Assembly: GCA_009845425.1 (NCBI GenBank)
Contig: VXZQ01000009.1
Span: forward strand, 227,714-291,713
Length of the DNA stretch: 64,000 nt
Source of the DNA: Holophagales bacterium
Lineage (GTDB): Bacteria > Acidobacteriota > Thermoanaerobaculia > Multivoradales > Multivoraceae
Direction of reading: 5' to 3'
Shown: piece by piece, positions 1-64,000 of the stretch
How positions within the stretch are numbered: the stretch's first letter is position 1
How the letters are laid out: every line of letters starts with the position of its first letter
The notes under the pieces: model-generated
Databases searched by the model: none
Seen by the model: the letters and a program-made list of their open reading frames with translations, nothing else
Told to the model about the DNA's origin: nothing
Translations under genes and position numbers: made by a program

Positions 1-2
1 GC

Positions 3-206
3 CTCAGCGCCGCCGTTCTGGCGGACGAGGGTGACGCACGACCGGAACTTTCAGTCTGTGCGCCCCTGGCTGCCTACGCGGCCGACCTCCTCGCGATCCG
101 CGGCGAGGCGATTCTGGGCGGCGCTACCCGGCAGGAACTCCTCGCTACCCATCGCGCCGTCGCCGACTGCATCGACGCCCAGGGTCTCAAGCGCTCCACA
201 CCGTAA
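3..206 (+). CDS. C-terminal fragment of an unidentified CDS cut by the window edge (…AAYAADLLAIRGEAILGGATRQELLATHRAVADCIDAQGLKRSTP*)
   Basis: Open frame from window start to TAA at 204-206, protein-like composition. Confidence 0.4.
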   Translation, partial: LSAAVLADEGDARPELSVCAPLAAYAADLLAIRGEAILGGATRQELLATHRAVADCIDAQGLKRSTP

Positions 207-343
207 TCCGTCAGCTTCTCTGCGCGTCTGCTCCTCGCAACCGGTCGCCCGTTCTTCAATGAAACCGAGCGCCTGGCAGGGCCTGCTGCTGACAGTGCGG
301 CTTAGGAGGCGAGATTGCGAACACAAATGTCCGTACTGTACGG

Positions 344-562
344 TTGAGTGCTGAACGGCCGCAGTTCATCGGGCGCGTTCGCAGGTGGGCGAGGGATCGG
401 AACCTGACAGTCCGCTTCGTCGCGTCCGAGGGGGCCGGCTCCCATGGAACGCTCTACGCCGGGCGCCGCAGGACCACCGGCAAAGACCGGAAGACGGAGA
501 TCGGCCAGGGCCTGCCCAAGAAGATGCTCGCCGATCTTGGGATCGACAGGGAGGGCTTCTAG
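344..562 (+). CDS. hicA: HicA-like mRNA interferase toxin (TTG start, possibly remnant)
   Basis: GSHGTLYAGRRRTTGKDRKTEIGQGLPKKMLADLGID resembles the HicA core; followed 8 nt later by a HicB-like frame. Confidence 0.55.
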   Translation: MSAERPQFIGRVRRWARDRNLTVRFVASEGAGSHGTLYAGRRRTTGKDRKTEIGQGLPKKMLADLGIDREGF

Positions 563-570
563 GAGAGCCG

Positions 571-990
571 ATGCCAGACGGTTACAACTATCCCGCCGAC
601 ATCCAACATGACGTTTCCCGATTTCGGATGGGGCGCCACAGGCGGTGCGACGAGAGAGGAAGCCCTGGGAGAAGCCAGGGATCTGCTGCGGGAGTTGATC
701 GCCACGGCGATACGCGAAGGCGGCGATCTGCCGGAACCGTCGTCGACCGACGAGCAGCGGTCCGTGGTGGTCCCGCCAGCGCAGATCGCCCTGAAGGCGG
801 CCCTGTACGACGCTTGGCGGCAGGCCGGGATCTCGCGGCGTCAGTTCGCCCGCGATCTCGATGTCGCCGAAAGTGAGGTACGGCGAATGCTGAATCCCGA
901 TCACGCCACCAAGGCAGCTACGATCGACCGCGCTACGCCGCCTGGGCAAGCGACTCAGCGTTTCTGTCAGCGAGGCCGCCTGCGTCGGGT
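571..990 (+). pseudogene. hicB: HicB-like antitoxin, frameshifted
   Basis: MPDGYNYPADIQHD in one frame, FPDFGWGATGGATREEALGEARDLLRELIATAIREGG…ISRRQFARDLDVAESEVRRML in another; comparison with the copy at 9377 indicates a ~23 nt deletion, then a second frame change near 930. Confidence 0.6.
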
Positions 991-1302
991 TCAGGCGCTT
1001 GCCAGAGGGCGGCGCGTGGCCTTTTCGTAAACGACCGCGGCGAGGCAGGTCAGCAGCAACGCGGACAAGGCTCCCACGAGGGCCCACCCGGTTCCACGAT
1101 TCCAGATGGCGACCTGCTGCGCGACCGCCATCGCGCCCATCACCGCGAGAACCCCGACCAGGAGGCGCAGGGACGAAGTCTGCTGAGCGGGCGTGAGCTG
1201 ACTTCCAGCCCAGAAGCAGATGGCCGACAAACCGATTGCGGCTACTGCGAACATGCGAATGAACCTTTGACATCGCTTCCTCCCTCTAGATCGCCAGATC
1301 AT
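991..1302 (-). CDS. Small hydrophobic membrane protein, unknown function
   Basis: 103 aa ORF with three hydrophobic segments; degenerate relative near 4800-5100. Confidence 0.4.
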   Translation of the reverse strand: MIWRSRGRKRCQRFIRMFAVAAIGLSAICFWAGSQLTPAQQTSSLRLLVGVLAVMGAMAVAQQVAIWNRGTGWALVGALSALLLTCLAAVVYEKATRRPLASA

Positions 1303-1600
1303 TCAGGTTGTAGTCGCGGATCACTCGCTCGAACGTCTCGTCGTTGAAGCGGAAGTCGGCCTCCAGACCGGCGAAGGGTCCGTAGGACGAACGAGGCCTT
1401 CCCTGGTCGGTGCTGCCGGCGGGCGTCGATCGCCACGACGATCACCGACGAGCGATCGAAGATGCGCCGGGCGTCGCAAACGACCTCGTCGGCTTCGACG
1501 CCCAGCGCGCCCTTCTGTCCCTCCACCGACTTGCGGCGGTGGAAGCCGAAGGTGAGCGCGCTGTAGAACACCGGGCAGTCGCCGACAAAACACCGTTCGC
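1291..1600 (-). pseudogene. Frame-disrupted remnant of a hypothetical protein ending …FAGLEADFRFNDETFERVIRDYNLNDLAI*
   Basis: Continuous protein-like sequence only recoverable by switching between minus-strand frames. Confidence 0.35.
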
Positions 1601-1758
1601 CGCGTCTCTCGCGCGCGGTACTGTGTCATACTCCATTGACATGAACACTGGGCTCCCCGCGAACGCTAAGTCCTCCACACTCCCCAGTTGCCGCGGCGTC
1701 CTTTGAGTCAGTATAGTCTCTCTTCATAATGCCTATGGACAGCGGAGCGTGACCCGCC

Positions 1759-2169
1759 ATGCCACTTCTCAAGACATATGACATCTTCCTCAGCCATGCT
1801 TGGGCTTACCACAGTGACTACTACAGCGTGCAACGCTTCCTGAACGATGCGCCCTCTTTTCGCTGGAGGAACTACTCGGTTCCTGAGCACGATCCACTTC
1901 AGCCGCACTCTCCTTTCGCGCTGAGAGAACAACTGAAGAGGCAGATTCGCCCCGTCAATGTCGTGCTGATACTGTCGGGAATGTACGTTGCTCACAGCAG
2001 CTGGATTCAGTTCGAGATCGACTTCGCCAACGCCCTCAGTAAGCCCATGATCGGCGTTCGTCCATGGGGACAACAGCGTGTACCGTTAGCCGTGAAGCAC
2101 TCAGTAAAGGAAATGGTTGGATGGCAAACCGAGTCAATCGTGAGCGCAGTACGCAGATGGGCGATCTGA
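1759..2169 (+). CDS. TIR-like (MTH538/DUF1863, ThsB-type) domain protein
   Basis: YDIFLSHAWAYHSDYYSVQRFLNDAPSFRWRNYSVPEHDPL start and W-x-x-FEIDFANALSKPMIGVRPWG match the TIR-like pattern. Confidence 0.75.
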   Translation: MPLLKTYDIFLSHAWAYHSDYYSVQRFLNDAPSFRWRNYSVPEHDPLQPHSPFALREQLKRQIRPVNVVLILSGMYVAHSSWIQFEIDFANALSKPMIGVRPWGQQRVPLAVKHSVKEMVGWQTESIVSAVRRWAI

Positions 2170-2172
2170 GCC

Positions 2173-2673
2173 ATGACGTCGTCTGCATTTCAGCAGTACC
2201 TCGAAGACCGATATCAGAATCAAGTGCGGTGGTACCGTGCGAGCGCTGCGAGGAGCAAGAGGTGGCATCGCAGATACCAAGTTGGGATCGTCGCGCTGTC
2301 CGCTGTCGTTACCGTAACGGTGGCACTAGGCCTGAATGGTGGGAGCGGTACACCTTGGCACGTCGTGTCGTTGACGACGTCGGCTTTGGTGACCGTTTTG
2401 GCCACTCTTCAGAGGACCTTGCGCTTCCACGAGAATTGGGTCGAGTACCGGACGACAGCCGAGGCTCTCCAGAAAGAACACTACTATCATCAGTTCCTTT
2501 GTGGTGAGTACGGTACCGCAGAGTCGCCAAATCAGCTGTTTGTCGAGCGAGTGGAAGAACTGATTTCCGAGCAGAATACGCTGTGGAAGGCCGGAGCGAT
2601 GATGGCAGGCCCTGCTAGTGGTCTCGACGGTAGAGCCAGGTCGGCCACGGGGCCTGGCCGAGAAGAGCAATAG
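2173..2673 (+). CDS. SLATT/DUF4231-like two-transmembrane protein
   Basis: 166 aa; two TM segments (YQVGIVALSAVVTVTVALGL; VVSLTTSALVTVLATL) then NWVEYRTTAEALQKEHYYH signature; starts 3 nt after the TIR gene stop. Confidence 0.7.
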   Translation: MTSSAFQQYLEDRYQNQVRWYRASAARSKRWHRRYQVGIVALSAVVTVTVALGLNGGSGTPWHVVSLTTSALVTVLATLQRTLRFHENWVEYRTTAEALQKEHYYHQFLCGEYGTAESPNQLFVERVEELISEQNTLWKAGAMMAGPASGLDGRARSATGPGREEQ

Positions 2674-2843
2674 GCTCATCGCATTTGGTGAAGGGCGCTT
2701 AGCGCAACTTCTGCAGGACAAGTCGAGGCCGGCTTCGGCCAGGGAGCGATCTCACTGCCCGCCGGCTTCCAGCTTGGGCCAAATCGGGTCAGCTGGAGAC
2801 TGAAGCGAAGTCCGAGTCAGGCGGAGAGATGTCCGTCCGACTA

Positions 2844-4109
2844 TCAGCCTGCCCGGTGCCGGAGGATCTCGTTCACCTTTGCCTCCGCTGGCCCGATGAC
2901 CTTCTCCTCGAGAGAGGCGACCAGTGCTTCCAAGGACTCATAGCGGTGTAGTGGTAGGACCCAAGGGTAAGCCCTGAGATCCGCGAACATGCCCCACTCG
3001 CTCTCTGAAGAGTGGATGATCGGCTGAACTGGCAACGAAGGATGGTGCGGGACGATTGCCTGTAGTTCCTGGGGGACACTCCTGGGGCTGGTGATGTCTG
3101 CGATAACAAACCTCGCCAAGTGTGCCAGTGTCGACACCGTCTCGGTCAGATTGCGGGCGCGAGGCTTCTTGAAGTCAAATAGCAGGGGAATGTAGCCAAG
3201 GCGGCGCAAGCCACTCCGCACCTCGTCGAGAATCTGTTTCCGTTCGGCCGTAAAACGTCCAAGCAAAAGGACTGCTCTAGATGTTATCGTATCGAGCGTT
3301 GCCCGGATCTCTTCGTTGTTGAGGATTAGGTAGAAGAACTGCGCCACTTGGAGCTTGTCGACTATGATATCGACCTCGTCTTCAGGGGTTATCACGAGAT
3401 TCTCCTGCCGCGTGTCCTGCAGATCAGTCTTCCACACGGAGGTCCCGAAGACCCGGCTGCCATCAAGAGTCGTGCCTTGCAGCTTCGCTCTGACTAGACT
3501 CGCGCCGGTGAGGTTGGAGGCGGTCATGTTGGCGTCAGTGAAGTCTGCATCCATAAGCAACGCATCGCTGAGGTCGGCTTCGGCGAGAATCGACCCAGCA
3601 AAGGAGCCGTCGCGAGCGTCCGCTGAACTTAAGCTCGCTCTGCGGAGGTTTGTGCCGCTACAGGCAACCAGGAGCAGGTTGGAACCGCTTAGATCCGCTA
3701 GCCGTAGGTCCGCACCGCCGAGATGGGCCAGGTTGAAGTCGCAGTCGTGCAAGAAGGCTCCTTGGAGGTTGGCGTTCTCTAAGTGGGCCCCAGGGAACTT
3801 GGCCCTGACCGCATAGACGGCGGAGAGATTTGCGCGCTGAAGGCGAACTCGCGCAAGGTTCGCATCCGACAGGTTAGCGTCTGCCAGGTTGACGCCATCC
3901 AGGGAGAGATCCCTGCCGAAGAGGGACACTCCTCGAAGATCGATGTATTCACCAGGGTTTTCCGCTCTCCAGGCGTTCCAGTACTCTCCGCCGCGTTCAA
4001 GAATGCTCAGCAGTCTTTCGACACGCGACGTATCGAGCGGTGGGTGGGATTTCGTGGCGAGGTTAATCTTCGTCACTGGGCCAACCCGGATCGTCCGTGA
4101 TCGTGACAT
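2844..4109 (-). CDS. Pentapeptide-repeat protein with C-terminal Rossmann/TIR-like domain (start at 4109 or GTG 4076)
   Basis: A(D/N)LxxAxL repeats followed by SRAVLLLGRFTAERKQILDEVRSGLRRLGYIPLLFDFKKPRARNLTETVSTLAHLARFVIADITSPRSVPQELQAIVP. Confidence 0.75.
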   Translation of the reverse strand: MSRSRTIRVGPVTKINLATKSHPPLDTSRVERLLSILERGGEYWNAWRAENPGEYIDLRGVSLFGRDLSLDGVNLADANLSDANLARVRLQRANLSAVYAVRAKFPGAHLENANLQGAFLHDCDFNLAHLGGADLRLADLSGSNLLLVACSGTNLRRASLSSADARDGSFAGSILAEADLSDALLMDADFTDANMTASNLTGASLVRAKLQGTTLDGSRVFGTSVWKTDLQDTRQENLVITPEDEVDIIVDKLQVAQFFYLILNNEEIRATLDTITSRAVLLLGRFTAERKQILDEVRSGLRRLGYIPLLFDFKKPRARNLTETVSTLAHLARFVIADITSPRSVPQELQAIVPHHPSLPVQPIIHSSESEWGMFADLRAYPWVLPLHRYESLEALVASLEEKVIGPAEAKVNEILRHRAG

Positions 4110-4629
4110 GCGTGATATCCGGAGCGTCGTGACCTTGTTGGTTCTTGAGGGATTTGATTGCACCGCAGAACTTGACTACAAAAGCCACGTTGTCGAAAGG
4201 CGGTACGATAGGTGCCACTTCGGCTCGGTCGCCGACGACACCTGAAGAGAGCAGGACGAAACGGTCGGAGGAGTTGAACTCCTTGGATAGCATGACGATT
4301 CGTTCTAGCAAAGTCGCGAGCTTCTGGTCGCCTCCACCGGGAATTCCGGTGCGGAGGAACTGGAGTATTCTCTCCATGGGGATCTCGAGATCCTCGGACA
4401 GAGCGAATATCAGTTCGGCCAAGTGTAGGGAGTCGAACTCGACGTCGTGAGTGAGGGATTTCTTCTCGAATACAGGATCGGGGTCTTCCCCAGCCCATAC
4501 GCGCTTCACGTACTCTAGGATAGGCCGATGCGCTTCAGGATCTGAGGATGGTTCGGGGGGCGGTTGTGGTTCCGGATCTGGCGCTCGACTACTGGAGAGC
4601 CAGCCGGAGAGCCGGTCAAAGATCCTCAT
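4063..4629 (-). CDS. Hypothetical protein, overlapping partner upstream of the pentapeptide-repeat gene
   Basis: ~188 aa from MRIFDRLSGW; Pro-rich linker, then a folded-looking region; stop overlaps the next gene's start. Confidence 0.55.
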   Translation of the reverse strand: MRIFDRLSGWLSSSRAPDPEPQPPPEPSSDPEAHRPILEYVKRVWAGEDPDPVFEKKSLTHDVEFDSLHLAELIFALSEDLEIPMERILQFLRTGIPGGGDQKLATLLERIVMLSKEFNSSDRFVLLSSGVVGDRAEVAPIVPPFDNVAFVVKFCGAIKSLKNQQGHDAPDITHVTITDDPGWPSDED

Positions 4630-5542
4630 GATGCGGGGCTCCTTGTTGGAGATTGGTGCCGGAGTCCCGTGAGTATAGGCCGACCTGCGGCGGCGTGTCG
4701 CTTGATTTCCCGTATAGGGCTCCGTGGAGGTTCGGCGCAGCTTTAGGGGGCGCAAGGCGGGTTTCCGAGATGGCCAGATCGTCCAGCTGCTTGTTCGGCA
4801 CAGGTTGGTCGTGAACTGACCTTCAGCCCAGAAGGAAATGGCCGAGAAACAGATTGCGGTTTCAGCGAGCAAGCGGATGGTACGAAGCGGCCGGCAGAAC
4901 GCCATGGCTACCGGATCGGCCCCACCGCTTTCGGGGCCTCCGACTCCTAGTGATAAGCTCACGTTGCGAGCAGCCGGTCCGAGGAGCGCCAAGCCGGCTG
5001 GTAGGAGCTCGCCACGCGAATCAGGATCGCCTTTGACCTCGCTTCCTCCCCCAAGTCGCCAGATCGTCAGGTTGTAGTCGCGGATCGAGGTGCCAGAGGA
5101 GAGCATCAGCCGGTAGCTTGAGGCCGAGGGCTGACCGTCGCGGACGCCGCCGCCCGACTCGGTGTTGCGCGGAACACACCCTCTCGGCTTGTCAATCGCC
5201 GAGCACGTGTTTCGGCGCGGATGGCGTTAGCCTTGCAACGGCTCGGTTGGGGCGGCCGCGGGACACTCAGTACCCATGCAAGGTGCCTAGGATCTGGCAA
5301 GAGCCGGGCAAGCCGAGACGGAGGCCTGAACCGAACACCGACATAGCGGAGCTTGCGCCGCGGCCGTCTTGCCGGCCGGGCCAGGGCCAGCAGTCACGGT
5401 CGGCAGTAGTGAGGCCGCGCCCAGCCAGGCTAGCGGTGGATCGGTTGCCGCACTTCTGAGCCCTTGATCGGGTCGACCTTTGTCCTTGATTCGAGCAGCG
5501 ATGCCGCCTGTGGGAAGGCGTCTTCTTCTCGTGGGCACAGTC

Positions 5543-7831
5543 ATGTACCGTTGGGCGATCGTGGCTCCCTTCTTCTCGACACATGGCACGCGTCGACTGT
5601 ATGGGAGCGCGGTTGCCTTGATCGTTGTGGTGGGCCTTGCGGCGGCCCAGCAACCTCGGCTGTTGGAAAGCAGGCAGCCGGACCTGGTCTTGCGGGGTGC
5701 TCTCGCGGCGAACGGAGCCTGCGAGCCGGACGCCGAGACTCTCTGCCTGAATGACGGTCGATACGAGCTGCAGGCGGACTGGCAGACCGGCGACGGCAAC
5801 AGCGGCCCAGCGAAGGTGGTGCCAAAGGCGACTAGGGATTCCGGCCTGTTCCGATTCTTCGATGCCGACAACTGGGAAGTTCTGATCAAGGTGCTGGACG
5901 GCTGCGCGGTCAACGGCCATCACTGGGTGTACGGGGCCTCCACGACGGACCTGGGCTACGAGATCCGCGTCAGAGACACAGCGACGGGCACGACTAGGGT
6001 GTATCAGAACGAGCCTGGGCGGCCAGCCCCGGCGATCACGGACGATAAGGCGTTCCCCGGCGTCTGCGAGGCCAGCGTGTCGTCGCCGATCCGTTCTCCC
6101 GACGGGAGGCTTCAGGTCACACCGGGCGAGGAACTCGCACCTGTTTCGCTGGTCGGCGCATCGGAGTCGGGCTGCGTGACGAACGGCACCTCGCTGTGCT
6201 TGGCGGACGGTCGCTTCGAGGTGAAGGTCGATTGGTCCATAGCCGGCGGAGGCGAGGGCGCCGCCAGCACGGTTCCAGGCGGTACGAACAACTCGGGCCT
6301 CTTCTACTTCTTCGAGCCGAACAACTGGGAGATGCTGATCAAGGTGCTGGACGGCTGCGCGATCAACGGCCACTACTGGGTGTACTCCGCAGCCGCCACG
6401 GACCTGGGACTGGAGATCGCCGTGACGGACACGGCAACGGGCGCCACCTGGAGGAATGAGAAGCCGCCGGGGCCGCCGGCGCCGGCCATCACGGAGGCCG
6501 AGGCGTTCCCCAACAGTTGCGAAGTGAGGCCGCTACCGGAACTGGTGTCGCCCGGGTCGATTGCCGTCGAGCGGGGCGTGTGGGAGGCCGACGTCACGCA
6601 CGACGATGTCGTCTTTCTTCGATTCGCGGCCGACTTCGACGGCGACGGTGACGATGATGTGCTCCTTGGCCCCTCGGACAACATACTCGAGCCGGCGGAG
6701 GGCGTCATTCTGATCAACAACGGGGACTTCACGTTCGAGGTCGCCGGCGGGGACCGGCCGAGGGGGGTCGTTCAACGCGAGGTTCTGATGGCGGACTTCA
6801 ACGGTGACGGCAGGAACGACTTCTTCATCGCCGACCACGGCTACGATGTGGATCCGTTTCCCGGGTGGTACAACCAACTGCTGCTTTGGACGGCGAACGG
6901 CTACCTGGACGCGACCGACCGGCTCCCGTCGGATCCGGACGGCTTCACGCACAACGCCGCGGCCGGCGACATCGACGGCGACGGCGATGTCGACATCCTT
7001 GTAGCCAACGCCTTGTACAAATCCCGGTATCCGCCGCCGTACTTCCTGATGAACGATGGTGCTGCCAACTTCGTCCTGGACGAGAGCAGGCTGCCGGGAA
7101 CCTGGGCACACTCCGAATCTCCGCCGCACTGGGCTCTTTGGCCCTGGGCGGTCGAGTTGGCGGACCTCGACGCGGACGGCCATCTGGATCTGCTCGCGGG
7201 CGCCAGAGGCGAAGACGGGGGCGACCAGTCCTACGTGTACTGGGGTTCGGCGGCGGGGCGGTATCGGGAAGACGACGTGACGGTGCTGCCGACGCCGGGC
7301 TTCTTCATTGCCTATGGTGGCGGGCAGGTGGTTTCCACCTCGGTTCATGACTTCGACGGCGATGGCCGGCCTGACGTTCTGCTCGGCGGTTACGACGACG
7401 GGTGGTTCCAGGAAGAACGCGGGCCGTGGAGGGGAGTCCAATTGCTGGTGAACCGCGGCGGACGGGTGTTCGTTGACGAGACCTCACGCCGGCTCGGCCC
7501 GAGCGCCTGGTCTGCGGGGGAAGGCTGGCACTGGCAACATCTTTTCTTCGATTTCAATGGTGACGGAACGGTGGACATCGTTCCTCAGGACTTCGATGTG
7601 GACCATGGCACGAACGTGCTGGCATGGCTGAACGACGGAACGGGGCACTACACGGTTCTGAGTACGACCGAGTTCGATGACATCGAGGCTCTACGCCGAT
7701 TTGCCTACGGAGTGATAGTCCGCGCCGGAGGGAGCTTCAAGCACCTCGACTTTCAGGGCGACGGCACGCGCCTGACGGCGCTTGCGGGAGTTGTGGTCGA
7801 GGGTGCCGTGATTCGGCCGCCTCAGTACTGA
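5543..7831 (+). CDS. Secreted FG-GAP/VCBS repeat protein with duplicated N-terminal domain
   Basis: Signal-like N-terminus; two copies of CLxDGRxEx…LIKVLDGCAxNGHxWVY; at least six DxDGDGxxDxL repeats. Confidence 0.85.
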   Translation: MYRWAIVAPFFSTHGTRRLYGSAVALIVVVGLAAAQQPRLLESRQPDLVLRGALAANGACEPDAETLCLNDGRYELQADWQTGDGNSGPAKVVPKATRDSGLFRFFDADNWEVLIKVLDGCAVNGHHWVYGASTTDLGYEIRVRDTATGTTRVYQNEPGRPAPAITDDKAFPGVCEASVSSPIRSPDGRLQVTPGEELAPVSLVGASESGCVTNGTSLCLADGRFEVKVDWSIAGGGEGAASTVPGGTNNSGLFYFFEPNNWEMLIKVLDGCAINGHYWVYSAAATDLGLEIAVTDTATGATWRNEKPPGPPAPAITEAEAFPNSCEVRPLPELVSPGSIAVERGVWEADVTHDDVVFLRFAADFDGDGDDDVLLGPSDNILEPAEGVILINNGDFTFEVAGGDRPRGVVQREVLMADFNGDGRNDFFIADHGYDVDPFPGWYNQLLLWTANGYLDATDRLPSDPDGFTHNAAAGDIDGDGDVDILVANALYKSRYPPPYFLMNDGAANFVLDESRLPGTWAHSESPPHWALWPWAVELADLDADGHLDLLAGARGEDGGDQSYVYWGSAAGRYREDDVTVLPTPGFFIAYGGGQVVSTSVHDFDGDGRPDVLLGGYDDGWFQEERGPWRGVQLLVNRGGRVFVDETSRRLGPSAWSAGEGWHWQHLFFDFNGDGTVDIVPQDFDVDHGTNVLAWLNDGTGHYTVLSTTEFDDIEALRRFAYGVIVRAGGSFKHLDFQGDGTRLTALAGVVVEGAVIRPPQY

Positions 7832-7894
7832 TCTGAAGACAAGTCGAAGAACTCGAACACGGACGACGCAACTCGGGCCGAGAAAGCCGCCTGA

Positions 7895-8105
7895 TCTATG
7901 GTTGAGGAGGAGGTTTCCACGATCTCGAGGAACAGGAGCCGGCACTCGGCAGAGTGGCGGCAGCAAATGGTGGATCTGGTCCGGTACGGGGCGCAGCCCG
8001 GACCGACGCGCTCGTGCGTCCGAGCCGTCAGGGCGGACGATCCGGAAATGGGTCGCGCAGGCGGGTCGGCACAATGGCCACCGCAGCCAGCCGCCTCTCA
8101 ATCGA
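7895..8105 (+). pseudogene. Remnant of IS3-type OrfA transposase
   Basis: RHSAEWRQQMVDLVR in one frame and SGRTIRKWVAQAGR in the next; no full transposase. Confidence 0.55.
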
Positions 8106-9054
8106 CGGATGGCGAATCGTCGTTTCCTTTACTTGATTCACCCAACAGGTTCTCAACGTCGGCCACGAGTTCACTCAACAGTTCGTCGTCGGTCCAGTAG
8201 CGCCCGTGGCTGAACGGATTCCAGTTGGTAACCAAGCCGCCCGCGTTCACTCGTTTGTCGAAGTAAACGGCGTTGTTGTAGGCGTTGCTCAAGGGCTTTA
8301 GTGGCCAGCCCAGTACGTCGTCGTCGTCGAAGAAGTTCTTCCATCTGAAGTCGTAGCCGTACTGATCCGTCGCGATCGGAACAATCTTTGGCTCGGGGAA
8401 GGAGGCGACGAAGATAGGGATGTTGCAGCCGGTTGTGTAGAGGAAGCGCAGCTTTCTGAGTCGGAGAAACGCGTCGACGGAATTCGCGTCGGCGTTCTCC
8501 GCCCTTGCCGCGTCAGCGCCACCATCGGCCTCGCTCGTCGACCCGTCAGCGGCCCACACGCCACGGGTACATCTCACGGCGTCCCGTCTGTACACGCTCT
8601 GGGCGTCCCAGATGTAGTTGGAGATTACGTGGCCACCTAGCGACTGGGCAATGACAACAACCGGGAGGTTGGGATTCTCTGTCTCGTCGTAGATCGCCTG
8701 CAGTTCCGCTTGGATGATCTGCTGCACCCTTGCGTAGGGACTACCCTCGCGGTGTGCGTTCCGCTCGATGCCGGCGGCATCGGAGAAACCAAAGAGAACG
8801 AACCTCCGAAGCCTGGTCCAATCCAGGCTCCTCTTCTGCATGCTCTCCCAGACTCGATCCTGGTTGTCCTGAAGCACCTTCTGGTAGTGGACTGGTCGGA
8901 AGAGGACCTTCTCCCAGCTCTTGCCGAGGCGGCGCTGGATGGCCTTCTTGAGCTTGTCGGCGAACTTACTGTTGACGGGCCCCATGCCGTGTATCGGTAG
9001 CAGGGCGACCTTCTGCGAAGAGTTGATGGTCATGACATCTCGTTTCTTGGGCAT
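8098..9054 (-). CDS. Alpha/beta hydrolase / lipase-like protein
   Basis: LLPIHGMG and VVVIAQSLGGHVISNY (GxSxG-like) motifs; no signal peptide. Confidence 0.6.
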   Translation of the reverse strand: MPKKRDVMTINSSQKVALLPIHGMGPVNSKFADKLKKAIQRRLGKSWEKVLFRPVHYQKVLQDNQDRVWESMQKRSLDWTRLRRFVLFGFSDAAGIERNAHREGSPYARVQQIIQAELQAIYDETENPNLPVVVIAQSLGGHVISNYIWDAQSVYRRDAVRCTRGVWAADGSTSEADGGADAARAENADANSVDAFLRLRKLRFLYTTGCNIPIFVASFPEPKIVPIATDQYGYDFRWKNFFDDDDVLGWPLKPLSNAYNNAVYFDKRVNAGGLVTNWNPFSHGRYWTDDELLSELVADVENLLGESSKGNDDSPSVD

Positions 9055-9249
9055 TCAGTACGGTCGGCTGAAGCGGGCCTGAGCGACTCTCCTCACAACG
9101 CGTGCTCGTAGCAGTGCGGGCTGGCGGTTTGCGCTGTGATCGACCGACGACGTTGTGCGCTCGCGGCCTGGGGACATTCTACGGAGCCAAGCCCAGAGCG
9201 GCCGGTTGCCGATGACAACCGGCTATCAGCACCACGGCGTAGGAGGCGA

Positions 9250-9646
9250 GGTTTCGAGTACAGATGCTCGCTTGTAGGCCGAGCGTCTAGCGGCCGGCAG
9301 TTGGATGGGCGCGTTGGGTGAGGGACCGGATGCCTGCCGATCTCGGGCCGACAAGACCGACTGCTAGGTGAATCCGATGTCAGACCGCTGCAGCTATGCC
9401 GACGATATCCAACGCGACGAGGACGGCCGGCATGTCGTCGTGTTTCCGGACTTCAGTTGGGGAGCCACAGACGGTGCGACCAGAGGAGGCGCTTGCCGAA
9501 GCCAAGGATCTGCTGCGGGAGTTGATCGCCACGACGCTACGCGAAGGCGGCGAACTGCCCGGGCCGTCGCCGACCGGCGAGGACCGGCCCCTCGTCGTTG
9601 CAACCTGGGCAAGCGACTCGCCTTGGCCGCCAGCGAGGCAGCCTGA
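9250..9646 (+). pseudogene. Second degenerate hicAB-like copy
   Basis: Aligns with 305-990: shared upstream TAGGAGGCGAG, most of HicA deleted, HicB start at 9377 (MSDRCSYADDIQRDEDGRHVVVFPDFSWGA) with frame changes and loss of the HTH region before LGKRLALAASEAA*. Confidence 0.6.
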
Positions 9647-9702
9647 GTGGGTTCCCTGCTGGCGAATGACGCCTGGACGGCTAACGGCCTGACGCCGACT
9701 CG

Positions 9703-11136
9703 TCAGCCGGACGCTTGAAAGGCCCATAGCGCGCTTCGGGTTCGGATGTACATTGTCGTCCCGTCGATCGCCGGCGTCGCCGTGGCCAGGTCGTCGAGGT
9801 CGGAGACGGCTAGCGGCTCCAGAGAGCCGTCGCTCGGCAGCACGACGAGCTTGCCAGATCTCGAGAGCAGGTAGAACTTGTCGTCAGCCACGATCGGTGA
9901 GGCGTAGAAGCTGTCGATGGCTCCCTTCAGCCGGCTCTGCTCGATCAGCTTTCCCGTCGCCGCATGGAGCGTCGTCGTGATACCGCCGTCGTCGACCATG
10001 AGGAGCACTCCGTCGTCGACGATCGGCGACGGGAGCTGCGGGATCTTGCGGTGGTAGGTCCACCGTACGTGACTGGCCGTGAAATCCCCTCGCAGGCCAG
10101 CCTTCGGTAGCTCGACGGCGAGGATTCCGTTGCGGCTGTCGAGCGCCGCCTGGAAGTACGTCCAGTCGTCTTCGTCGAGGCGGCCGTCGCTCGCCAGATC
10201 GAAGAAGGAGAGGGAGCTGCGAACCAGGCCCTCCGGCGCCTCCTCCTTGGAGATCATCCCGTCCCCGTCGCCGTCGTGCGCGGCGACGACGTCCGGGAAG
10301 GGCTCGAGTTGGACGTGACGGCCTTCTTCGTTCAGGGGCATGGCGTAGCCGTTGATGAAGAGGACACCGTCCTCGATCGCCGGCGTCGACTTCATCTCGA
10401 ACGAGAGACCGCGCACCCACCAGAGCCGCTCGCCCGTCTCGGCCGAATAGCTGGTGAGAAAGAACGAACCCGGCACGACGACCTGGAGTTCGCCGCCGTC
10501 GGGATGGTGGAGGACGGGCGTCGAATGGCCGCTTGTGGCGGCAGGCCGCTCGGTGCGCCATGCCAGTTCGCCGGACCCGGCGTTCACGGCCAGGACGTGG
10601 GAGCCCTGCTGCTGGTCGACCACGAGAACCACGTTGCCCGCGGCGAGGATCGGCGAGGCGCCCATGCCGTAGATGTTGTCGAAGGGGCCGAGCGGGTGGC
10701 GCCAGAGTTCTTCGCCGTCGACGGAGTAGCAGAGAAGACCGAAGTCGCCGAAGAAGACCCAGACGCGCTCGCCGTCGGTGACGGCGGACGGCGACGCCGG
10801 TCCGTTGCGGTTGTCGAGGGTCTCGATCCGCGGCCTCGGAGCCTTGCGCCGCCAGACTTCCGAGCCCGTCTCGCGATCGAGGGCGATGGTGTAGAGGGCG
10901 TCGCCTTCCGAGGCCGTCAGAAAGATCCGGTCCGCGCTCAGGACCGGCGACGAGTCGCCGGCCGGGAGCTCGGTCCGCCAGAGGAGGTTGCGGTCGGGTC
11001 CCACCTCGACCGGCAGGGCGCCCGCCTCGATGGCGCCGCCGCCGTTCGGCCCCCGGAATCGCGACCACTCGGCGGTCTCGGCCGTGGCGAGTGAGGACAA
11101 TGCAAGGCCGCTGAGGAGCGTTAGCGCGGCAGACAC
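9703..11136 (-). CDS. PQQ-like beta-propeller protein with EF-hand insert (GTG start)
   Basis: WSRFRGPNGGG, repeated LxAxxxxTGExxW; DGDGDGMISKEE and DLASDGRLDEDDW. Confidence 0.8.
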   Translation of the reverse strand: MSAALTLLSGLALSSLATAETAEWSRFRGPNGGGAIEAGALPVEVGPDRNLLWRTELPAGDSSPVLSADRIFLTASEGDALYTIALDRETGSEVWRRKAPRPRIETLDNRNGPASPSAVTDGERVWVFFGDFGLLCYSVDGEELWRHPLGPFDNIYGMGASPILAAGNVVLVVDQQQGSHVLAVNAGSGELAWRTERPAATSGHSTPVLHHPDGGELQVVVPGSFFLTSYSAETGERLWWVRGLSFEMKSTPAIEDGVLFINGYAMPLNEEGRHVQLEPFPDVVAAHDGDGDGMISKEEAPEGLVRSSLSFFDLASDGRLDEDDWTYFQAALDSRNGILAVELPKAGLRGDFTASHVRWTYHRKIPQLPSPIVDDGVLLMVDDGGITTTLHAATGKLIEQSRLKGAIDSFYASPIVADDKFYLLSRSGKLVVLPSDGSLEPLAVSDLDDLATATPAIDGTTMYIRTRSALWAFQASG

Positions 11137-11137
11137 T

Positions 11138-11201
11138 CCAGAAGCCGGCGCTCTGCGCCGGATGCCGGCCAGAAGGCCGGCGCACCGACAGACGCACCCA
11201 G
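11138..11201. repeat. GGTGCGC palindromic repeat copy
   Basis: GCCGGCCAGAAGGCCGGCGCACCGACAG…GCACCCAG plus second palindrome GCCGGCGCTCTGCGCCGG. Confidence 0.85.
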
Positions 11202-11219
11202 TCTCTGGCGTTAGTCGCT

Positions 11220-12446
11220 TCAAAGCAGATCGCCGCCGCACGCGGAAGCACAGGTGCCGTGCGCCTCGAACGCCTGCACGACGTTCTTGCCGGTGCGCCA
11301 GCGATGGACCTCGTCCGGCCCGTCGACCAGACGCTGCGCGCGGACGGCGCGATACCAGCCGGCCAGCGGCGTGTCCATGCTGTAGCCCAGGGCGCCGTGG
11401 AGCTGGAGCGCTGTGTCGACCACCTGATGCACCATGTTGGCGAGGAAGACCTTGGCGATGCCGTTCTCGTTGCGCAGGTCCATGCCGTTCTCCGCCTTGT
11501 AGGCGATGTGGAGCAGCATGAGCCGGGCCTTGTAGAGCTCGGCGGCGCAGTCGGCGAGCATCCAGCGAACCCCCTGGCGGTCAGCGAGCCGCTTGCCGAA
11601 GGTCACCCGTTTCACGGCGTGCCCGACGGCGAGGTCGAGTGCGCGCTGCGCCCTCGCCACGTTGTGCATGCCGTGGCGCAGCCGCCCGTAGGCGAGGCGG
11701 TGCTGACCCATCGCGAAGCCCTGGCCGCGGCCGCCGAGCAGGTTCTCCTTCGGGACGATCAGGTTCTCGATACGGATCTCCGAGTGCGAGCCTCCGAGTT
11801 TCAGGCCGAGTTCGGTGTGCGGCTGCATCGTCTCGATGTCGCGGATGATCCGGTAGCCGGGGTTCGGCAGTTCGACGAGGAATGTCGAGAACTGCCGGTG
11901 GCGGGCCACGTCGGGATCGGTCTTCGCCATGACCAGGGCGACGTCGGCGACGCTCGCGGAGGAGCTGAACCACTTCTCACCGTTCAGCACGTAGTTGTCG
12001 CCGTCGAGAACGGCAGAGGTCTGCATGCCGGTGGCGTCGGCGCCGGCGGCCCTCTCGGTCATCGAGTAGCAGATGCGCTTCTCCCCCGCCAGCAGCGGCT
12101 TCAGGAAGCGTTCCTTCTGGTCCTCGGTGCCATTCTCGAGCAGCGTCAGCATGGTCGCGTCGTCGGGACCCTGGGTGTTGAGGGAGAGCGCTCCGAGGAA
12201 GCTCTCGCCGAGTTCCATCTGGACCAGCGCGTTGGCCAGCGGCTTCAGACCCATGCCGCCGTGTTCCTCCGGAATGAACGGGCACCACAGCCCCTGCGAC
12301 CTCGCCTTCTTGCGGAGCCCGGCCAGCACCTCGTCGAAGTTCTCCGGAGTGCATCCCTCTTCGGCCGGGATGCACTCGTTCTGAACGAAATCGCGCACCT
12401 TGGCGCGCACCGCCTTGGTTTCTGCCGGAATCTCGAAATCGATCAT
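11220..12446 (-). CDS. Acyl-CoA dehydrogenase
   Basis: ICYSMTERAAGAD, GxKWFSSSASVADVALVMAKT, QLHGALGYSMDTPLAGWYRAVRAQRLVDGPDEVHR. Confidence 0.92.
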   Translation of the reverse strand: MIDFEIPAETKAVRAKVRDFVQNECIPAEEGCTPENFDEVLAGLRKKARSQGLWCPFIPEEHGGMGLKPLANALVQMELGESFLGALSLNTQGPDDATMLTLLENGTEDQKERFLKPLLAGEKRICYSMTERAAGADATGMQTSAVLDGDNYVLNGEKWFSSSASVADVALVMAKTDPDVARHRQFSTFLVELPNPGYRIIRDIETMQPHTELGLKLGGSHSEIRIENLIVPKENLLGGRGQGFAMGQHRLAYGRLRHGMHNVARAQRALDLAVGHAVKRVTFGKRLADRQGVRWMLADCAAELYKARLMLLHIAYKAENGMDLRNENGIAKVFLANMVHQVVDTALQLHGALGYSMDTPLAGWYRAVRAQRLVDGPDEVHRWRTGKNVVQAFEAHGTCASACGGDLL

Positions 12447-12467
12447 CGTCTCTCCTTCAGGTAGTAC

Positions 12468-13520
12468 TCAGAAAATCGCCAGTGCGTTGATCGGCGAGCC
12501 GGTTCCGGTGTCCACGGCCAGCGGCCCCGCCACGAGCAGAAACTCCCAGCGACCCAGCTCGGCCGCCGTTTCGGCGACGGCCTCCAGGTCCTGGTTGTCG
12601 AAGATGTCGATGCCCATGGCGACGATCGTGAGGGTGTGAACCGGAAGATCGACGCCCTCCACCTGCGACGGAACGACATCGAGCGCCGCATCGGAGCCGA
12701 TGAACGAGATGTCGCGCGAGCGGACCCAGGGCATCGTCGAGGCGTGGAGGCCGGCCGCGTTCCGCGACACCGCCCAGGGTCCGAGTTCGGCGCGCCGCGC
12801 CCAGCGGCCGGTGCGGATGAAGACGGCATCGCCCGGGCGGACCCGGAGCCCGGCCATCTCCTCGAAGGCCTCGAGATCCTCGGTGTAGATGGGCGTGCCC
12901 GGCTCGAGGTACGGCACGCCCTTCAGGCGGGGAATGTCGAACACGATGCCCCTCGTGACGATGCCGCCGCGGAGGTTGAAGATCGAAGACCGCGTGCAGC
13001 CTTCCTCGGTGACCGTGTCCTGCGAGTAGCCGTTGTACATCTTCCCCTTGTGGAGGATGTGACACAGGGCGTCGATGTGGCTGTGCGAGTAGCCGTGGTA
13101 GCTGATCTCGTAGCGATCGCTGACGCCGCCGCGAAACGCGGGCTCCTCGTCGGGATCGGGAAGAGCCAGAATCGCGCGCTCGAACGGCAGCGGCACGTCG
13201 ACGGCCTCCTCGATGATCAGCGGATGGGCGAGCGAGACGGAGATGCCCTCCGTCGCCAGGGCCAGCGCTTCCAGGCGCTTCTCCCGCGTGATCAGGTTGG
13301 CCGCGCCGAGCTGGTCGTCGTCGCCCCAGCGGCCCCAGTTGGAGAGTTCCTCCATCAGGCGCTCGATGTCCGCCTGGGCCAGGTCGCGCGATTCGGGCGA
13401 GTAGCTCGGGGCGGGTTCGGGCGCCGGCTCCGTCTCGCCTTCTGGAGCGGCCGCGCAAGCTCCAGTCAAACCGATCAGCAGTATGCATGCGATGCCGAGC
13501 CTCAGATTCGTGGCCTTCAT
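12468..13520 (-). CDS. Cyclase-family (kynurenine-formamidase-like) lipoprotein
   Basis: Lipobox LTGAC; HGYSHSHIDALCH metal motif; GDAVFIRTG. Confidence 0.82.
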   Translation of the reverse strand: MKATNLRLGIACILLIGLTGACAAAPEGETEPAPEPAPSYSPESRDLAQADIERLMEELSNWGRWGDDDQLGAANLITREKRLEALALATEGISVSLAHPLIIEEAVDVPLPFERAILALPDPDEEPAFRGGVSDRYEISYHGYSHSHIDALCHILHKGKMYNGYSQDTVTEEGCTRSSIFNLRGGIVTRGIVFDIPRLKGVPYLEPGTPIYTEDLEAFEEMAGLRVRPGDAVFIRTGRWARRAELGPWAVSRNAAGLHASTMPWVRSRDISFIGSDAALDVVPSQVEGVDLPVHTLTIVAMGIDIFDNQDLEAVAETAAELGRWEFLLVAGPLAVDTGTGSPINALAIF

Positions 13521-13616
13521 GTTCTCGCCTCCCTGTTGCGGACTTCAGTCTGATTCTGCCGCATCGGGGCAACCGCAACGTAGCTCTCGCACTTTGCCGT
13601 GGTACAACTCAAGGAC

Positions 13617-14570
13617 ATGCATACCACCAGGCGGTGGGTGAGGCTCGTGGCTCTGTCGCTGGTGTCGCTCGCGGCCCTGCCAGCGAACGGCCAGACGCAG
13701 GAACCGAAGACGGTCCGGATCGACACCTTGAGCGTGATGGACACGCTCTACCACCTCTCGGGCGGCGGCGCCAACTCGCTGGCGCTCATCGACGAGATCA
13801 ACGGCGGCGTCGTGTTGATCGACACGAAGCCACCGGGGTGGGGCCAGCCGGTGCGGGAAGCTCTCGATGGGGTGACCGATCTCCCGGTGACGACGATCAT
13901 CAACACCCACGCGCATCCCGATCATGCCGGCAGCAACGGCGAGTTCGGGGCCGCCGCCTTGATCGTGGCGCACGAGAACACCAGGGCGAACATGGCTCGG
14001 ATGGACCTCTACTCGAGTGCGGACGCGGCGGGGTTGCCCACGAAGACGTTCACCGACCGGTTCTCGCTGCTCGAGGACATCGATCGCATCGAGCTTTACC
14101 ACTTCGGCCCGGCCCACACCGATGGCGACGTCATCGTCGTTTTCCCCGCCAAGGGGGTGGCGTACATGGGAGGGCTGTTCCCCTCGAAAGCGACGCCGGT
14201 CATCGACACGCGGAACGGCGGGAGCGGCGTGGCCTTTCCCGACACGCTGGCGAAGGCGGTTGCCGGGATCCAGGACGTGAGGCTTGTCGTCACCGGCCAC
14301 GGCGAGCCACCCGTGACGTACGCCGGACGGGGTCGCCGGGAAACCGGGGCGAACCGCCCCTGGACGGGGTTCATGACGTGGGAAGACCTCAAGGAGTACG
14401 CCGACTTCAATCGCGACTTTCTGGCGGCCGCGGAGAGGGCCTTTCGAGCCGGCCTGAGCGTCGAGGAAGCGGCGTCGGCGCTCGAGTTGCCCGAGCGCTA
14501 CAGGGACTACGGCATGGAACACGCGAGAGCGAACATCGAAGCGATCTATGACGAGTTGGCGAACAGGTAG
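13617..14570 (+). CDS. Secreted MBL-fold metallohydrolase
   Basis: Signal peptide; NTHAHPDHAGSN (HxHxDH); GPAHTDGDVIVVFP. Confidence 0.9.
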   Translation: MHTTRRWVRLVALSLVSLAALPANGQTQEPKTVRIDTLSVMDTLYHLSGGGANSLALIDEINGGVVLIDTKPPGWGQPVREALDGVTDLPVTTIINTHAHPDHAGSNGEFGAAALIVAHENTRANMARMDLYSSADAAGLPTKTFTDRFSLLEDIDRIELYHFGPAHTDGDVIVVFPAKGVAYMGGLFPSKATPVIDTRNGGSGVAFPDTLAKAVAGIQDVRLVVTGHGEPPVTYAGRGRRETGANRPWTGFMTWEDLKEYADFNRDFLAAAERAFRAGLSVEEAASALELPERYRDYGMEHARANIEAIYDELANR

Positions 14571-14580
14571 GGGGCTCCAC

Positions 14581-15924
14581 ATGACGAGCAGATTCATGGT
14601 GCCTCTCGTGTGCGTCGCATCCATCCTCGTGGGTGCGACGGAGCTGCGTGCAGACGACTGGCCGGAGTTTCGAGGCAAGGGCCGCCTCGGCGTCTGGCAC
14701 GAGACGGGAATCCTCGAGAAGTTCCCCGCCGAGGGCCTGAAGGCGCTCTGGCGGACCCCGATCAAGGCAGGGTTCGCGGGCCCCGCCGTGGCCGACGGCC
14801 GCGTCTTCATCACCGATTTCGAAGCCACGCACGGCATGCGCGGAACCGAGCGGGCGCTCGCGCTCGATGAGGCGACCGGTCGCATCCTGTGGAGTCAAGC
14901 ATGGGAGGCCGACTACGCCGGGATCCAATGGGAAACAGGCCCCGGCGCGACGCCGACGGTCGATGGAGACCGCGTCTACACCCTGGGGCGCACGGGCGTC
15001 CTGTCGGCCTTCGACGTAGAGACCGGCGCCCTCCTTTGGCGAAAGCGCTACGCCGAGGACTACGGCGTCGACCGGTTGCAGTGGGGCTTCGACTGGGGCT
15101 TCGCCAGCGCGCCGCTGGTCGATGGCCCGCGGCTCATCTGCTTCGTCGGCGGCCCGGAGAACGCGCGGGTCGTGGCGTTCGACAAGATGACGGGTGAGGA
15201 ACTCTGGCGCGCGCTGGACAGCGAAGCGGACCTGGGCGTCGCACAGCCGATCATCATCGAGGCCGGCGGCGCGCGTCAGCTCATCGTCTGGAACCCGGAA
15301 GAAGTCGTCTCACTCGATCCGGAGAACGGCGAGTTCTACTGGCGGCAGCCCTACACGGTCGGCGGCGCGATGACCGTCGCGACGCCGGTGCAGGTCGGAT
15401 CGCAACTGTTCTTCACGACGTTCTACGACGGCCCCCTGATGCTGACGCTCAACCAGGACCGGCCCGGGGCCACCGTCGCCTGGAAGGGCTCGAGCAACAG
15501 CGAGATTCAGACCGACGGGCTGCACGCGGTGCTGGCGACGCCGATCATCGAGGGCGGGACCATCTACGGCATCTGCAGCTACGGCCAGTTGCGTGGCCTG
15601 AACGCCGAGACCGGCGAGCGTCTCTGGGAAACGCAGGAAGCGACCGGAGAACGACGGCGCTGGGTCTCCGGGTTCCTCGTCCAGAACGGCGAGCGTGTCT
15701 TCATCAACAACGACCGCGGCGATCTGATCATCGCCAGACTGAGTCCCTCCGGCTACGAAGAGATCAGCCGGACGCAGCTCATCACCCCCACGTCGAGACC
15801 CGGCAACCGGCGGGAACTGCGCTACGTGAGCTGGGTTCACCCGGCCTACGCCAACAAGCACGTTTACATCAGAAACGACGAGGAGATGATCTCCGTGTCG
15901 TTGAACCAGGCAGACTACGAGTGA
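14581..15924 (+). CDS. PQQ-like beta-propeller protein
   Basis: DDWPEFRGKGRLGVW, multiple xxxxTGxxLWR blades. Confidence 0.85.
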   Translation: MTSRFMVPLVCVASILVGATELRADDWPEFRGKGRLGVWHETGILEKFPAEGLKALWRTPIKAGFAGPAVADGRVFITDFEATHGMRGTERALALDEATGRILWSQAWEADYAGIQWETGPGATPTVDGDRVYTLGRTGVLSAFDVETGALLWRKRYAEDYGVDRLQWGFDWGFASAPLVDGPRLICFVGGPENARVVAFDKMTGEELWRALDSEADLGVAQPIIIEAGGARQLIVWNPEEVVSLDPENGEFYWRQPYTVGGAMTVATPVQVGSQLFFTTFYDGPLMLTLNQDRPGATVAWKGSSNSEIQTDGLHAVLATPIIEGGTIYGICSYGQLRGLNAETGERLWETQEATGERRRWVSGFLVQNGERVFINNDRGDLIIARLSPSGYEEISRTQLITPTSRPGNRRELRYVSWVHPAYANKHVYIRNDEEMISVSLNQADYE

Positions 15925-16002
15925 CATCCGGAGGTCGCTGGAACGGGAGCTACGCCCGCAGCCACCTAGCTGGAGAATCGCAGTGGCAGAGGTGCCTACG
16001 GG

Positions 16003-16743
16003 ATGGATGAGTGCGCCACAGTAGCTAGCTTCGTCCGATACCTTGGTCGTTGCCGGGGCAATCCAGGGTTAGTTGTGGATAGGTGGCCGGACAAAGCAAA
16101 CCGAACCGCACCTGAGATCGATGCAGTTGCTGGCGACTTCGCAATCGAGCACACGAGCATAGACAGCGTGGCCGACCAGCGGGAGCGTGATGCTTCGTTC
16201 CTACGCGTCATAGGTGGCCTCGAGCCGTTGATCGAGGAACACGTTGGTTGTGGGTTCATAGTCGCTTTGGAGTTTGACGCTATCGGGAAAGGAATGGACT
16301 GGAGCCGCGCACGCGCCTCTCTCAAGAAGTGGATAGAGGAAGAAGCGCCGCTTCTCCAAGACGGGATCCATACGGTCTCTTTGCCAACATCGGCTTCCAC
16401 TGAGGTCCCCATCGTTATGCACATCCGGAAAGGACCGGTACCTCGTAGTACCGGTTTCCTCCGGTTCGAGCCGAAAGACGACAGTTTGTCGACGCGTATC
16501 AGGGCGCTCGTGGATAGGAAGGCGAAGAAGCTAAGCAAGTACAAAGGGCCTTCCTATACGACTGTTTTGTTGATCGAGAACGACGATATCGCCCTCATGA
16601 ACGAGGGCAAGATGCTCGAAGGAATCCAAGAGGCCTATCCTGAAGGGTGCCCTCCAGGAGTGGATGAGATCTGGTTCGCCGACACGTCCGTCCCGGACAA
16701 CCCCCGGTTCTACGACTTCACGACGAGAATCGTGGAGGAGTGA
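16003..16743 (+). CDS. Hypothetical protein, possible nuclease-like fold
   Basis: 246 aa; APEIDAVAGDFAIEHTSID motif resembles a PD-(D/E)XK-like core (weak). Confidence 0.5.
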   Translation: MDECATVASFVRYLGRCRGNPGLVVDRWPDKANRTAPEIDAVAGDFAIEHTSIDSVADQRERDASFLRVIGGLEPLIEEHVGCGFIVALEFDAIGKGMDWSRARASLKKWIEEEAPLLQDGIHTVSLPTSASTEVPIVMHIRKGPVPRSTGFLRFEPKDDSLSTRIRALVDRKAKKLSKYKGPSYTTVLLIENDDIALMNEGKMLEGIQEAYPEGCPPGVDEIWFADTSVPDNPRFYDFTTRIVEE

Positions 16744-16848
16744 GTCAGTGGCCGCTACCGGTCGTGGTCGTCCGGGCGGCGTGTGCGGGCGGGCGCGGAT
16801 TGCAAGGCCGGTTGCGGAGTAGACTCAGAACCTGAGAGCTTGAAGACG

Positions 16849-17100
16849 ATGTCCACGACGAACACAGAGTTACTCGCTCGAATTACGGCGCGTCCGGATG
16901 TGTTCGGCGGCAAGCCAATCATCCGTGACATGCGGATCTCCGTGGAGCTGATCCTCAGTCTTCTGGCCCAAGGCGTGACTCCCGAGGCCATCCTGGATGA
17001 CTATCCGGAGCTGGAAGCAGACGACATTCGGGCTTGCACGGCCTATGCCCACGCAGTCATCGCGCGAGACACACTGTCCGCGGTGTCGGTCGCGAAGTAG
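16849..17100 (+). CDS. DUF433 (VapB-type) antitoxin
   Basis: ITARPDVFGGKPIIRDMRISVELILSLLAQGVTPEAILDDYPELEADDIRAC. Confidence 0.88.
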   Translation: MSTTNTELLARITARPDVFGGKPIIRDMRISVELILSLLAQGVTPEAILDDYPELEADDIRACTAYAHAVIARDTLSAVSVAK

Positions 17101-17453
17101 TGCGGTTCCTAGTAGACCGATGCGCCGGCCGGCGGCTGGCCGAGTGGCTACGTGAACACGGACACGATGCCGTTGAATCGCTCGAACTCGGCCCCGATCC
17201 GGGCGACAGAGCGCTACTCCATCGGGCGGCCGAGGACGACCGAATCCTGGTCACAATAGACACCGATTTCGGCGAACTCATCTTCGGACAAGCGGCAGCC
17301 CATGCGGGCCTGGTGCGGCTTCCCGATGTCCCCGCGGAGCGCCGAATCGCGTTGATGAATGAGCTGTTGGCGCGCCATCGGCGGGAGTTGGAGGCGCGAG
17401 CGGTGATCACGATACGAGGTGAGCGAGTCCGGGTCTCGCGGCAACCTTCCTGA
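17100..17453 (+). CDS. DUF5615 PIN-like toxin
   Basis: RFLVDRCAGRRLAEWLREHGHDA…ILVTIDTDFGELIF; GTG start overlaps the antitoxin TAG. Confidence 0.87.
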   Translation: MRFLVDRCAGRRLAEWLREHGHDAVESLELGPDPGDRALLHRAAEDDRILVTIDTDFGELIFGQAAAHAGLVRLPDVPAERRIALMNELLARHRRELEARAVITIRGERVRVSRQPS

Positions 17454-17501
17454 CTCCTCGTAGGCCTTTAGTGCGCGAGACAATCTGAATCGGAGCCCAC
17501 C

Positions 17502-19301
17502 ATGCGATCACCCCGACTCCTTCTGCCGGCGATCCTGGGGATCGTCCCGGCGGTCGCGCCGCTCTCGCCTGCCGCAGGGGAGGAGCGCTCGGCGTTCTTC
17601 GGCGACCTGCATGTGCACACCGCCTACTCGTTCGATGCCTTCTCGTTCGCCACGCGGACGACGCCCGACGACGCGTACCGTTTCGCTGCCGGAGGGGCGA
17701 TCAGGCATCCGTCGGGAAACGAGATCCAGCTCGACCGGCCCCTCGACTTCTACGCCGTGACGGACCACGCGGCGTACCTGGGGGTCCTGCGCGCTCTCGC
17801 CGACCCCGGCCACCCGCTCGCCGACGATCCCGAGGTCAGGCGCTACGTCGACGCGACGACGGTCAAGGCGCGGGGAGGCTACCTGGCGGGCGCCTCGGAG
17901 TTCGTTGCCCGGCACGATGATCCGGAACTGCTCCGGACGGCGTGGCGGGAGATCGTCGACGCCGCGGAACGCCACTACCGGCCGGGCACCCTGACGACGT
18001 TCATCGGTTACGAGTACACGCCGTCGCGGGACGGCGGCAACCTGCACCGGAACGTGATCTTCAGGGGCGGAGCGCCCCAGGTACCGTTCAGCCGACTCGA
18101 TTCGGCGAATCCCGAGGACCTCTGGAGCTGGATGGATCGCCTCCGCGACGAGGGCATCGAGGTGCTGGCGATCCCGCACAACTCGAACGGCTCGGACGGC
18201 TGGATGTTCCAGACCGAGACGTTCGCTGGCGGCCCGCTCGACGCCGACTACGCGACGAAGCGGATGCGCAACGAGCCGGTCGTCGAGATCACGCAGGTCA
18301 AGGGCACCTCCGAGACCCATCCCTTTCTGTCGCCCAACGACGAGTGGGCCGACTTCGAGATCTTCCCTTTCCGCGTCGGCATGTGGGCCAAGAGCCGACC
18401 CAGAGGCAGCTACGTCCGCCAGGCACTGCTGGACGGCATCGCGTTCCAGAGCCAGGAGGGCTTCAACCCCTATCAACTGGGGTTCGTCGGCGCCAGCGAC
18501 ACCCACAACTCGGGTTTCGTGTTCGACGAGGAGAAGCACACCGGCAAGGTCGGCGTGCACGACTTCGACCCGGTCAGCAGGGGCTCGGTCCCGGCCGACG
18601 TCGTCGACGGCGTGCCGACGTATCGTGAGGTTTTCCGCCGCTATTACAGCAACTCGGGCCTGACCGGTGTCTGGGCCGAGGAGAACACCCGGGAGGCCGT
18701 CTACGCGGCGCTGCGTCGGAAGGAGACCTTCGCCACCTCGGGCACGCGCATCCGCGTGCGGATGTTCGCCGGCCATGGCCTGCCCGATGACCTCCACACC
18801 CGTGACGACATGGCGGCCGTGGGCTACGAGCGCGGCGTCGCCATGGGAGGCGACATCGACGCCGATCGAGGTGGCAGTCCGGCGTTCGCGGTCCGCGCGC
18901 TGCGCGACCCGTCCGGCGCCCCGCTCCAGCGCCTCCAGATCGTGAAGGGCTGGGTCGAGGGCGGCGACCGGCACGAGCAGGTCTTCGACGTCGCCTGCTC
19001 CGACGGGCTGCAGCCGGATCCCGGGACCCACCGATGTCCGGACAACGGCGCCTCCGTCGACCTGTCCAGCTGCGCGATCAGCCAGGACGCCGGGGACGCC
19101 GAGCTGGGAGCGACCTGGCGCGACCCCGACTTCGACCCCGGGCATCACGCGTTCTACTACGTTCGCGTCCTGGAGAACCCGACGTGCCGCTGGTCGACGT
19201 GGGATGCCGTGAAAGCCGGCGTCGCGCCGCGCGTCTCCCTGCCGGCGACGATCCAGGAACGCGCCTGGTCGTCGCCGATCTGGGTTTCTCCCGGCAGCTA
19301 G
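17502..19301 (+). CDS. DUF3604 domain-containing protein
   Basis: FFGDLHVHTAYSFDAF, DFYAVTDHAAYLG, GASDTHNSG, ETFATSGTRI. Confidence 0.9.
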   Translation: MRSPRLLLPAILGIVPAVAPLSPAAGEERSAFFGDLHVHTAYSFDAFSFATRTTPDDAYRFAAGGAIRHPSGNEIQLDRPLDFYAVTDHAAYLGVLRALADPGHPLADDPEVRRYVDATTVKARGGYLAGASEFVARHDDPELLRTAWREIVDAAERHYRPGTLTTFIGYEYTPSRDGGNLHRNVIFRGGAPQVPFSRLDSANPEDLWSWMDRLRDEGIEVLAIPHNSNGSDGWMFQTETFAGGPLDADYATKRMRNEPVVEITQVKGTSETHPFLSPNDEWADFEIFPFRVGMWAKSRPRGSYVRQALLDGIAFQSQEGFNPYQLGFVGASDTHNSGFVFDEEKHTGKVGVHDFDPVSRGSVPADVVDGVPTYREVFRRYYSNSGLTGVWAEENTREAVYAALRRKETFATSGTRIRVRMFAGHGLPDDLHTRDDMAAVGYERGVAMGGDIDADRGGSPAFAVRALRDPSGAPLQRLQIVKGWVEGGDRHEQVFDVACSDGLQPDPGTHRCPDNGASVDLSSCAISQDAGDAELGATWRDPDFDPGHHAFYYVRVLENPTCRWSTWDAVKAGVAPRVSLPATIQERAWSSPIWVSPGS

Positions 19302-19380
19302 CGCGGCAGGAGTCCAGAAGCCGGCGCTTCGCGCCGGGTGCCGGCGGGGACGCCGGCGCACCCAGGTCCTGCCGCGCTAG
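19298..19380. repeat. Inverted repeat between convergent genes containing a GGTGCGC-family palindrome
   Basis: CTAGCGCGGCAGGA (19298-19311) and TCCTGCCGCGCTAG (19367-19380), perfect 14 nt arms. Confidence 0.9.
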
Positions 19381-20864
19381 TAGGGCGGGGCCGGATCGAG
19401 CCCGACGTCGTTCGCCGCGCCGGCCCGGTGGGAGCGGCCCGGCAGGAGCTCGGTGAGGCGGCGCGCCTCCTCGGGCAGATCGGAGACCTGCAGCACCTCC
19501 TTGCGCGAAGGGTTCCGCGGCAGCATGGCCCGGAGCCGCTGCTTCGTCTCGGCGTGCTCTGGGAGGCTCGCCACGTTGCGCCACTCGTTCGGGTCGTCGT
19601 CGTGGTCGTAGAGCTCTTCGCCGTCGGGATAGGTGGTGTAGCGCCAACGCTCGGTGCGGATCGAGCTTCGGTCCGGCGCGTCGGAGGTGATCGCGGGGTG
19701 ATCCCACTCGGCCTCGGGGTCTTCGAGCAGCGGCCGCAGGCTCTCGCCGTCGAGGTCCTCGCGCCCGGGGAGCCCGGCGAGGTCCGCCAGGGTGGGGTAG
19801 ATGTCGAGCAGCTCGGCGGTCCGGTCGCAGAATTCTCCCTTCGCCTCGATCCCGGGGCCGGCGAAGATGATCGGCACGCGGCAGGAGCGCTCCCAGAGCG
19901 TGTACTTGCGCCACTGGTTCTTCTCGCCGAGTTGCCAGCCGTGGTCGGTCCACAGGACGATGACCGTGTTCTCGGCGTGGGGCCCTTCGTCGAGTGCTTT
20001 CAGCACTCGCCCCACGTTCGCATCGGTGAAGTTGATGCACGCCAGATAGGCCGCGACGGCACGCCGCCACTGCCCCGTCGCCGTCACCAGCTCGTGGTCT
20101 TCCAGACCGCGCTCCGTGGGCGCGGACTCCGGCACGTCGTCGAGGTCGTTCGCGAGGTAAGGCGGCAGCTCGACCTCGGCCTCGGGGAACTTGTCGAAGT
20201 ACTTCCTCGGGGCGTAGAACGGCAGGTGCGGGCGATAGAAGCCGCAGGCGAGGAAGAATGGCCCCGAGTGGTCTCTCGACAGGTACTCAGCCGCCCAGTT
20301 GGCGAGCTGGGTGTCGGTCGTGTCTTCGTCGTCGATGTCGAGGGAGCCCCAGTCGAAGCCGCCGCGGTCGAGCTGGTTCAAGGGGTAGTCGGGGGGCCAC
20401 AGGAAGCCGCGAAAGCTGTGGTAGTAGTGCCACGACGCGGCCTCGTTCTGGCTCTGGTGAAACGTCTTGCCGCCGCCGAGCGCTTCATAGCCGTGCTGCA
20501 TGAAGTGCTGCGGAAGGGTGACGGCCAGCGGCATGGCGTCGCGCCAGACGTCCCCGTTGCCGTAGCAGCCCGAGGTGGTCGGGCGCCGGCCGGTCATCAG
20601 GCTCGCCCGGGAGGGGTTGCAGGCGGGCGTCTGGCAGTAGGCCCGCCGGAACGTGACGCCGCGCCCGGCGAGCGCGTCGATGTTCGGCGTGAGCGTCTGC
20701 GGGTGACCGTCGAGGACGCCGATCCAGTCGTTCAGATCGTCGATCGAGATCATCAGGACGTTCGGGCCGGCGGCGCGCGGCTCTCGACTGCCCGCGCAGG
20801 CCGCGGCCAGGGCGCCGAGCCCCAGGCCCCCGAGCAGTTCGCGTCGCGAAAGCGTTTCGCTCAC
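19377..20864 (-). CDS. Sulfatase (Tat-type leader)
   Basis: SRRELLGGLGLGALAAACAG; NVLMISIDDLNDW; CNPSRASLMTGRRP (CxPxR). Confidence 0.92.
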   Translation of the reverse strand: MSETLSRRELLGGLGLGALAAACAGSREPRAAGPNVLMISIDDLNDWIGVLDGHPQTLTPNIDALAGRGVTFRRAYCQTPACNPSRASLMTGRRPTTSGCYGNGDVWRDAMPLAVTLPQHFMQHGYEALGGGKTFHQSQNEAASWHYYHSFRGFLWPPDYPLNQLDRGGFDWGSLDIDDEDTTDTQLANWAAEYLSRDHSGPFFLACGFYRPHLPFYAPRKYFDKFPEAEVELPPYLANDLDDVPESAPTERGLEDHELVTATGQWRRAVAAYLACINFTDANVGRVLKALDEGPHAENTVIVLWTDHGWQLGEKNQWRKYTLWERSCRVPIIFAGPGIEAKGEFCDRTAELLDIYPTLADLAGLPGREDLDGESLRPLLEDPEAEWDHPAITSDAPDRSSIRTERWRYTTYPDGEELYDHDDDPNEWRNVASLPEHAETKQRLRAMLPRNPSRKEVLQVSDLPEEARRLTELLPGRSHRAGAANDVGLDPAPPY

Positions 20865-20882
20865 AGGGCTATAGTGCCCCAG

Positions 20883-21812
20883 ATGGCAGGTAAAGACGAC
20901 AAGGCGCGCGAGCGGGTGCTGGCAAGCATCGCGGAGCTCGGTCTCAACGAGAACCTGCTCGAGCTCGAGACCAAGGGGTACACGGTTCTCCCTGGCGTGC
21001 TGTCCGAAGACCGGATCGAGCGCGCCAAGGCGGCCATCCTGCGGCGCGTTGAAAGGACAACGGGCAAGAGAATCGATCCCGACACGGCCACCTCCGACGA
21101 CTTCAGCGGCATGGCGTATCAGCACTACCTGATCTTCGAGGATCCGGTCTTCCCCGAGATCCTGCTCGAGCCGAAACCGCTCGCGATGATCACGTATCTG
21201 CTTGGCGAGAGTTGTGTGTTGTCTTCCATGGGCAGTCACTTTCGTGGGCCCGGCGGCATGCCCTTGTCGGTGCACGCCGATGGGGTTCGAGTCGGCATGA
21301 CCGAGACCTCCCTGGTCGCCAACTGCAACTACGCTCTGACGCCTTACAGCCGGGAAGCGGGTGCGCTGGTGCTCTTTCCGGGCAGCCATCGGAAGCAGCG
21401 CCAACCCACGGCCCACGAGAACTGGATGGCAGGCCATGAAACCGTTCCGCAGATCATGGCGAAGAAGCTCGATCCGGAAGAACTGGACGCCCTCGAGTGG
21501 ACGGTGCCGCGAGGCGCCGTGACCATGGACCTCACTCCAGGAGATGCCGCGATCTGGCATGGCAACTCGTGGCACGGCGGTTGGCGACGGGAGTTGCCGG
21601 GCGCGCGGATCAATCTCGCAGCCTATTTCTGCCGGCCGCATCTCTCGACACAGGAGCGACGCGGCGACACCCGGTATCCCGATGTGTTCGAGCGCTATGC
21701 CGACGAGCCCCGGTTCGCCCGTCTGATGGGAGAGAAGATCTTCAACGGCTGGCGTGAAGAAGGGCCGGATTTCACGGGCGCGAAGACTTCGCCCAGCGGC
21801 CTGTTCGACTGA
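20883..21812 (+). CDS. Phytanoyl-CoA dioxygenase (PhyH) family protein
   Basis: HADGVRVGMTE (HxD), ALVLFPGSHRKQRQPT, IWHGNSWHGG. Confidence 0.85.
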   Translation: MAGKDDKARERVLASIAELGLNENLLELETKGYTVLPGVLSEDRIERAKAAILRRVERTTGKRIDPDTATSDDFSGMAYQHYLIFEDPVFPEILLEPKPLAMITYLLGESCVLSSMGSHFRGPGGMPLSVHADGVRVGMTETSLVANCNYALTPYSREAGALVLFPGSHRKQRQPTAHENWMAGHETVPQIMAKKLDPEELDALEWTVPRGAVTMDLTPGDAAIWHGNSWHGGWRRELPGARINLAAYFCRPHLSTQERRGDTRYPDVFERYADEPRFARLMGEKIFNGWREEGPDFTGAKTSPSGLFD

Positions 21813-21816
21813 GCTC

Positions 21817-23316
21817 CTAGTTGCCCTCGGCCGCCCAGCGCTTCATCAGGGCGATGTTGCGGCTCAGGATGGCCGCGGATTCGGGGTTCGCGCTCACGCG
21901 CCTGGAGTACGCGGCCATTTCGCTGTCGTACATGGCTTCTGATTCCGCGCCATGGTCGTTCGTGCGCTCGATCCAATCGTCCATGCGCTTCCTGAGTTTC
22001 TTCAGTTGCGCCTCGTGCTTCGGATCGCCGGCCAGGTTCCGGACTTCGAACGGGTCGTCCGACAGGTCATAGAGCTCCTCCGCGGGACGAGTGGGAGCGA
22101 ACAGAAGCTGCTGCGTCTCGTTCAACGTTCCGGCAGCATGAGCCTCCCGCAGCGCGATGACAATGCTCTTTCCGTCCTTGTAGAGGTTGGGTTGCAGATG
22201 GGGGCGGTTGGGCAGGAAGTTGCGGATGTACTTGAAGCGCGTCGTCCGTAGCGCTCGGATGTAGTCGACCGTCTCGTCACAGCGGTCGCGCGCGGCAAAG
22301 ATCGCTGTCCGCTCCTCGTAGTCCTCGCCGAGGATGTCGCGAGAGTGCATGTGCTCGGGAATCTCGATTCCGGCGAGTGCGAGCGAAAGGGCCGCGATGT
22401 CGATGTGCTCCACGAGGTCGTCGCGAACCTGCCCGGGCTCGATCGTCGGTCCGGCGATGACCAGGGGCACGTGCAGCCCTTCGTCGTAGAGAAACTGCTT
22501 CCCCCTGGCATGGCTGATTCCGTGGTCGGTCATGAAGAGAACGACCGTGTCCTCGAGGTCGCCCTCGTCTTCGAGCCGTTCGATGACGTCGCCGACGAAC
22601 TTGTCGGTTAGCCGCACCGAGTCGAGGTAGGCCGCCCAATCCGCCAGCAGGACCGGATCGTTCGGGTAGTAGGGAGGGAGCTTCACGCTGGATGGTTCTG
22701 TCCTGCTTCCCAACAGCTTCTCGACGCGGTCGCCGATCTGCCGGAACGACTCGAGCGATCGGCCGCGGTGCTTTCCGCCGGGGAGGTGGACCTGCGCGAA
22801 GAAGGGCTGGCCGGGTCGACGCTGACTCCAGTCGGGGCCGTCGTACATGGCCGGGTCCCATTCGAAGTTGTAGTGCGTCTTCCCGATGGTGGCTCGGTCC
22901 GTGTTGGGCCACCCGGTGATCGCGGTGTAGTAGCCGGCTTCCTGGAACAGCTCGGGGATCGGCCGGATGCCGGGAGGCAGATGGATCTTCAGCTCTCCCT
23001 GGCTGCTGTTGTGGTGATGAGCGCCGATGGAGGTCTGGTACATCCCGGTGATGAAGGCCGAGCGGTTGGGTGAGCAGACCGGCGCCGTGACGTACGCGTT
23101 GGTGAATCGCACTCCACGGCTCGCCAGGCGATCGAGATGCGGCGTCTCGATCACGGTTTCTCCGTAGGAGGAGAGATTGGCCGACATGTCGTCGACGATG
23201 ATCCAGAGGATGTTCGGCGGCTCGGCCGCCTGCAGGGGAAGCGAGGTCAGCGCTACCAGCGCGACAGCGAGAACGGCGATCCGGAAGCGGTGCGTCGTCA
23301 TGGCCCGTTTCTCCAT
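21817..23316 (-). CDS. Sulfatase
   Basis: NILWIIVDDMSANLSSYG; CSPNRSAFITGMYQT (CxPxR); MTDHGISHARGK. Confidence 0.92.
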   Translation of the reverse strand: MEKRAMTTHRFRIAVLAVALVALTSLPLQAAEPPNILWIIVDDMSANLSSYGETVIETPHLDRLASRGVRFTNAYVTAPVCSPNRSAFITGMYQTSIGAHHHNSSQGELKIHLPPGIRPIPELFQEAGYYTAITGWPNTDRATIGKTHYNFEWDPAMYDGPDWSQRRPGQPFFAQVHLPGGKHRGRSLESFRQIGDRVEKLLGSRTEPSSVKLPPYYPNDPVLLADWAAYLDSVRLTDKFVGDVIERLEDEGDLEDTVVLFMTDHGISHARGKQFLYDEGLHVPLVIAGPTIEPGQVRDDLVEHIDIAALSLALAGIEIPEHMHSRDILGEDYEERTAIFAARDRCDETVDYIRALRTTRFKYIRNFLPNRPHLQPNLYKDGKSIVIALREAHAAGTLNETQQLLFAPTRPAEELYDLSDDPFEVRNLAGDPKHEAQLKKLRKRMDDWIERTNDHGAESEAMYDSEMAAYSRRVSANPESAAILSRNIALMKRWAAEGN

Positions 23317-24778
23317 CTGCGTTAGGATTCCGACCATCATCATCACACGACGACAGGCAGTCAAGAGCGTCGCCGCAGCGTCGGTGGGGTCGGCCCTGGG
23401 CGCCGCCTTCAGCTTCGCGAAGACGAACCGCGCGAATCTGCTGTTCCTGTGCTCTGATCAACATCAGACCGCCGCGGCCGGCTGCTACGGCAGCAACGAG
23501 GCCCGGACGCCCCACATCGACGAGATCGCCGCCGACGGCGTCCGCTTCGACCGCGCCTACTGCAACGCGCCCGTCTGCGTCCCCTCCCGCGGCTCGATCA
23601 TCACCGGCCTCCACCCTTGCAGGCACGGGGCGAGGATCCTGCGAGACCCGCTGCCCAACGAAGCCCGCACGGTCGCTCACTACTTCAAGGATCACGGCTA
23701 CGTCACCGGCGCGATCGGCAAGATGCACTTCGTCGACGAGACCCGGCGGCACGGCTTCGACCACAGGCTCTATCGAGCCGATCACGACAAACGGCTCACC
23801 CGGGCCGAGCAGCAGGCGTTTCGGGACGATCAGTACGCGGCCTACCCCGCGGACGGCGGGTACGCGACCGGCCTCAGCGGCTCCGCCTCGACCCTGCCGG
23901 AGAGGTACTTCCAGGACACCTTCTACGCCGAGGAGTCGGTCGCCTTCCTGCGCGAGAACAAGGACCGCCCCTTCTGCCTCTGGTCGTCGTTCTACATGCC
24001 GCATACGCCGCTGGTGCCGGCGAAGCAGTACTGGGACATGTACGACGGAGTGACTCTCAGTCTGCCCGAGCGTTCCGATCGGGAGCTGCAGGACGGTTTC
24101 GAGGGGCACCTGATTCGCGCCAGGCAGCGCGGCTGGTACGACCAGAAGGACGACGATCTGCGCGACGCGATCCGCGGCTACTACGGCAACATCTCCCAGA
24201 TGGACGCGAACGTCGGGCGGGTGTTCGACACGTTGCGCGAGCTGGGGCTCGACAGGAACACGGTGGTCGTCTACACCTCGGACCACGGTGAGATGGCCGG
24301 CGCGCACCGCACGTGGACCAAGCACAACATGTACGAGCAGAGCGTCAGCGTGCCGCTGATCGTGCGCATGCCGGACCGGATGGAAGCCGGGACCGCCCGC
24401 ACGCAGCTCATCGAGCACACCGATCTGCTCCCGACCCTGACCGAGCTGTGCGGGCTGGGCAGTCCCTCCTCCGGGATCGACGGCCGGAGCTTCGCGCCCC
24501 TGGTCCAGGGCGGGGCGTACACGCCGCGCGAGCACGCCTACTCGGAGTACTACTTCTGCCATCGCAGCTTCACGGTGGACGACCGCTACGTCGGCAAGCC
24601 GCCCATCCTGATGGTGCGCACCGGCAAGTGGAAGCTCAACTACCTGAGCTGGGCGCGGTCGGAGCTGTACGACCTCGAGGCCGATCCGGGAGAGTTCCAC
24701 AACGTGATCGACGACACCGGCAACTCCGGCATCGTCAGGGAGCTGACCGCCGTCGCCGAGCGCCTCTACGCTGGTTGA
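23300..24778 (+). CDS. Sulfatase
   Basis: LLFLCSDQHQTAAAGCYGS; CVPSRGSIITGLHPC (CxPxR); YTSDHGEMAGAH. Confidence 0.9.
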   Translation: MARFSICVRIPTIIITRRQAVKSVAAASVGSALGAAFSFAKTNRANLLFLCSDQHQTAAAGCYGSNEARTPHIDEIAADGVRFDRAYCNAPVCVPSRGSIITGLHPCRHGARILRDPLPNEARTVAHYFKDHGYVTGAIGKMHFVDETRRHGFDHRLYRADHDKRLTRAEQQAFRDDQYAAYPADGGYATGLSGSASTLPERYFQDTFYAEESVAFLRENKDRPFCLWSSFYMPHTPLVPAKQYWDMYDGVTLSLPERSDRELQDGFEGHLIRARQRGWYDQKDDDLRDAIRGYYGNISQMDANVGRVFDTLRELGLDRNTVVVYTSDHGEMAGAHRTWTKHNMYEQSVSVPLIVRMPDRMEAGTARTQLIEHTDLLPTLTELCGLGSPSSGIDGRSFAPLVQGGAYTPREHAYSEYYFCHRSFTVDDRYVGKPPILMVRTGKWKLNYLSWARSELYDLEADPGEFHNVIDDTGNSGIVRELTAVAERLYAG

Positions 24779-24803
24779 GGGAGCTCCGAATCGTGCGGGC
24801 GCC

Positions 24804-25748
24804 ATGACCTGCTGCGCTCCCTCGCGTGATCCCGATCGGCCGGCCGGCGGCGCGGCGCCGGCTGCCGCGGTGCCGGCCGCGGCCTCGGGAGCCAACGGCC
24901 GCAACATGGTCCGTCTCGACGGCGGCCGGTTCCTCATGGGCACCGACTCGGCCGACGCCATACCGGGCGACGGCGAGACCCCGGTCCGCGAGATCTTCGT
25001 CGATCCGTTCCGCATCGATGCCTGCGCCGTCTCCAACGCCGACTTCGCCGCCTTCGTCGACGCCACCGGCTACCGGACCGACAGCGAGCGGCTGGGCTGG
25101 TCCTTCGTCTTCGAGGGTCGCCTGTCGCGCAGGCTCCGGCGCACGGCGATCGAGGACCGTCTGCCGGAAGCCCGCTGGTGGTGCAAGATCAGCGGCGCCG
25201 ACTGGCGTCATCCCGAGGGACCGGGATCGTCGATCGCCCGGCGCCAGGACCATCCCGTCGTCCAGGTGTCGCATCACGACGCCGTGGCCTACTGTGCGTG
25301 GGCGGGATGCCGGCTCCCGACCGAGGCGGAGTGGGAGTTCGCGGCGCGGGGAGGGGTGGAGCAGACGGCGCAGCCCTGGGGCGACGAACTCGAGCCCGAT
25401 GGCGAGCATCGCTGCAACGTCTGGCAGGGCAGCTTTCCCGATCGCGATCTCGGGCTCGACGGCTATCGCGGCACCTGCCCGGTCGATGCCTTCGAGCCCA
25501 ACGGCTTCGGCCTCTACAACGTCTGCGGCAACGTCTGGGACTGGTGTGCCGACTGGTGGAGCCCCGGTCCCGCCGCGCCGGGCAGTCGCAATCCGCGAGG
25601 TCCCGCCAGCGGCACGGCGCGCGTCACCCGCGGCGGGTCGTACCTCTGCCACGTCTCCTACTGCAGTCGTTACCGCCTGTCGGCCCGCACCCACAACACG
25701 CCCGACAGCGCGGCGGGACACATGGGCTTTCGCTGCGCCGCCGAGTGA
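24804..25748 (+). CDS. Formylglycine-generating enzyme (sulfatase-activating)
   Basis: MVRLDGGRFLMGTDS; GNVWDWCADWW; GGSYLCHVSYCSRYRLSAR with both catalytic cysteines. Confidence 0.9.
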   Translation: MTCCAPSRDPDRPAGGAAPAAAVPAAASGANGRNMVRLDGGRFLMGTDSADAIPGDGETPVREIFVDPFRIDACAVSNADFAAFVDATGYRTDSERLGWSFVFEGRLSRRLRRTAIEDRLPEARWWCKISGADWRHPEGPGSSIARRQDHPVVQVSHHDAVAYCAWAGCRLPTEAEWEFAARGGVEQTAQPWGDELEPDGEHRCNVWQGSFPDRDLGLDGYRGTCPVDAFEPNGFGLYNVCGNVWDWCADWWSPGPAAPGSRNPRGPASGTARVTRGGSYLCHVSYCSRYRLSARTHNTPDSAAGHMGFRCAAE

Positions 25749-26494
25749 AGATTCTCGTCATCGCCGACGTCCACGGGAACGCCGAGGCGCTCTCCGCCGT
25801 GCTCGCGGCGGAGCCCGACGTCGACGCGACGATCTTCCTCGGCGACACCGTGCTTTCAGGCCCGCAGCCGAACGAGACGATGGCTCTGCTCGCGGGCCTC
25901 GACGGGGTGTTGATCGAGGGCAACCACGATGTCGAGATGCGGGAGCCGGAACGGTTCGACGTCTGGCCGGCTCCGTGGCGTGCCTACACGCGGTGGATCC
26001 TCGGCACGCTGGAGGCGTCGGGCTGGAAACTGCTCCGAAGCCTTCAGCCGGAGGGGGAGTACGAGGTCGGCGACCAGCGTGTCTTTCTGCACCACGGCGT
26101 GCTGCCCGACGAGCCGCGGCAGGCGCTTCCGGACACGGCGGACGATCGGTTGGCCGCGCTGGCGGGCGGCACGGACTGCCCCCTGGTGCTCTTCGGCCAC
26201 TCGCACATCCAGTTCCGCCGGACGATCGACGGCCAGGAGTTCATCAACCCCGGCAGCGTCGGCCAGCCGCGCTGCGGCCGGCGGGTCGCCTGCTACGGGT
26301 TGATCGAGGACGGTGTCTTCCGTCACTGCCAGGTGGAGTACGACCCGGGCCCCTGGCTCGAGGCGCTCGATGGTGTCGGGCCGCTCGACGGGTTTCCGGA
26401 GTTCCGGGAGTGGCTGAAGAAGGCGTTGCTTAGTGGGTACGGGATCGGTGAGCGGGAGCCGTGGACGCGGTTTGCGCGAGAGGGGTACGTGTAG
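25745..26494 (+). CDS. Metallophosphoesterase (YfcE/MJ0936-like)
   Basis: KILVIADVHGNAEAL, FLGDTV, EGNHD, LFGHSHIQF, INPGSVGQPR. Confidence 0.88.
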   Translation: MKILVIADVHGNAEALSAVLAAEPDVDATIFLGDTVLSGPQPNETMALLAGLDGVLIEGNHDVEMREPERFDVWPAPWRAYTRWILGTLEASGWKLLRSLQPEGEYEVGDQRVFLHHGVLPDEPRQALPDTADDRLAALAGGTDCPLVLFGHSHIQFRRTIDGQEFINPGSVGQPRCGRRVACYGLIEDGVFRHCQVEYDPGPWLEALDGVGPLDGFPEFREWLKKALLSGYGIGEREPWTRFAREGYV

Positions 26495-26505
26495 CGCACC
26501 CAGTG

Positions 26506-27276
26506 TCAGAGCTCCTCGACCGCGATCGCCCGGACCCAGGTCGCTTCCAGCCGTTCCACGTTGAGCGGCATGCCGATGTAGAAGGCGCGGTCCTTCTTCA
26601 GCTTCTCGATGTTCACGAGGGGGTAGCAGACCGGGATGTTGTTGCCCAGCATGTTCCGGTGCGTCGGCGAGTTCCGGGGCTGCGGCGCCTGGAAGTCCGA
26701 CTCGAAGCGAACGCCGGGGTAGCCGACGGCCAGCAGTTTGATTCCCGTGTCGGCGAGCCACTTGCTCGTTTCCGCCGGCAGGGTCGGCTGCTCATTGTCG
26801 CGGAACGGGCTGCCGAGGATGACGATGTCGCCCCTGCGGACGTTGGAGAGGTGCTCGGGGAGGATCGGTTGGCCCACCTTGACGAGTTCGCCTTCGTCGT
26901 TCTCCTGCTCGACGGGTTCGAGCTGGTCGAGGTAGCAGACCGCCGCCGGGCCGAAGAACGTGTCGAGGGGCATCTCCCACAGGCCGAGGATGCCGTCCGG
27001 CAGACCCTCCCAGTGGTCCATGTGGCCCTTGCCGCCCTCGGTGTGCGATCCGCCGCAGTGGCCGCTGACCCGTCCGGGCGGCCAGTAGGCGTCGCCCTCC
27101 TTGCCGCCGATCAGGGTGTAGAGGGTGTCGTCGTAGGGGACGCGCCCTTCTTCGAGGATCCACGGAAGCCCGAAGACGTCCTTGTTCCCCTCCTCGACCG
27201 TGCCGTCGAGTCGGGTGATGCGTCCGACCATGCGCGGGCTGAGGTCCACTACGTGGTGTCCTGCAAAGTCAATCAT
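26506..27276 (-). CDS. Cyclase family protein
   Basis: GGSHTEGGKGHMDHWEGLP-type metal site; GDIVILGSPF. Confidence 0.75.
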   Translation of the reverse strand: MIDFAGHHVVDLSPRMVGRITRLDGTVEEGNKDVFGLPWILEEGRVPYDDTLYTLIGGKEGDAYWPPGRVSGHCGGSHTEGGKGHMDHWEGLPDGILGLWEMPLDTFFGPAAVCYLDQLEPVEQENDEGELVKVGQPILPEHLSNVRRGDIVILGSPFRDNEQPTLPAETSKWLADTGIKLLAVGYPGVRFESDFQAPQPRNSPTHRNMLGNNIPVCYPLVNIEKLKKDRAFYIGMPLNVERLEATWVRAIAVEEL

Positions 27277-28297
27277 CGTCGCTGTTCTCCTGATCCACGG
27301 ACCACTCGCCCAGAGTGGCCAGTCCGTTCATGCGCGCGCGGTGGCGGAGCGCCGTCTGTCCGCTCGACTCGTCCGTCCTGCCGTCCCAGGCCTCGACCGG
27401 GGCGCGCCCGATGGCGCGGCCGAACGAAAAGCTGAGCGCCCAGGGCTGCGGGTCGAGCCGGTTCATCGCATCGAGGTGGGCGGTCGCGTCCAGGTCCGAC
27501 TGGCCGCCGGACAGGAACCCGATCCCGGGCAGGGCGGGCGGTACGACCCGGCGCAGGCAGCGCAGCGTCTCCCGCGCCACGGTGTCGACGCCGGCCTGTT
27601 TGGCGCACTCGCTCCCCGATACGACCATGTTCGTTTTCAGGACGATCTCCTCGGGCGCGACGCCGTGCTCGTACAGGGCTTCGAAGGTGCGGTGCAGGAA
27701 GCGCTCGGTGATCTCGAACTGGCGTTCGATCGGGTGGTCGCCCTTCATCTCGACCTCGGGCTCGACGATCGGCACGAGGTCGAACTGGTGCGCGAGCGCC
27801 GCGACCTCCGCGACGCTGCGGGCGTTGGAGACCAGCGCACGCTCGGTGGGAAGCTCGGGCCGCACGCGCGCGGCCACGCGCCATTTGATGAACGCCACGC
27901 CGCGTTCGCGCCAGCCTTCGAGCCGCTTCGCCAGACCGTCGAGACCGCGGGGCACGTACTCGTGCTCGGAGCCTCCGAGGAACTGCCAGCCGGTGGTCGG
28001 CGTGATGCCGAGAAGCAGCCCGCGCTCGGCGATGAGTTCGACCAGCGGCGTGCCGTCGCCGGCCCGCCGATCGAGCACATCGGGGAAGACGATGATGCTG
28101 GACAGGTGCTCGCCGAGCCCGGGGGTGCGGCAGATCATCTCCTGGAAGTCGGCCGCCGCGTCCTCGGTTCGCGCGTGGGTCGACTCGCCCCACCAGCCCC
28201 GCACGAGGCCCTTGAGCGGCACGTCGGCCGCGAAGATGCCCTTGCCGGGGGCGACCATCCGTTGTGCCGTCGCGGCCAGGGTCGATTCGCCTGTCAC
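27269..28297 (-). CDS. Class I fructose-bisphosphate aldolase
   Basis: APGKGIFAADV, GVAFIKWR, PIVEPEV, EEIVLKTNMV, GIGFLSGGQSDLDAT. Confidence 0.92.
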   Translation of the reverse strand: MTGESTLAATAQRMVAPGKGIFAADVPLKGLVRGWWGESTHARTEDAAADFQEMICRTPGLGEHLSSIIVFPDVLDRRAGDGTPLVELIAERGLLLGITPTTGWQFLGGSEHEYVPRGLDGLAKRLEGWRERGVAFIKWRVAARVRPELPTERALVSNARSVAEVAALAHQFDLVPIVEPEVEMKGDHPIERQFEITERFLHRTFEALYEHGVAPEEIVLKTNMVVSGSECAKQAGVDTVARETLRCLRRVVPPALPGIGFLSGGQSDLDATAHLDAMNRLDPQPWALSFSFGRAIGRAPVEAWDGRTDESSGQTALRHRARMNGLATLGEWSVDQENSDDD

Positions 28298-29214
28298 GCG
28301 CCGCCTCCTGCGGCGCCGCTTCCGGTCGCCGCCAGTTTGCCGCGGTAGAACTCGAGCCCCTCGCGCGCCGCTTCGTCGAGGTCGCGGTCGCGCGTCATGT
28401 CGCGCCACACCGCGAGCAGGTTGCCGACGCCGCCGCCCATGTGGACGATCGGTTCCATCACGGTGTCGCGGTCGTAGTCGATCTCGTGCAGCGCGGCGAC
28501 CACCTCGTCCCAGGGGATGTGACCCTGGCCGGGCGGCCGGCGGTTGTTCTCGCCGATGTGGAAGGTGCCGAGCTGGTCGCCGGCGCGAACGATCGCGTCT
28601 CCCAGCGAGTCCTCCTCGATGTTCATGTGGTACGTGTCGAGCATCATCTTCAGGTTCGGGCTGCCGACTTCGTCGAGGAAGCGGAGCGCCTCGTCGCAGG
28701 TGTTGACGAGGAAGTGCTCGAAGCGGTTCAGGACCTCGATGTGAAAGGTCACGTCGAGGTCCTCGGCGGTCTTCATCGCCTCCCGCATGGCGGCGACGGC
28801 GTGCGCCCAGCAACGCTCCTTGTCGCGGCCGTCGAGGCCCTGTCGCATGACGCCGGTGATCGCTCCGCCGACGTCGGCGCCGCCGCCCCCCCCCGCCATC
28901 TGCTGCATCTCGCTCGCCTTCTCGGCGAGGGCGCGCAGGTGCGCGATGCCGCGGCCGCGGTCCTCTTCCGAGTCGGAGTTGATGTCCTGCTTCGGGCCGA
29001 GCCCCGCCATGTAATTGATCCTGACTCCGTGTTCCGCCGCCGAGGCGACGAAGCGCTTCTTCTGCTCCGGCGTGTACAGGAAGAGCACGTCCTGCGAGAA
29101 GGACATGAGGTCGAAGCCGATCGCCGCGGCGCGGGCCATCCTGCGCTCGTACTCCTCGATGTCCTCCATCCACTCGTTGCCCCAGTAGTTGAAGGTGATT
29201 CCGATGCGTCCCAT
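28294..29214 (-). CDS. Sugar phosphate isomerase/epimerase (ketose 3-epimerase-like)
   Basis: MGRIGITFNYWG…; FHIEVLNRFEHFLVNT; LKMMLDTYHMNIEE; GTFHIGENNRRPPGQGHIPW. Confidence 0.88.
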   Translation of the reverse strand: MGRIGITFNYWGNEWMEDIEEYERRMARAAAIGFDLMSFSQDVLFLYTPEQKKRFVASAAEHGVRINYMAGLGPKQDINSDSEEDRGRGIAHLRALAEKASEMQQMAGGGGGADVGGAITGVMRQGLDGRDKERCWAHAVAAMREAMKTAEDLDVTFHIEVLNRFEHFLVNTCDEALRFLDEVGSPNLKMMLDTYHMNIEEDSLGDAIVRAGDQLGTFHIGENNRRPPGQGHIPWDEVVAALHEIDYDRDTVMEPIVHMGGGVGNLLAVWRDMTRDRDLDEAAREGLEFYRGKLAATGSGAAGGGA

Positions 29215-29235
29215 GCTCTTTCCTCTCCCGAGCCG

Positions 29236-30192
29236 CTACGAAGTGGAGGCCATGGCCGTTTGTTTCCTGGCCGGCTGCGCGGCCATCAGGGCCTCGGCCT
29301 GGTCCATCGACGGAATGCCCTTGCGGTTCCCCAGCACGGTGCAGTGCAGGGCCGCGACGGCCGACGAGAACGCAGCGCAGCGCTCGAGACTCCAGCCCCT
29401 GGCGAGCCCCACCAGGTAGGCGCCGTGAAAGGTGTCGCCGGCGCCCGTCGTGTCGACGACGTCGACCTCGAACGCGGGCGTGTGGAACTCCGCGTCGCGG
29501 GACACCGTGTAGCTGCCCCGCGGCCCCTCGGTCTGCACCACGACCCGCGGTCCAAGGTCGAGGGCCGCGCGGCCAGCCCGCCACACGTCTTTCTCGCCCG
29601 TGAGGTTCGGCGCGAAGCCCGAGCCGCAGATCAGGACGTCGGTCTCGGCTACGAGAGCCCGGGCCGGTTCGAGGACCTTGTGGCTGGTGGCGGCCGCGTC
29701 GAGGACGACCGTGCCCCCCGACTCCTTCATCCAGCGGGCCGCGGCGAGCGCCGCGGCGCCATGGCTGCCGTCGAGGTGGAGAATCCGAGCCGACTCGATG
29801 TACGGGCGGTCGAGGTCGTCGACGGTGAGGGGCCGGGAGAGGAAGCCACGCCGGAACGAGAACACGCGTTCGCCGGTCGCGGCGTCCACGTAGACGACGA
29901 CCACGTGGTCTTCCGGACCCTCCCGGGGTACGAGGCGGCTTGTATCTACGCCGGCCCGCCCCAGTGACCGCCGCCGGTGCTCGCCGAGATCGTCGTCGCC
30001 CACGGTGTCCACGAAGCCGGTGCGAAGCCCGAACGTCGAGGCGACGAAGCAGGCAGTGCCCGCCGGCCCGCCATCGGCGACTGTGAAGTCGAGGAGTCCC
30101 CTCGGATCCTCCCACTTCGGCATCCGGTCGACCCGCAGCACGACATCGACGATGGCGAGGCCCAGGCCTACGACGTCGAGGCGGGTTTCCAA
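29236..30192 (-). CDS. PfkB family carbohydrate kinase
   Basis: GGPAGTACFVASTFGLRTGFVDTVGDDDLGEH; DTTGAGDTFHGAYL. Confidence 0.93.
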   Translation of the reverse strand: METRLDVVGLGLAIVDVVLRVDRMPKWEDPRGLLDFTVADGGPAGTACFVASTFGLRTGFVDTVGDDDLGEHRRRSLGRAGVDTSRLVPREGPEDHVVVVYVDAATGERVFSFRRGFLSRPLTVDDLDRPYIESARILHLDGSHGAAALAAARWMKESGGTVVLDAAATSHKVLEPARALVAETDVLICGSGFAPNLTGEKDVWRAGRAALDLGPRVVVQTEGPRGSYTVSRDAEFHTPAFEVDVVDTTGAGDTFHGAYLVGLARGWSLERCAAFSSAVAALHCTVLGNRKGIPSMDQAEALMAAQPARKQTAMASTS

Positions 30193-30213
30193 GCTGCGCT
30201 CGCGGGGGAACCG

Positions 30214-30957
30214 CTACCCGGTGCGCTTGGGGCGCGCTTCGACCGAGGGGAACTTGCGTTCGAGGCGCCGTAGTTCCTTCTCGATGCGGGGGCGAGTGTC
30301 GGGAGCGGCAAAGGCGAGCAGGCCGACGTAGAAGCCGCACAGGCTCTTCAGCCGGTAGACCTCGTCGTCGAGGATGCCGAAGGCCCACTGGTCGAGGGCG
30401 AGTTCCCAGCCGACGTAGAGCTGTGTCTCCAGGAACGGCTGACCGACCGAAGTCTGCAGTTGACCGCTGGCGAGAGCGTCGCCAACCGCCGCGTGAATCA
30501 ATGCCTTGAGCGAGCTGAGGCGCTTGCCCTCGTCCTGCTGGACCAGCCGTGCCCAGTGGCCGGTGCTGAAGTCGGCCACGATGAGCGGCCGCAGCAGGTC
30601 GCCGTTGTCGATCATGTAGCTGAGCAGGCCCTCCATGGCCCTCGCCGCGCGCCGCAACGGATCGCGGGCGGTGCGGGCGTCGGGCGCCGGCTCATCGAGA
30701 CGCTGCACGGAATCGCGGATCAGCGCCTGGAGGATCTCCTCGCGGGAGCCGAGCAGGTTGTACAGCGTGGTGACGCTCAACCCCGCGCCCCGGGCCAGTT
30801 TACGCATCGAGAGTCCTTCGGGACCCGATTCCTTCAGCAGGGTGCGGGCCGACTCGAGAATGCGCTGCCGGCGCGCCGCCACGTTCGCCTCGCGCCGGCT
30901 CATCGGTTCATCGGCCTTGAGGCTCTTGGTTTCGGCGTTCGTCATGGGTTCGCGCAT
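30214..30957 (-). CDS. TetR/AcrR family transcriptional regulator
   Basis: RRQRILESARTLLKESGPEGLSMRKLARGAGLSVTTLYNLLGSREEIL. Confidence 0.92.
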   Translation of the reverse strand: MREPMTNAETKSLKADEPMSRREANVAARRQRILESARTLLKESGPEGLSMRKLARGAGLSVTTLYNLLGSREEILQALIRDSVQRLDEPAPDARTARDPLRRAARAMEGLLSYMIDNGDLLRPLIVADFSTGHWARLVQQDEGKRLSSLKALIHAAVGDALASGQLQTSVGQPFLETQLYVGWELALDQWAFGILDDEVYRLKSLCGFYVGLLAFAAPDTRPRIEKELRRLERKFPSVEARPKRTG

Positions 30958-31089
30958 GATGCCTGAGATGATACGCGTGTCCTGGTGGCTGTTCTAAAGA
31001 TGTTACATTGTTCCAAGTTTGACCAGGTGCGCTGGCGTCCTCGCCGGCCGACACATCGCAGTTGACCGAGCAGACACGGGAGAACGAGA

Positions 31090-31719
31090 GTGGCCGATAT
31101 CAACGTAGCCGAACTGGAACCGGTCGGAGAGTTCGGCTCGAAGGCGTGGTGCGAGGCGTGCGCCGAGTACGGCGTGCAGATGCTCGAAGACGGCGATCTA
31201 CCGGCGGACACCGCGTGGGGATTCACCGAGATCTACACCCACCCGCCGGCGCGGCTGCTCGAGGGCGGACGCGAGAGGTCCGCGTACTACCTCATGGTCA
31301 AGGACGGCCGGATCACCGGCGGCGACGGCGCCCCCGACGAATGCAAGGCGCTGCCCGGCTTCCACATCGTGATGCCCTGGGCGTCGATCTGCAACCAGTC
31401 GCGCACCAAGTACGGCCGCGAGGGTCAGATGCGGCGGTCGGCTCAGGAGAAGGTCATGTTCCAGCAGATCGAGGAGTACGTGGGGCGGGCGAATCCTCTC
31501 GGGCTGGGCGGCGGTCCCAAGCATGTGTGGCCCCGCGAAGTCGGCATGGCGCTGGGCAAGGGCATGGAGGAGGGCGGCGGCCTGCACAACATCGCCGCGA
31601 GCCTTCAGACGTCCTCACCCGAGTTCGCGGACCTGCCCACGACCGACATGGCCGTCCCGGACTTCGAGGCGATGAGCGAGGAGCAGAAGCAGCGCTTCCT
31701 AGCGCTCCTCGGCATCTAG
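31090..31719 (+). CDS. Hypothetical protein
   Basis: 209 aa GTG-start ORF divergent from tetR; no family recognised. Confidence 0.6.
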   Translation: MADINVAELEPVGEFGSKAWCEACAEYGVQMLEDGDLPADTAWGFTEIYTHPPARLLEGGRERSAYYLMVKDGRITGGDGAPDECKALPGFHIVMPWASICNQSRTKYGREGQMRRSAQEKVMFQQIEEYVGRANPLGLGGGPKHVWPREVGMALGKGMEEGGGLHNIAASLQTSSPEFADLPTTDMAVPDFEAMSEEQKQRFLALLGI

Positions 31720-34230
31720 GGCGAAGCGCACCGCGGTCCTGTACGTAGCCCCCACGGGTTCACCGTTCTCCATCGCCGGCCGGAAGACGGCCCGTCTCAT
31801 CGCCGCGACGGCGTTCTCGGTCAGGCCGTGGGGCAACCGTTCGAGCACCTCGACACCGACGACGCAACCTTCCTCGTCGATGGTGACGCCGAGGCCGACG
31901 ACGCCCTCGACGCCGGCTTGTATCGCTTCGTCGGTGTACTCGTGGGCGACCTGGTAGATCATCTCGCCCGGCCTGCGGTCCGGGTTGGCGACGGCGTCTG
32001 CCGCGCCCCGGGAGTGGCAGACCAGGATCCTCGCCCGGTCGGGGATCGGCCCTTCCGGCGAGATTGCCAGGATGCTTCTGGCCTCGGCGACGCCCTCATC
32101 GGGCCTGCCCGAGTCGGCCAGCAGCCTGGCAAGGCTGTACCGCGGCGCCTGGGACGCCTCGTCGTCCATGACGGCGATCACGCGGCGGAACGCCTCCTCG
32201 GCCTCGACCACGTCCTGCTCCGTGCGATCGGGTTTGTCGAAGAGCGCCACGCCGAGGGCATTCCAGGCCCGCGTTCGTAAACGGATGTCGTCCGTCAACT
32301 CCAGCGCCCGGCGGGCGGCGTCGGCCATCGCTTCGAGTTCGGAGCGCTGGTAGTGGGTCGCCGCCTCGGCTAGCCACCACTCGGGCGTGTCGGACGGGGG
32401 CGGCGCTTCGGTGACCACGGCGGGGGCATCGACCGCAGCCGGGGCGTTGCCGGCGTCCAGGTCGAAGGTGACGACGGAGGTCGTGGCGGCGAGATCGTCG
32501 CGCACGCCGACCGCGACGCGATGCGGCCCGGGCGCGGTCACCACGTCGACCGCGAACGGCCACGAAAGTTCCCGGGCGTCCTCGATCTCGCCCTCCTTCA
32601 CCAGGACGGGAACGGGATGCTCCGTCACCTCGGAAACGCGCCCCTCCCCGTCGATCACCTGGACCCACAGGCGGACCCTCGCCTCGTGACCGTCGGCGAC
32701 CGGGGCCAGGGTCAGCGGGCCGATCGGGATCGCGACCAGCATCCTCGACTGGATGTCGCCGCTCTCGAGTTCGGCCTCGCTGCCCGCGCCGCGGACCGGC
32801 GCGATCCGGACCGCCATCGGGTTGGCGGCCTCTTCCATCGAAAGAGCCGCCAGCGTCAGGTCCGCCATCTCGGCCGAGACCGACTTGTCGATGTAGCTGT
32901 CGCGGTGGCGGATCGACAGGCGTCCGCGGTGGCGCCGCTTTGCCTCATCGGTCAGTTCGACCTCGATCCGGTGGGTGCTTCCCCGCTCGATGTGCGTCGC
33001 CGAGTAGCCGAGCGAGTAACGGTTCTGAAGGTCGCTCGCGATGCGGTCGAAGCCGCCCGCGAAGTTCCGCGTGTTGACGATCGCCCGGCCGCCGGTGCGG
33101 TCGGCCAGGCGGAGCAGCGGCTCCTCGAGGTTGTTGGCGCGGGTGAACTCGATGCTGGTGGAGAAGCGGAGGTCCGCGGCGTTCATGCCGCTGACGCGCG
33201 CGCCGGCGGCGGCGACGCTGTGGAAGGTCACGCCGTTCGCGTTGGCGAGCGAGGCGAGCTCGTCGAATCGCCGTGACAGGTCGTACTGGTAGGCCTCGAG
33301 GGAGGCGGCCTCCGTGTCGATGCTCCTTGGTGTGCTGCCGAGCCTTGCGTCGGGGAAGGGCCCCCGGGGGGTGCCGCGCCACCGCCCGCGCCGATCCTGG
33401 AACCTCTCCTCGAGCGCCCGGAACAGATCCTCCGCCGGCCGCATGGGCAGCCCGTTGCTGATGTACAGAATGGCCTTGCGCCCCGGCAGGCCCGCCATCG
33501 TCCGGATCGCGTTCTCCAGGTTCACGATCGAGCCGTCGACCTCGTTCCTGATCATTGCGGCGAAGTCGCGAATGAGCTCCATCACCGCGTTGATGCGCGC
33601 CTCGACCCAGTCGTCGTCGAGCTCGCGCAGGATGTCGAGACGCTGCGACTCGATGCGGTCGCGGCTGCCGACGACCCTCGCGACCTGGTGGGTCGCCTCC
33701 GCGACGCGCCAGGCCTCGGTGGTGAACGGGAGCGCGACTTCGTATCTGCCCGAATCGTAGACGGCGAGCATCGCGCGGTCGTACGGGCTGAGCTGAGCGC
33801 TGAGGAAGTTGCGCAGGAAGGGCAGCAGCCGGTTGCGGTCCGTCGGCGTCAAGTTGTTGTTGTCGATGTAGACCATCAGGCTCAGCCGGTGCTCCGGCGG
33901 CGGCGGCTCGGCCGGGACGAACCGGTCCAGGTCGGTCTGCCGGGGTTGGCGGTCCCGGAAAGAGGATGCCGCCCGGTCCCGCGCGGTCGCGTCCAGGCCG
34001 TCCGTGAACTCGAAGAAGTTCGACAGCTCCACCGGGCGGCCGTCCTCCCGCACCTCGAAGTCGCCGGCCGTCAGGCCCGTCACCGGATTGCCGTCGCGGT
34101 CGGTGACCCAGACGTCGACGTTGACGACGCGGACGTCGATCGTCTCGCCGAAGGTCTCGGGCGCGGGCTGCGCGCTGACGCTAGTCGAGCACAGCAGGAA
34201 GAGCGTTGCGACGGTGGCAGGACGTTTCAT
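31699..34230 (-). CDS. VWFA-related (Acidobacteria-type) protein with TonB C-terminal-like domain
   Basis: VDVRVVNVDVWVTDRDGNPVTGLTAGDFEVREDG; GRKAILYISNGLPM; VGLGVTIDEEGCVVGVEVLERLPHGLTENAVAAMRRAVFRPAMENG. Confidence 0.85.
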   Translation of the reverse strand: MKRPATVATLFLLCSTSVSAQPAPETFGETIDVRVVNVDVWVTDRDGNPVTGLTAGDFEVREDGRPVELSNFFEFTDGLDATARDRAASSFRDRQPRQTDLDRFVPAEPPPPEHRLSLMVYIDNNNLTPTDRNRLLPFLRNFLSAQLSPYDRAMLAVYDSGRYEVALPFTTEAWRVAEATHQVARVVGSRDRIESQRLDILRELDDDWVEARINAVMELIRDFAAMIRNEVDGSIVNLENAIRTMAGLPGRKAILYISNGLPMRPAEDLFRALEERFQDRRGRWRGTPRGPFPDARLGSTPRSIDTEAASLEAYQYDLSRRFDELASLANANGVTFHSVAAAGARVSGMNAADLRFSTSIEFTRANNLEEPLLRLADRTGGRAIVNTRNFAGGFDRIASDLQNRYSLGYSATHIERGSTHRIEVELTDEAKRRHRGRLSIRHRDSYIDKSVSAEMADLTLAALSMEEAANPMAVRIAPVRGAGSEAELESGDIQSRMLVAIPIGPLTLAPVADGHEARVRLWVQVIDGEGRVSEVTEHPVPVLVKEGEIEDARELSWPFAVDVVTAPGPHRVAVGVRDDLAATTSVVTFDLDAGNAPAAVDAPAVVTEAPPPSDTPEWWLAEAATHYQRSELEAMADAARRALELTDDIRLRTRAWNALGVALFDKPDRTEQDVVEAEEAFRRVIAVMDDEASQAPRYSLARLLADSGRPDEGVAEARSILAISPEGPIPDRARILVCHSRGAADAVANPDRRPGEMIYQVAHEYTDEAIQAGVEGVVGLGVTIDEEGCVVGVEVLERLPHGLTENAVAAMRRAVFRPAMENGEPVGATYRTAVRFALDAEER

Positions 34231-34258
34231 CCTGGGCAAAGCGTATCTCTGGGTCGTC

Positions 34259-34411
34259 GGTGCGCCGGCCTTCTGGCCGGCTGCCGCCGGAGGCGGCCCA
34301 GGTAGCGCGCCGGCCGGAGGCCGGCTCCGCGTTGTGGCGTTGCTGCCGAAACTCGCGCACGCCGCTTCGCGGCAGCGCGCCTGATGCCGGCCAGAAGGCC
34401 GGCGCACCCAG
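34259..34411. repeat. Paired inverted GGTGCGC palindromic repeats
   Basis: GGTGCGCCGGCCTTCTGGCCGGC at 34259-34281 and its exact reverse complement at 34386-34408. Confidence 0.92.
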
Positions 34412-34415
34412 TGGT

Positions 34416-37232
34416 TCAGTCGTGAAGCGTCACGACTCCCGCGTCGCCGTCGACGCTGATCTCCTGCCCCGGCGTCACGCGCTGAGTGATCGTGCCCGTG
34501 CCGACGACCGCGGGAATGCCGTATTCGCGGGCGACGATCGAGCCGTGGCCGAGGATGCCGCCGATGTCGGTCACGAGACCCGAGGCGTGGGCGAACAGCG
34601 GCGTCCAGGCGGGGTTCGTCATCGGGCAGACGAGAATGGAGCCGGACCGCATCCGGTCGAACTCCGGCGGCGACTTGATCAGGCTCGCGGGCGCGGTGAC
34701 GGTGCCGGGACTCACGGGGACGCCGCGCAGCGTGGGGCTGTTCGGATCATTCCGGGCCTGGGTCTCCTTGAAGGCGATCGACGGATGCTCGCTCGCCTCC
34801 GGCGGCACGGTGCCCGGCGGGTGGAGACGCTTGCGCGCTTCCCGAAGCTCGCGGCGTTCGGCGGCGAGCGCTGCGAGATCGGGCCTCGCCTCGCCGCGCG
34901 CGCGGGCCTCGATCGCCTCGTGGATCTCGTCCGTGACGCAGAAGTAGATGTCGTCCGGCCGCGTGAATGTACCGGCCTCGACCAGGCGCCGCCCCAGCTC
35001 CGCCGCCAGCGGGCGCAGCACGGGCCAGGCGCTGCCTAGGTAGAACATCGTCTCCTCGCGGATCGGGTAGAAGAGGTAGGTGAACCACAGACGGAAGCGG
35101 AACTGCCAGTACTCGAGGCCGTCGAGCAGCTCTTCGATTTCGGCAAGCGCCGTTTCCTTCTTGCGGCGCGCGTCGATGTCGTGCTGCTCGGGGCTGTAGT
35201 CGCGGTTGGCGACCATCGTCTTCAGCGTCGCGAAGAACGCGGTCGGATCCTCGCTCTGCGGCGGTTCGACGAAGTCGAGCGTGTAGCCCTGGTGCCCGAA
35301 GGTCCGGAGGTAGTCGTCGATCGCCTCGAGCGTCGGGCCGCTCGCCGGGTGCTCCTCGAGCGCGGCCATGAGCCGTGAGGCCGGGGTCACCATCACCAGT
35401 TCCCAGAGCGACTCGTCGGCCCGGATGCGCCTGGCGACCTCGTAGATCGCGTCGTTCGCTTCCATCGTCTTCGACTTGAAGCCGCTCAGGAACTGGCCGC
35501 TCGTGAAGTTGTGGTCGGGCAGCGTCTCGCGCAGGAAGCACTGGAGCTGGTCGTCGGTCGACTTGGCGACGCCGAAGGTGTGGCCGGTGTCGTTCGACCA
35601 GTAGTCGCCCTCCGCGATGCCCAGGTCATGGATGCCCTTGAGCAGGGTCTCGTCTGACGCCGCGGCGGGATCGACTTCGCGCCATTCGCCGGTGATCCGG
35701 ACCAGGCGCGGCATCGTCTCCTCCCTCCACTTCCTGAGCACGCCGTCGTTCCACTGGGTGCGATTGAAGGCGATGAAGGTCGGGTTCCTGCTCTCGGGCA
35801 TCGTCACCCGCTGCGCCAGCGACTCGCCGAGCTTCGCCGAGGCCGCCCAGGCGTCGAAGGCGCGGCTGTCCTCGTCGCCGAGCGCATTCCGGAACAGCTT
35901 CAGGTCGTGCTCCGCCATCTCCAGGTTCTCCGCGGGGGAGTCCTTGCGCCGCTCGGCCATGGCGCGTTCGGCGGCCTCCAGCTCGTCCTCGGTCGGCTTC
36001 CTGATCTCCGTGTTGTCGCCGTCCGGGAAGAGCATTTGCCAGTCCCCGCGCTGGTAGGCGAATCCGTGCATCGTGACGAACACCGGACCGCCGCCCACCA
36101 TCATGCTCTTGCCGCCGCGGGCCTTCTCGAGACCCACGGTCAGGTAGAGCTCCTCGAACAGCGGACAGATCGGGTCCGGCATGTTCTCGACGATCTGGCG
36201 GCGCGTCAGGATGCGGGCCGGAGGAGTCGGCACCCACTCGACATCGAGCGGCTGCGGCGGCAGATTCGTGATCGGCCGCGACTGCAGCAGGTAGAGCTTG
36301 CCGGCGGAGATCGCCCACTCGATGTCCTGGGGCACGCCGTCGAACTGCGCCTCGACCTCACCGCCCAGTTCGACGAGCTCGCGGAGGCCCTCCGGCGACA
36401 GGGACGAACTCTCCCGGTCGGCCTCGTCGATCTCTTCGAGCCGCGTGCCCTGGTCGCCGTCCTGGACGATCCGCTGCTCCTTCGTGCCGATGATCGTCTC
36501 GGTGGCTTCGCCGGTCGCGCGGTCGACCACGTAGGTGTCGGGCGTCACCTGGCCGCCGACGACCGCTTCGCCGAGGCCGAAGCTGGCGTTGACGATCGCC
36601 TCGGAGCGCTCGCCCGTGGCCGGATTGGCCGTGAACAGGATGCCCGAGACCTCGGACGGCACCATGATCTGCACGACGACGGCCATCGCGACCTTGCCCT
36701 GGTCGATGCCCATCTGGTGCCGGTAGGCGATCGCGCGGGGCGTCCACAGGGAAGCCCAGCAGTCGCGCACCGCCTGGACGACGGCGTCCTCGCCGCGGAC
36801 GTTCAGGTAGGTGTCCTGCTGGCCGGCGAACGAAGCCTCCGGCAGGTCCTCGGCGTTGGCGGAGGAGCGCACCGCGACCGGCGGGTTCGCGGGCTCGAGG
36901 CCCCGGTAAGCGGCGGCGATCTCTGCGGCCGCCAGGTCGGCGAGAGCCGGTGCGGCCAGGAGATCCTGGATCGCCGCCGACGCCCGGTCGAACGAGACGG
37001 CGCCGTTCAAGAGTTCCGGTCTGGCCAGCTCGACGATCCGCTGCTGCAGACCGTGCGCCGCGACGAAGGACCGGTAGGCGGTCGTCGTGACCTGGAAGCC
37101 GCCCGGCACCGCGAAGCCGGCGTTCGCCGCCCGCGCCAGCGAGCGGCCCTTGCCGCCCAGGAGGTCGAGGTCGTCGTCGCGGGTGTCGAGCGGCCGGACG
37201 AAGGATGCGGCCGTGGCGGAGATCTGGTCCAT
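34416..37232 (-). CDS. PEP-utilising dikinase with rifampin-phosphotransferase-like domain order
   Basis: ATP-grasp N-terminus (LGGKGRSLARAANAGFAVPGGF; VAVRSSANAEDLPEASFAGQQDTYLNV) and extreme C-terminal GGILGHGSIVAREYGIPAVVGTG. Confidence 0.82.
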   Translation of the reverse strand: MDQISATAASFVRPLDTRDDDLDLLGGKGRSLARAANAGFAVPGGFQVTTTAYRSFVAAHGLQQRIVELARPELLNGAVSFDRASAAIQDLLAAPALADLAAAEIAAAYRGLEPANPPVAVRSSANAEDLPEASFAGQQDTYLNVRGEDAVVQAVRDCWASLWTPRAIAYRHQMGIDQGKVAMAVVVQIMVPSEVSGILFTANPATGERSEAIVNASFGLGEAVVGGQVTPDTYVVDRATGEATETIIGTKEQRIVQDGDQGTRLEEIDEADRESSSLSPEGLRELVELGGEVEAQFDGVPQDIEWAISAGKLYLLQSRPITNLPPQPLDVEWVPTPPARILTRRQIVENMPDPICPLFEELYLTVGLEKARGGKSMMVGGGPVFVTMHGFAYQRGDWQMLFPDGDNTEIRKPTEDELEAAERAMAERRKDSPAENLEMAEHDLKLFRNALGDEDSRAFDAWAASAKLGESLAQRVTMPESRNPTFIAFNRTQWNDGVLRKWREETMPRLVRITGEWREVDPAAASDETLLKGIHDLGIAEGDYWSNDTGHTFGVAKSTDDQLQCFLRETLPDHNFTSGQFLSGFKSKTMEANDAIYEVARRIRADESLWELVMVTPASRLMAALEEHPASGPTLEAIDDYLRTFGHQGYTLDFVEPPQSEDPTAFFATLKTMVANRDYSPEQHDIDARRKKETALAEIEELLDGLEYWQFRFRLWFTYLFYPIREETMFYLGSAWPVLRPLAAELGRRLVEAGTFTRPDDIYFCVTDEIHEAIEARARGEARPDLAALAAERRELREARKRLHPPGTVPPEASEHPSIAFKETQARNDPNSPTLRGVPVSPGTVTAPASLIKSPPEFDRMRSGSILVCPMTNPAWTPLFAHASGLVTDIGGILGHGSIVAREYGIPAVVGTGTITQRVTPGQEISVDGDAGVVTLHD

Positions 37233-37237
37233 CGAAC

Positions 37238-38014
37238 TCAGTTCCAGAAGCGGTCCAGCCGCGTCCAGGACCGGATCGGGATCACCTCGCCGGTGAGCAG
37301 GTCCGAGGCGGGCGAGGCCAGGAAGAGGCAGAGGTCGGCGACGTCTTCGGGGTCGGGCGGCCGCTCGAGGCGGGGCACGGGCGTGCCGTCCTCCTTCTCG
37401 GCCGGCTGGATGACGCCCCACTTCACCATCGCGGGCGTGGCAATCAGCCCGGGCGCCACGCAGTTGACGCGGATGTTGTGCTTCGCCCACTGGAAGGCCA
37501 GGTTGTTGCTCAGGCTGATCACGCCCGCCTTGGCCGCCGAGTAGTGGAGCATGCCGGGGTGGCCCTTGGTGCCCGCCACCGACGAGATGTTGATGATGTT
37601 GCCGCTCTGCTGCTCGATCATCTGCTTGCCCGCGGCGATGCAGCAGAGCCAGGTGCCGGTCAGGTTCAGGTCGACGATCCGCTGCCACTCGTCGTAGGGC
37701 GTGTCCTCGGGCATGCGCGGCGTCGCGCCGCCGCCGGCGTTGTTGACCATGACGTCGAGCCGCCCGAAGGCGCCGACGGTCTCGGCGATCAGCCCATTCA
37801 CGTCGTCGGGGACGGTGATGTCGCAGCCGACGGCCATGGCGGTGCCGCCGTTCGACTCGATCTCGCCGACGACGCCGTCCAGGTTCTCCTTCTTGCGCGA
37901 TGCGACGACGACCCTGGCGCCGGCCTCGGCGTAGGTCTTCGCGATGCAGGTGCCGATGCCGCCGGCGCCGCCGGTGACGATGGCCACGCGATCGGTCAGG
38001 TCGAGCTTGCTCAT
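37238..38014 (-). CDS. Short-chain dehydrogenase/reductase
   Basis: VAIVTGGAGGIGTCIAKTYAEAGA, NNAGGG, ISSVAG…YSAAKAG. Confidence 0.94.
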   Translation of the reverse strand: MSKLDLTDRVAIVTGGAGGIGTCIAKTYAEAGARVVVASRKKENLDGVVGEIESNGGTAMAVGCDITVPDDVNGLIAETVGAFGRLDVMVNNAGGGATPRMPEDTPYDEWQRIVDLNLTGTWLCCIAAGKQMIEQQSGNIINISSVAGTKGHPGMLHYSAAKAGVISLSNNLAFQWAKHNIRVNCVAPGLIATPAMVKWGVIQPAEKEDGTPVPRLERPPDPEDVADLCLFLASPASDLLTGEVIPIRSWTRLDRFWN

Positions 38015-39063
38015 TCCTTCACACGCCCAGTCGTGATGCCGCCACCCGCGCCGTCCCCAGGCGTTCCGGGAACGATGCGCGCCTCGCAGCCGCCGCCGGG
38101 CGGGATCAGCCAGTCGCAACCCGGCGTGTTCCCCGCGCCGTCGTCGTGGCAGGCGAGCAGCGCCGCGTAGTCGTCCTTCAGGCTCCCCGGCCGGCGCGGC
38201 GGCATGAAGCCGTTCACATGGACCTGGCCGGCCTCCAGCAGCCGGGCCGTCCTGGTCGGCGCCCGGTGGCAGTCGAGACAGGCGTTGCCCTCGATGTACG
38301 GAGTTCTCATGTCCCAGTGCGTTCCGCCGACCACCCAGTAGGGCGCTTCCGGATCCACCCATCCCGGAAGGACGGGCTCGTCGGGATTGGACGGCAGCCT
38401 GGCGCCGTCGATCCAGGGGTCGTGCAGGAACGCGTTGTTCTGGTGGCACTGGACACACTGGACGTTCGGCGGCGGCGGGATGAAGGCCTTGTCGAAGTCG
38501 TCGTGGTCCGGACCGGGCAGCTTCCCGGCCAGCAGGCCCCGTTCGTCCATGTGAAGGTACTCCCTGGCCTGAATCAGGTCGCCCTTCCCGTCGGGCGATT
38601 CGAAGAAGCAGGTGGCGCCGGTCGTCTTGTTGTGGCCGATCATCTGGACGGAGGAGATGCCCCGCTCGAAGAGTTCCCGGCCCGCCGAGCGGCAGAACCA
38701 GACCCAGACGACGTCCTCCAGGGGGCTGCCGTCCGCTGCCTTGCCCTGCACCCTGGCGATCCTCGAGCCGACGTTGCAGTTGCCTTTGAAGTCCGGCGTG
38801 TCGCACTGGCGGGGGCCCGGACTCTCGAAGACCTCCACGCCGTCGACGTGGATCGGGATGCGCACGCCTGCGCCGCAGTCGACGGTCGGCGGCACGCCGA
38901 CGTGCGGCAGGCACATCGCGGCGTACTCGGACGCCGTCTCCGGCATCGTCTGCGCCTTGCCGCCGGGGATGCAGGCGTCCTCGGCTGCCGCCGCTCCGGG
39001 CTGCGCCGCGACCGCGAGAAGCGCGGCCGCGCCGGCCAACCGTGAGATCGCTCGTAGCTCCAT
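38011..39063 (-). CDS. Secreted di-haem c-type cytochrome-like protein
   Basis: Signal peptide; two CxxCH motifs (CVQCH, CLDCH). Confidence 0.65.
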   Translation of the reverse strand: MELRAISRLAGAAALLAVAAQPGAAAAEDACIPGGKAQTMPETASEYAAMCLPHVGVPPTVDCGAGVRIPIHVDGVEVFESPGPRQCDTPDFKGNCNVGSRIARVQGKAADGSPLEDVVWVWFCRSAGRELFERGISSVQMIGHNKTTGATCFFESPDGKGDLIQAREYLHMDERGLLAGKLPGPDHDDFDKAFIPPPPNVQCVQCHQNNAFLHDPWIDGARLPSNPDEPVLPGWVDPEAPYWVVGGTHWDMRTPYIEGNACLDCHRAPTRTARLLEAGQVHVNGFMPPRRPGSLKDDYAALLACHDDGAGNTPGCDWLIPPGGGCEARIVPGTPGDGAGGGITTGRVKE

Positions 39064-39194
39064 CCGGTCCTCCCTCGTTCCGGCCGCGAGTGTAGCGAAC
39101 TTGTAACAGTGTCTCAACTTGGACGACCTTGCCGCGAAGGTGCAACGCTGTATCATGTTTTGCGTACCCTTCAAGAATGTCCGAGGAGGCAAGC

Positions 39195-42149
39195 ATGGAT
39201 TCCAAGCACCCCGATGGCCGAAGGACCCGGAGGCTCATCCTGCTGGCGTTTCTCGCCATAGCGGTACTCGCCCTGCCCGCAGCGGCCCAGGACGGCAGCG
39301 TTTCCGGAACGGTCTACGATCGCGAGGGCGGCGCCTTGCCGGGTGTCACCGTCAGTCTCCAGGACGCCGACGGCGAGGACACCGGGAAGAGCACGCAGAC
39401 CGACGCTTCCGGTGCTTTCCGCATCGACGGCGTAGCGGACGGCGCCTACACGGCGACGGCGTCGCTCCAGGGATTCCGGTCGTTGATCGCAACGGTCGAG
39501 GTGTCGGGAGGAACTGGCTCCGTCGAGTTCGCGCTCGGCCTCTCCGTCGTCGAGCAGATCGTCGTCCAGGGCGAGATCGGCGAAGAGAACGTCCTGCGGC
39601 GGCCGATGACGGTCACCGGCTTCAACGAAGGCATGGTCGTCGAACTCGGGATGAACAACAACAACGACCTCGAGGCGCTGACGCCGGGCCTGCAGATCGG
39701 CCACCAGTCGCCCGATTCGGGTCACGGCAACCACCTCTACCTGCGCGGCATCGGCTCGCAGCGCAACCAGGAGTTCTTCCAGGCCACCGCGGTCGCCACC
39801 TACGTCGACGGCATCTACACCGACGAGCTCTACGCGCTCGAGCCCGGCAACCTGTTCGACGTCGAGAGCATGAACGTGGCGCGCGGCCCGCAGGGAACCA
39901 CCGGCGGCCGCGCCGCCATCGCCGGCGCGATCAGCTTCAACACGATCAAGCCGACCGCCCAGTTCGACGTCAATGCCCTGGCCGAGTACACCGATCAGGC
40001 ATCGCAGCGCGGCGACCTCGCCATCGGCGGGCCGATCGGCGACAGCCGGGTGAGCTGGCGGCTGACGGCCGGAAGCTGGCAGGGCGAGGGCGCGCAGCCC
40101 AACATCGGCCCCGGGGGCGACTACGACGAACCGGACAACGTCCACTGGGCGCCGCAGCTCCGCTACCTCGGCGAGACGGTGGACTTCAACGTCCGCTACG
40201 CCGGGCGCGAGGACAGCGGCGCGCCCCGCACGTCGGTCGAGCTGACAGGCCGCGACGTGACCACGGAATGCCTCCTGAGCGGCACCGACCCGGAAGGCAA
40301 CCCGACCTGCCTGTTCCCCAATCCCTTCCTCGGCGCGGCGAACCAGGCGCCGTCGGTGAAGGACTGCGATCTCAGTAATCCGAACCAGCTCATCTGTCCG
40401 GGCGACGACCTGCGGAACGTCGTCGACTACAACACGCCCGGCAACGAGGACTCCGAACTGCAGATGGCCGTGGCCGACCTGAACATCCGGCCCAGCCGCG
40501 GGATCAGCCTGTCCTACAAGGGCGGCTACCGCGAGTCGACGGAGAACGCGCAGACCGACACCGACGGCACTTCGCGCGTCGGCGGTCCCGACAATCCGTT
40601 CCTCGACGCGAACGGCTACCCGTTCGCCGACACGATGGTGAACTACTTCCGTTACTCGGAGCAGACCTCCCACGAGCTGCGTCTGGCCTCGAGCTTCGCC
40701 GGCGACTTCCAGTTCGTGCTGGGCGCCTTCCAGCGCGACGGGGACGAGCCCTACGACGCGCGCTTCTTCGACTTCGCCAATCCCGCGTTCAACACGAACA
40801 CCCTGGCGACCTGTCAGGCGGCGCTGCCGTTCTTCGGGCTGCCACTGCTCAGCGAGCACGGCACCACCTCCCGCCAGTCGGGCCAGGGGGGTGTCTGGGC
40901 CTGCCCGGGCGAGCTTCTCGACTGGTCGAACGCGGGCGCCATCGGCGCCTTCTCCGACGGCAACATGAACGGCCACTGGCTCGACTTCTACGGCCACTCC
41001 CGGTTCGAGACCCTGGCCTACTACGGGAACCTCGAGTACCAGGTCGGCGACAGGTGGACGCTGTTCGGCGGCATCCGCCACGACCAGGACATCAAGACCC
41101 ACGTCCAGAACGACGTCCGGATCGGCATCAACTTCGGTTTCGCCGTCGACCTCTGGATCTTCCGCAACGCGGCGGTCGAGGGCTTCGAGGGCAAGAACGA
41201 CGCGGAGTGGAACCAGACGACCTGGAACGCCGGCTTCCAGTACTCGGCCAACCCGGCCAGCATGTGGTATGGCCGCGTCTCCAAGGGCGGCCGTCCCGGC
41301 GGCTTCGTCGGCTTCGGCAACATGAACGAAGTGACCTTCGACTCGGAGGAGCTGATCAACTACGAGGGCGGCTGGAAGGGCCTGCTTGCCGACAACCGCC
41401 TGCAACTGGAGGCCTCGGTCTTCTACAACGACTACCAGGGCTACTGGGTCAACTCCACCCGTTTGCTGCCGGTCGAGCAGCGGATCCCCGGAGAGAGCAT
41501 CTTCGAGGGCGAGATGAACACGATCGACGGCAGTCGGATCTCGGGCCTGGAGCTCAACGCGGCCTTCCGGGCCACGGACAACTTCACGATCCGCGGCTGG
41601 TACAACTACCTCGACTCGGCGATCGGGGACTACGAGACCATCTACTGCTGCGACCCCGCGGCGCCGACCGAGACGATCGAGTTTCAGGACCGCGAGGGCA
41701 ACACCTTCACGCAGGAGATCTCCGGCCTGACCAACTTCGGCGGCAACCGCATGCCGTTGCAGCCAAGGCACAAGTTCTCCGTGACGGCGATCTACGATCT
41801 CGGGGACCTGCGTCTCCTGGGCACGCTGGGCCACACGGCCGAGAAGAACACCGACATCAGCAACCTGCCGAAGTACAAGATCCCCGAGTACACCCGCATC
41901 GACCTGCGGGCGATCTGGTTCACGCAGATCGAGGGCCTGCAGGTCCACCTGTTCGCCAAGAACCTGCTCGACGAGATCGCCGTGCAGCAGTGGCGGCCGA
42001 ACGAAGGCTACGGCTTCGGCACCGGCGTGATCCGCGGCTCGCTCACCGACAAGCGCGAGGTCGGCGTCATGGCGAGCTTCCGGCTCGGCGGCCGCAAGAC
42101 GCTCTACGGCCTCGGCGGAGGGATGGGACCGTCGGCCGGCGGCAAGTAA
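39195..42149 (+). CDS. TonB-dependent receptor with carboxypeptidase-regulatory-like N-domain
   Basis: GSVSGTVYDREGGALPGVTVSL; plug region; long beta-barrel; C-terminal SFRLGGRKTLYG. Confidence 0.92.
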   Translation: MDSKHPDGRRTRRLILLAFLAIAVLALPAAAQDGSVSGTVYDREGGALPGVTVSLQDADGEDTGKSTQTDASGAFRIDGVADGAYTATASLQGFRSLIATVEVSGGTGSVEFALGLSVVEQIVVQGEIGEENVLRRPMTVTGFNEGMVVELGMNNNNDLEALTPGLQIGHQSPDSGHGNHLYLRGIGSQRNQEFFQATAVATYVDGIYTDELYALEPGNLFDVESMNVARGPQGTTGGRAAIAGAISFNTIKPTAQFDVNALAEYTDQASQRGDLAIGGPIGDSRVSWRLTAGSWQGEGAQPNIGPGGDYDEPDNVHWAPQLRYLGETVDFNVRYAGREDSGAPRTSVELTGRDVTTECLLSGTDPEGNPTCLFPNPFLGAANQAPSVKDCDLSNPNQLICPGDDLRNVVDYNTPGNEDSELQMAVADLNIRPSRGISLSYKGGYRESTENAQTDTDGTSRVGGPDNPFLDANGYPFADTMVNYFRYSEQTSHELRLASSFAGDFQFVLGAFQRDGDEPYDARFFDFANPAFNTNTLATCQAALPFFGLPLLSEHGTTSRQSGQGGVWACPGELLDWSNAGAIGAFSDGNMNGHWLDFYGHSRFETLAYYGNLEYQVGDRWTLFGGIRHDQDIKTHVQNDVRIGINFGFAVDLWIFRNAAVEGFEGKNDAEWNQTTWNAGFQYSANPASMWYGRVSKGGRPGGFVGFGNMNEVTFDSEELINYEGGWKGLLADNRLQLEASVFYNDYQGYWVNSTRLLPVEQRIPGESIFEGEMNTIDGSRISGLELNAAFRATDNFTIRGWYNYLDSAIGDYETIYCCDPAAPTETIEFQDREGNTFTQEISGLTNFGGNRMPLQPRHKFSVTAIYDLGDLRLLGTLGHTAEKNTDISNLPKYKIPEYTRIDLRAIWFTQIEGLQVHLFAKNLLDEIAVQQWRPNEGYGFGTGVIRGSLTDKREVGVMASFRLGGRKTLYGLGGGMGPSAGGK

Positions 42150-42187
42150 CGATCCGTGCCGGCCAGGGCTCTGCGCGGTAGAAGACT

Positions 42188-42333
42188 GGGTGCGCGGGTC
42201 TGCCATCCGCGCGCCCGATGACGGGCCCACGGACTGGGACGCTGGTGGCGCGGTGACGCGCCACCAGGGTGCTGACCCGCTGCCGCCAAAGGCGGCCAGA
42301 AGACTGCGCCGGCCGAAGGCCGGCTCCGCTGTG
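42188..42333. repeat. GGTGCGC repeat copy (degenerate first stem)
   Basis: CTGGGTGCGCGGGTCTG…GACCCGCTGCCGCCAAAGGCGGCCAGAAGACTGCGCCGGCCGAAGGCCGGCTCC. Confidence 0.8.
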
Positions 42334-43524
42334 CGACGCATCCTCCTGCTGGCGTGGCTTCTCGCCACACCCCTGGCGGCCCAACCCGCCGAGCTGATCG
42401 CCCGAATCGAGGCACCGCGCGAGGCGAGATCGAGCGACGACTCCGGCAAGAGCCTCGCCGAGTTGCTGGAGACGCACGGCATCGCGGCGCTGAGCGTCGC
42501 CGTCGTCCAGGACTACCGACTCCACTGGGCGAAGGCCTGGGGCGTCGCTGACGAGTCGACCGGAGCCCTCGCCAACACGGCGACCCTCTTCCAGGCCGCA
42601 TCGATCAGCAAGCCGGTGTCGGCGATGGCGGTGCTCCGGGCGGTGCAGGACGGACTCTTCGAGCTCGACGACGACATCAACTCGATCCTCCGTTCCTGGC
42701 GACTGGAGGACGACGCCGAGCTGCTAACCGAGACCCCGGTGACGCCGCGGATGCTGCTGAGCATGACGGCCGGCACGACGGTTTCGGGATTCCCCGGCTA
42801 CAAGCCCGACGCCGAGCTGCCAACCGTCCGCGATGTCCTGGGACGGAAGGACGAGGAAATGCCAGCCAACACCGACCCGGTAGTCGTCGGCTGGCAGCCC
42901 GGCACCCGCTACGAGTACTCGGGAGGCGGCTCGACCATCCTGCAGCTCGCCCTGAGCGACGCGAGGGCCGCGCCGTTCGAGGAGATCCTCCAGGAGACCG
43001 TCCTGGACCCGCTCGGCATGAACCGCAGTTGCTTCTGCCAGCCCCTGCCGCCGGCACTTCACGGCAACGCGGCGCGGGCCGGCGGATCGGCGACTAAACC
43101 CGACGAGGACGATGCGGAGACCCGTGCGCCCTGGCACGTCTACCCGGAGCTCTACGCCGCGGGCCTGTGGACGACCCCGACGGACCTGGCGAAGTTCCTG
43201 GTCGAGGTCCAGCTTTCCCTGGAGGGGCGCTCGAACCGGATCCTCACGCCCGAGTCCACCCGCAGGATGGTGACACCCGGAGGCGTGGGCCACTACGCTC
43301 TCGGCTTCACCACCGGCGCCGACACTCCACACCGCCCCGCGCCGCCCGGAGAAGCGGACCGTTTCTTCGGCCACACCGGTGGCAACTGGGGCTTCCGCGG
43401 GAACCTCGTCGGATCGCTCGAAGGAGGCAACGGCTATGTCATCCTGGCCAACAGCAGCGAAGCCAACCCGGTCATCTTCGTCGAGCTGCCGATCAGAATC
43501 CGCGCCGCCTACGGGTGGAACTAA
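42331..43524 (+). CDS. Beta-lactamase class C-like serine hydrolase (GTG start; a start at GTG 42190 in the repeat is possible)
   Basis: SISK (SxxK), YSGGG, HTGGNWG motifs; signal peptide VRRILLLAWLLATPLAAQ. Confidence 0.88.
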   Translation: MRRILLLAWLLATPLAAQPAELIARIEAPREARSSDDSGKSLAELLETHGIAALSVAVVQDYRLHWAKAWGVADESTGALANTATLFQAASISKPVSAMAVLRAVQDGLFELDDDINSILRSWRLEDDAELLTETPVTPRMLLSMTAGTTVSGFPGYKPDAELPTVRDVLGRKDEEMPANTDPVVVGWQPGTRYEYSGGGSTILQLALSDARAAPFEEILQETVLDPLGMNRSCFCQPLPPALHGNAARAGGSATKPDEDDAETRAPWHVYPELYAAGLWTTPTDLAKFLVEVQLSLEGRSNRILTPESTRRMVTPGGVGHYALGFTTGADTPHRPAPPGEADRFFGHTGGNWGFRGNLVGSLEGGNGYVILANSSEANPVIFVELPIRIRAAYGWN

Positions 43525-43545
43525 CGCCAATAGCACCGGTGCCCG

Positions 43546-43630
43546 CTGGGTGCGCGGGTCTTCCGACCCGCTGCCGCCGGAGGCGGCCTTCAGACTGCGC
43601 CGGCCGTCAGGCCGGCTCCTCTTTCCGGCC
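43546..43630. repeat. GGTGCGC repeat copy
   Basis: CTGGGTGCGCGGGTCTTCCGACCCGCTGCCGCCGGAGGCGGCCTTCAGACTGCGCCGGCCGTCAGGCCGGCTCC. Confidence 0.88.
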
Positions 43631-44758
43631 GCGGCCCTCCTGGCCTTCGCCTGCGCCGCGCCACCGGCCCCGGACGTGACCTCCGAAACCGAGCAGCTCT
43701 TCCAGGCGCGCCTCGACGAACTCCGCGCCGAATTCGACTTCATCGGCGCGACCGCCGCCTTCGTCCTCCCGGACGGCAGCGGAGGCGTCGCCGCGACCGG
43801 CTTCGCCGACCCGGAGAACGACCTGCCGATGAGGCCCGAGAACCGGATGCCGGCCGGCAGCATCGGCAAGACGATCGCCGCGACGACCGCGCTCAGCATG
43901 GTGAACGAGGGCCTGCTCGGCCTCGACGACCTGGCCTCGCGCTGGCTCGGCGACGAACCGTGGTGGACCCGCCTTCCCAACCACGAGACGATGACCCTCC
44001 GCCACCTGCTGAGCCACTCGAGCGGGCTGACCGACCACGTCTACGACGAAGCCTGGCGCCGCGAGGCCCGGTCGCGCCGCGGCCCGGCCGGCGACCCCGA
44101 CGCCTGGTTCGAGCCGCGGGAACTGGTCCAGTACGTCCTCGACAAGGAGCCCCTGTTCCCGGCCGGCGAGGGGTACGCCTACACCGACACCGGCTACCTC
44201 GTCGCGGGCCTGATGTTGGAGGCCGCCTCCGGCGGCGCGTACTACGACGAGGCCAGGCGCCGCGTGCTCGACCGTCACGACCTCCCCCGCACGGTGGAGC
44301 AGATCGGCCGCACGTTCCCCGATCTCGCCCCGGGCCACGTCGGCGAGGACAACCCCTTCTCACTTCCGGCCAGGACCGCCGAGGGCGACGTCATGGCCTT
44401 CAGCCCGCAGACCGAGTGGACCGGCGGTGGCTACGTTTCCAACTCACGCGACCTGGCGCGCTGGGCCAAGATCCTCTACGAGGAACGCGCCATCGACGGA
44501 CCGTACCTGGAGGAGATGCTGAACTCCGGCTACCGCGGCGAAGACGCCGGCGCGACCTACGGTCTCGGCGTCTACCGCGCCGACAGCCCGCACGGCGAAC
44601 TCATTGGCCACGGCGGCTGGTTCCCGGGCTGGCGCTCCACGATGTACTACCACCGCGACTCCGGCATCGCCGTCGCCGTCCAGTTCAACCAGAACGAACT
44701 CGACTTCCGCAATGAAGTGCGTGACGCTCTGCTAGCGCTCCTGCTGGAACAGCATTGA
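43550..44758 (+). CDS. Beta-lactamase class C-like serine hydrolase, putative lipoprotein
   Basis: GSIGKT (SxxK), YTDTGYLVAG, GHGGWFPG; lipobox LLAFAC; only plausible GTG start lies in the repeat. Confidence 0.8.
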   Translation: MRGSSDPLPPEAAFRLRRPSGRLLFPAAALLAFACAAPPAPDVTSETEQLFQARLDELRAEFDFIGATAAFVLPDGSGGVAATGFADPENDLPMRPENRMPAGSIGKTIAATTALSMVNEGLLGLDDLASRWLGDEPWWTRLPNHETMTLRHLLSHSSGLTDHVYDEAWRREARSRRGPAGDPDAWFEPRELVQYVLDKEPLFPAGEGYAYTDTGYLVAGLMLEAASGGAYYDEARRRVLDRHDLPRTVEQIGRTFPDLAPGHVGEDNPFSLPARTAEGDVMAFSPQTEWTGGGYVSNSRDLARWAKILYEERAIDGPYLEEMLNSGYRGEDAGATYGLGVYRADSPHGELIGHGGWFPGWRSTMYYHRDSGIAVAVQFNQNELDFRNEVRDALLALLLEQH

Positions 44759-44768
44759 GAGGCTTCCG

Positions 44769-44922
44769 CTGGGTGCGCGGGTCTTCTGACCCGCCCCGGG
44801 CGGAGCCGCGAAGCGGCGCAGCCCGAACAAAGTAGCCGCCGGCCTCCGGCCGGCGACGATACTGTCCGCCGCCTACGGCGGCAGCGGGTCAGAAGACCCG
44901 CGCACCGACCCGCGCACCCAGT
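44769..44922. repeat. Composite multi-hairpin repeat with 23-nt inverted arms
   Basis: GGTGCGCGGGTCTTCTGACCCGC at 44772-44794, exact reverse complement at 44884-44906, internal hairpins between. Confidence 0.93.
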
Positions 44923-46270
44923 GGGCGGCGCCGTCGGCGGCTTCGAGAAAACGGTCGATCTCCGCGTCGCCCATCGGGGTCGAAAGCGCGCCGAACAGGC
45001 CGCGGGCGCCCATCAGCATGCCGCGGTTCAGCATCTCCAGGGCGATCTTCTGGATCTGCGGCGCCGCGGAGCGGGCGGTGAAGACGGCCCGGAAGTCCCT
45101 CGGCGGTTCGTTCCCCGGTACGACGGCGAACAACGAGCCGCGGCCGGTCGCGACCGCCTCGATGCCGTGCCGGCGAAGGACCTGCTGGAGCCCCGCGCGG
45201 ACCCGGTCGCCCAGCCGGTCGAACTCGGCGAAGACCTCCGGCGTCAGCCGCTTCATCGTCTCGTAGCCGGCGACCATCGTCACCGGATTGCCGTTGTAGG
45301 TGCCGCCGTGGTGGACGAGTTCGCCGTCGCGGTGGTCGAAGACCTTCATCACGTCCGCCTTGCCGGCCACCGCGCCGACGGGGAAGCCGCCGCCGATGAT
45401 CTTGCCGAGCGACACGAGGTCCGGCTCGATGCCGAAGCGGTGACAGGCGCCGCGGTAGTCGATGCGGAAGGAGAGCACCTCGTCCGCGATCAGCAGGGCG
45501 CCGCACTCCCTCGTCTTGGCCCGGATCGCCGCCACGAAGTCCGCCCTCGGCGGGATCAGCCCGAGCGCGGCGGGCAGCGGATCCATGAGCACCGCCGCGA
45601 GATCGTCGCGGTGCTCGTCGATCAGCGCGTTGCAGACCTCGATGTCGTTGAGCGGCAGCGTGACGACCTCGGTCTCGAGGCTCTTGGCCATGCTCGGTTC
45701 GAGCGTCGTCGCCGGCCGTTCCGACTCGCCCCAGTTCTTTGGCCGCGAGCTGTCCGAAGCCTGCGCGTAGTCGTAGATGCCGTGGTAACAGCCCTCGAAC
45801 TTCGCGATCTTGCTGCGGCCGGTCGCCGCCCGCGCGGCCCGGATCGCCAGCAACACGCCCTCGCTGCCGGAGTTCGCGAACCGGACCTGGTCGATGTAGG
45901 GAATGCGCTCCACCAGCAGCTCGGCGAGCCGGATGTCGGTCTCGGTCGGCAGCGAGAACGCCGTGCCGCTCCCGATCACCCGGGCGACCGCTTCCGTCAC
46001 CGCGGGGTGCGAGTGCCCGAGGATCAGCGACGTGTAGTTGTTGACGAAGTCGATGCGCTCCTGGCCTTCGACGTCCGTGACGATGCAGCCATGCCCTGAG
46101 GCCGCGTAGATCGGGTACGGGTCCATGACCAGGGTGTGGCGGCTGTTGCCGCCGGGCATGACGTCAAGCGCGCGCTCGTAGAGCGACCGTGAGGCCGAGT
46201 GCTCGCCGAGGTAGCGGTCGGTGCTCCGGGGGGCGGCCGTCGCGGCCACGGATCTCGAGACGTCGTTCAC
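44873..46270 (-). CDS. Class III aminotransferase (glutamate-1-semialdehyde aminomutase-like)
   Basis: MPGGNSRHTLVMDPYPIYAASGHGCIVTDVEGQERIDFVNNYTSLILGHSHPAV; LIADEVLSFRIDYRG; LGKIIGGGFPVGAVAG. Confidence 0.92.
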   Translation of the reverse strand: MNDVSRSVAATAAPRSTDRYLGEHSASRSLYERALDVMPGGNSRHTLVMDPYPIYAASGHGCIVTDVEGQERIDFVNNYTSLILGHSHPAVTEAVARVIGSGTAFSLPTETDIRLAELLVERIPYIDQVRFANSGSEGVLLAIRAARAATGRSKIAKFEGCYHGIYDYAQASDSSRPKNWGESERPATTLEPSMAKSLETEVVTLPLNDIEVCNALIDEHRDDLAAVLMDPLPAALGLIPPRADFVAAIRAKTRECGALLIADEVLSFRIDYRGACHRFGIEPDLVSLGKIIGGGFPVGAVAGKADVMKVFDHRDGELVHHGGTYNGNPVTMVAGYETMKRLTPEVFAEFDRLGDRVRAGLQQVLRRHGIEAVATGRGSLFAVVPGNEPPRDFRAVFTARSAAPQIQKIALEMLNRGMLMGARGLFGALSTPMGDAEIDRFLEAADGAAHWVRGSVRGSSDPLPP

Positions 46271-46314
46271 AGGGGCGACGAGTGTACTGCCCGGCTCCGC
46301 TATCGTGGCGAGCC

Positions 46315-48174
46315 GTGAATGCGTTGACGGTCCTCGCTGCCCTGGGCTGCCTGAGCACGGCGGCCGTGCTTCCGGCCCAGGAGGGCCCGACCCACGCGAT
46401 CGCCTACTTCGGCGAACCGAAGTACGTCGCCGACGTTCCCCACTTCGACTACGTCAATCCGGACGCGCCGAAGGGCGGCGAGATTCGCACGTGGCTGCCG
46501 GGGACGTTCAACAACATCCACCCCTACGCGGACATGGGGCGCACACCGAGCTGGGCGAACTGGCGGGTCACGGTGATCACCTCCGATCGCTTGATGATGG
46601 GGTCGGAGGACGAGCTGTCGACCCTCTACTGCCTGCTCTGCGAGACGGTCGAGGTCGCCGGCGACTACAGTTGGGTTGCCTACACCCTGCGGCCCGAGGC
46701 GCGGTGGCATGACGGTGTGCCGGTCACCGTGGACGATGTCGTGTGGACGTTCGAGACGCTGAAAGTCGACGGTCCGGTGGGTTTCAAGGCGACCTGGCGC
46801 CACGTCGAGGGCATCGAGCGCCTCGGGGAGCGCTCCTTCCGCTTCCTCCTCGGCGCCGAGGGGAGAAGCCGCAGGGCGGTGATGGAGGCGTCCGCCTTCC
46901 TGCCGATGGCGAAGCACTACTGGCGCGACCGAGACTTCACGGCGACCAGCCTGGAGGGTCCGCTCGGCAACGGCGCCTACCGCGTCAAGGAAGTCGACCC
47001 CGGCCGGCGCCTCGTCTTCGAGCGCGTTCCGGACTACTGGGCGAAGGACCTCAACGTCAAGCGCGGCTACCACAACTTCGACCGCATCTCCGTCCTCTAC
47101 TTCCGTGACATGAAGGCCGGCATCCAGGCGCTCAAGGCCCGCGTCGTCGACTACTACCGCGACCAGGACGAGCGGGAGGTCGCCACCGCCTACGATTTCC
47201 CGGAAGTCGGCATGGGGCTCTTCAACAAGGAGACCTACCGGATGAGGATGACCTACGGGATGCACTGGTCGGTCGTCTTCAACACCCGCCGGCCTCTGTT
47301 CGAGGACATCCGCGTCCGCGAGGCGCTGACCCTGGCCTACAACTTCGACTGGGGCAACCGCGCCCTCCAGTACGGCGCGCTGCGGCGGAACACGACCTTC
47401 TTCCTGGGCTCGGAGATGGCGGCGCGAGGCCTGCCGTCGGCTGCCGAACTGGCGCTGCTCGAGCCGCTGCGGGAGCACGTTCCCGAGCGTGTCTTCACGC
47501 ACGAGTTCCGGTTGCCCGAAAACGACGGCTACGGCCGCAACCGGAAGGCGCTGCTGCGGGCGGGGGAGCTGCTCGACGAGGCCGGCTGGGTCCTCCGCGA
47601 CATGAGGCGCGTCGACGAGGCGACGGGGGAGCCGCTCCGGTTCGAGATCATGGTCATGCTCAGGGAACACGAACGGATGATGGTGCCGTTCGTCGAGAAC
47701 CTGACGCGCCTCGGCATCGACGCGACCGTCCGCCGGGTGGAGTCGAACATCTTCACGAACCGGGCGCGCCGGTACGACTTCGAGATGACGATGCAGAAGA
47801 TCTACACCCACCCCATCCCGCAGCCGGGCGGCATGCGCAACTACCTGCACTCCCGGAGCGTCGATCCCCCGAACCTGTTGAACTACGCGGGGATCAGGAA
47901 CCCGGCGGTCGACGTCCTGATCGAGAAGGTGATCGCGGCCGAGACCGAAGAGGAGATGAACATCGCCGGCCGGGCGCTCGATCGGGTGCTGTTGTGGGGC
48001 TTCTACGTCATCCCCGAGGGCGCCCCCAAAGGACGCCATCTCCTGTACTGGGACCGCTTCGGCCATCCGCCGCTGGGGCACGAGCACCTGAACTGGACCG
48101 GCTTCCCGCAGCTCTGGTGGTTCGACGCCGAGAAGAGCGCCCGGGTCGACGCCGCCCTGGGCGAGACGCGGTAG
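46315..48174 (+). CDS. yejA: ABC transporter substrate-binding protein, YejA-like
   Basis: HAIAYFGEPKYVADVPHFDYVNPDAPKGGEIRTWLPGTFNNIHPY; family 5 SBP features; followed by yejB/E/F-like genes. Confidence 0.88.
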   Translation: MNALTVLAALGCLSTAAVLPAQEGPTHAIAYFGEPKYVADVPHFDYVNPDAPKGGEIRTWLPGTFNNIHPYADMGRTPSWANWRVTVITSDRLMMGSEDELSTLYCLLCETVEVAGDYSWVAYTLRPEARWHDGVPVTVDDVVWTFETLKVDGPVGFKATWRHVEGIERLGERSFRFLLGAEGRSRRAVMEASAFLPMAKHYWRDRDFTATSLEGPLGNGAYRVKEVDPGRRLVFERVPDYWAKDLNVKRGYHNFDRISVLYFRDMKAGIQALKARVVDYYRDQDEREVATAYDFPEVGMGLFNKETYRMRMTYGMHWSVVFNTRRPLFEDIRVREALTLAYNFDWGNRALQYGALRRNTTFFLGSEMAARGLPSAAELALLEPLREHVPERVFTHEFRLPENDGYGRNRKALLRAGELLDEAGWVLRDMRRVDEATGEPLRFEIMVMLREHERMMVPFVENLTRLGIDATVRRVESNIFTNRARRYDFEMTMQKIYTHPIPQPGGMRNYLHSRSVDPPNLLNYAGIRNPAVDVLIEKVIAAETEEEMNIAGRALDRVLLWGFYVIPEGAPKGRHLLYWDRFGHPPLGHEHLNWTGFPQLWWFDAEKSARVDAALGETR

Positions 48175-48177
48175 AGA

Positions 48178-49251
48178 GTGCTCCTCTACGTCCTGCGCCG
48201 CATCCTCCTCATGGTGCCGACGCTGGTCGGCGTGCTGCTGGTCAACTTCGTGATCATCCAGGCGGCGCCCGGCGGCCCGGTGGACCAGGCGATCGCCCGG
48301 CTGCAGGGCACCGGTCTCGACGCGGGAGTGGGCCTGCTTGGCGGCGGCGCGGGCGCGACCCTGGAGGCCGAGCTCACCGCCACCGGCGGCATCGACCCGG
48401 CGCTGATCGAAGAGCTGGAGCGTCAGTTCGGCTTCGACAAGCCGGCCCACGTCCGCTTCGGGATCATGCTGCGCGACTACCTGCGCTTCGACCTGGGCGA
48501 GAGCTTCTACCAGGACGTCCCTGTCATCGACCTCGTCCTGGACCGGCTCCCGGTGTCGATGTCCCTGGGCCTCTGGACGCTGCTCATCGTCTATTCGGTG
48601 TCGATCCCGCTCGGCATCCGCAAGGCGACCGCCGACGGTTCCCCGTTCGACATCTGGACGAGCGTCGTCATTCTCGTCGGCTACGCGATCCCCGCCTTCA
48701 TCCTCGCCGTGCTGCTGATCGTGCTCTTCGCGCGTGGCGGGATGATCGAGTACTTCCCGCTGCGGGGCCTCGTGTCCGACGACTTCGCCGACCTGGGGAC
48801 GTGGGCCCAGGTGAAGGATTACTTCTGGCACCTGGTGCTGCCGATCTCGGCCCTGGTGGCCGGCAGCTTCGCGACGCTCACGATGCTGACCAAGAACTCG
48901 TTCCTGGACGAGATCCACAAGCAGTACGTGCTGACGGCCAAGGCGAAGGGTCTGCGGACGCGGCGCGTGCTCTACGGCCACGTGTTCCGCAACGCGATGC
49001 TGATCGTCATCGCCGGCTTCCCGAGGGCCCTGGTCGGAGCGCTCTTCACCGGCGTGCTGCTGGCCGAGATCATCTTCTCGCTCGACGGCCTCGGGCTGCT
49101 TGGCTTCGAGGCGATCGTCACCCGGGACTACCCGATCATCTTCGGCACGCTCTACATCTCGACCCTGCTGGCGCTGGTGCTGCAGCTCCTGACCGACATC
49201 ACGTACACGCTGACCGATCCACGGATCGACTTCGAGAGGCGGGACGTGTGA
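48178..49251 (+). CDS. yejB: ABC transporter permease, YejB-like
   Basis: LLYVLRRILLMVPTLVGVLLVNFVIIQAAPGGPVDQAIA; FRNAMLIVIAGFPRALVGALFTG. Confidence 0.92.
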   Translation: MLLYVLRRILLMVPTLVGVLLVNFVIIQAAPGGPVDQAIARLQGTGLDAGVGLLGGGAGATLEAELTATGGIDPALIEELERQFGFDKPAHVRFGIMLRDYLRFDLGESFYQDVPVIDLVLDRLPVSMSLGLWTLLIVYSVSIPLGIRKATADGSPFDIWTSVVILVGYAIPAFILAVLLIVLFARGGMIEYFPLRGLVSDDFADLGTWAQVKDYFWHLVLPISALVAGSFATLTMLTKNSFLDEIHKQYVLTAKAKGLRTRRVLYGHVFRNAMLIVIAGFPRALVGALFTGVLLAEIIFSLDGLGLLGFEAIVTRDYPIIFGTLYISTLLALVLQLLTDITYTLTDPRIDFERRDV

Positions 49252-50276
49252 GTAGCCTCGCGCAGAGGAGATGGGCCGCCTTCAAGGCCAACCGGCGGGG
49301 CTACTGGTCGCTGCGGATCTTCCTCGTCATCTTCGGCGCCACCCTGTTCGCCGAGGTGCTCGCCAACGACAAGCCCCTGATGGTTCGTCACGAGGGCCGG
49401 TTCTACTTTCCGATCGTCGCGACATACGCGGAGACCGTGTTCGGCGGTGTGTTCGAGACGGAAGCCGACTATCGGGAAGCGTTCGTCAAGGATCTCATCC
49501 GCGACGGCGGCGGCTGGATGATCTGGCCGCCGATTCCCTACGCCCACGACACGATCGACTACGAGCTTCCGGGGCCGGCGCCCTACCCGCCGTCGGCCCG
49601 GCACTGGCTGGGCACCGACGACGTCGGCAAGGACGTGCTGGCGGGCCTCATCTACGGCATCCGGCTCTCCTTCCTGTTCGGCCTGGTGCTGACGGCCCTG
49701 AGCTCGATCATCGGCGTGCTGGCGGGCGCCGTCCAGGGCTACCTGGGAGGCAAGGTCGATCTGTTCGGCCAGCGACTGATCGAGATCTGGGCCGGGCTGC
49801 CGATCCTCTTCGTGCTGATCATCCTCTCCAGCATCGTGGAGTCCAACGTCTTCTGGCTGCTCGGCATCCTGGTCGCGTTCAGTTGGATGGCGCTGGTGGG
49901 CGTGGTGCGGGCCGAGGTGCTGCGCGCCCGCAACTTCCAGTACGTGACGGCCGCGCGGGCCCTGGGAGCCGGGGACCGGCGGATCGTCCGACGGCACGTC
50001 CTGCCCAACGCGATGGTCGCGACGTTCACCTTCCTGCCCTTCATCCTCACCGGGTCGATCACGCTGCTGACGTCGCTCGACTTCCTCGGCTTCGGCCTGC
50101 CCGCCGACGCGCCTTCGCTCGGCCGGCTGCTCGCCCAGGGCCGCGCCAACCTGCACGCCCCGTGGCTGGGCGTCATGTCCTTCTTCACGCTGGCCACGCT
50201 CCTGACGCTGGTCATCTTCATCGGCGAAGCCCTGCGCGACGCCTTCGACCCGCGCCGGACCGGGATGCAGTCGTGA
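49248..50276 (+). CDS. yejE: ABC transporter permease, YejE-like
   Basis: AAFKANRRGYWSLRIFLVIFGATLFAEVLANDKPLMVRHEGRFYFPI; RHVLPNAMVATFTFLPFILTG. Confidence 0.93.
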   Translation: MSSLAQRRWAAFKANRRGYWSLRIFLVIFGATLFAEVLANDKPLMVRHEGRFYFPIVATYAETVFGGVFETEADYREAFVKDLIRDGGGWMIWPPIPYAHDTIDYELPGPAPYPPSARHWLGTDDVGKDVLAGLIYGIRLSFLFGLVLTALSSIIGVLAGAVQGYLGGKVDLFGQRLIEIWAGLPILFVLIILSSIVESNVFWLLGILVAFSWMALVGVVRAEVLRARNFQYVTAARALGAGDRRIVRRHVLPNAMVATFTFLPFILTGSITLLTSLDFLGFGLPADAPSLGRLLAQGRANLHAPWLGVMSFFTLATLLTLVIFIGEALRDAFDPRRTGMQS

Positions 50277-51847
50277 CGGCGCCTCCGTTTCTCGAGATCG
50301 CCGATCTCTCCGTCGCCTTCGACGGCGTTCGGGTGGTCCACGGGCTCGACCTGCGCCTCGACCGGGGCGAGTCCGTTGCCCTGGTCGGCGAGTCCGGCTC
50401 GGGCAAGTCGGTCACGGCGCTGTCGGTCCTTCAACTGCTTTCGTATCCCCGCGCCTCGCATCCGACCGGTTCGATCCTCGTGGACGGCGAAGAAGTCGTC
50501 GGCGCCGGCGAGCAGGAGATGCGCGCCATCCGCGGCAGCCGGATCTCGATGGTCTTCCAGGAGCCGATGACCTCGCTCAATCCGCTCCACACGATCAGGA
50601 AGCAGGTCGAGGAGGTGCTGGCGGTGCATGGCGGTCTGAGCGGAGCCGCCGCCCGCGAGCGGACCGTGGAACTGCTCGAACTCGTCGGCCTCCAGGAGGC
50701 GCGCGAGCGGCTCGACTCCTACCCGCACCAGCTCTCCGGCGGGCAACGCCAGCGGGTGATGATCGCGATGGCGATCGCCAACGAACCCGACCTGCTGATC
50801 GCCGACGAGCCGACGACGGCCCTCGACGTCACCGTCCAGGCCCAGATCCTCGCGCTGATCAAGGAGCTGCAGGTGCGGCTCGGTATGGCGATGCTGCTGA
50901 TCACCCACGATCTCGGCATCGTCCGCGCGATGGCCGACCGCGTCTACGTCATGGAGCAGGGGCACGTCGTCGAGGAGGGCGAGACGGCCGAGGTCTTCGT
51001 GCGGCCGGCGCATCCCTACACGCGCAAGCTGATCGACGCCGAGCCGCGGGGTACCTGCCCGATCCCGGAAGACGAAGCGCCGCCGCTGGTCGAAACGAAG
51101 GACGTGACCGTGGAGTTCCCGCTTCGAGGCTGGCCGCGGAAGCGCTCGCTGGTCGCCGTCGACGACGTCTCGCTCCGCGTCCGCCAGGGACACAGCCTCG
51201 GCGTCGTCGGCGAATCGGGCAGCGGCAAGACGACGCTGGCGATGGCGATCGTCCGCCTGCTCCAGAGCCGTGGCGAGATCGTCTTCGACGGCCGGTCGAT
51301 CGACGGCCTGGGCTTCAGGCAGCTCAAGCCGCTGCGCAGGTCGATGCAGATCGTCTTCCAGGACCCGTACGGCAGCCTGTCGCCGCGCCTGACCGTCGAG
51401 GAGATCGTCTCCGAGGGGCTGGTCATCCACGAACCGGCCATGAGCGCGGGCGAACGCCGCGACCGGGTCGCCGAAGTCCTGACCGAAGTCGGCCTCGAAC
51501 CGGAGATCGCGCGCCGCTATCCGCACGAGTTCTCCGGCGGCCAGCGCCAGCGCATCGCTGTCGCCCGCGCGATGATCCTCCGCCCCCGCTTCGTCGTCCT
51601 CGACGAGCCGACGTCTTCGCTCGACATGACGGTCCAGGCGCAGATCGTGGAGCTGTTGCTCGACCTCCAGCAACGCCACGGGCTCACCTACCTCTTCATC
51701 AGCCACGACCTGAAGGTCGTCCGCGCCCTCTGCGACGAGATCGCGGTGATGAAGGACGGCCGGATCGTCGAGCAGGGGCCGGCGGGCCAACTCTTCGACG
51801 CGCCGCGCGAGTCCTACACGCGTGCCCTCATGAACGCAGCGCTTTGA
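50273..51847 (+). CDS. yejF: Dual ABC ATP-binding protein, YejF-like
   Basis: Two Walker A ([22 protein letters not shown]) and two [16 protein letters not shown] signatures. Confidence 0.94.
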
Positions 51848-53211
51848 TGGAACCACCCAAGATGAAGGCCGCACCCTCGATCCTGATCGCCGCCGTCACC
51901 GTCGTCGGCGCAGGCGCCACCACGTTCGGGCAATCCGCCGCGCCGCCCTCGCCCGACCCCGCGCGCCAGTGGAACCAGTTCCGGGGTCCCACCGGTGACG
52001 GCCGCACCCCCGCGATCGACGTGCCGATCGTCTTCGGTGAAGGCCAACTCGTGCGCTGGAAGACGCCCATCCACGACGAGGGCTGGTCCTCTCCCGTGGT
52101 TTGGGGCGAGCAGGTCTGGGTGACGACCGCTCGCGAGGACGGCACCGAGTTGTTCGCGGTCGCGGTCGACCTGGAGAGCGGAGAGATCGTGCACGACATC
52201 AAGGTCTTCGACGTCGCCAACCCCCAGGTCGCCTGGGACGGCCACAACACCCACGCGACGCCGACGCCGGTGATCGAGGAAGGCCGCATCTACGTCCACT
52301 TCGGCAGCTATGGCACGGCGGCGCTCGACACGCGGACCGGCGAGAAGTTGTGGGAGAGGCGGGATCTGAACACCGACCACCGGGTGCGGCCGGCTTCGTC
52401 GCCCGTGCTCTCGGGCGACTCGCTGTTCCTCGCCTACGACGGTGTGGACCGGCAGTTCGCCGCGGCACTCGACACGCGCACCGGCGAGACCCTCTGGCTC
52501 CGGAACCGCGAGGTCGCGACCGACTTCGGGGAGAAGCTCCGCGCGCAGGGGATCACGGATATCGAGAGCGTGCTGGCCGCGAAGCCGAACGACAACCGCA
52601 AGGCGTACGCCACATCGACGTTGATCGAACACGAAGGCCAGCGGCAGCTCATCAGCCCGGCCTCGGAGGTCACGTTCGCCTACGACCCCGAAACCGGCGA
52701 CGAGCTGTGGCGCGTGGTCCACGAGGGCTGGGGTTGGAACCTGGCCTGTCGGCCCGTGTACGCGCATGGGCTCGTCTACTTCACCCAGGGGGTCTCCCGT
52801 TTACTCGTGGCGGTGGACCCCGGCGGTTCCGGCGATATCACCGACACGCACGTCGCCTGGAGCGAGTCGCGCGGCACTCCGGAGATCCCCTCGCCGATCA
52901 TCGTGGACGACCTGCTCTACATGGTCTCCGACACGGGCGGCGTGGTGACGGCTCTGGACGCGACGACGGGGGAGCGTGTGTGGCGGGCACGCCTCCCCTC
53001 CGGAGGCGACCACTGGGCCTCGCCCGTGGCCGCCGAGGGCCGGATCTACCTCACGAGCCGCGACGGCACGGTGTCGGTGATCTCGGCGTCGCGGGAGTTC
53101 GAGCTTCTGGCGGAGAACGAGTTCGACGAGAGTCTCACCGCGTCGCCCGCCGTCGTCGATGGCGCGATCATCCTGCGCTCCGAAGGACATCTGTACCGGA
53201 TCTCGGGCTAG
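51847..53211 (+). CDS. PQQ-like beta-propeller protein
   Basis: WNQFRGPTGDGRTPAIDVPI; repeated propeller blades; ATG overlaps the yejF stop. Confidence 0.85.
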   Translation: MEPPKMKAAPSILIAAVTVVGAGATTFGQSAAPPSPDPARQWNQFRGPTGDGRTPAIDVPIVFGEGQLVRWKTPIHDEGWSSPVVWGEQVWVTTAREDGTELFAVAVDLESGEIVHDIKVFDVANPQVAWDGHNTHATPTPVIEEGRIYVHFGSYGTAALDTRTGEKLWERRDLNTDHRVRPASSPVLSGDSLFLAYDGVDRQFAAALDTRTGETLWLRNREVATDFGEKLRAQGITDIESVLAAKPNDNRKAYATSTLIEHEGQRQLISPASEVTFAYDPETGDELWRVVHEGWGWNLACRPVYAHGLVYFTQGVSRLLVAVDPGGSGDITDTHVAWSESRGTPEIPSPIIVDDLLYMVSDTGGVVTALDATTGERVWRARLPSGGDHWASPVAAEGRIYLTSRDGTVSVISASREFELLAENEFDESLTASPAVVDGAIILRSEGHLYRISG

Positions 53212-53276
53212 CGGGAACGTGGGAGCCCGGCGAACCGTGTCGGGTGGCCACGGCTCCCTATAATCGGCGCGCAACC

Positions 53277-55853
53277 ATGACCTGGACGACGAGACACCTG
53301 TTCCCGGCCGCTGCCGCGGCCACCGCCATTGTCCTGCTCATGCCGGCCGCCGGAGCGGCCCAGGAAGAGGACCACGATCACGAGGCCGAGGCCGCTGAGG
53401 AGGCCGAGGAGCACGCACACTTCGACGAGCAGATCGTCGTCCTCGGCAGCCGCGCGCACGCCCGTTCGGTGACCGAATCCCAGGTTCCCATCGACGCGAT
53501 CCCGGTCGAGGACATCACGCGCCAGGGCGCGACGACGCTCGACTACCAGTTGCGGAACCTGATTCCGTCCTTCAACGTCGCGACCCATCCGATCAGCGAC
53601 GCGGCGACGCTGGTGCGGCCGGCCAGCCTGCGGAACCTGGCCCACGACCACACGCTGATCCTGGTCAACGGCAAGCGGCGCCACCGGTCGTCGGTCGTCG
53701 CCTGGTTCGGCGGCGTCACGGACGGGGCCCAGGGGCCCGACATCTCGACCATCCCGGCGAGCGCCCTCCAGAGGGTCGAGGTGCTGCGCGACGGCGCGTC
53801 GGCCCAGTACGGCTCGGACGCGATCGCCGGCGTCATCAACTTCCTGCTCAAGGACGACGCCTCGGGCGGCGGCATCGAGCTGAACAGCGGCAGCTACATC
53901 GCCGGCGACGGCGCGGGTTACAGCGTGGCCGGGAACTTCGGCCTGCCCATGGGTGAGAACGGCTTCGCCAACCTGAGCTTCGAGGTCGGCGGCGCCGATC
54001 CGACGAGCCGCAGCGTCCAGCGCCAGGACGCGGCGGCGCTGATCGCCGCCGGCAACCACGACGTCCGGCAGCCGGTGCAGATCTGGGGCAACCCAAGGGT
54101 CGAGGACGATGTGAAGCTGTTCGCCAACCTCGGCCACCGCTCCGGCGGCGGCCTGGAGTTCTACGGCTTCGCCAACTACGCCGAGAAGAAGATGACCGAG
54201 GGCTTCTTCTTCCGCAACCCGAACTCGCGGCAGAGCATCTACAGCCTCGACGGCGGCGAGACGCTGCTGATCGGCGACGTCCTGCGGGCGAACGGCATGG
54301 GCTCGGCGAACTGCCCCGTGGTCACGGTGACGAACAACGTGCCCGATCCGGTCGCGCTGGCTCAGGTGTTCGACGACCCGAACTGCTTCTCCTTCCAGGA
54401 GATCGCGCCGGGGGGCTTCACCCCGCAGTTCGGCGGCTGGATCACCGACGGTTCGATCGTCGCGGGCTTCCGGAAGGAGCTGGACAACGGCCTCACCTGG
54501 GACCTGTCCGCCAGCCTCGGCTCACACGAGTCCGACTTCTTCTTCATGAACACCGTCAACGCGTCGCTCGGCCCGGACACGCCGCGCGACTTCGACCCCG
54601 GCCTCTACGAGCAGGAAGACGTCAACCTGAACTTCGACATCTCCTACTCCGTGTCCCACCGCTGGAGCGTCGCCGCCGGCGCCGAGTGGCGCGACGAGAG
54701 CTTCACCGCCGGCGCCGGGGGGAGGCCGTCCTGGGAGGTCGGCCCCTACGCGGCCCAGGGCTTCATCCCCGCCTCGAACGGCTTCCCCGGGTTCCCCGAC
54801 TACACGGCCGGGACCTGGAGCCGCGAGAACGTGGCCGTCTACGGCGACGTCGAGTGGCACGGCGAGGACGACCGGTGGGGCCTGGGCGCCGCCCTAAGAG
54901 TCGAGGACTACGATGTCTTCGGCAACACGACGAACGGCAAGCTGTCGTTCCGCCGCGAGCTGAGCGAGACCGCCGCCATCCGCGGCGGCGTCAGCACCGG
55001 CTTCCGGGCGCCGACGCCGGGGCAGCAGAACGCGCTCAACGTGCAGACGACGATCGATCCGGTGACCCTGGAACTCGTCGACAGCGCCACCGTGCCGTCC
55101 ACCTTCATCGCGGCGGAACTGCGGGGAGGCAAGCCGCTCGAGCCCGAGGAGTCGGTCCACGCGACCGCCGGCCTGGTGATCGACAACGGACCGTTCACGC
55201 TGACCGCCGACCTGTTCAACGTCGACATCGACGACCGGCTGTCGCTGTCGCAGGTGATCACGCTCACCGAGGACGAGCGCGAGCTGCTGCTCTCGCAGGG
55301 CATCACCTCGGCCCGGAACCTGTCCTTCTTCCGCTTCTTCATCAACGACTTCTCCACCCGCACGCAGGGCGTCGACCTCGTCTCGACCTGGATTCCGGTC
55401 GCCCTCGGCGGCGACACCGAGTTCAGCTTCACCCTGAACTACACGGACACCGAGGTCACGAAGGACTCCGACCTTCTGAGCCCCGCCGACATCGTCTCCA
55501 TCGAGCGCGGCGTGCCGCGCCTGCGCTGGAACGTCGCGGTCGGTCAGCAGGTGGGTCCGGTCGGCCTGCTGGGACGGTTGAGTTACTACGGCTCCTGGAT
55601 CGACTACTACTACACGCGCCTATGGGTGGACGCGGCGCCGCCGGTGCAGGACTCGGCCTTCATCTTCGACTTCGAGGCCACGATCCCGATCGCCGCGGAC
55701 ACGACGGTTTCCATCGGCGCGCAGAACATGTTCGACGTCCTGGCGTCCGCGCCGACGCCGCTCGCCGAAGTGCTCGGTTCGCGGTACAGCCCGGTGACGC
55801 CGTGGGGGCTGAGTGGCGGGTACTACTACGCCCGGTTGAACTACCGCTGGTGA
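53277..55853 (+). CDS. TonB-dependent receptor with His/Glu-rich N-terminus
   Basis: Signal peptide, EEDHDHEAEAAEEAEEHAHFDEQIVVLGSRAHAR; plug VEVLRDGASAQYGSDAIAGVINFLL; terminal RLNYRW. Confidence 0.93.
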   Translation: MTWTTRHLFPAAAAATAIVLLMPAAGAAQEEDHDHEAEAAEEAEEHAHFDEQIVVLGSRAHARSVTESQVPIDAIPVEDITRQGATTLDYQLRNLIPSFNVATHPISDAATLVRPASLRNLAHDHTLILVNGKRRHRSSVVAWFGGVTDGAQGPDISTIPASALQRVEVLRDGASAQYGSDAIAGVINFLLKDDASGGGIELNSGSYIAGDGAGYSVAGNFGLPMGENGFANLSFEVGGADPTSRSVQRQDAAALIAAGNHDVRQPVQIWGNPRVEDDVKLFANLGHRSGGGLEFYGFANYAEKKMTEGFFFRNPNSRQSIYSLDGGETLLIGDVLRANGMGSANCPVVTVTNNVPDPVALAQVFDDPNCFSFQEIAPGGFTPQFGGWITDGSIVAGFRKELDNGLTWDLSASLGSHESDFFFMNTVNASLGPDTPRDFDPGLYEQEDVNLNFDISYSVSHRWSVAAGAEWRDESFTAGAGGRPSWEVGPYAAQGFIPASNGFPGFPDYTAGTWSRENVAVYGDVEWHGEDDRWGLGAALRVEDYDVFGNTTNGKLSFRRELSETAAIRGGVSTGFRAPTPGQQNALNVQTTIDPVTLELVDSATVPSTFIAAELRGGKPLEPEESVHATAGLVIDNGPFTLTADLFNVDIDDRLSLSQVITLTEDERELLLSQGITSARNLSFFRFFINDFSTRTQGVDLVSTWIPVALGGDTEFSFTLNYTDTEVTKDSDLLSPADIVSIERGVPRLRWNVAVGQQVGPVGLLGRLSYYGSWIDYYYTRLWVDAAPPVQDSAFIFDFEATIPIAADTTVSIGAQNMFDVLASAPTPLAEVLGSRYSPVTPWGLSGGYYYARLNYRW

Positions 55854-55893
55854 GAGAGTAGAGAAGAGGAACGTTCACGCTGACGCCGTAGCT

Positions 55894-55981
55894 CTGGGTG
55901 CGCGGGTCTTCTGACCCGCCTGTCGGTGCGCCGGCCTTCTGGCCGGCATCAGGCGCGACGCCGCGGAGCGGCGAGCGCGAG
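55894..55981. repeat. Two tandem GGTGCGC palindromes
   Basis: CTGGGTGCGCGGGTCTTCTGACCCGCCTGTCGGTGCGCCGGCCTTCTGGCCGGCATCAGGCGCGACGCCGCGGAGCGGCGAGCGCGAG. Confidence 0.93.
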
Positions 55982-55987
55982 CCTTCA

Positions 55988-57340
55988 CTACTCGCGGCGA
56001 AGCGCCAACCGCCGATACTCATCCTCCAAAACCCACAACCGATCCTGCCCCCACGTGGCCACCGACCCCACCCGAAACGACGGCACACCCCAAAGCCCGA
56101 GATCGAACAACTCCTCCCGGTTCCGCTCCGCCTCCTCCCGCCAGGCCGGATCGTCCAGGTAGCCACGACCCTCGCCCCAGTCCAGCCCGGCCTCCTCAAC
56201 GATCCGCCGCAGCCCCCGGTCCGACCCCGCATCCACCGCCTGCGAGAACACCAGCGTCATGAACGAGCGGAAGTACTCGATGCCCCGCCCCTGCTCGATC
56301 GCCCAAGGCAACAGCGAGTAGCCGCACTCGACCGGCTTGCCGACCGGGTCCGAGATGGGCCCGAACTGAACGCCGTTCCGCCGCGCCTCGCGCGCCGCGT
56401 CGAGCAGGATGTAGACGCGCTTCGACCGCTTCACCGGCAGACCGCGCATGACCATCGGCAGGACGAACCGGATCCGCAGGTTGACCCCGAACGCCTCGGC
56501 GAGCCGGATCACACGCTCGGTCGAGATCCACGTGTACGGGCTCCGAAACGACGCAAAGAAGTGGAGGTCGGGAAGGTCCGCCGCTTCGAGAGCGTCGGCC
56601 GGAACCGGCTCCTCCAGCAGCCGCGGCTGCGCGTAGATCAACGTCGGTGCGCCGGCCCTCTGGCCGGCATCCGCCGCAGGCGGAATCTCCGCCCCCAGAT
56701 CAGCCAGCCGCTCCTCCAGATACGCAAGCCGATCAATTCCCCAGGTCCACTCACCACCATAGAAGCAGGTACCGCCCAGATAGTGGCCAAGATCGGCGCG
56801 CCGTTCTGTCCCGGCCCGAAGAGCGACCTCGAGGGCGGCGTCGGTCCCCCTGTCATCGCCCGCTGCGACCGGCTCGCCACTCCACAGAACCTTGCCCAAC
56901 GTGACAGCCGCCTCCAGAGTCGCCGTCGACCCCGGTTCCTCCGGCGCCTCCAACGTCGCCGTCAGTTGCCGCTGCACGCTGAGTACCAGCTCCGCGTCCG
57001 GCGGCTCCGCCGACGTCGCATGGAACCCGGCCTTCTCCGCCAGCCGCCGCGCATCGACCAGCGAGTACGACTCCAACAACGCCCGCGCCGGCGCCGCCCA
57101 GTCTTCCGGCGGCTCGACCAGCCAGGTCACCACCTCAACCTCGTAGCGCGCCTGAAGCTCCACCAGCGCCTGAGCCAGAAGATGCGAGTACGGATCGTCG
57201 ACCTGGTTGAAGAACTCGATCCGGTGCGGCTCCCCCTTGCGCCGGCGTTCCCGCTCCGCGCGGGCCCGCGCCTTGTCGCGCCTCCGCTCGTCGAGGAGGT
57301 GGGTCGAGAACTGCTTCGAGGCGAAGGACTTGATGGACAT
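55988..57340 (-). CDS. Two-domain DsbA/2-hydroxychromene-2-carboxylate isomerase-like protein
   Basis: HRIEFFNQVDDPYSHL and LPDLHFFASFRSPYTWISTERVIRLAEAFGVNLRIRFVLPMVMRG; GLWGVPSFRVG. Confidence 0.78.
   Translation of the reverse strand: MSIKSFASKQFSTHLLDERRRDKARARAERERRRKGEPHRIEFFNQVDDPYSHLLAQALVELQARYEVEVVTWLVEPPEDWAAPARALLESYSLVDARRLAEKAGFHATSAEPPDAELVLSVQRQLTATLEAPEEPGSTATLEAAVTLGKVLWSGEPVAAGDDRGTDAALEVALRAGTERRADLGHYLGGTCFYGGEWTWGIDRLAYLEERLADLGAEIPPAADAGQRAGAPTLIYAQPRLLEEPVPADALEAADLPDLHFFASFRSPYTWISTERVIRLAEAFGVNLRIRFVLPMVMRGLPVKRSKRVYILLDAAREARRNGVQFGPISDPVGKPVECGYSLLPWAIEQGRGIEYFRSFMTLVFSQAVDAGSDRGLRRIVEEAGLDWGEGRGYLDDPAWREEAERNREELFDLGLWGVPSFRVGSVATWGQDRLWVLEDEYRRLALRRE
56643..56690. 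repeat. GGTGCGC repeat copy inside a CDS
   Basis: GGTGCGCCGGCCCTCTGGCCGGCATCCGCCGCAGGCGGA on + strand, read as PPAADAGQRAGAP in the minus-strand protein. Confidence 0.88.
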
Positions 57341-57490
57341 GAAACCTCGTGGGGTGTGGTGCGCGGGCCGGTGCGGTTCGGGAATGGTCATGGGCAGTCT
57401 GCCGGAGTTCCGTCACAGTCACAATCTGCACCCGGGCGCTGGTCTGTTGGGGCACGGAACGCTGTCGCAGCGTCAGCATAGGCTTGCCTC

Positions 57491-57670
57491 ATGTCGAGCG
57501 CTGCGCGACCAGTCGATCAGAAGCCATCGCTTGCGGAGGTCCTCTCCCGTCTCGCGCCGCTTGAAGAAGACTTCCCGACGATCGAGGATCCTGCGGTCGA
57601 GCCAGAGGAGATCTTCTGCCCCGATGGAACCGAGGCCTCCGGTGGCTCAATGGAAGAAGAGTCTCCATGA
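57491..57670 (+). CDS. Small acidic protein resembling an antitoxin C-terminal tail
   Basis: MSSAARPVDQKPSLAEVLSRLAPLEEDFPTIEDPAVEPEEIFCPDGTEASGGSMEEESP*; TGA overlaps next ATG. Confidence 0.5.
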   Translation: MSSAARPVDQKPSLAEVLSRLAPLEEDFPTIEDPAVEPEEIFCPDGTEASGGSMEEESP

Positions 57671-58158
57671 GCGCATCGGAGAAAGCAGAGAGTCCGGCGG
57701 TCCACGGTGATGAGAGCGCCGCCTCTCGCCGCGGCGAAAGACTGAGCCCCGGTTTCAGGCGGTTCATCTTCTGGTGTGTCGTCCTGTACTACGCGTTCTA
57801 TGCGGTCGGCGTGTTCTTGATCTCTAACGAACGATCGTCTCTCGAGCAGTCGCTTCTGGTTCTGGGCTTTGCTCTGTTGACCGGCGCCTATGCCGGTGTG
57901 GGCATCGCGGCTTGGGGCCTGCCTGGTTCAGGCTCTGCGCGTCACCTGACCCTGCTCGATCGGTTGGATCGAGTGCCCGACTGGCTGGCGTACTCCGTCT
58001 TGTTTCTTGGGGGTGCGCTGTTCTTACTCGCCTTCATCGCTGGCATGCCGCGAGTGGGGATGGGGGAGTTCTTTGGACCGGCCCTTCCTACTGCTCTCGG
58101 CCTCTTTTGGTTGGGGGTCGTCTGTGGACCGCGGCCGCTCGTGGGCCGTCGCCGCTAG
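57667..58158 (+). CDS. Membrane protein, unknown function
   Basis: FIFWCVVLYYAFYAVGVFLI and further TM segments; coupled to the preceding ORF. Confidence 0.6.
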   Translation: MSASEKAESPAVHGDESAASRRGERLSPGFRRFIFWCVVLYYAFYAVGVFLISNERSSLEQSLLVLGFALLTGAYAGVGIAAWGLPGSGSARHLTLLDRLDRVPDWLAYSVLFLGGALFLLAFIAGMPRVGMGEFFGPALPTALGLFWLGVVCGPRPLVGRRR

Positions 58159-58204
58159 GGCGGCACCTCAAGACACGCTCGGCAGCGGCCCTAAGCGGAG
58201 GAGC

Positions 58205-59050
58205 ATGCGGTCCCCAGTTCTCTGTCCGAAGCTCAGCCTTCTGTTCTTCCTCGCGGCATCGATCGCCGGCTTCGCCACCACACCAGCCCAGGCCCAACGA
58301 GACCCCGGCACCACCTTCCGCGACTGCGACGTCTGCCCCGAGATGGTCGTCGTACCGGCCGGCTCCTTCGTCATGGGCTCGCCGACGGACGAACCGGGCC
58401 GCTACGACGACGAGGGCCCGGCGCACGAGGTGACGATCGCCGAGCCCTTCGCCATCGGCGTCCGCGAGGTGACCTTCGAAGAATGGGACGCCTGCGTGGC
58501 GGCCGGCGGCTGCGAGGGCTACGACGCGGGCGACGAGGGCCGCGGGCGCGGCAGCCGGCCCGTGCTCAACGCGAACTGGGACAACGCCCGGGCCTACGTC
58601 TTCTGGCTGACCGCCGTCACCGGCGAGGCCTACCGCCTGCCCAGCGAGGCCGAGTGGGAGTACGCCGCACGCGGCGGGACCTCGACCCGCTATAGCTGGG
58701 GCGACGAACCGAGCGCCGCGCACGCGAACGGCGAGCAGGATCACGGCTGGCCGGACGACGGCCACCGCTACACCGCGCCGACCGGGTCGTTCGCGCCGAA
58801 CCCGTTCGGGCTGTACGACGCGCACGGCAACGTCTGGGAGTGGACCGCCGACTGCTGGAACGACAGCTACGACGGCGCCCAGACGGACGGCAGCGCCTGG
58901 CTCGACGGCGACTGCGTGGGCCGCGTCACCCGCGGCGGCGCCTACAACGGCGGCCCCGCCTACCTGCGCTCCGCGATGCGGCTCAAGATCTACTCCCAGT
59001 TCCGCAGCTACTTCATCGGCTTCCGCGTCGCGCGATCGCTCGCTCCCTGA
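58205..59050 (+). CDS. FGE-sulfatase-fold (SUMF1-like) secreted protein lacking catalytic cysteines
   Basis: MVVVPAGSFVMGSPTDE, YRLPSEAEWEYAARGG, GNVWEWTADCW, GGAYNGGPAYLRSAMR. Confidence 0.85.
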   Translation: MRSPVLCPKLSLLFFLAASIAGFATTPAQAQRDPGTTFRDCDVCPEMVVVPAGSFVMGSPTDEPGRYDDEGPAHEVTIAEPFAIGVREVTFEEWDACVAAGGCEGYDAGDEGRGRGSRPVLNANWDNARAYVFWLTAVTGEAYRLPSEAEWEYAARGGTSTRYSWGDEPSAAHANGEQDHGWPDDGHRYTAPTGSFAPNPFGLYDAHGNVWEWTADCWNDSYDGAQTDGSAWLDGDCVGRVTRGGAYNGGPAYLRSAMRLKIYSQFRSYFIGFRVARSLAP

Positions 59051-59186
59051 CTGTGCTACTTTGTTGAAACAGCGTTAGACGTTGCGGCGTCCTGACAGGT
59101 AGCGCCCCTCTCTCTGCCGATTCGCGCCCCCGCTTCCAAGCGTGCGGGTGAGTGTTCTTTTCACCATCTCGGAGGGAGATTGCGCC

Positions 59187-61952
59187 ATGAGACAGAGATC
59201 CACGGTTCGCTTGACGTACACCGGTGTCGCGGCCCTGGCTGTCCTCGTCTGCGCCGGGGCCGCCTGGGCGCAGAACGGACCGTCCGTCCAGGGGACGATC
59301 ACCGAGAAGGAATCCGGAGCCCTGCTCCCCGGCGCTGAGGTGTCGCTCCGAGACACTCCCCACCGCACCCTGTCGGGCAGTGACGGCCGCTACCGGCTCG
59401 ACGGCGTGCCGGCCGGCGACTACACGCTCGACGTGAACTACGTCGGCTTCGAGGACTTCGAGGCCGGCGTCACGGTCGCGGCCGGGGAGACGGTCTCCCT
59501 GGCGATCGAGCTGGACGCCCGCTACGAGTTCGCCGAGGAGATCGTCGTTCAGGCGGTCCGCTTCGGGCAGAGCAAGGCGCTCAACGAGCAGAAGCAGGCG
59601 ATCAACATCAAGACCGTTCTGTCCGAAGAGCAGATCCAGAGCTTCCCGGACCTGAACACGGCGGAAGTCCTGCAGCGCGTCAGCGGCGTCGCCATTCAGC
59701 GGGACAACGGCGAGGGCCGTTTCGTCTCCATGCGCGGCACCCCGTCGGCGATGACGAACATCACGATCAACGGCCAGCAGGTGGCGTACTCGAACAGTGC
59801 GAATCGCATGGTCGAGCTCGACGTCATCTCGGCCGCTCAGTTGACCGGTATCGAGGTGACCAAGGTCCTGACACCGGACATGGACGCCGACTCGGTCGGC
59901 GGAGCGGTCAACCTGAAGACGCGGAGCGCGTTCGACCAACCGGACGGCGTGACGAACTTCACGTTGGGCTTCGGCGACAACTCGATCGCCGACGGCACGC
60001 ACTCGCGCTCGGCGTTCAACTACTCGACCGTGGGGGGCGCGAACGACAACCTCGGGTTCTCGATCGGCGTCAACTTCGCGCGCACCGCGGCCGAACGCCA
60101 CAACAACGAGCACAAGTGGGGGAGCGAGGACACCGTCGGCGGCGTCGAGATCCCCTACGCGCTGACCAACACGGAGGCGCAGTTCTCGGCCAACGACCGC
60201 GACCGCTACGGCGCCAACGCGCGCCTCGAGGTGCGGATCAACGACAACCACAAGCTCGACTTCGCCGTGGTCCAGAACTACCGCGAAGACGACCAGGACC
60301 GGCAGATCACGCGGATTCGCTGGGACAAGGGCAAGTACCTCAGCCCGACGGAGGTCGAGGGCCTGCGGCTGGTGAAATCCCTGCACGATCGGCTCGAGGA
60401 GCAGGAGATCACGGCCTACAGCGTCAGCGGGGAGCACCGGTTGGGACTGTCCGTGCTCGACTTCAGCCTGTCCACGAGTTCCGCCTTCACCAAGAAGCCG
60501 GAAGGGCAACTCAAGCCGGAGTTCCAGGCCCGCGGGTTCGACCTGAACGTGACCGACATCGGTAGCAAGGCGCCGGGTTGGGATTCGACCAGGCAGGACA
60601 TTCACAACAGCGGCATCTTCGAGTTCGACGCCGTGGACGAGAAGTTCGAGAACACGACCAGCACGATCGACACCGCCAAGGTGGACCTCACCCGGCCGAT
60701 GCAGTGGGGCAGCGATACCGGTGAGTTCAAGCTGGGCGTGAAGGTCCGCGCGCTGCAGAAGGATCGCGCCGACCTCCGCTCGAAGTGGAAGTGGAAGGGC
60801 GACAACCTGTTCCTCGACCAGTTCGAGGCCGGGGGTACGAACATGACCGAGGGCGGCTACAACCTCGGCCAGCAGTACAACCGCTCGGGTTTCCGCTCCT
60901 TCTTCTACGGCAACCAGGGCCCGAACGGGTTCGTCGAGGAAGTGCGCAACGACGTCAACCTGGGCGAGCCGTACAACGCCGAGGAGGACATCAACAGCGT
61001 CTACGCGATGACCACCCAGGAGTACGGAAAGCTGACGATGCTGCTGGGTGTGCGGGCCGAGTTCAACGACCTGGACTACTCGGCCGCCAACCTCGTGGTC
61101 AACGACGACGACGTGCTCAGGAACACGCAGGAAAGCGTGTCGCGGTCCTACGACTTCGTCTATCCCAACCTGCAGTTCCGCTACGCCGTGTCGGACGAAA
61201 CCCTCGTGCGAGCCGCGTTCACGCGCAGCATGGCGCGGCCCAACTTCTGGGATTCGATGCCGTTCTCGTACACCCACACGGACGACGAGGAGATCATCCG
61301 CGGCAATCCGTATCTCGATCCGGCGCTAGCCAACAACGTCGACTTCCTGGTCGAGCGGTTCCTGGACAACGTCGGCATCATCTCGGGCGGCGTGTTCTTC
61401 AAGAGCGTCGACGACTTCAACTTCGTCACCGCGACGACGCAGCGCGGCGGGGAGTTCGACGGTTTCGACGTGGAGGAACCGGTCAACGGCGGCAACGCGG
61501 ACCTGATGGGCATCGAGGTCGCCTGGCAGCAGCACTGGGATTCGGGTTTCGGCATCTACGCGAACTACACGTACACCGACGTGATGAGCATCGACCTGGG
61601 CGAGCAGACCGACCGGGACGACATCAACGTGCTGCCGGAACAGAGGGAGAACGTGGGCAACCTGGCGCTCATCTACGAGAAGAACCGGATCCTGACGCGG
61701 CTCGCCCTCAACATGAGCGACCGGTGGCTGAGCGAGGTGGGCGACGAGGCCGGCACCGACGAGTGGGCCGACTCGGCGATGTACCTCGACTACTCCTTCA
61801 CCTATCTCTTCGAGAACGGTCTCGAGCTGTTCCTGCAGGCCAACAACCTGACGGAAGAGATCGTCTATCTCTACCGGGGTATCGCGAGCCGGGCTTCCCA
61901 GCAGGACATCACCGGCCGGACCTTCAACGCCGGCATGCGCTGGTCGTTCTAG
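59187..61952 (+). CDS. TonB-dependent receptor with carboxypeptidase-regulatory-like N-domain
   Basis: VQGTITEKESGALLPGAEVSLRD…GDYTLDVNYVGFE; VLQRVSGVAIQRDNGEGRFVSMRGT; terminal FNAGMRWSF. Confidence 0.93.
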   Translation: MRQRSTVRLTYTGVAALAVLVCAGAAWAQNGPSVQGTITEKESGALLPGAEVSLRDTPHRTLSGSDGRYRLDGVPAGDYTLDVNYVGFEDFEAGVTVAAGETVSLAIELDARYEFAEEIVVQAVRFGQSKALNEQKQAINIKTVLSEEQIQSFPDLNTAEVLQRVSGVAIQRDNGEGRFVSMRGTPSAMTNITINGQQVAYSNSANRMVELDVISAAQLTGIEVTKVLTPDMDADSVGGAVNLKTRSAFDQPDGVTNFTLGFGDNSIADGTHSRSAFNYSTVGGANDNLGFSIGVNFARTAAERHNNEHKWGSEDTVGGVEIPYALTNTEAQFSANDRDRYGANARLEVRINDNHKLDFAVVQNYREDDQDRQITRIRWDKGKYLSPTEVEGLRLVKSLHDRLEEQEITAYSVSGEHRLGLSVLDFSLSTSSAFTKKPEGQLKPEFQARGFDLNVTDIGSKAPGWDSTRQDIHNSGIFEFDAVDEKFENTTSTIDTAKVDLTRPMQWGSDTGEFKLGVKVRALQKDRADLRSKWKWKGDNLFLDQFEAGGTNMTEGGYNLGQQYNRSGFRSFFYGNQGPNGFVEEVRNDVNLGEPYNAEEDINSVYAMTTQEYGKLTMLLGVRAEFNDLDYSAANLVVNDDDVLRNTQESVSRSYDFVYPNLQFRYAVSDETLVRAAFTRSMARPNFWDSMPFSYTHTDDEEIIRGNPYLDPALANNVDFLVERFLDNVGIISGGVFFKSVDDFNFVTATTQRGGEFDGFDVEEPVNGGNADLMGIEVAWQQHWDSGFGIYANYTYTDVMSIDLGEQTDRDDINVLPEQRENVGNLALIYEKNRILTRLALNMSDRWLSEVGDEAGTDEWADSAMYLDYSFTYLFENGLELFLQANNLTEEIVYLYRGIASRASQQDITGRTFNAGMRWSF

Positions 61953-61964
61953 GAGGGGCCACAC

Positions 61965-62034
61965 ACTGGGTGCGCCGGCCTTCTGGCCGGCATCAGGCGC
62001 GACGCCGCGGAGCGGCGAGCGCGAGTTCTTTCGG
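61965..62034. repeat. GGTGCGC repeat copy
   Basis: CTGGGTGCGCCGGCCTTCTGGCCGGCATCAGGCGCGACGCCGCGGAGCGGCGAGCGCGAG, essentially identical to 55926-55980. Confidence 0.93.
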
Positions 62035-62045
62035 CCGCCTGATCC

Positions 62046-63614
62046 ATGAACCCCCCCTCCCTCCACTTCGTCGACTACCTGATCATCGGGGCGAGCCTCG
62101 TCCTGTCGGTCGGGGTCGGCGTCCGCTTCGCGAAGGCCCAGTCGACGACGTCGAAGTACTTCGCCGCCGGCCGCAACGTGCCGGTGTGGGCGATCGGTCT
62201 GTCGATCTTCGCGACGCTGATCAGCAGCATCACCTTCCTCGCCTACCCGGGCGACGGCTTCGCCGGCAACTGGGTGCGCCTCGTGCAGGGCCTGATGGTG
62301 CCGATCGTCGTGCTGCTCGGCATCGGCTTCATCGTGCCGATGTACCGCAAGGTCATCGGGCTCAGCGCCTACGAGTACTTCGAGCGCCGTTTCGGCTACC
62401 TGGCCCGGCTCTACGCCTCGCTGGCGTTCGTGCTGGCCCAGTTCGCCGGCATGGGCTCGGTGTTCTTCCTGCTGGCGCTGGCGGTCTCGAGCATGACCGG
62501 CATCGGCGTCGTCACGGTGGTCCTGGTGCTCGGCCTGGTGGTGACCGTCGTCACCCTCCTGGGCGGGATGGAGGCGGTCATCTGGCTCGACGTGATCCAG
62601 GGGCTGCTGCTCATCCTGGGCGGGCTCGTCACCCTGCTCGTCATCGCGGTCAAGCTCGACGGCGGCTTGGGCCAGGTGTTCACCGTCGCGGCGGCCGAGA
62701 ACAAGGTGAGCTTGGGTTCCTTCGACTGGAACCTGGTCGAGCTGACCTTCTGGGTGATGGCGATCAACGGCATCTTCTACGCCGTCCAGAAGTACGGCAC
62801 CGACCAGACGATGGTGCAGCGCTACCTGACCGCCCGGTCGGACCGGGAGGCGATCCGGGCCTCGATCGGCGGCGTGCTGATGGTGGTGCCGGTGTGGGTG
62901 CTGTTCATGTTCATCGGCACCGCGCTCTACGCCTTCTACCAGGGCAGCCAGGCCACCGCGTCGCTGCCCGACGGCCTGCGCGCCGACGCCGTCTTCCCAC
63001 ACTTCATCCTGAACGAGATGCCGGTCGGCGTCATCGGGCTGATCATCGCGGCGCTGCTGGCCGCCGCCATCTCCTCGCTCGACTCGGACCTCAACTGCCT
63101 GGCGGCGGTCGCCGTCGACGACTACTACAAGAAGCTCCGGCCCCGGAGCACCGAGCTGCAGCGAGTGCGCGTCGGGAAGATCGTCGTCACGCTGTCGGGA
63201 GTCGGCTCGATCGTCGTCGCGCTGATCTACGTCGCCGCCGGCGACGCGGGCGTCCTGGCGACGGTGTTCGCGCTCTACGCGATCTTCTCGGGCGGCATCG
63301 CCGGGATGTTCCTGCTCGGCATCTTCGTGCCGCGCGTCAACAAGGAGGGCCTCTACGTCGGCATCGGCGTCTGCGTGCTGTTCACCGCCGCGGCCCTGCT
63401 GACGTCGACCGAGTTCAGCCTCGGCGGCGAACCGCGCATCTGGCTGGATTTGGGCCCGCTCAACTACACGCAACACAACTACATGCTCGGCGTGTACAGC
63501 CACATCGTCCTGTTCGGCGTCGCCTGGGCGGCGAGTTACTTCTTCCCCGCGCGGGACGTGGACAGGAACCTGACCTATGCTGGTTGGAAGGACCGGAAGC
63601 GAAGCGCGGGGTAA
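62046..63614 (+). CDS. Sodium:solute symporter (SSS family)
   Basis: DYLIIGASLVLSVGVGVRFAKAQSTTSKYFAAGRNVPVWAIGLSIFATLISSITFLAYPG; ~13 TM segments. Confidence 0.92.
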   Translation: MNPPSLHFVDYLIIGASLVLSVGVGVRFAKAQSTTSKYFAAGRNVPVWAIGLSIFATLISSITFLAYPGDGFAGNWVRLVQGLMVPIVVLLGIGFIVPMYRKVIGLSAYEYFERRFGYLARLYASLAFVLAQFAGMGSVFFLLALAVSSMTGIGVVTVVLVLGLVVTVVTLLGGMEAVIWLDVIQGLLLILGGLVTLLVIAVKLDGGLGQVFTVAAAENKVSLGSFDWNLVELTFWVMAINGIFYAVQKYGTDQTMVQRYLTARSDREAIRASIGGVLMVVPVWVLFMFIGTALYAFYQGSQATASLPDGLRADAVFPHFILNEMPVGVIGLIIAALLAAAISSLDSDLNCLAAVAVDDYYKKLRPRSTELQRVRVGKIVVTLSGVGSIVVALIYVAAGDAGVLATVFALYAIFSGGIAGMFLLGIFVPRVNKEGLYVGIGVCVLFTAAALLTSTEFSLGGEPRIWLDLGPLNYTQHNYMLGVYSHIVLFGVAWAASYFFPARDVDRNLTYAGWKDRKRSAG

Positions 63615-63673
63615 GGAGGCGAACAGACGATGACCTTTGAGTTGCGTAGAGAAGCGAGCCGCCTGCACCGCCC

Positions 63674-63826
63674 GTTCTCTAGGTGCGCGGACCTTCTGGT
63701 CCGCTCGGGGGCGAAGCCGCGGAGCGGCGTAGCCCGAAGAATGCGGTCGCCGGCTTCGCCGGCGGCGATTCTGACGTCGCCTTCGGCGGCAAGCGGACCA
63801 GAAGGTCCGCGCACCCAGAGAACGGG
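63674..63826. repeat. Composite multi-hairpin repeat with 34-nt inverted arms
   Basis: CCCGTTCTCTAGGTGCGCGGACCTTCTGGTCCGC vs GCGGACCAGAAGGTCCGCGCACCCAGAGAACGGG (33/34 complementary). Confidence 0.93.
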
Positions 63827-64000
63827 CGTCGACGTAGCCCGTTTCTCTACTGCAGTCGTAGCAGCCCTCGCCCTGGCAGCCTGCGGCACCGCCCCCGAAT
63901 CGCAACCCACCACCGCCACCGACGCCCCCCCCGCCACCCCCGGGTACAGTGGCAGATACACAAGACCGCCCCCCCCAGACCAAAGAAGGAGGGGTAAAGC

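Follow-up and report, generated by a model that had tools for sequence, protein, structure and literature searches.

The locus described here lies near the start of the window, by which we mean the whole stretch of 64,000 nucleotides analyzed from a Holophagales bacterium (contig VXZQ01000009.1), and consists of two adjacent genes, the first encoding a ThsB-type TIR protein and the second a SLATT_1/DUF4231 protein with two predicted membrane helices (Table 1). Both reading frames are intact and begin with ATG, and only 3 nt separate the stop of the TIR gene from the start of the SLATT gene, so the two-gene, operon-like arrangement proposed in a preliminary description of this DNA is borne out.

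Table 1. Features of the TIR–SLATT locus and of low-GC genes nearby, in window coordinates.
Feature	Position	Strand	Basis or remark
Sigma-70-like promoter candidate, TTGAGT-16-CATAAT	1703..1730	+	28 nt before TIR start; consensus scan
ThsB-type TIR protein, 136 aa	1759..2169	+	PF08937; PADLOC ThsB; phrog_6988 (E=5e-31); model resembles EcThsB and other TIR folds
E86 codon, putative catalytic glutamate	2014..2016	+	Position from sequence; no variation among 45 aligned relatives
Putative membrane effector of the SLATT_1/DUF4231 family, two TM helices, 166 aa	2173..2673	+	NF033634; PF14015; phrog_7395; AlphaFold
First predicted SLATT membrane helix, residues 36-55	2278..2337	+	Hydropathy; AlphaFold helix
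Second predicted SLATT membrane helix, residues 61-83	2353..2421	+	Hydropathy; AlphaFold helix
SLATT C-terminal non-membrane helices, candidate sensing/contact surface	2422..2586	+	Conservation over 44 SLATTs
Pentapeptide-repeat protein	2844..4163	-	GC 0.58, low like the pair; C-terminal domain of ~130 aa matched no family
Low-GC gene, 188 aa	4063..4629	-	Weak acyl-carrier-like match
Low-GC gene, 318 aa	8098..9054	-	Weak alpha/beta-hydrolase matches only

The TIR reading frame matches the Pfam family ThsB_TIR (PF08937; E=7.4e-14; score 52 bits, cut-off 21) and the PADLOC ThsB profile (E=1.6e-11). Its AlphaFold model, made from an alignment of 45 rows (pLDDT 83), resembles solved folds of the TIR/deoxyribosyltransferase kind, including EcThsB (8wcf), a B. 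cereus TIR (8fz9), the ThsB-Tad3 complex (9b7d), and EcThsB2 (8v6t), which confirms the fold first suggested for this protein. In the 45 aligned sequences, F10, S12, H13, and W82 are invariant or near-invariant, and the glutamate of the FEID motif, E86, is present throughout; we take E86 to be catalytic from what is known of the TIR/ThsB family. The protein therefore carries two features of Thoeris systems, a TIR of the ThsB type and a conserved glutamate of the putatively catalytic type.

The second reading frame matches the NCBIfam family SLATT_1 (NF033634; E=7.1e-35) and DUF4231 (PF14015; E=1.6e-17). Its AlphaFold model (pLDDT 90.5) is all-helical: a long N-terminal helix runs into the membrane and is followed by a second membrane helix and then by non-membrane helices, and hydropathy gives the same two-helix topology, in agreement with the original assignment. 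No convincing solved relative was found by sequence or by fold, and coiled-coil look-alikes such as Vipp1 (best E=0.42) were judged not meaningful. Across 44 SLATT proteins, nearly all of them TIR-linked, the strongest conservation falls outside the membrane helices: at Y9, R13, Q17, and W20 on the N-terminal side, and at W89, Y92, R93, E97, E128, and W138, the larger share of the highly conserved residues, in the C-terminal helices. The two invariant residues, R93 and E128, are both kept in the window protein. The preliminary description had stated that this protein lacks a ligand-sensing domain; none was recognized, nor was a ligand pocket in the sequence or in fold comparisons with solved structures, although the conserved non-membrane helices may themselves be the sensor. 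Such a pattern would fit a sensor or contact surface that is part of SLATT itself, but may instead reflect folding; the C-terminal helices may lie on the cytosolic side and have the sensing role. Several SLATT partners in Proteobacteria are double-length, and the two profiled correspond to SLATT_3 plus SLATT_1.

The pair stands out from its surroundings in composition. Its GC content (0.558) is below that of every 915-bp segment past 4.7 kb (mean 0.676, sd 0.028, minimum 0.575), and its GC3 is 0.64, versus 0.90 for a housekeeping gene. Neither gene has a second match in its own genome. In six other genomes of the genus, the TIR relatives sit apart from the window TIR on the tree and have 8xMP partners; the forks around the window TIR are open, and its exact place is not fixed. 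Both proteins belong to families of phage proteins (phrog_6988 and phrog_7395). Horizontal acquisition of the pair is likely. No recognized defense or phage gene lies next to it among the five nearby ORFs that were profiled, and no integrase or phage structural gene was recognized among the listed ORFs of the window; the window has no tRNA, and positions 1-12000 have no tandem repeats. The consensus scan that yielded the promoter candidate found two promoter-like sites, versus 0.4 expected. The low-GC genes for the 188- and 318-aa proteins (Table 1) are perhaps part of the same acquired patch.

Pairing of this kind recurs in other genomes. A search of IMG/VR used a profile (A2) for which the window TIR was combined with 13 relatives of the same phylum, none of these 13 having a SLATT neighbor. 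In the 38 phage and prophage loci recovered, the neighbor of the TIR gene was SLATT in 28, caspase in five, and 8xMP (PF24838) in three, with none seen in two; since no SLATT-linked TIR other than that of the window entered the profile, the proportion of 28/38 was not created by the query. The GTDB genomes were searched with a tighter profile (A3) built mostly from SLATT-linked TIRs, so that the proportions among the resulting 80 loci (46 SLATT, 10 caspase, seven 8xMP, and 17 other or none) are biased toward SLATT and should not be read as prevalence. In the two sets together, the 74 SLATT genes (28 from IMG/VR and 46 from GTDB) without exception share the strand of the TIR gene and lie within 650 bp of it, and the loci come from Bacillota, Pseudomonadota, Bacteroidota, Aquificota, Chloroflexota, Planctomycetota, and archaea. 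Of 396 genomes from the phylum to which the window belongs, only seven, its own among them, have a match to the window SLATT; given this rarity, chance adjacency of TIR and SLATT was rejected as an explanation for the 28/38 and 46/80 loci. Scanned on its own against viral sequences, the window TIR gave no matches. The TIR fold, the SLATT match, and the co-occurrence on which the earlier reading had been made to depend were all found.

The gene order varies. In the window and in loci L033, L062, and L078, TIR precedes SLATT; in the other layout, mostly from Firmicutes prophages, SLATT is upstream. The closest look-alike of the window layout (L062:1001-1450, a Deltaproteobacteria MAG) has a frame break near the TIR start, for which real decay and an assembly error are both possible. 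Among 52 loci with SLATT upstream, 46 (L023:3734-3958 on the minus strand, L025, L027, L028, L034, and 41 more) have a PGDYG-like phage ORF of about 60-105 aa on the opposite strand, between SLATT and TIR or overlapping their ends; in the remaining six, SLATT and TIR are directly adjacent (-3 to 39 bp). The PGDYG-like gene is absent from every caspase-, 8xMP-, or TIR-first locus in the set. In L023, its start and that of the TIR gene are divergent and 43 bp apart, and in phage SP197 it is convergent to the TIR gene and beside the integrase; Javan365 also carries it next to the integrase, and there neither TIR nor SLATT is annotated in the vicinity. Members of the family are present in 822 of the 50,697 phage records, and many of these phages appear to be virulent. 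The gene could serve as an off-switch or as a trigger, or could simply be a hitch-hiker in an integrase-side cargo hotspot. It is quite unlikely, in our estimate, that the prophage loci are three-gene modules in which the widespread PGDYG-like protein of ~65-80 aa would be a dedicated off-switch or trigger and SLATT, standing alone, the receptor of a TIR messenger, with the window as a switch-less version. The passage on TIR–SLATT neighborhoods in an earlier account (PMC9503650) mentions HTH and metallopeptidase neighbors and not the PGDYG-like gene, and the term PGDYG appears nowhere in that paper; this association may be the more novel part of the present findings.

The position occupied by SLATT is filled by other effectors beside close relatives of the same TIRs. 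In L140, a TIR 63% identical to that of SLATT-linked L108 adjoins a type I ThsA (SIR2 + STALD; PADLOC ThsA, E=4e-193); in L121, a TIR 63% identical to that of SLATT-linked L105 adjoins a caspase; and in L065, a TIR 68% identical to that of SLATT-linked L061 adjoins 8xMP. On the TIR tree, the effector labels are clustered yet have been swapped repeatedly (33 changes, versus 52.7 in shuffles), and SLATT-linked L105 sits inside a caspase-linked clade. Such exchange indicates that SLATT fills a swappable effector slot and that the TIR is a Thoeris-type module; the proposal of a Thoeris-like layout is upheld by the occurrence of the same TIR subfamily beside both ThsA and type IV-like caspases.

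Further partners of this TIR subfamily were also observed. The TIR + 8xMP (PF24838) pair is recurrent (L009, L010, L011, L013, L014, L015, L016, L017, L019, and L022, and also L045, L057, L059, L065, L080, L104, L109, L126, L130, and L131), with a second ThsB-like TIR upstream in L015, L016, and L022, and is a candidate sister system with a multi-TM partner. In L067, a Methanomicrobiales MAG, a channel-like membrane protein with TrkA_N and RyR domains (4446-6341, plus strand; PF02026, E=2.7e-11) starts 44 bp downstream of the TIR gene, a striking partner given the link between cADPR and the ryanodine receptors of animals. TIRs in L063, L083, and L116 adjoin TPR-S (PF20308) proteins, and neighbors in L102 and L111, which are unprofiled, resemble TPR-S by look.

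We consider it reasonably probable that the TIR–SLATT pair is a minimal Thoeris-like anti-phage module. By analogy with Thoeris TIRs, which make ADPR-type signals, we infer that the TIR would act as both the phage sensor and an NAD+-cleaving enzyme, producing a diffusible ADP-ribose-derived messenger upon infection. This messenger would activate the adjacent SLATT protein, probably via its conserved non-membrane helices; the membrane protein probably opens in response, and a SLATT oligomer would form a pore that permeabilizes the inner membrane, so that infection is aborted. The ready exchange of unrelated effectors favors such a diffusible signal over bespoke contact. Counted against the module is the antisense gene between SLATT and TIR in most prophage loci, which means that the two are not always in one operon, as well as the fact that SLATT has neither a solved relative nor a recognizable ligand pocket.

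That missing pocket would also suit a model in which direct contact joins TIR to SLATT in a membrane complex, SLATT anchoring the TIR or sensing, for example, membrane damage, and the killing step being NAD+ depletion through TIR oligomerization in place of a diffusible signal. The genes are adjacent, and in relatives they often overlap or stand only 3-4 nt apart. The distances among TIRs and among SLATTs correlate (Mantel r=0.34, permutation maximum 0.22, n=43), as would be expected of co-adapted partners, though mere linkage gives the same result. TIRs 63-68% identical to SLATT-linked ones nevertheless pair with unrelated soluble and membrane effectors, an exchange that specific contact would hinder, and we regard direct contact as unlikely. 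The signal could also have the opposite sign, with a basal TIR product keeping SLATT closed until its depletion by phage frees the effector, or the pair could be a plain toxin-antitoxin unit. There is precedent for silencing of a 2TM effector by the signals of Panoptes and mini-Cas10 systems (PMC12657218, PMC12657230); known ThsB-type TIRs act by activation, however, the conserved residues of the TIRs resemble those of activating Thoeris TIRs, and no inhibitory case that joins a TIR to a 2TM protein was found, so that we hold these readings to be highly improbable.

The remaining alternative concerns this genome in particular, in which the pair could be decayed or silent cargo of no present function. 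Its low GC and GC3 and the lack of a recognized defense island around it fit this view, and the low-GC patch with no recognized defense or phage neighbor also counts against the module reading, in that the pair may be inactive in the Holophagales host. Both frames are nevertheless intact, all invariant TIR residues and the invariant SLATT residues are kept, and a promoter-like site is present, which makes silent cargo very unlikely.

Signaling by TIR proteins whose effectors can be exchanged is among the central themes of bacterial immunity. If the module functions as a signal-gated pair, TIR–SLATT would be a very small membrane effector system that lacks a separate sensor domain and occurs widely, in gut prophages as well as in bacteria and archaea, and it would open the question of how an ADPR signal is read by a 2TM helix bundle. 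With the window locus, a distant lineage joins this kind, and the pair appears to have been acquired by a genus in which the other TIRs of the same family have a different membrane partner.

The novelty implied by the preliminary description does not hold, as conserved TIR–SLATT neighborhoods in Firmicute phages (Javan281, SN10), and the prediction of an ADPr-gated effector, are already present in PMC9503650 (Viruses 2022;14:1977). In Staphylococcus phage SP197, the TIR (gp50) and DUF4231 (gp51) genes are likewise side by side. With its adjacent and recurrent TIR and SLATT genes, the window pair belongs to this published kind, for which no experimental test was found in the literature searched. 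It shares with the phage pairs a TIR beside a 2TM SLATT and the same predicted logic of a membrane effector regulated by an ADPr derivative; unlike them, it appears to be chromosomal, with no phage genes recognized among the listed ORFs, and is found in an unrelated high-GC lineage, with TIR first, a 3-nt gap, and no PGDYG gene.

The TIRs of Thoeris types I, II, and IV produce 3'cADPR, His-ADPR, and N7-cADPR, respectively, each for an effector encoded in its own operon (PMC12847820). The only neighbor of this sort in the window is SLATT_1/DUF4231; because SIR2-SLOG, TM-macro, and caspase proteins are absent beside the TIR, the pair is classed as Thoeris-like and not as type I, II, or IV. With type I (ThsB and a ThsA with SIR2-SLOG/STALD), it shares the ThsB_TIR family, and the TIR subfamily also occurs beside ThsA in L140, but the window effector is a 166-aa membrane protein with neither SIR2 nor SLOG/STALD. 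A membrane-perturbing effector is proposed both here and for type II (TIR and TM-macro ThsA, His-ADPR), yet the window pair has no macro domain, and at the site presumed equivalent to the active-site tyrosine of type II ThsBs (PMC11204291), the window TIR family has phenylalanine (F10). Caspase-linked TIRs like those of type IV, which pairs a TIR with a caspase-like protease that responds to N7-cADPR (PMC12847820), intermix with SLATT-linked TIRs on the tree, although the window pair has no protease. A Thoeris type III is named, without its parts, in PMC12390725, and no definition of its effector was found in the literature searched; it could coincide with the TIR–SLATT or the TIR–8xMP pair. 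Finally, the RT-SLATT/DRT systems, RADAR variants, and SMODS/SLOG systems resemble the window locus in having a SLATT 2TM protein as the predicted effector, but differ in its partner: a ThsB TIR in the window, as opposed to a reverse transcriptase, a nucleotidyltransferase, or a SLOG protein.

Follow-up and report, generated by a model that had tools for sequence, protein, structure and literature searches.

The stretch analysed here (the window) comprises 64,000 nucleotides of a 4.3-Mb metagenome-assembled genome in 17 contigs (the host genome, G000), one of a group of Acidobacteriota genomes for which isolate names alone let one guess at a marine or sponge origin. On its minus strand, an open reading frame of 467 aa (55988-57391), with the ATG at 57340 (MSIKSF) as its likely start, encodes a protein with two halves, between which lies a short palindromic repeat whose relatives recur in the window:

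The DsbA-fold gene and its repeat

55988-57340, minus strand: gene for a two-half DsbA-fold protein, 450 residues plus stop, from MSIKSF
56688-57340, minus strand: N-terminal DsbA-fold half, no CxxC (hhalign to the C half)
55991-56642, minus strand: C-terminal DsbA-fold half, Pfam DSBA (Pfam match and hhalign)
56643-56687, plus strand: full-length 45-nt type-A REP element within the gene, with the minus-strand translation IPPAADAGQRAGAP
56651-56668: hairpin 1 of this element, 7-bp stem and 4-nt loop (fold)
56670-56684: hairpin 2 of this element, 6-bp stem and 3-nt loop (fold), a module also seen in other copies
55897-55947, plus strand: a type-B copy followed in tandem by a type-A copy, both intergenic, immediately downstream of the DsbA-fold gene
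34259-34408: inverted pair of type A, intergenic (window repeat listing)
44772-44906: inverted pair of type B between genes, the second copy overlapping a called gene end
63682-63815: inverted pair of type D
61969-61991, plus strand: type-A copy, intergenic
11164-11186, minus strand: type-A copy, intergenic
19340-19362, minus strand: type-C copy, intergenic

The preliminary description of this locus had proposed a repeat copy at 56643-56690, inserted in frame at the linker between the two thioredoxin-fold halves of a DsbA-like protein. A repeat is indeed found there, its complete 45-nt unit spanning 56643-56687, and the translation ...YLEERLADLGAE-IPPAADAGQRAGAP-TLIYAQPRLLEEP... is open on both sides, so that the frame is preserved on both flanks. 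The label DsbA-like holds for the fold family, as residues 276-459 match Pfam PF01323 (DSBA; E 3.2e-17), but not for the active site, since neither half carries a CxxC motif, the equivalent places reading FFNQVDDPYSH and FFASFRSPYTW. Because the N and C halves align with each other in a profile comparison (hhalign, 170 columns, E 4.6e-6 as the value for a single comparison), the protein is an internal duplication of a DsbA-type fold, and the same alignment places the insert exactly between the two homologous halves. The expectation that structure prediction would put the insert in a loop is weakly supported: the linker is nearly devoid of regular structure (pLDDT about 25-39) in a model that is itself poor (mean pLDDT 51). 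That a repeat was inserted, in frame, into the linker between the halves is supported.

The core of the element, GGTGCGCCGGCCCTCTGGCCGGCATCCGCCGCAGGCGGA, occupies 56646-56684 on the plus strand and found no match in 100 shuffles. Folded as DNA, both hairpins together reach -16.8 kcal/mol (z -3.25), and as RNA they give a z of -2.40. The full-length type-A unit of 45 nt has the layout GTC-GGTG-CG-hairpin-AT-hairpin-AATC and is found again in intergenic positions. No stop codon interrupts type-A or type-C repeats in any of the six frames, and type B has one frame that holds a stop; translated REPs give short peptides, in many cases with a high content of Ala, Gly and Pro.

A RAYT-associated REP family with a GGTG head

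Four stem types were distinguished, namely A (CGGCC), B (GGGTC), C (CGGCG with a TCCCC-like loop) and D (GGACC). A strict pattern for the family, GGTGCGCSGGYCNTCYGRCCSGC, matches 131 times in the host genome and 8-271 times in each of 21 out of 21 congeners (Acidobacteriota metagenome-assembled genomes labelled Thermoanaerobaculia, Holophagales or Candidatus Multivorans), and it is absent from 39 genomes outside the genus; used as a control, the reversed pattern had no match in any genome searched. Among 104 distinct host copies, taken from stretches chosen with the type-A pattern and hence skewed to that type, 80 are intergenic, 14 overlap a gene end and 10 are internal, the individual assignments being approximate because genes were called with a codon-usage model that had the window as its training set. 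For comparison, gene interiors make up about 78% of the window. The other perfect-stem copies of the window are intergenic or at gene ends, often as inverted pairs. The family thus consists, as REP elements do, of short, high-copy palindromes situated mostly between genes, and these form inverted pairs, three in the window and further ones beside RAYT genes.

In some repeats, a module of 60-70 nt with inverted repeats of its own, e.g., GCGCCCGATGACGGGCGC, stands in place of the hairpin loop. This nested, longer form also occurs in genes, still in frame, in L028, in L026 (a second site of the DsbA-fold protein, see below), in L209/L219 (GT87-like) and at 42189-42230 of the window. Additionally, tandem multiples of the repeat head, in the form of GGTGTC/GGTGCC-like units, frequently adjoin the element (L033, L129, L131, L027), and in proteins they yield GAPT-like peptide runs.

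The host genome carries a Y1_Tnp gene (L097:4911-5534) between inverted pairs of type-B repeats, and the genus yielded 13 such genes from twelve genomes, with repeats nearby at all 13 loci. Each of the 13 encodes the NHVH and RYI..NP motifs, that is, an HUH and a YI..NP signature flanked by repeats. The best NCBIfam match was NF047646 (REP-associated tyrosine transposase) in 4/4 RAYTs tested, three of them above the cut-off and the fourth at 79.3 bits against a cut-off of 80; a phmmer search of the RAYT against PDB sequences returned no match. Given an NF047646-type RAYT and adjoining repeats, the latter are identified as REP elements. The stem type found nearby follows the RAYT lineage: B accompanies the G000-like enzymes, A those of G007, G009 and G013, C those of G001b, G010 and G011, and D those of G008 and G014. 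On the RAYT tree the stem type changes three times, the minimum for four types, and none of 20,000 label shuffles does as well; B, C and D correspond to supported clades, and A is not firmly one clade.

One feature departs from published REPs, in which a GTAG or GTGG tetranucleotide lies 0-2 nt 5' of the hairpin (PMC6006769), the head here being GGTG. The family is therefore placed with the RAYT-associated REPs, as one whose head is a variant, and not with the GTAG REPs. The host genome contains 61 exact type-A copies, yet the only Y1 transposase gene found there belongs to the type-B clade; its type-A copies may be orphaned.

Occupied and empty sites in DsbA orthologues and other proteins

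The DsbA-fold protein has orthologues with 84-94% identity in congeners and 62% in another genus. The linker between the halves (site 1) is covered by 19 congeneric orthologue sequences, 14 of which carry a repeat. This occupant is of type C in place of type A in G006 and G008, lacks hairpin 2 in G003 and G004, and is degenerate in G014. The five sequences without a repeat come from G012, G016, G017, G007 and the second gene copy of G001. The orthologue of G023 (62% identical), a member of another genus and the sole one with a repeat-free genome, also lacks the insert. Hence the proposed check against relatives is passed, the segment being missing from five congeneric sequences and from G023, with the correction that most of the genus shares the insertion. 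In the host, the element took the place of part of an older linker (RRSSGAVESDAP-like in G012) and is not a clean addition. The DsbA gene tree is nearly star-like, so that insertion and loss events are not polarised, and one old insertion with later losses is inseparable on this poorly resolved tree from several insertions.

A second site lies about 70 residues upstream, within the N half, where repeats of type C or A are read in a different frame (peptides SRRGRRRTQ and SRPEGRRTQ). Whole or partial repeats occupy it in eleven sequences, and it is empty in G000, G005 and G018.

In-frame copies are found in genes for unrelated proteins, i.e., DsbA-like, MocA-AKR, GT87-like, VWA and radical SAM; the internal copies that were studied comparatively are located in linkers or loops, and most other copies are intergenic. 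The cleanest insertion case is the GT87-like membrane protein, in which the host shows a gain of 42 nt and 14 residues (..RPDAGQKAGAPTD..) at a site that is empty in G009 and others, including the 97% identical protein of G005. In the MocA-AKR fusion (L097:1658, L131-L137) the repeat is read in frame in the stretch that separates the Gfo/Idh/MocA domain from the aldo/keto reductase domain, as type A in G000, G009 and G013 and as type B in G003, G004 and G011, with none in G006 and G010. An origin of the fusion by the repeat joining two separate genes was rejected, since relatives have the fusion without the repeat. All type-B copies in this linker (L133, L135, L137) read TTCCGA where the usual TTCTGA would place a stop in that frame, a variant present in just 4 of the 21 type-B copies listed for G006; since the three species are related, this is no more than a hint of stop avoidance. 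The linker of the VWA-domain protein harbors types A and B in both orientations and several frames, and here as in MocA-AKR the repeat types are swapped between species. A radical SAM/SPASM protein (L033:1-1464) has a C-terminal tail with two REP copies in opposite orientation and an APTPE repeat run.

Origin of the insert and relation to known mobile repeats

The repeat identity of the DsbA segment, the genus-wide family, its association with RAYTs, the in-frame position, the presence, absence and type changes among orthologues, and the recurrence at other linkers make it very probable that the segment is a RAYT-mobilised REP copy that entered the interdomain linker and is translated as a spacer. 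A RAYT would make insertions through a single-stranded hairpin, and most of those into genes would be purged; copies in linkers or loops would survive because the type-A repeat lacks stops whichever frame is used, and because a unit of 45 nt, or one that has been trimmed, can preserve the frame. Such insertion at large followed by purging would fit the placement of the copies, and the peptide read from the insert probably amounts to a flexible spacer that is selectively neutral. Several points speak against this account: the RAYT of the host is of type B only, whereas its DsbA copy is of type A; the head is GGTG instead of the published GTAG/GTGG; the DsbA gene tree is poorly resolved; and the DsbA copy is very highly conserved at synonymous sites. 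An ordinary Ala/Pro/Gly-rich linker that resembles the repeat by chance is a reading to which we give practically no credence: linkers in this GC-rich genus are indeed rich in A, G and P and variable in length, but the 39-base core went unmatched in shuffles, two sites of the DsbA-fold protein and several other linkers hold the same family in other frames, and the intergenic copies of the 45-base unit already refute it.

Plain neutrality, however, predicts less synonymous conservation than is seen. Among the nine type-A carriers, identity at fourfold sites reaches 98% in the insert but 71% in the remainder of the DsbA gene, and the insert's same-residue codon identity is 97%, against 76% in the rest of the gene, exceeding all 384 other gap-free 14-codon windows; what variation there is falls mainly in the hairpin loop, and the codons immediately flanking the insert vary. 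Either the hairpins are selected or the copies are homogenised. Selection would mean that the translated REP is kept for a DNA or RNA hairpin role at this locus, for instance in the folding of the mRNA, in making translation pause between the two folding halves or in binding a protein. The codon identity, the concentration of changes in the loop and the fold scores argue for such a role, which we nonetheless consider unlikely, because five congeneric sequences lost or never had the insert, G014 keeps a degenerate form, G003 and G004 do without hairpin 2, and an equal identity would result from conversion by other copies or from repeated insertion. Homogenisation, by which gene conversion or re-insertion would keep the insert identical without any function, has a probability a little under even and would refine the account of a RAYT-mobilised REP copy, leaving the REP identity unchanged. 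It is consistent with the different types found at one position (A in most species, C in G006 and G008) and with the swapped types in the MocA-AKR and VWA linkers. It is more likely than hairpin selection because full-length copies, identical or near-identical, exist elsewhere in most congener genomes; for this very reason we rejected an initial idea by which hairpin 2 would be confined to the DsbA locus and conversion thereby excluded. Against homogenisation stand the small number of exact full-length hairpin-2 copies per genome apart from the DsbA one and the fact that most carriers have hairpin 2 and its AAT end fixed at this site.

Cases of mobile repeats within proteins are mostly single anecdotes. 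The present set of about 20 related genomes offers, at several genes, filled sites, empty sites, swapped types and differing frames together with matching transposase lineages, so that comparison can directly test whether such small repeats contribute to the evolution of proteins or are simply tolerated by them. A RAYT-mobilised origin of the DsbA segment would mean that selfish DNA has turned into a harmless, or possibly useful, protein spacer. A bolder proposal, which we regard as doubtful, is that the REP/RAYT family is a continuing source of linkers, its all-frame-open elements re-entering the same linkers and some copies being held by selection on hairpins or spacer; if true, a selfish repeat would be recurrent raw material for protein architecture.

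The family shares with known REP/RAYT (TnpA_REP) systems the short, high-copy, mostly intergenic palindromes, the inverted pairs, the RAYT gene flanked by its own repeat type and the occasional in-ORF copies (PMC3733652, PMC6006769, PMC8266576), and it differs from them in the GGTG head, in having four stem types, paired with RAYTs of their own, in a single Acidobacteriota genus, and in the repeated occupation of the same interdomain linkers. From the same phylum, Solibacter usitatus has about 600 REP-like structures and a class 3 TnpA_Y1 (PMC6006769), likewise with high-copy secondary structures near a Y1 transposase gene; that class bears a Y----Q signature and 'atypical' structures (PMC6006769), whereas the transposase here has the YI..NP motif and matches NF047646. 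RU elements of enterobacteria are also small mobile repeats with open reading frames inside genes, but they measure 103-168 bp (PMC2759123), compared with about 45 nt, two hairpins and a RAYT here.

The preliminary description had likened the insert to Rickettsia palindromic elements, a parallel that is sound functionally, as both are palindromic repeats lying in frame in unrelated protein genes and apparently tolerated, but not by descent. The Rickettsia elements are set apart by their description as another repeat family in another phylum, the present ones being RAYT-linked REPs with a GGTG head in a host not known as an obligate intracellular bacterium. The in-ORF RPE-4 and RPE-6 of R. conorii have been classed with the CGTC REPs, which are without known transposase (PMC3733652). 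Intragenic REPs have thus been seen before, in Rickettsia as well as in other genera. Di Nocera et al. (2013) reported them in many species, the R. conorii in-ORF elements included, and suggested that such insertions may be neutral since they lie in linkers or loops (PMC3733652). To judge from the literature consulted, what is new is a REP family with a GGTG head, the presence of four RAYT-linked types of it in one Acidobacteriota genus, and the comparative evidence that repeats have entered the same linkers in frame more than once.
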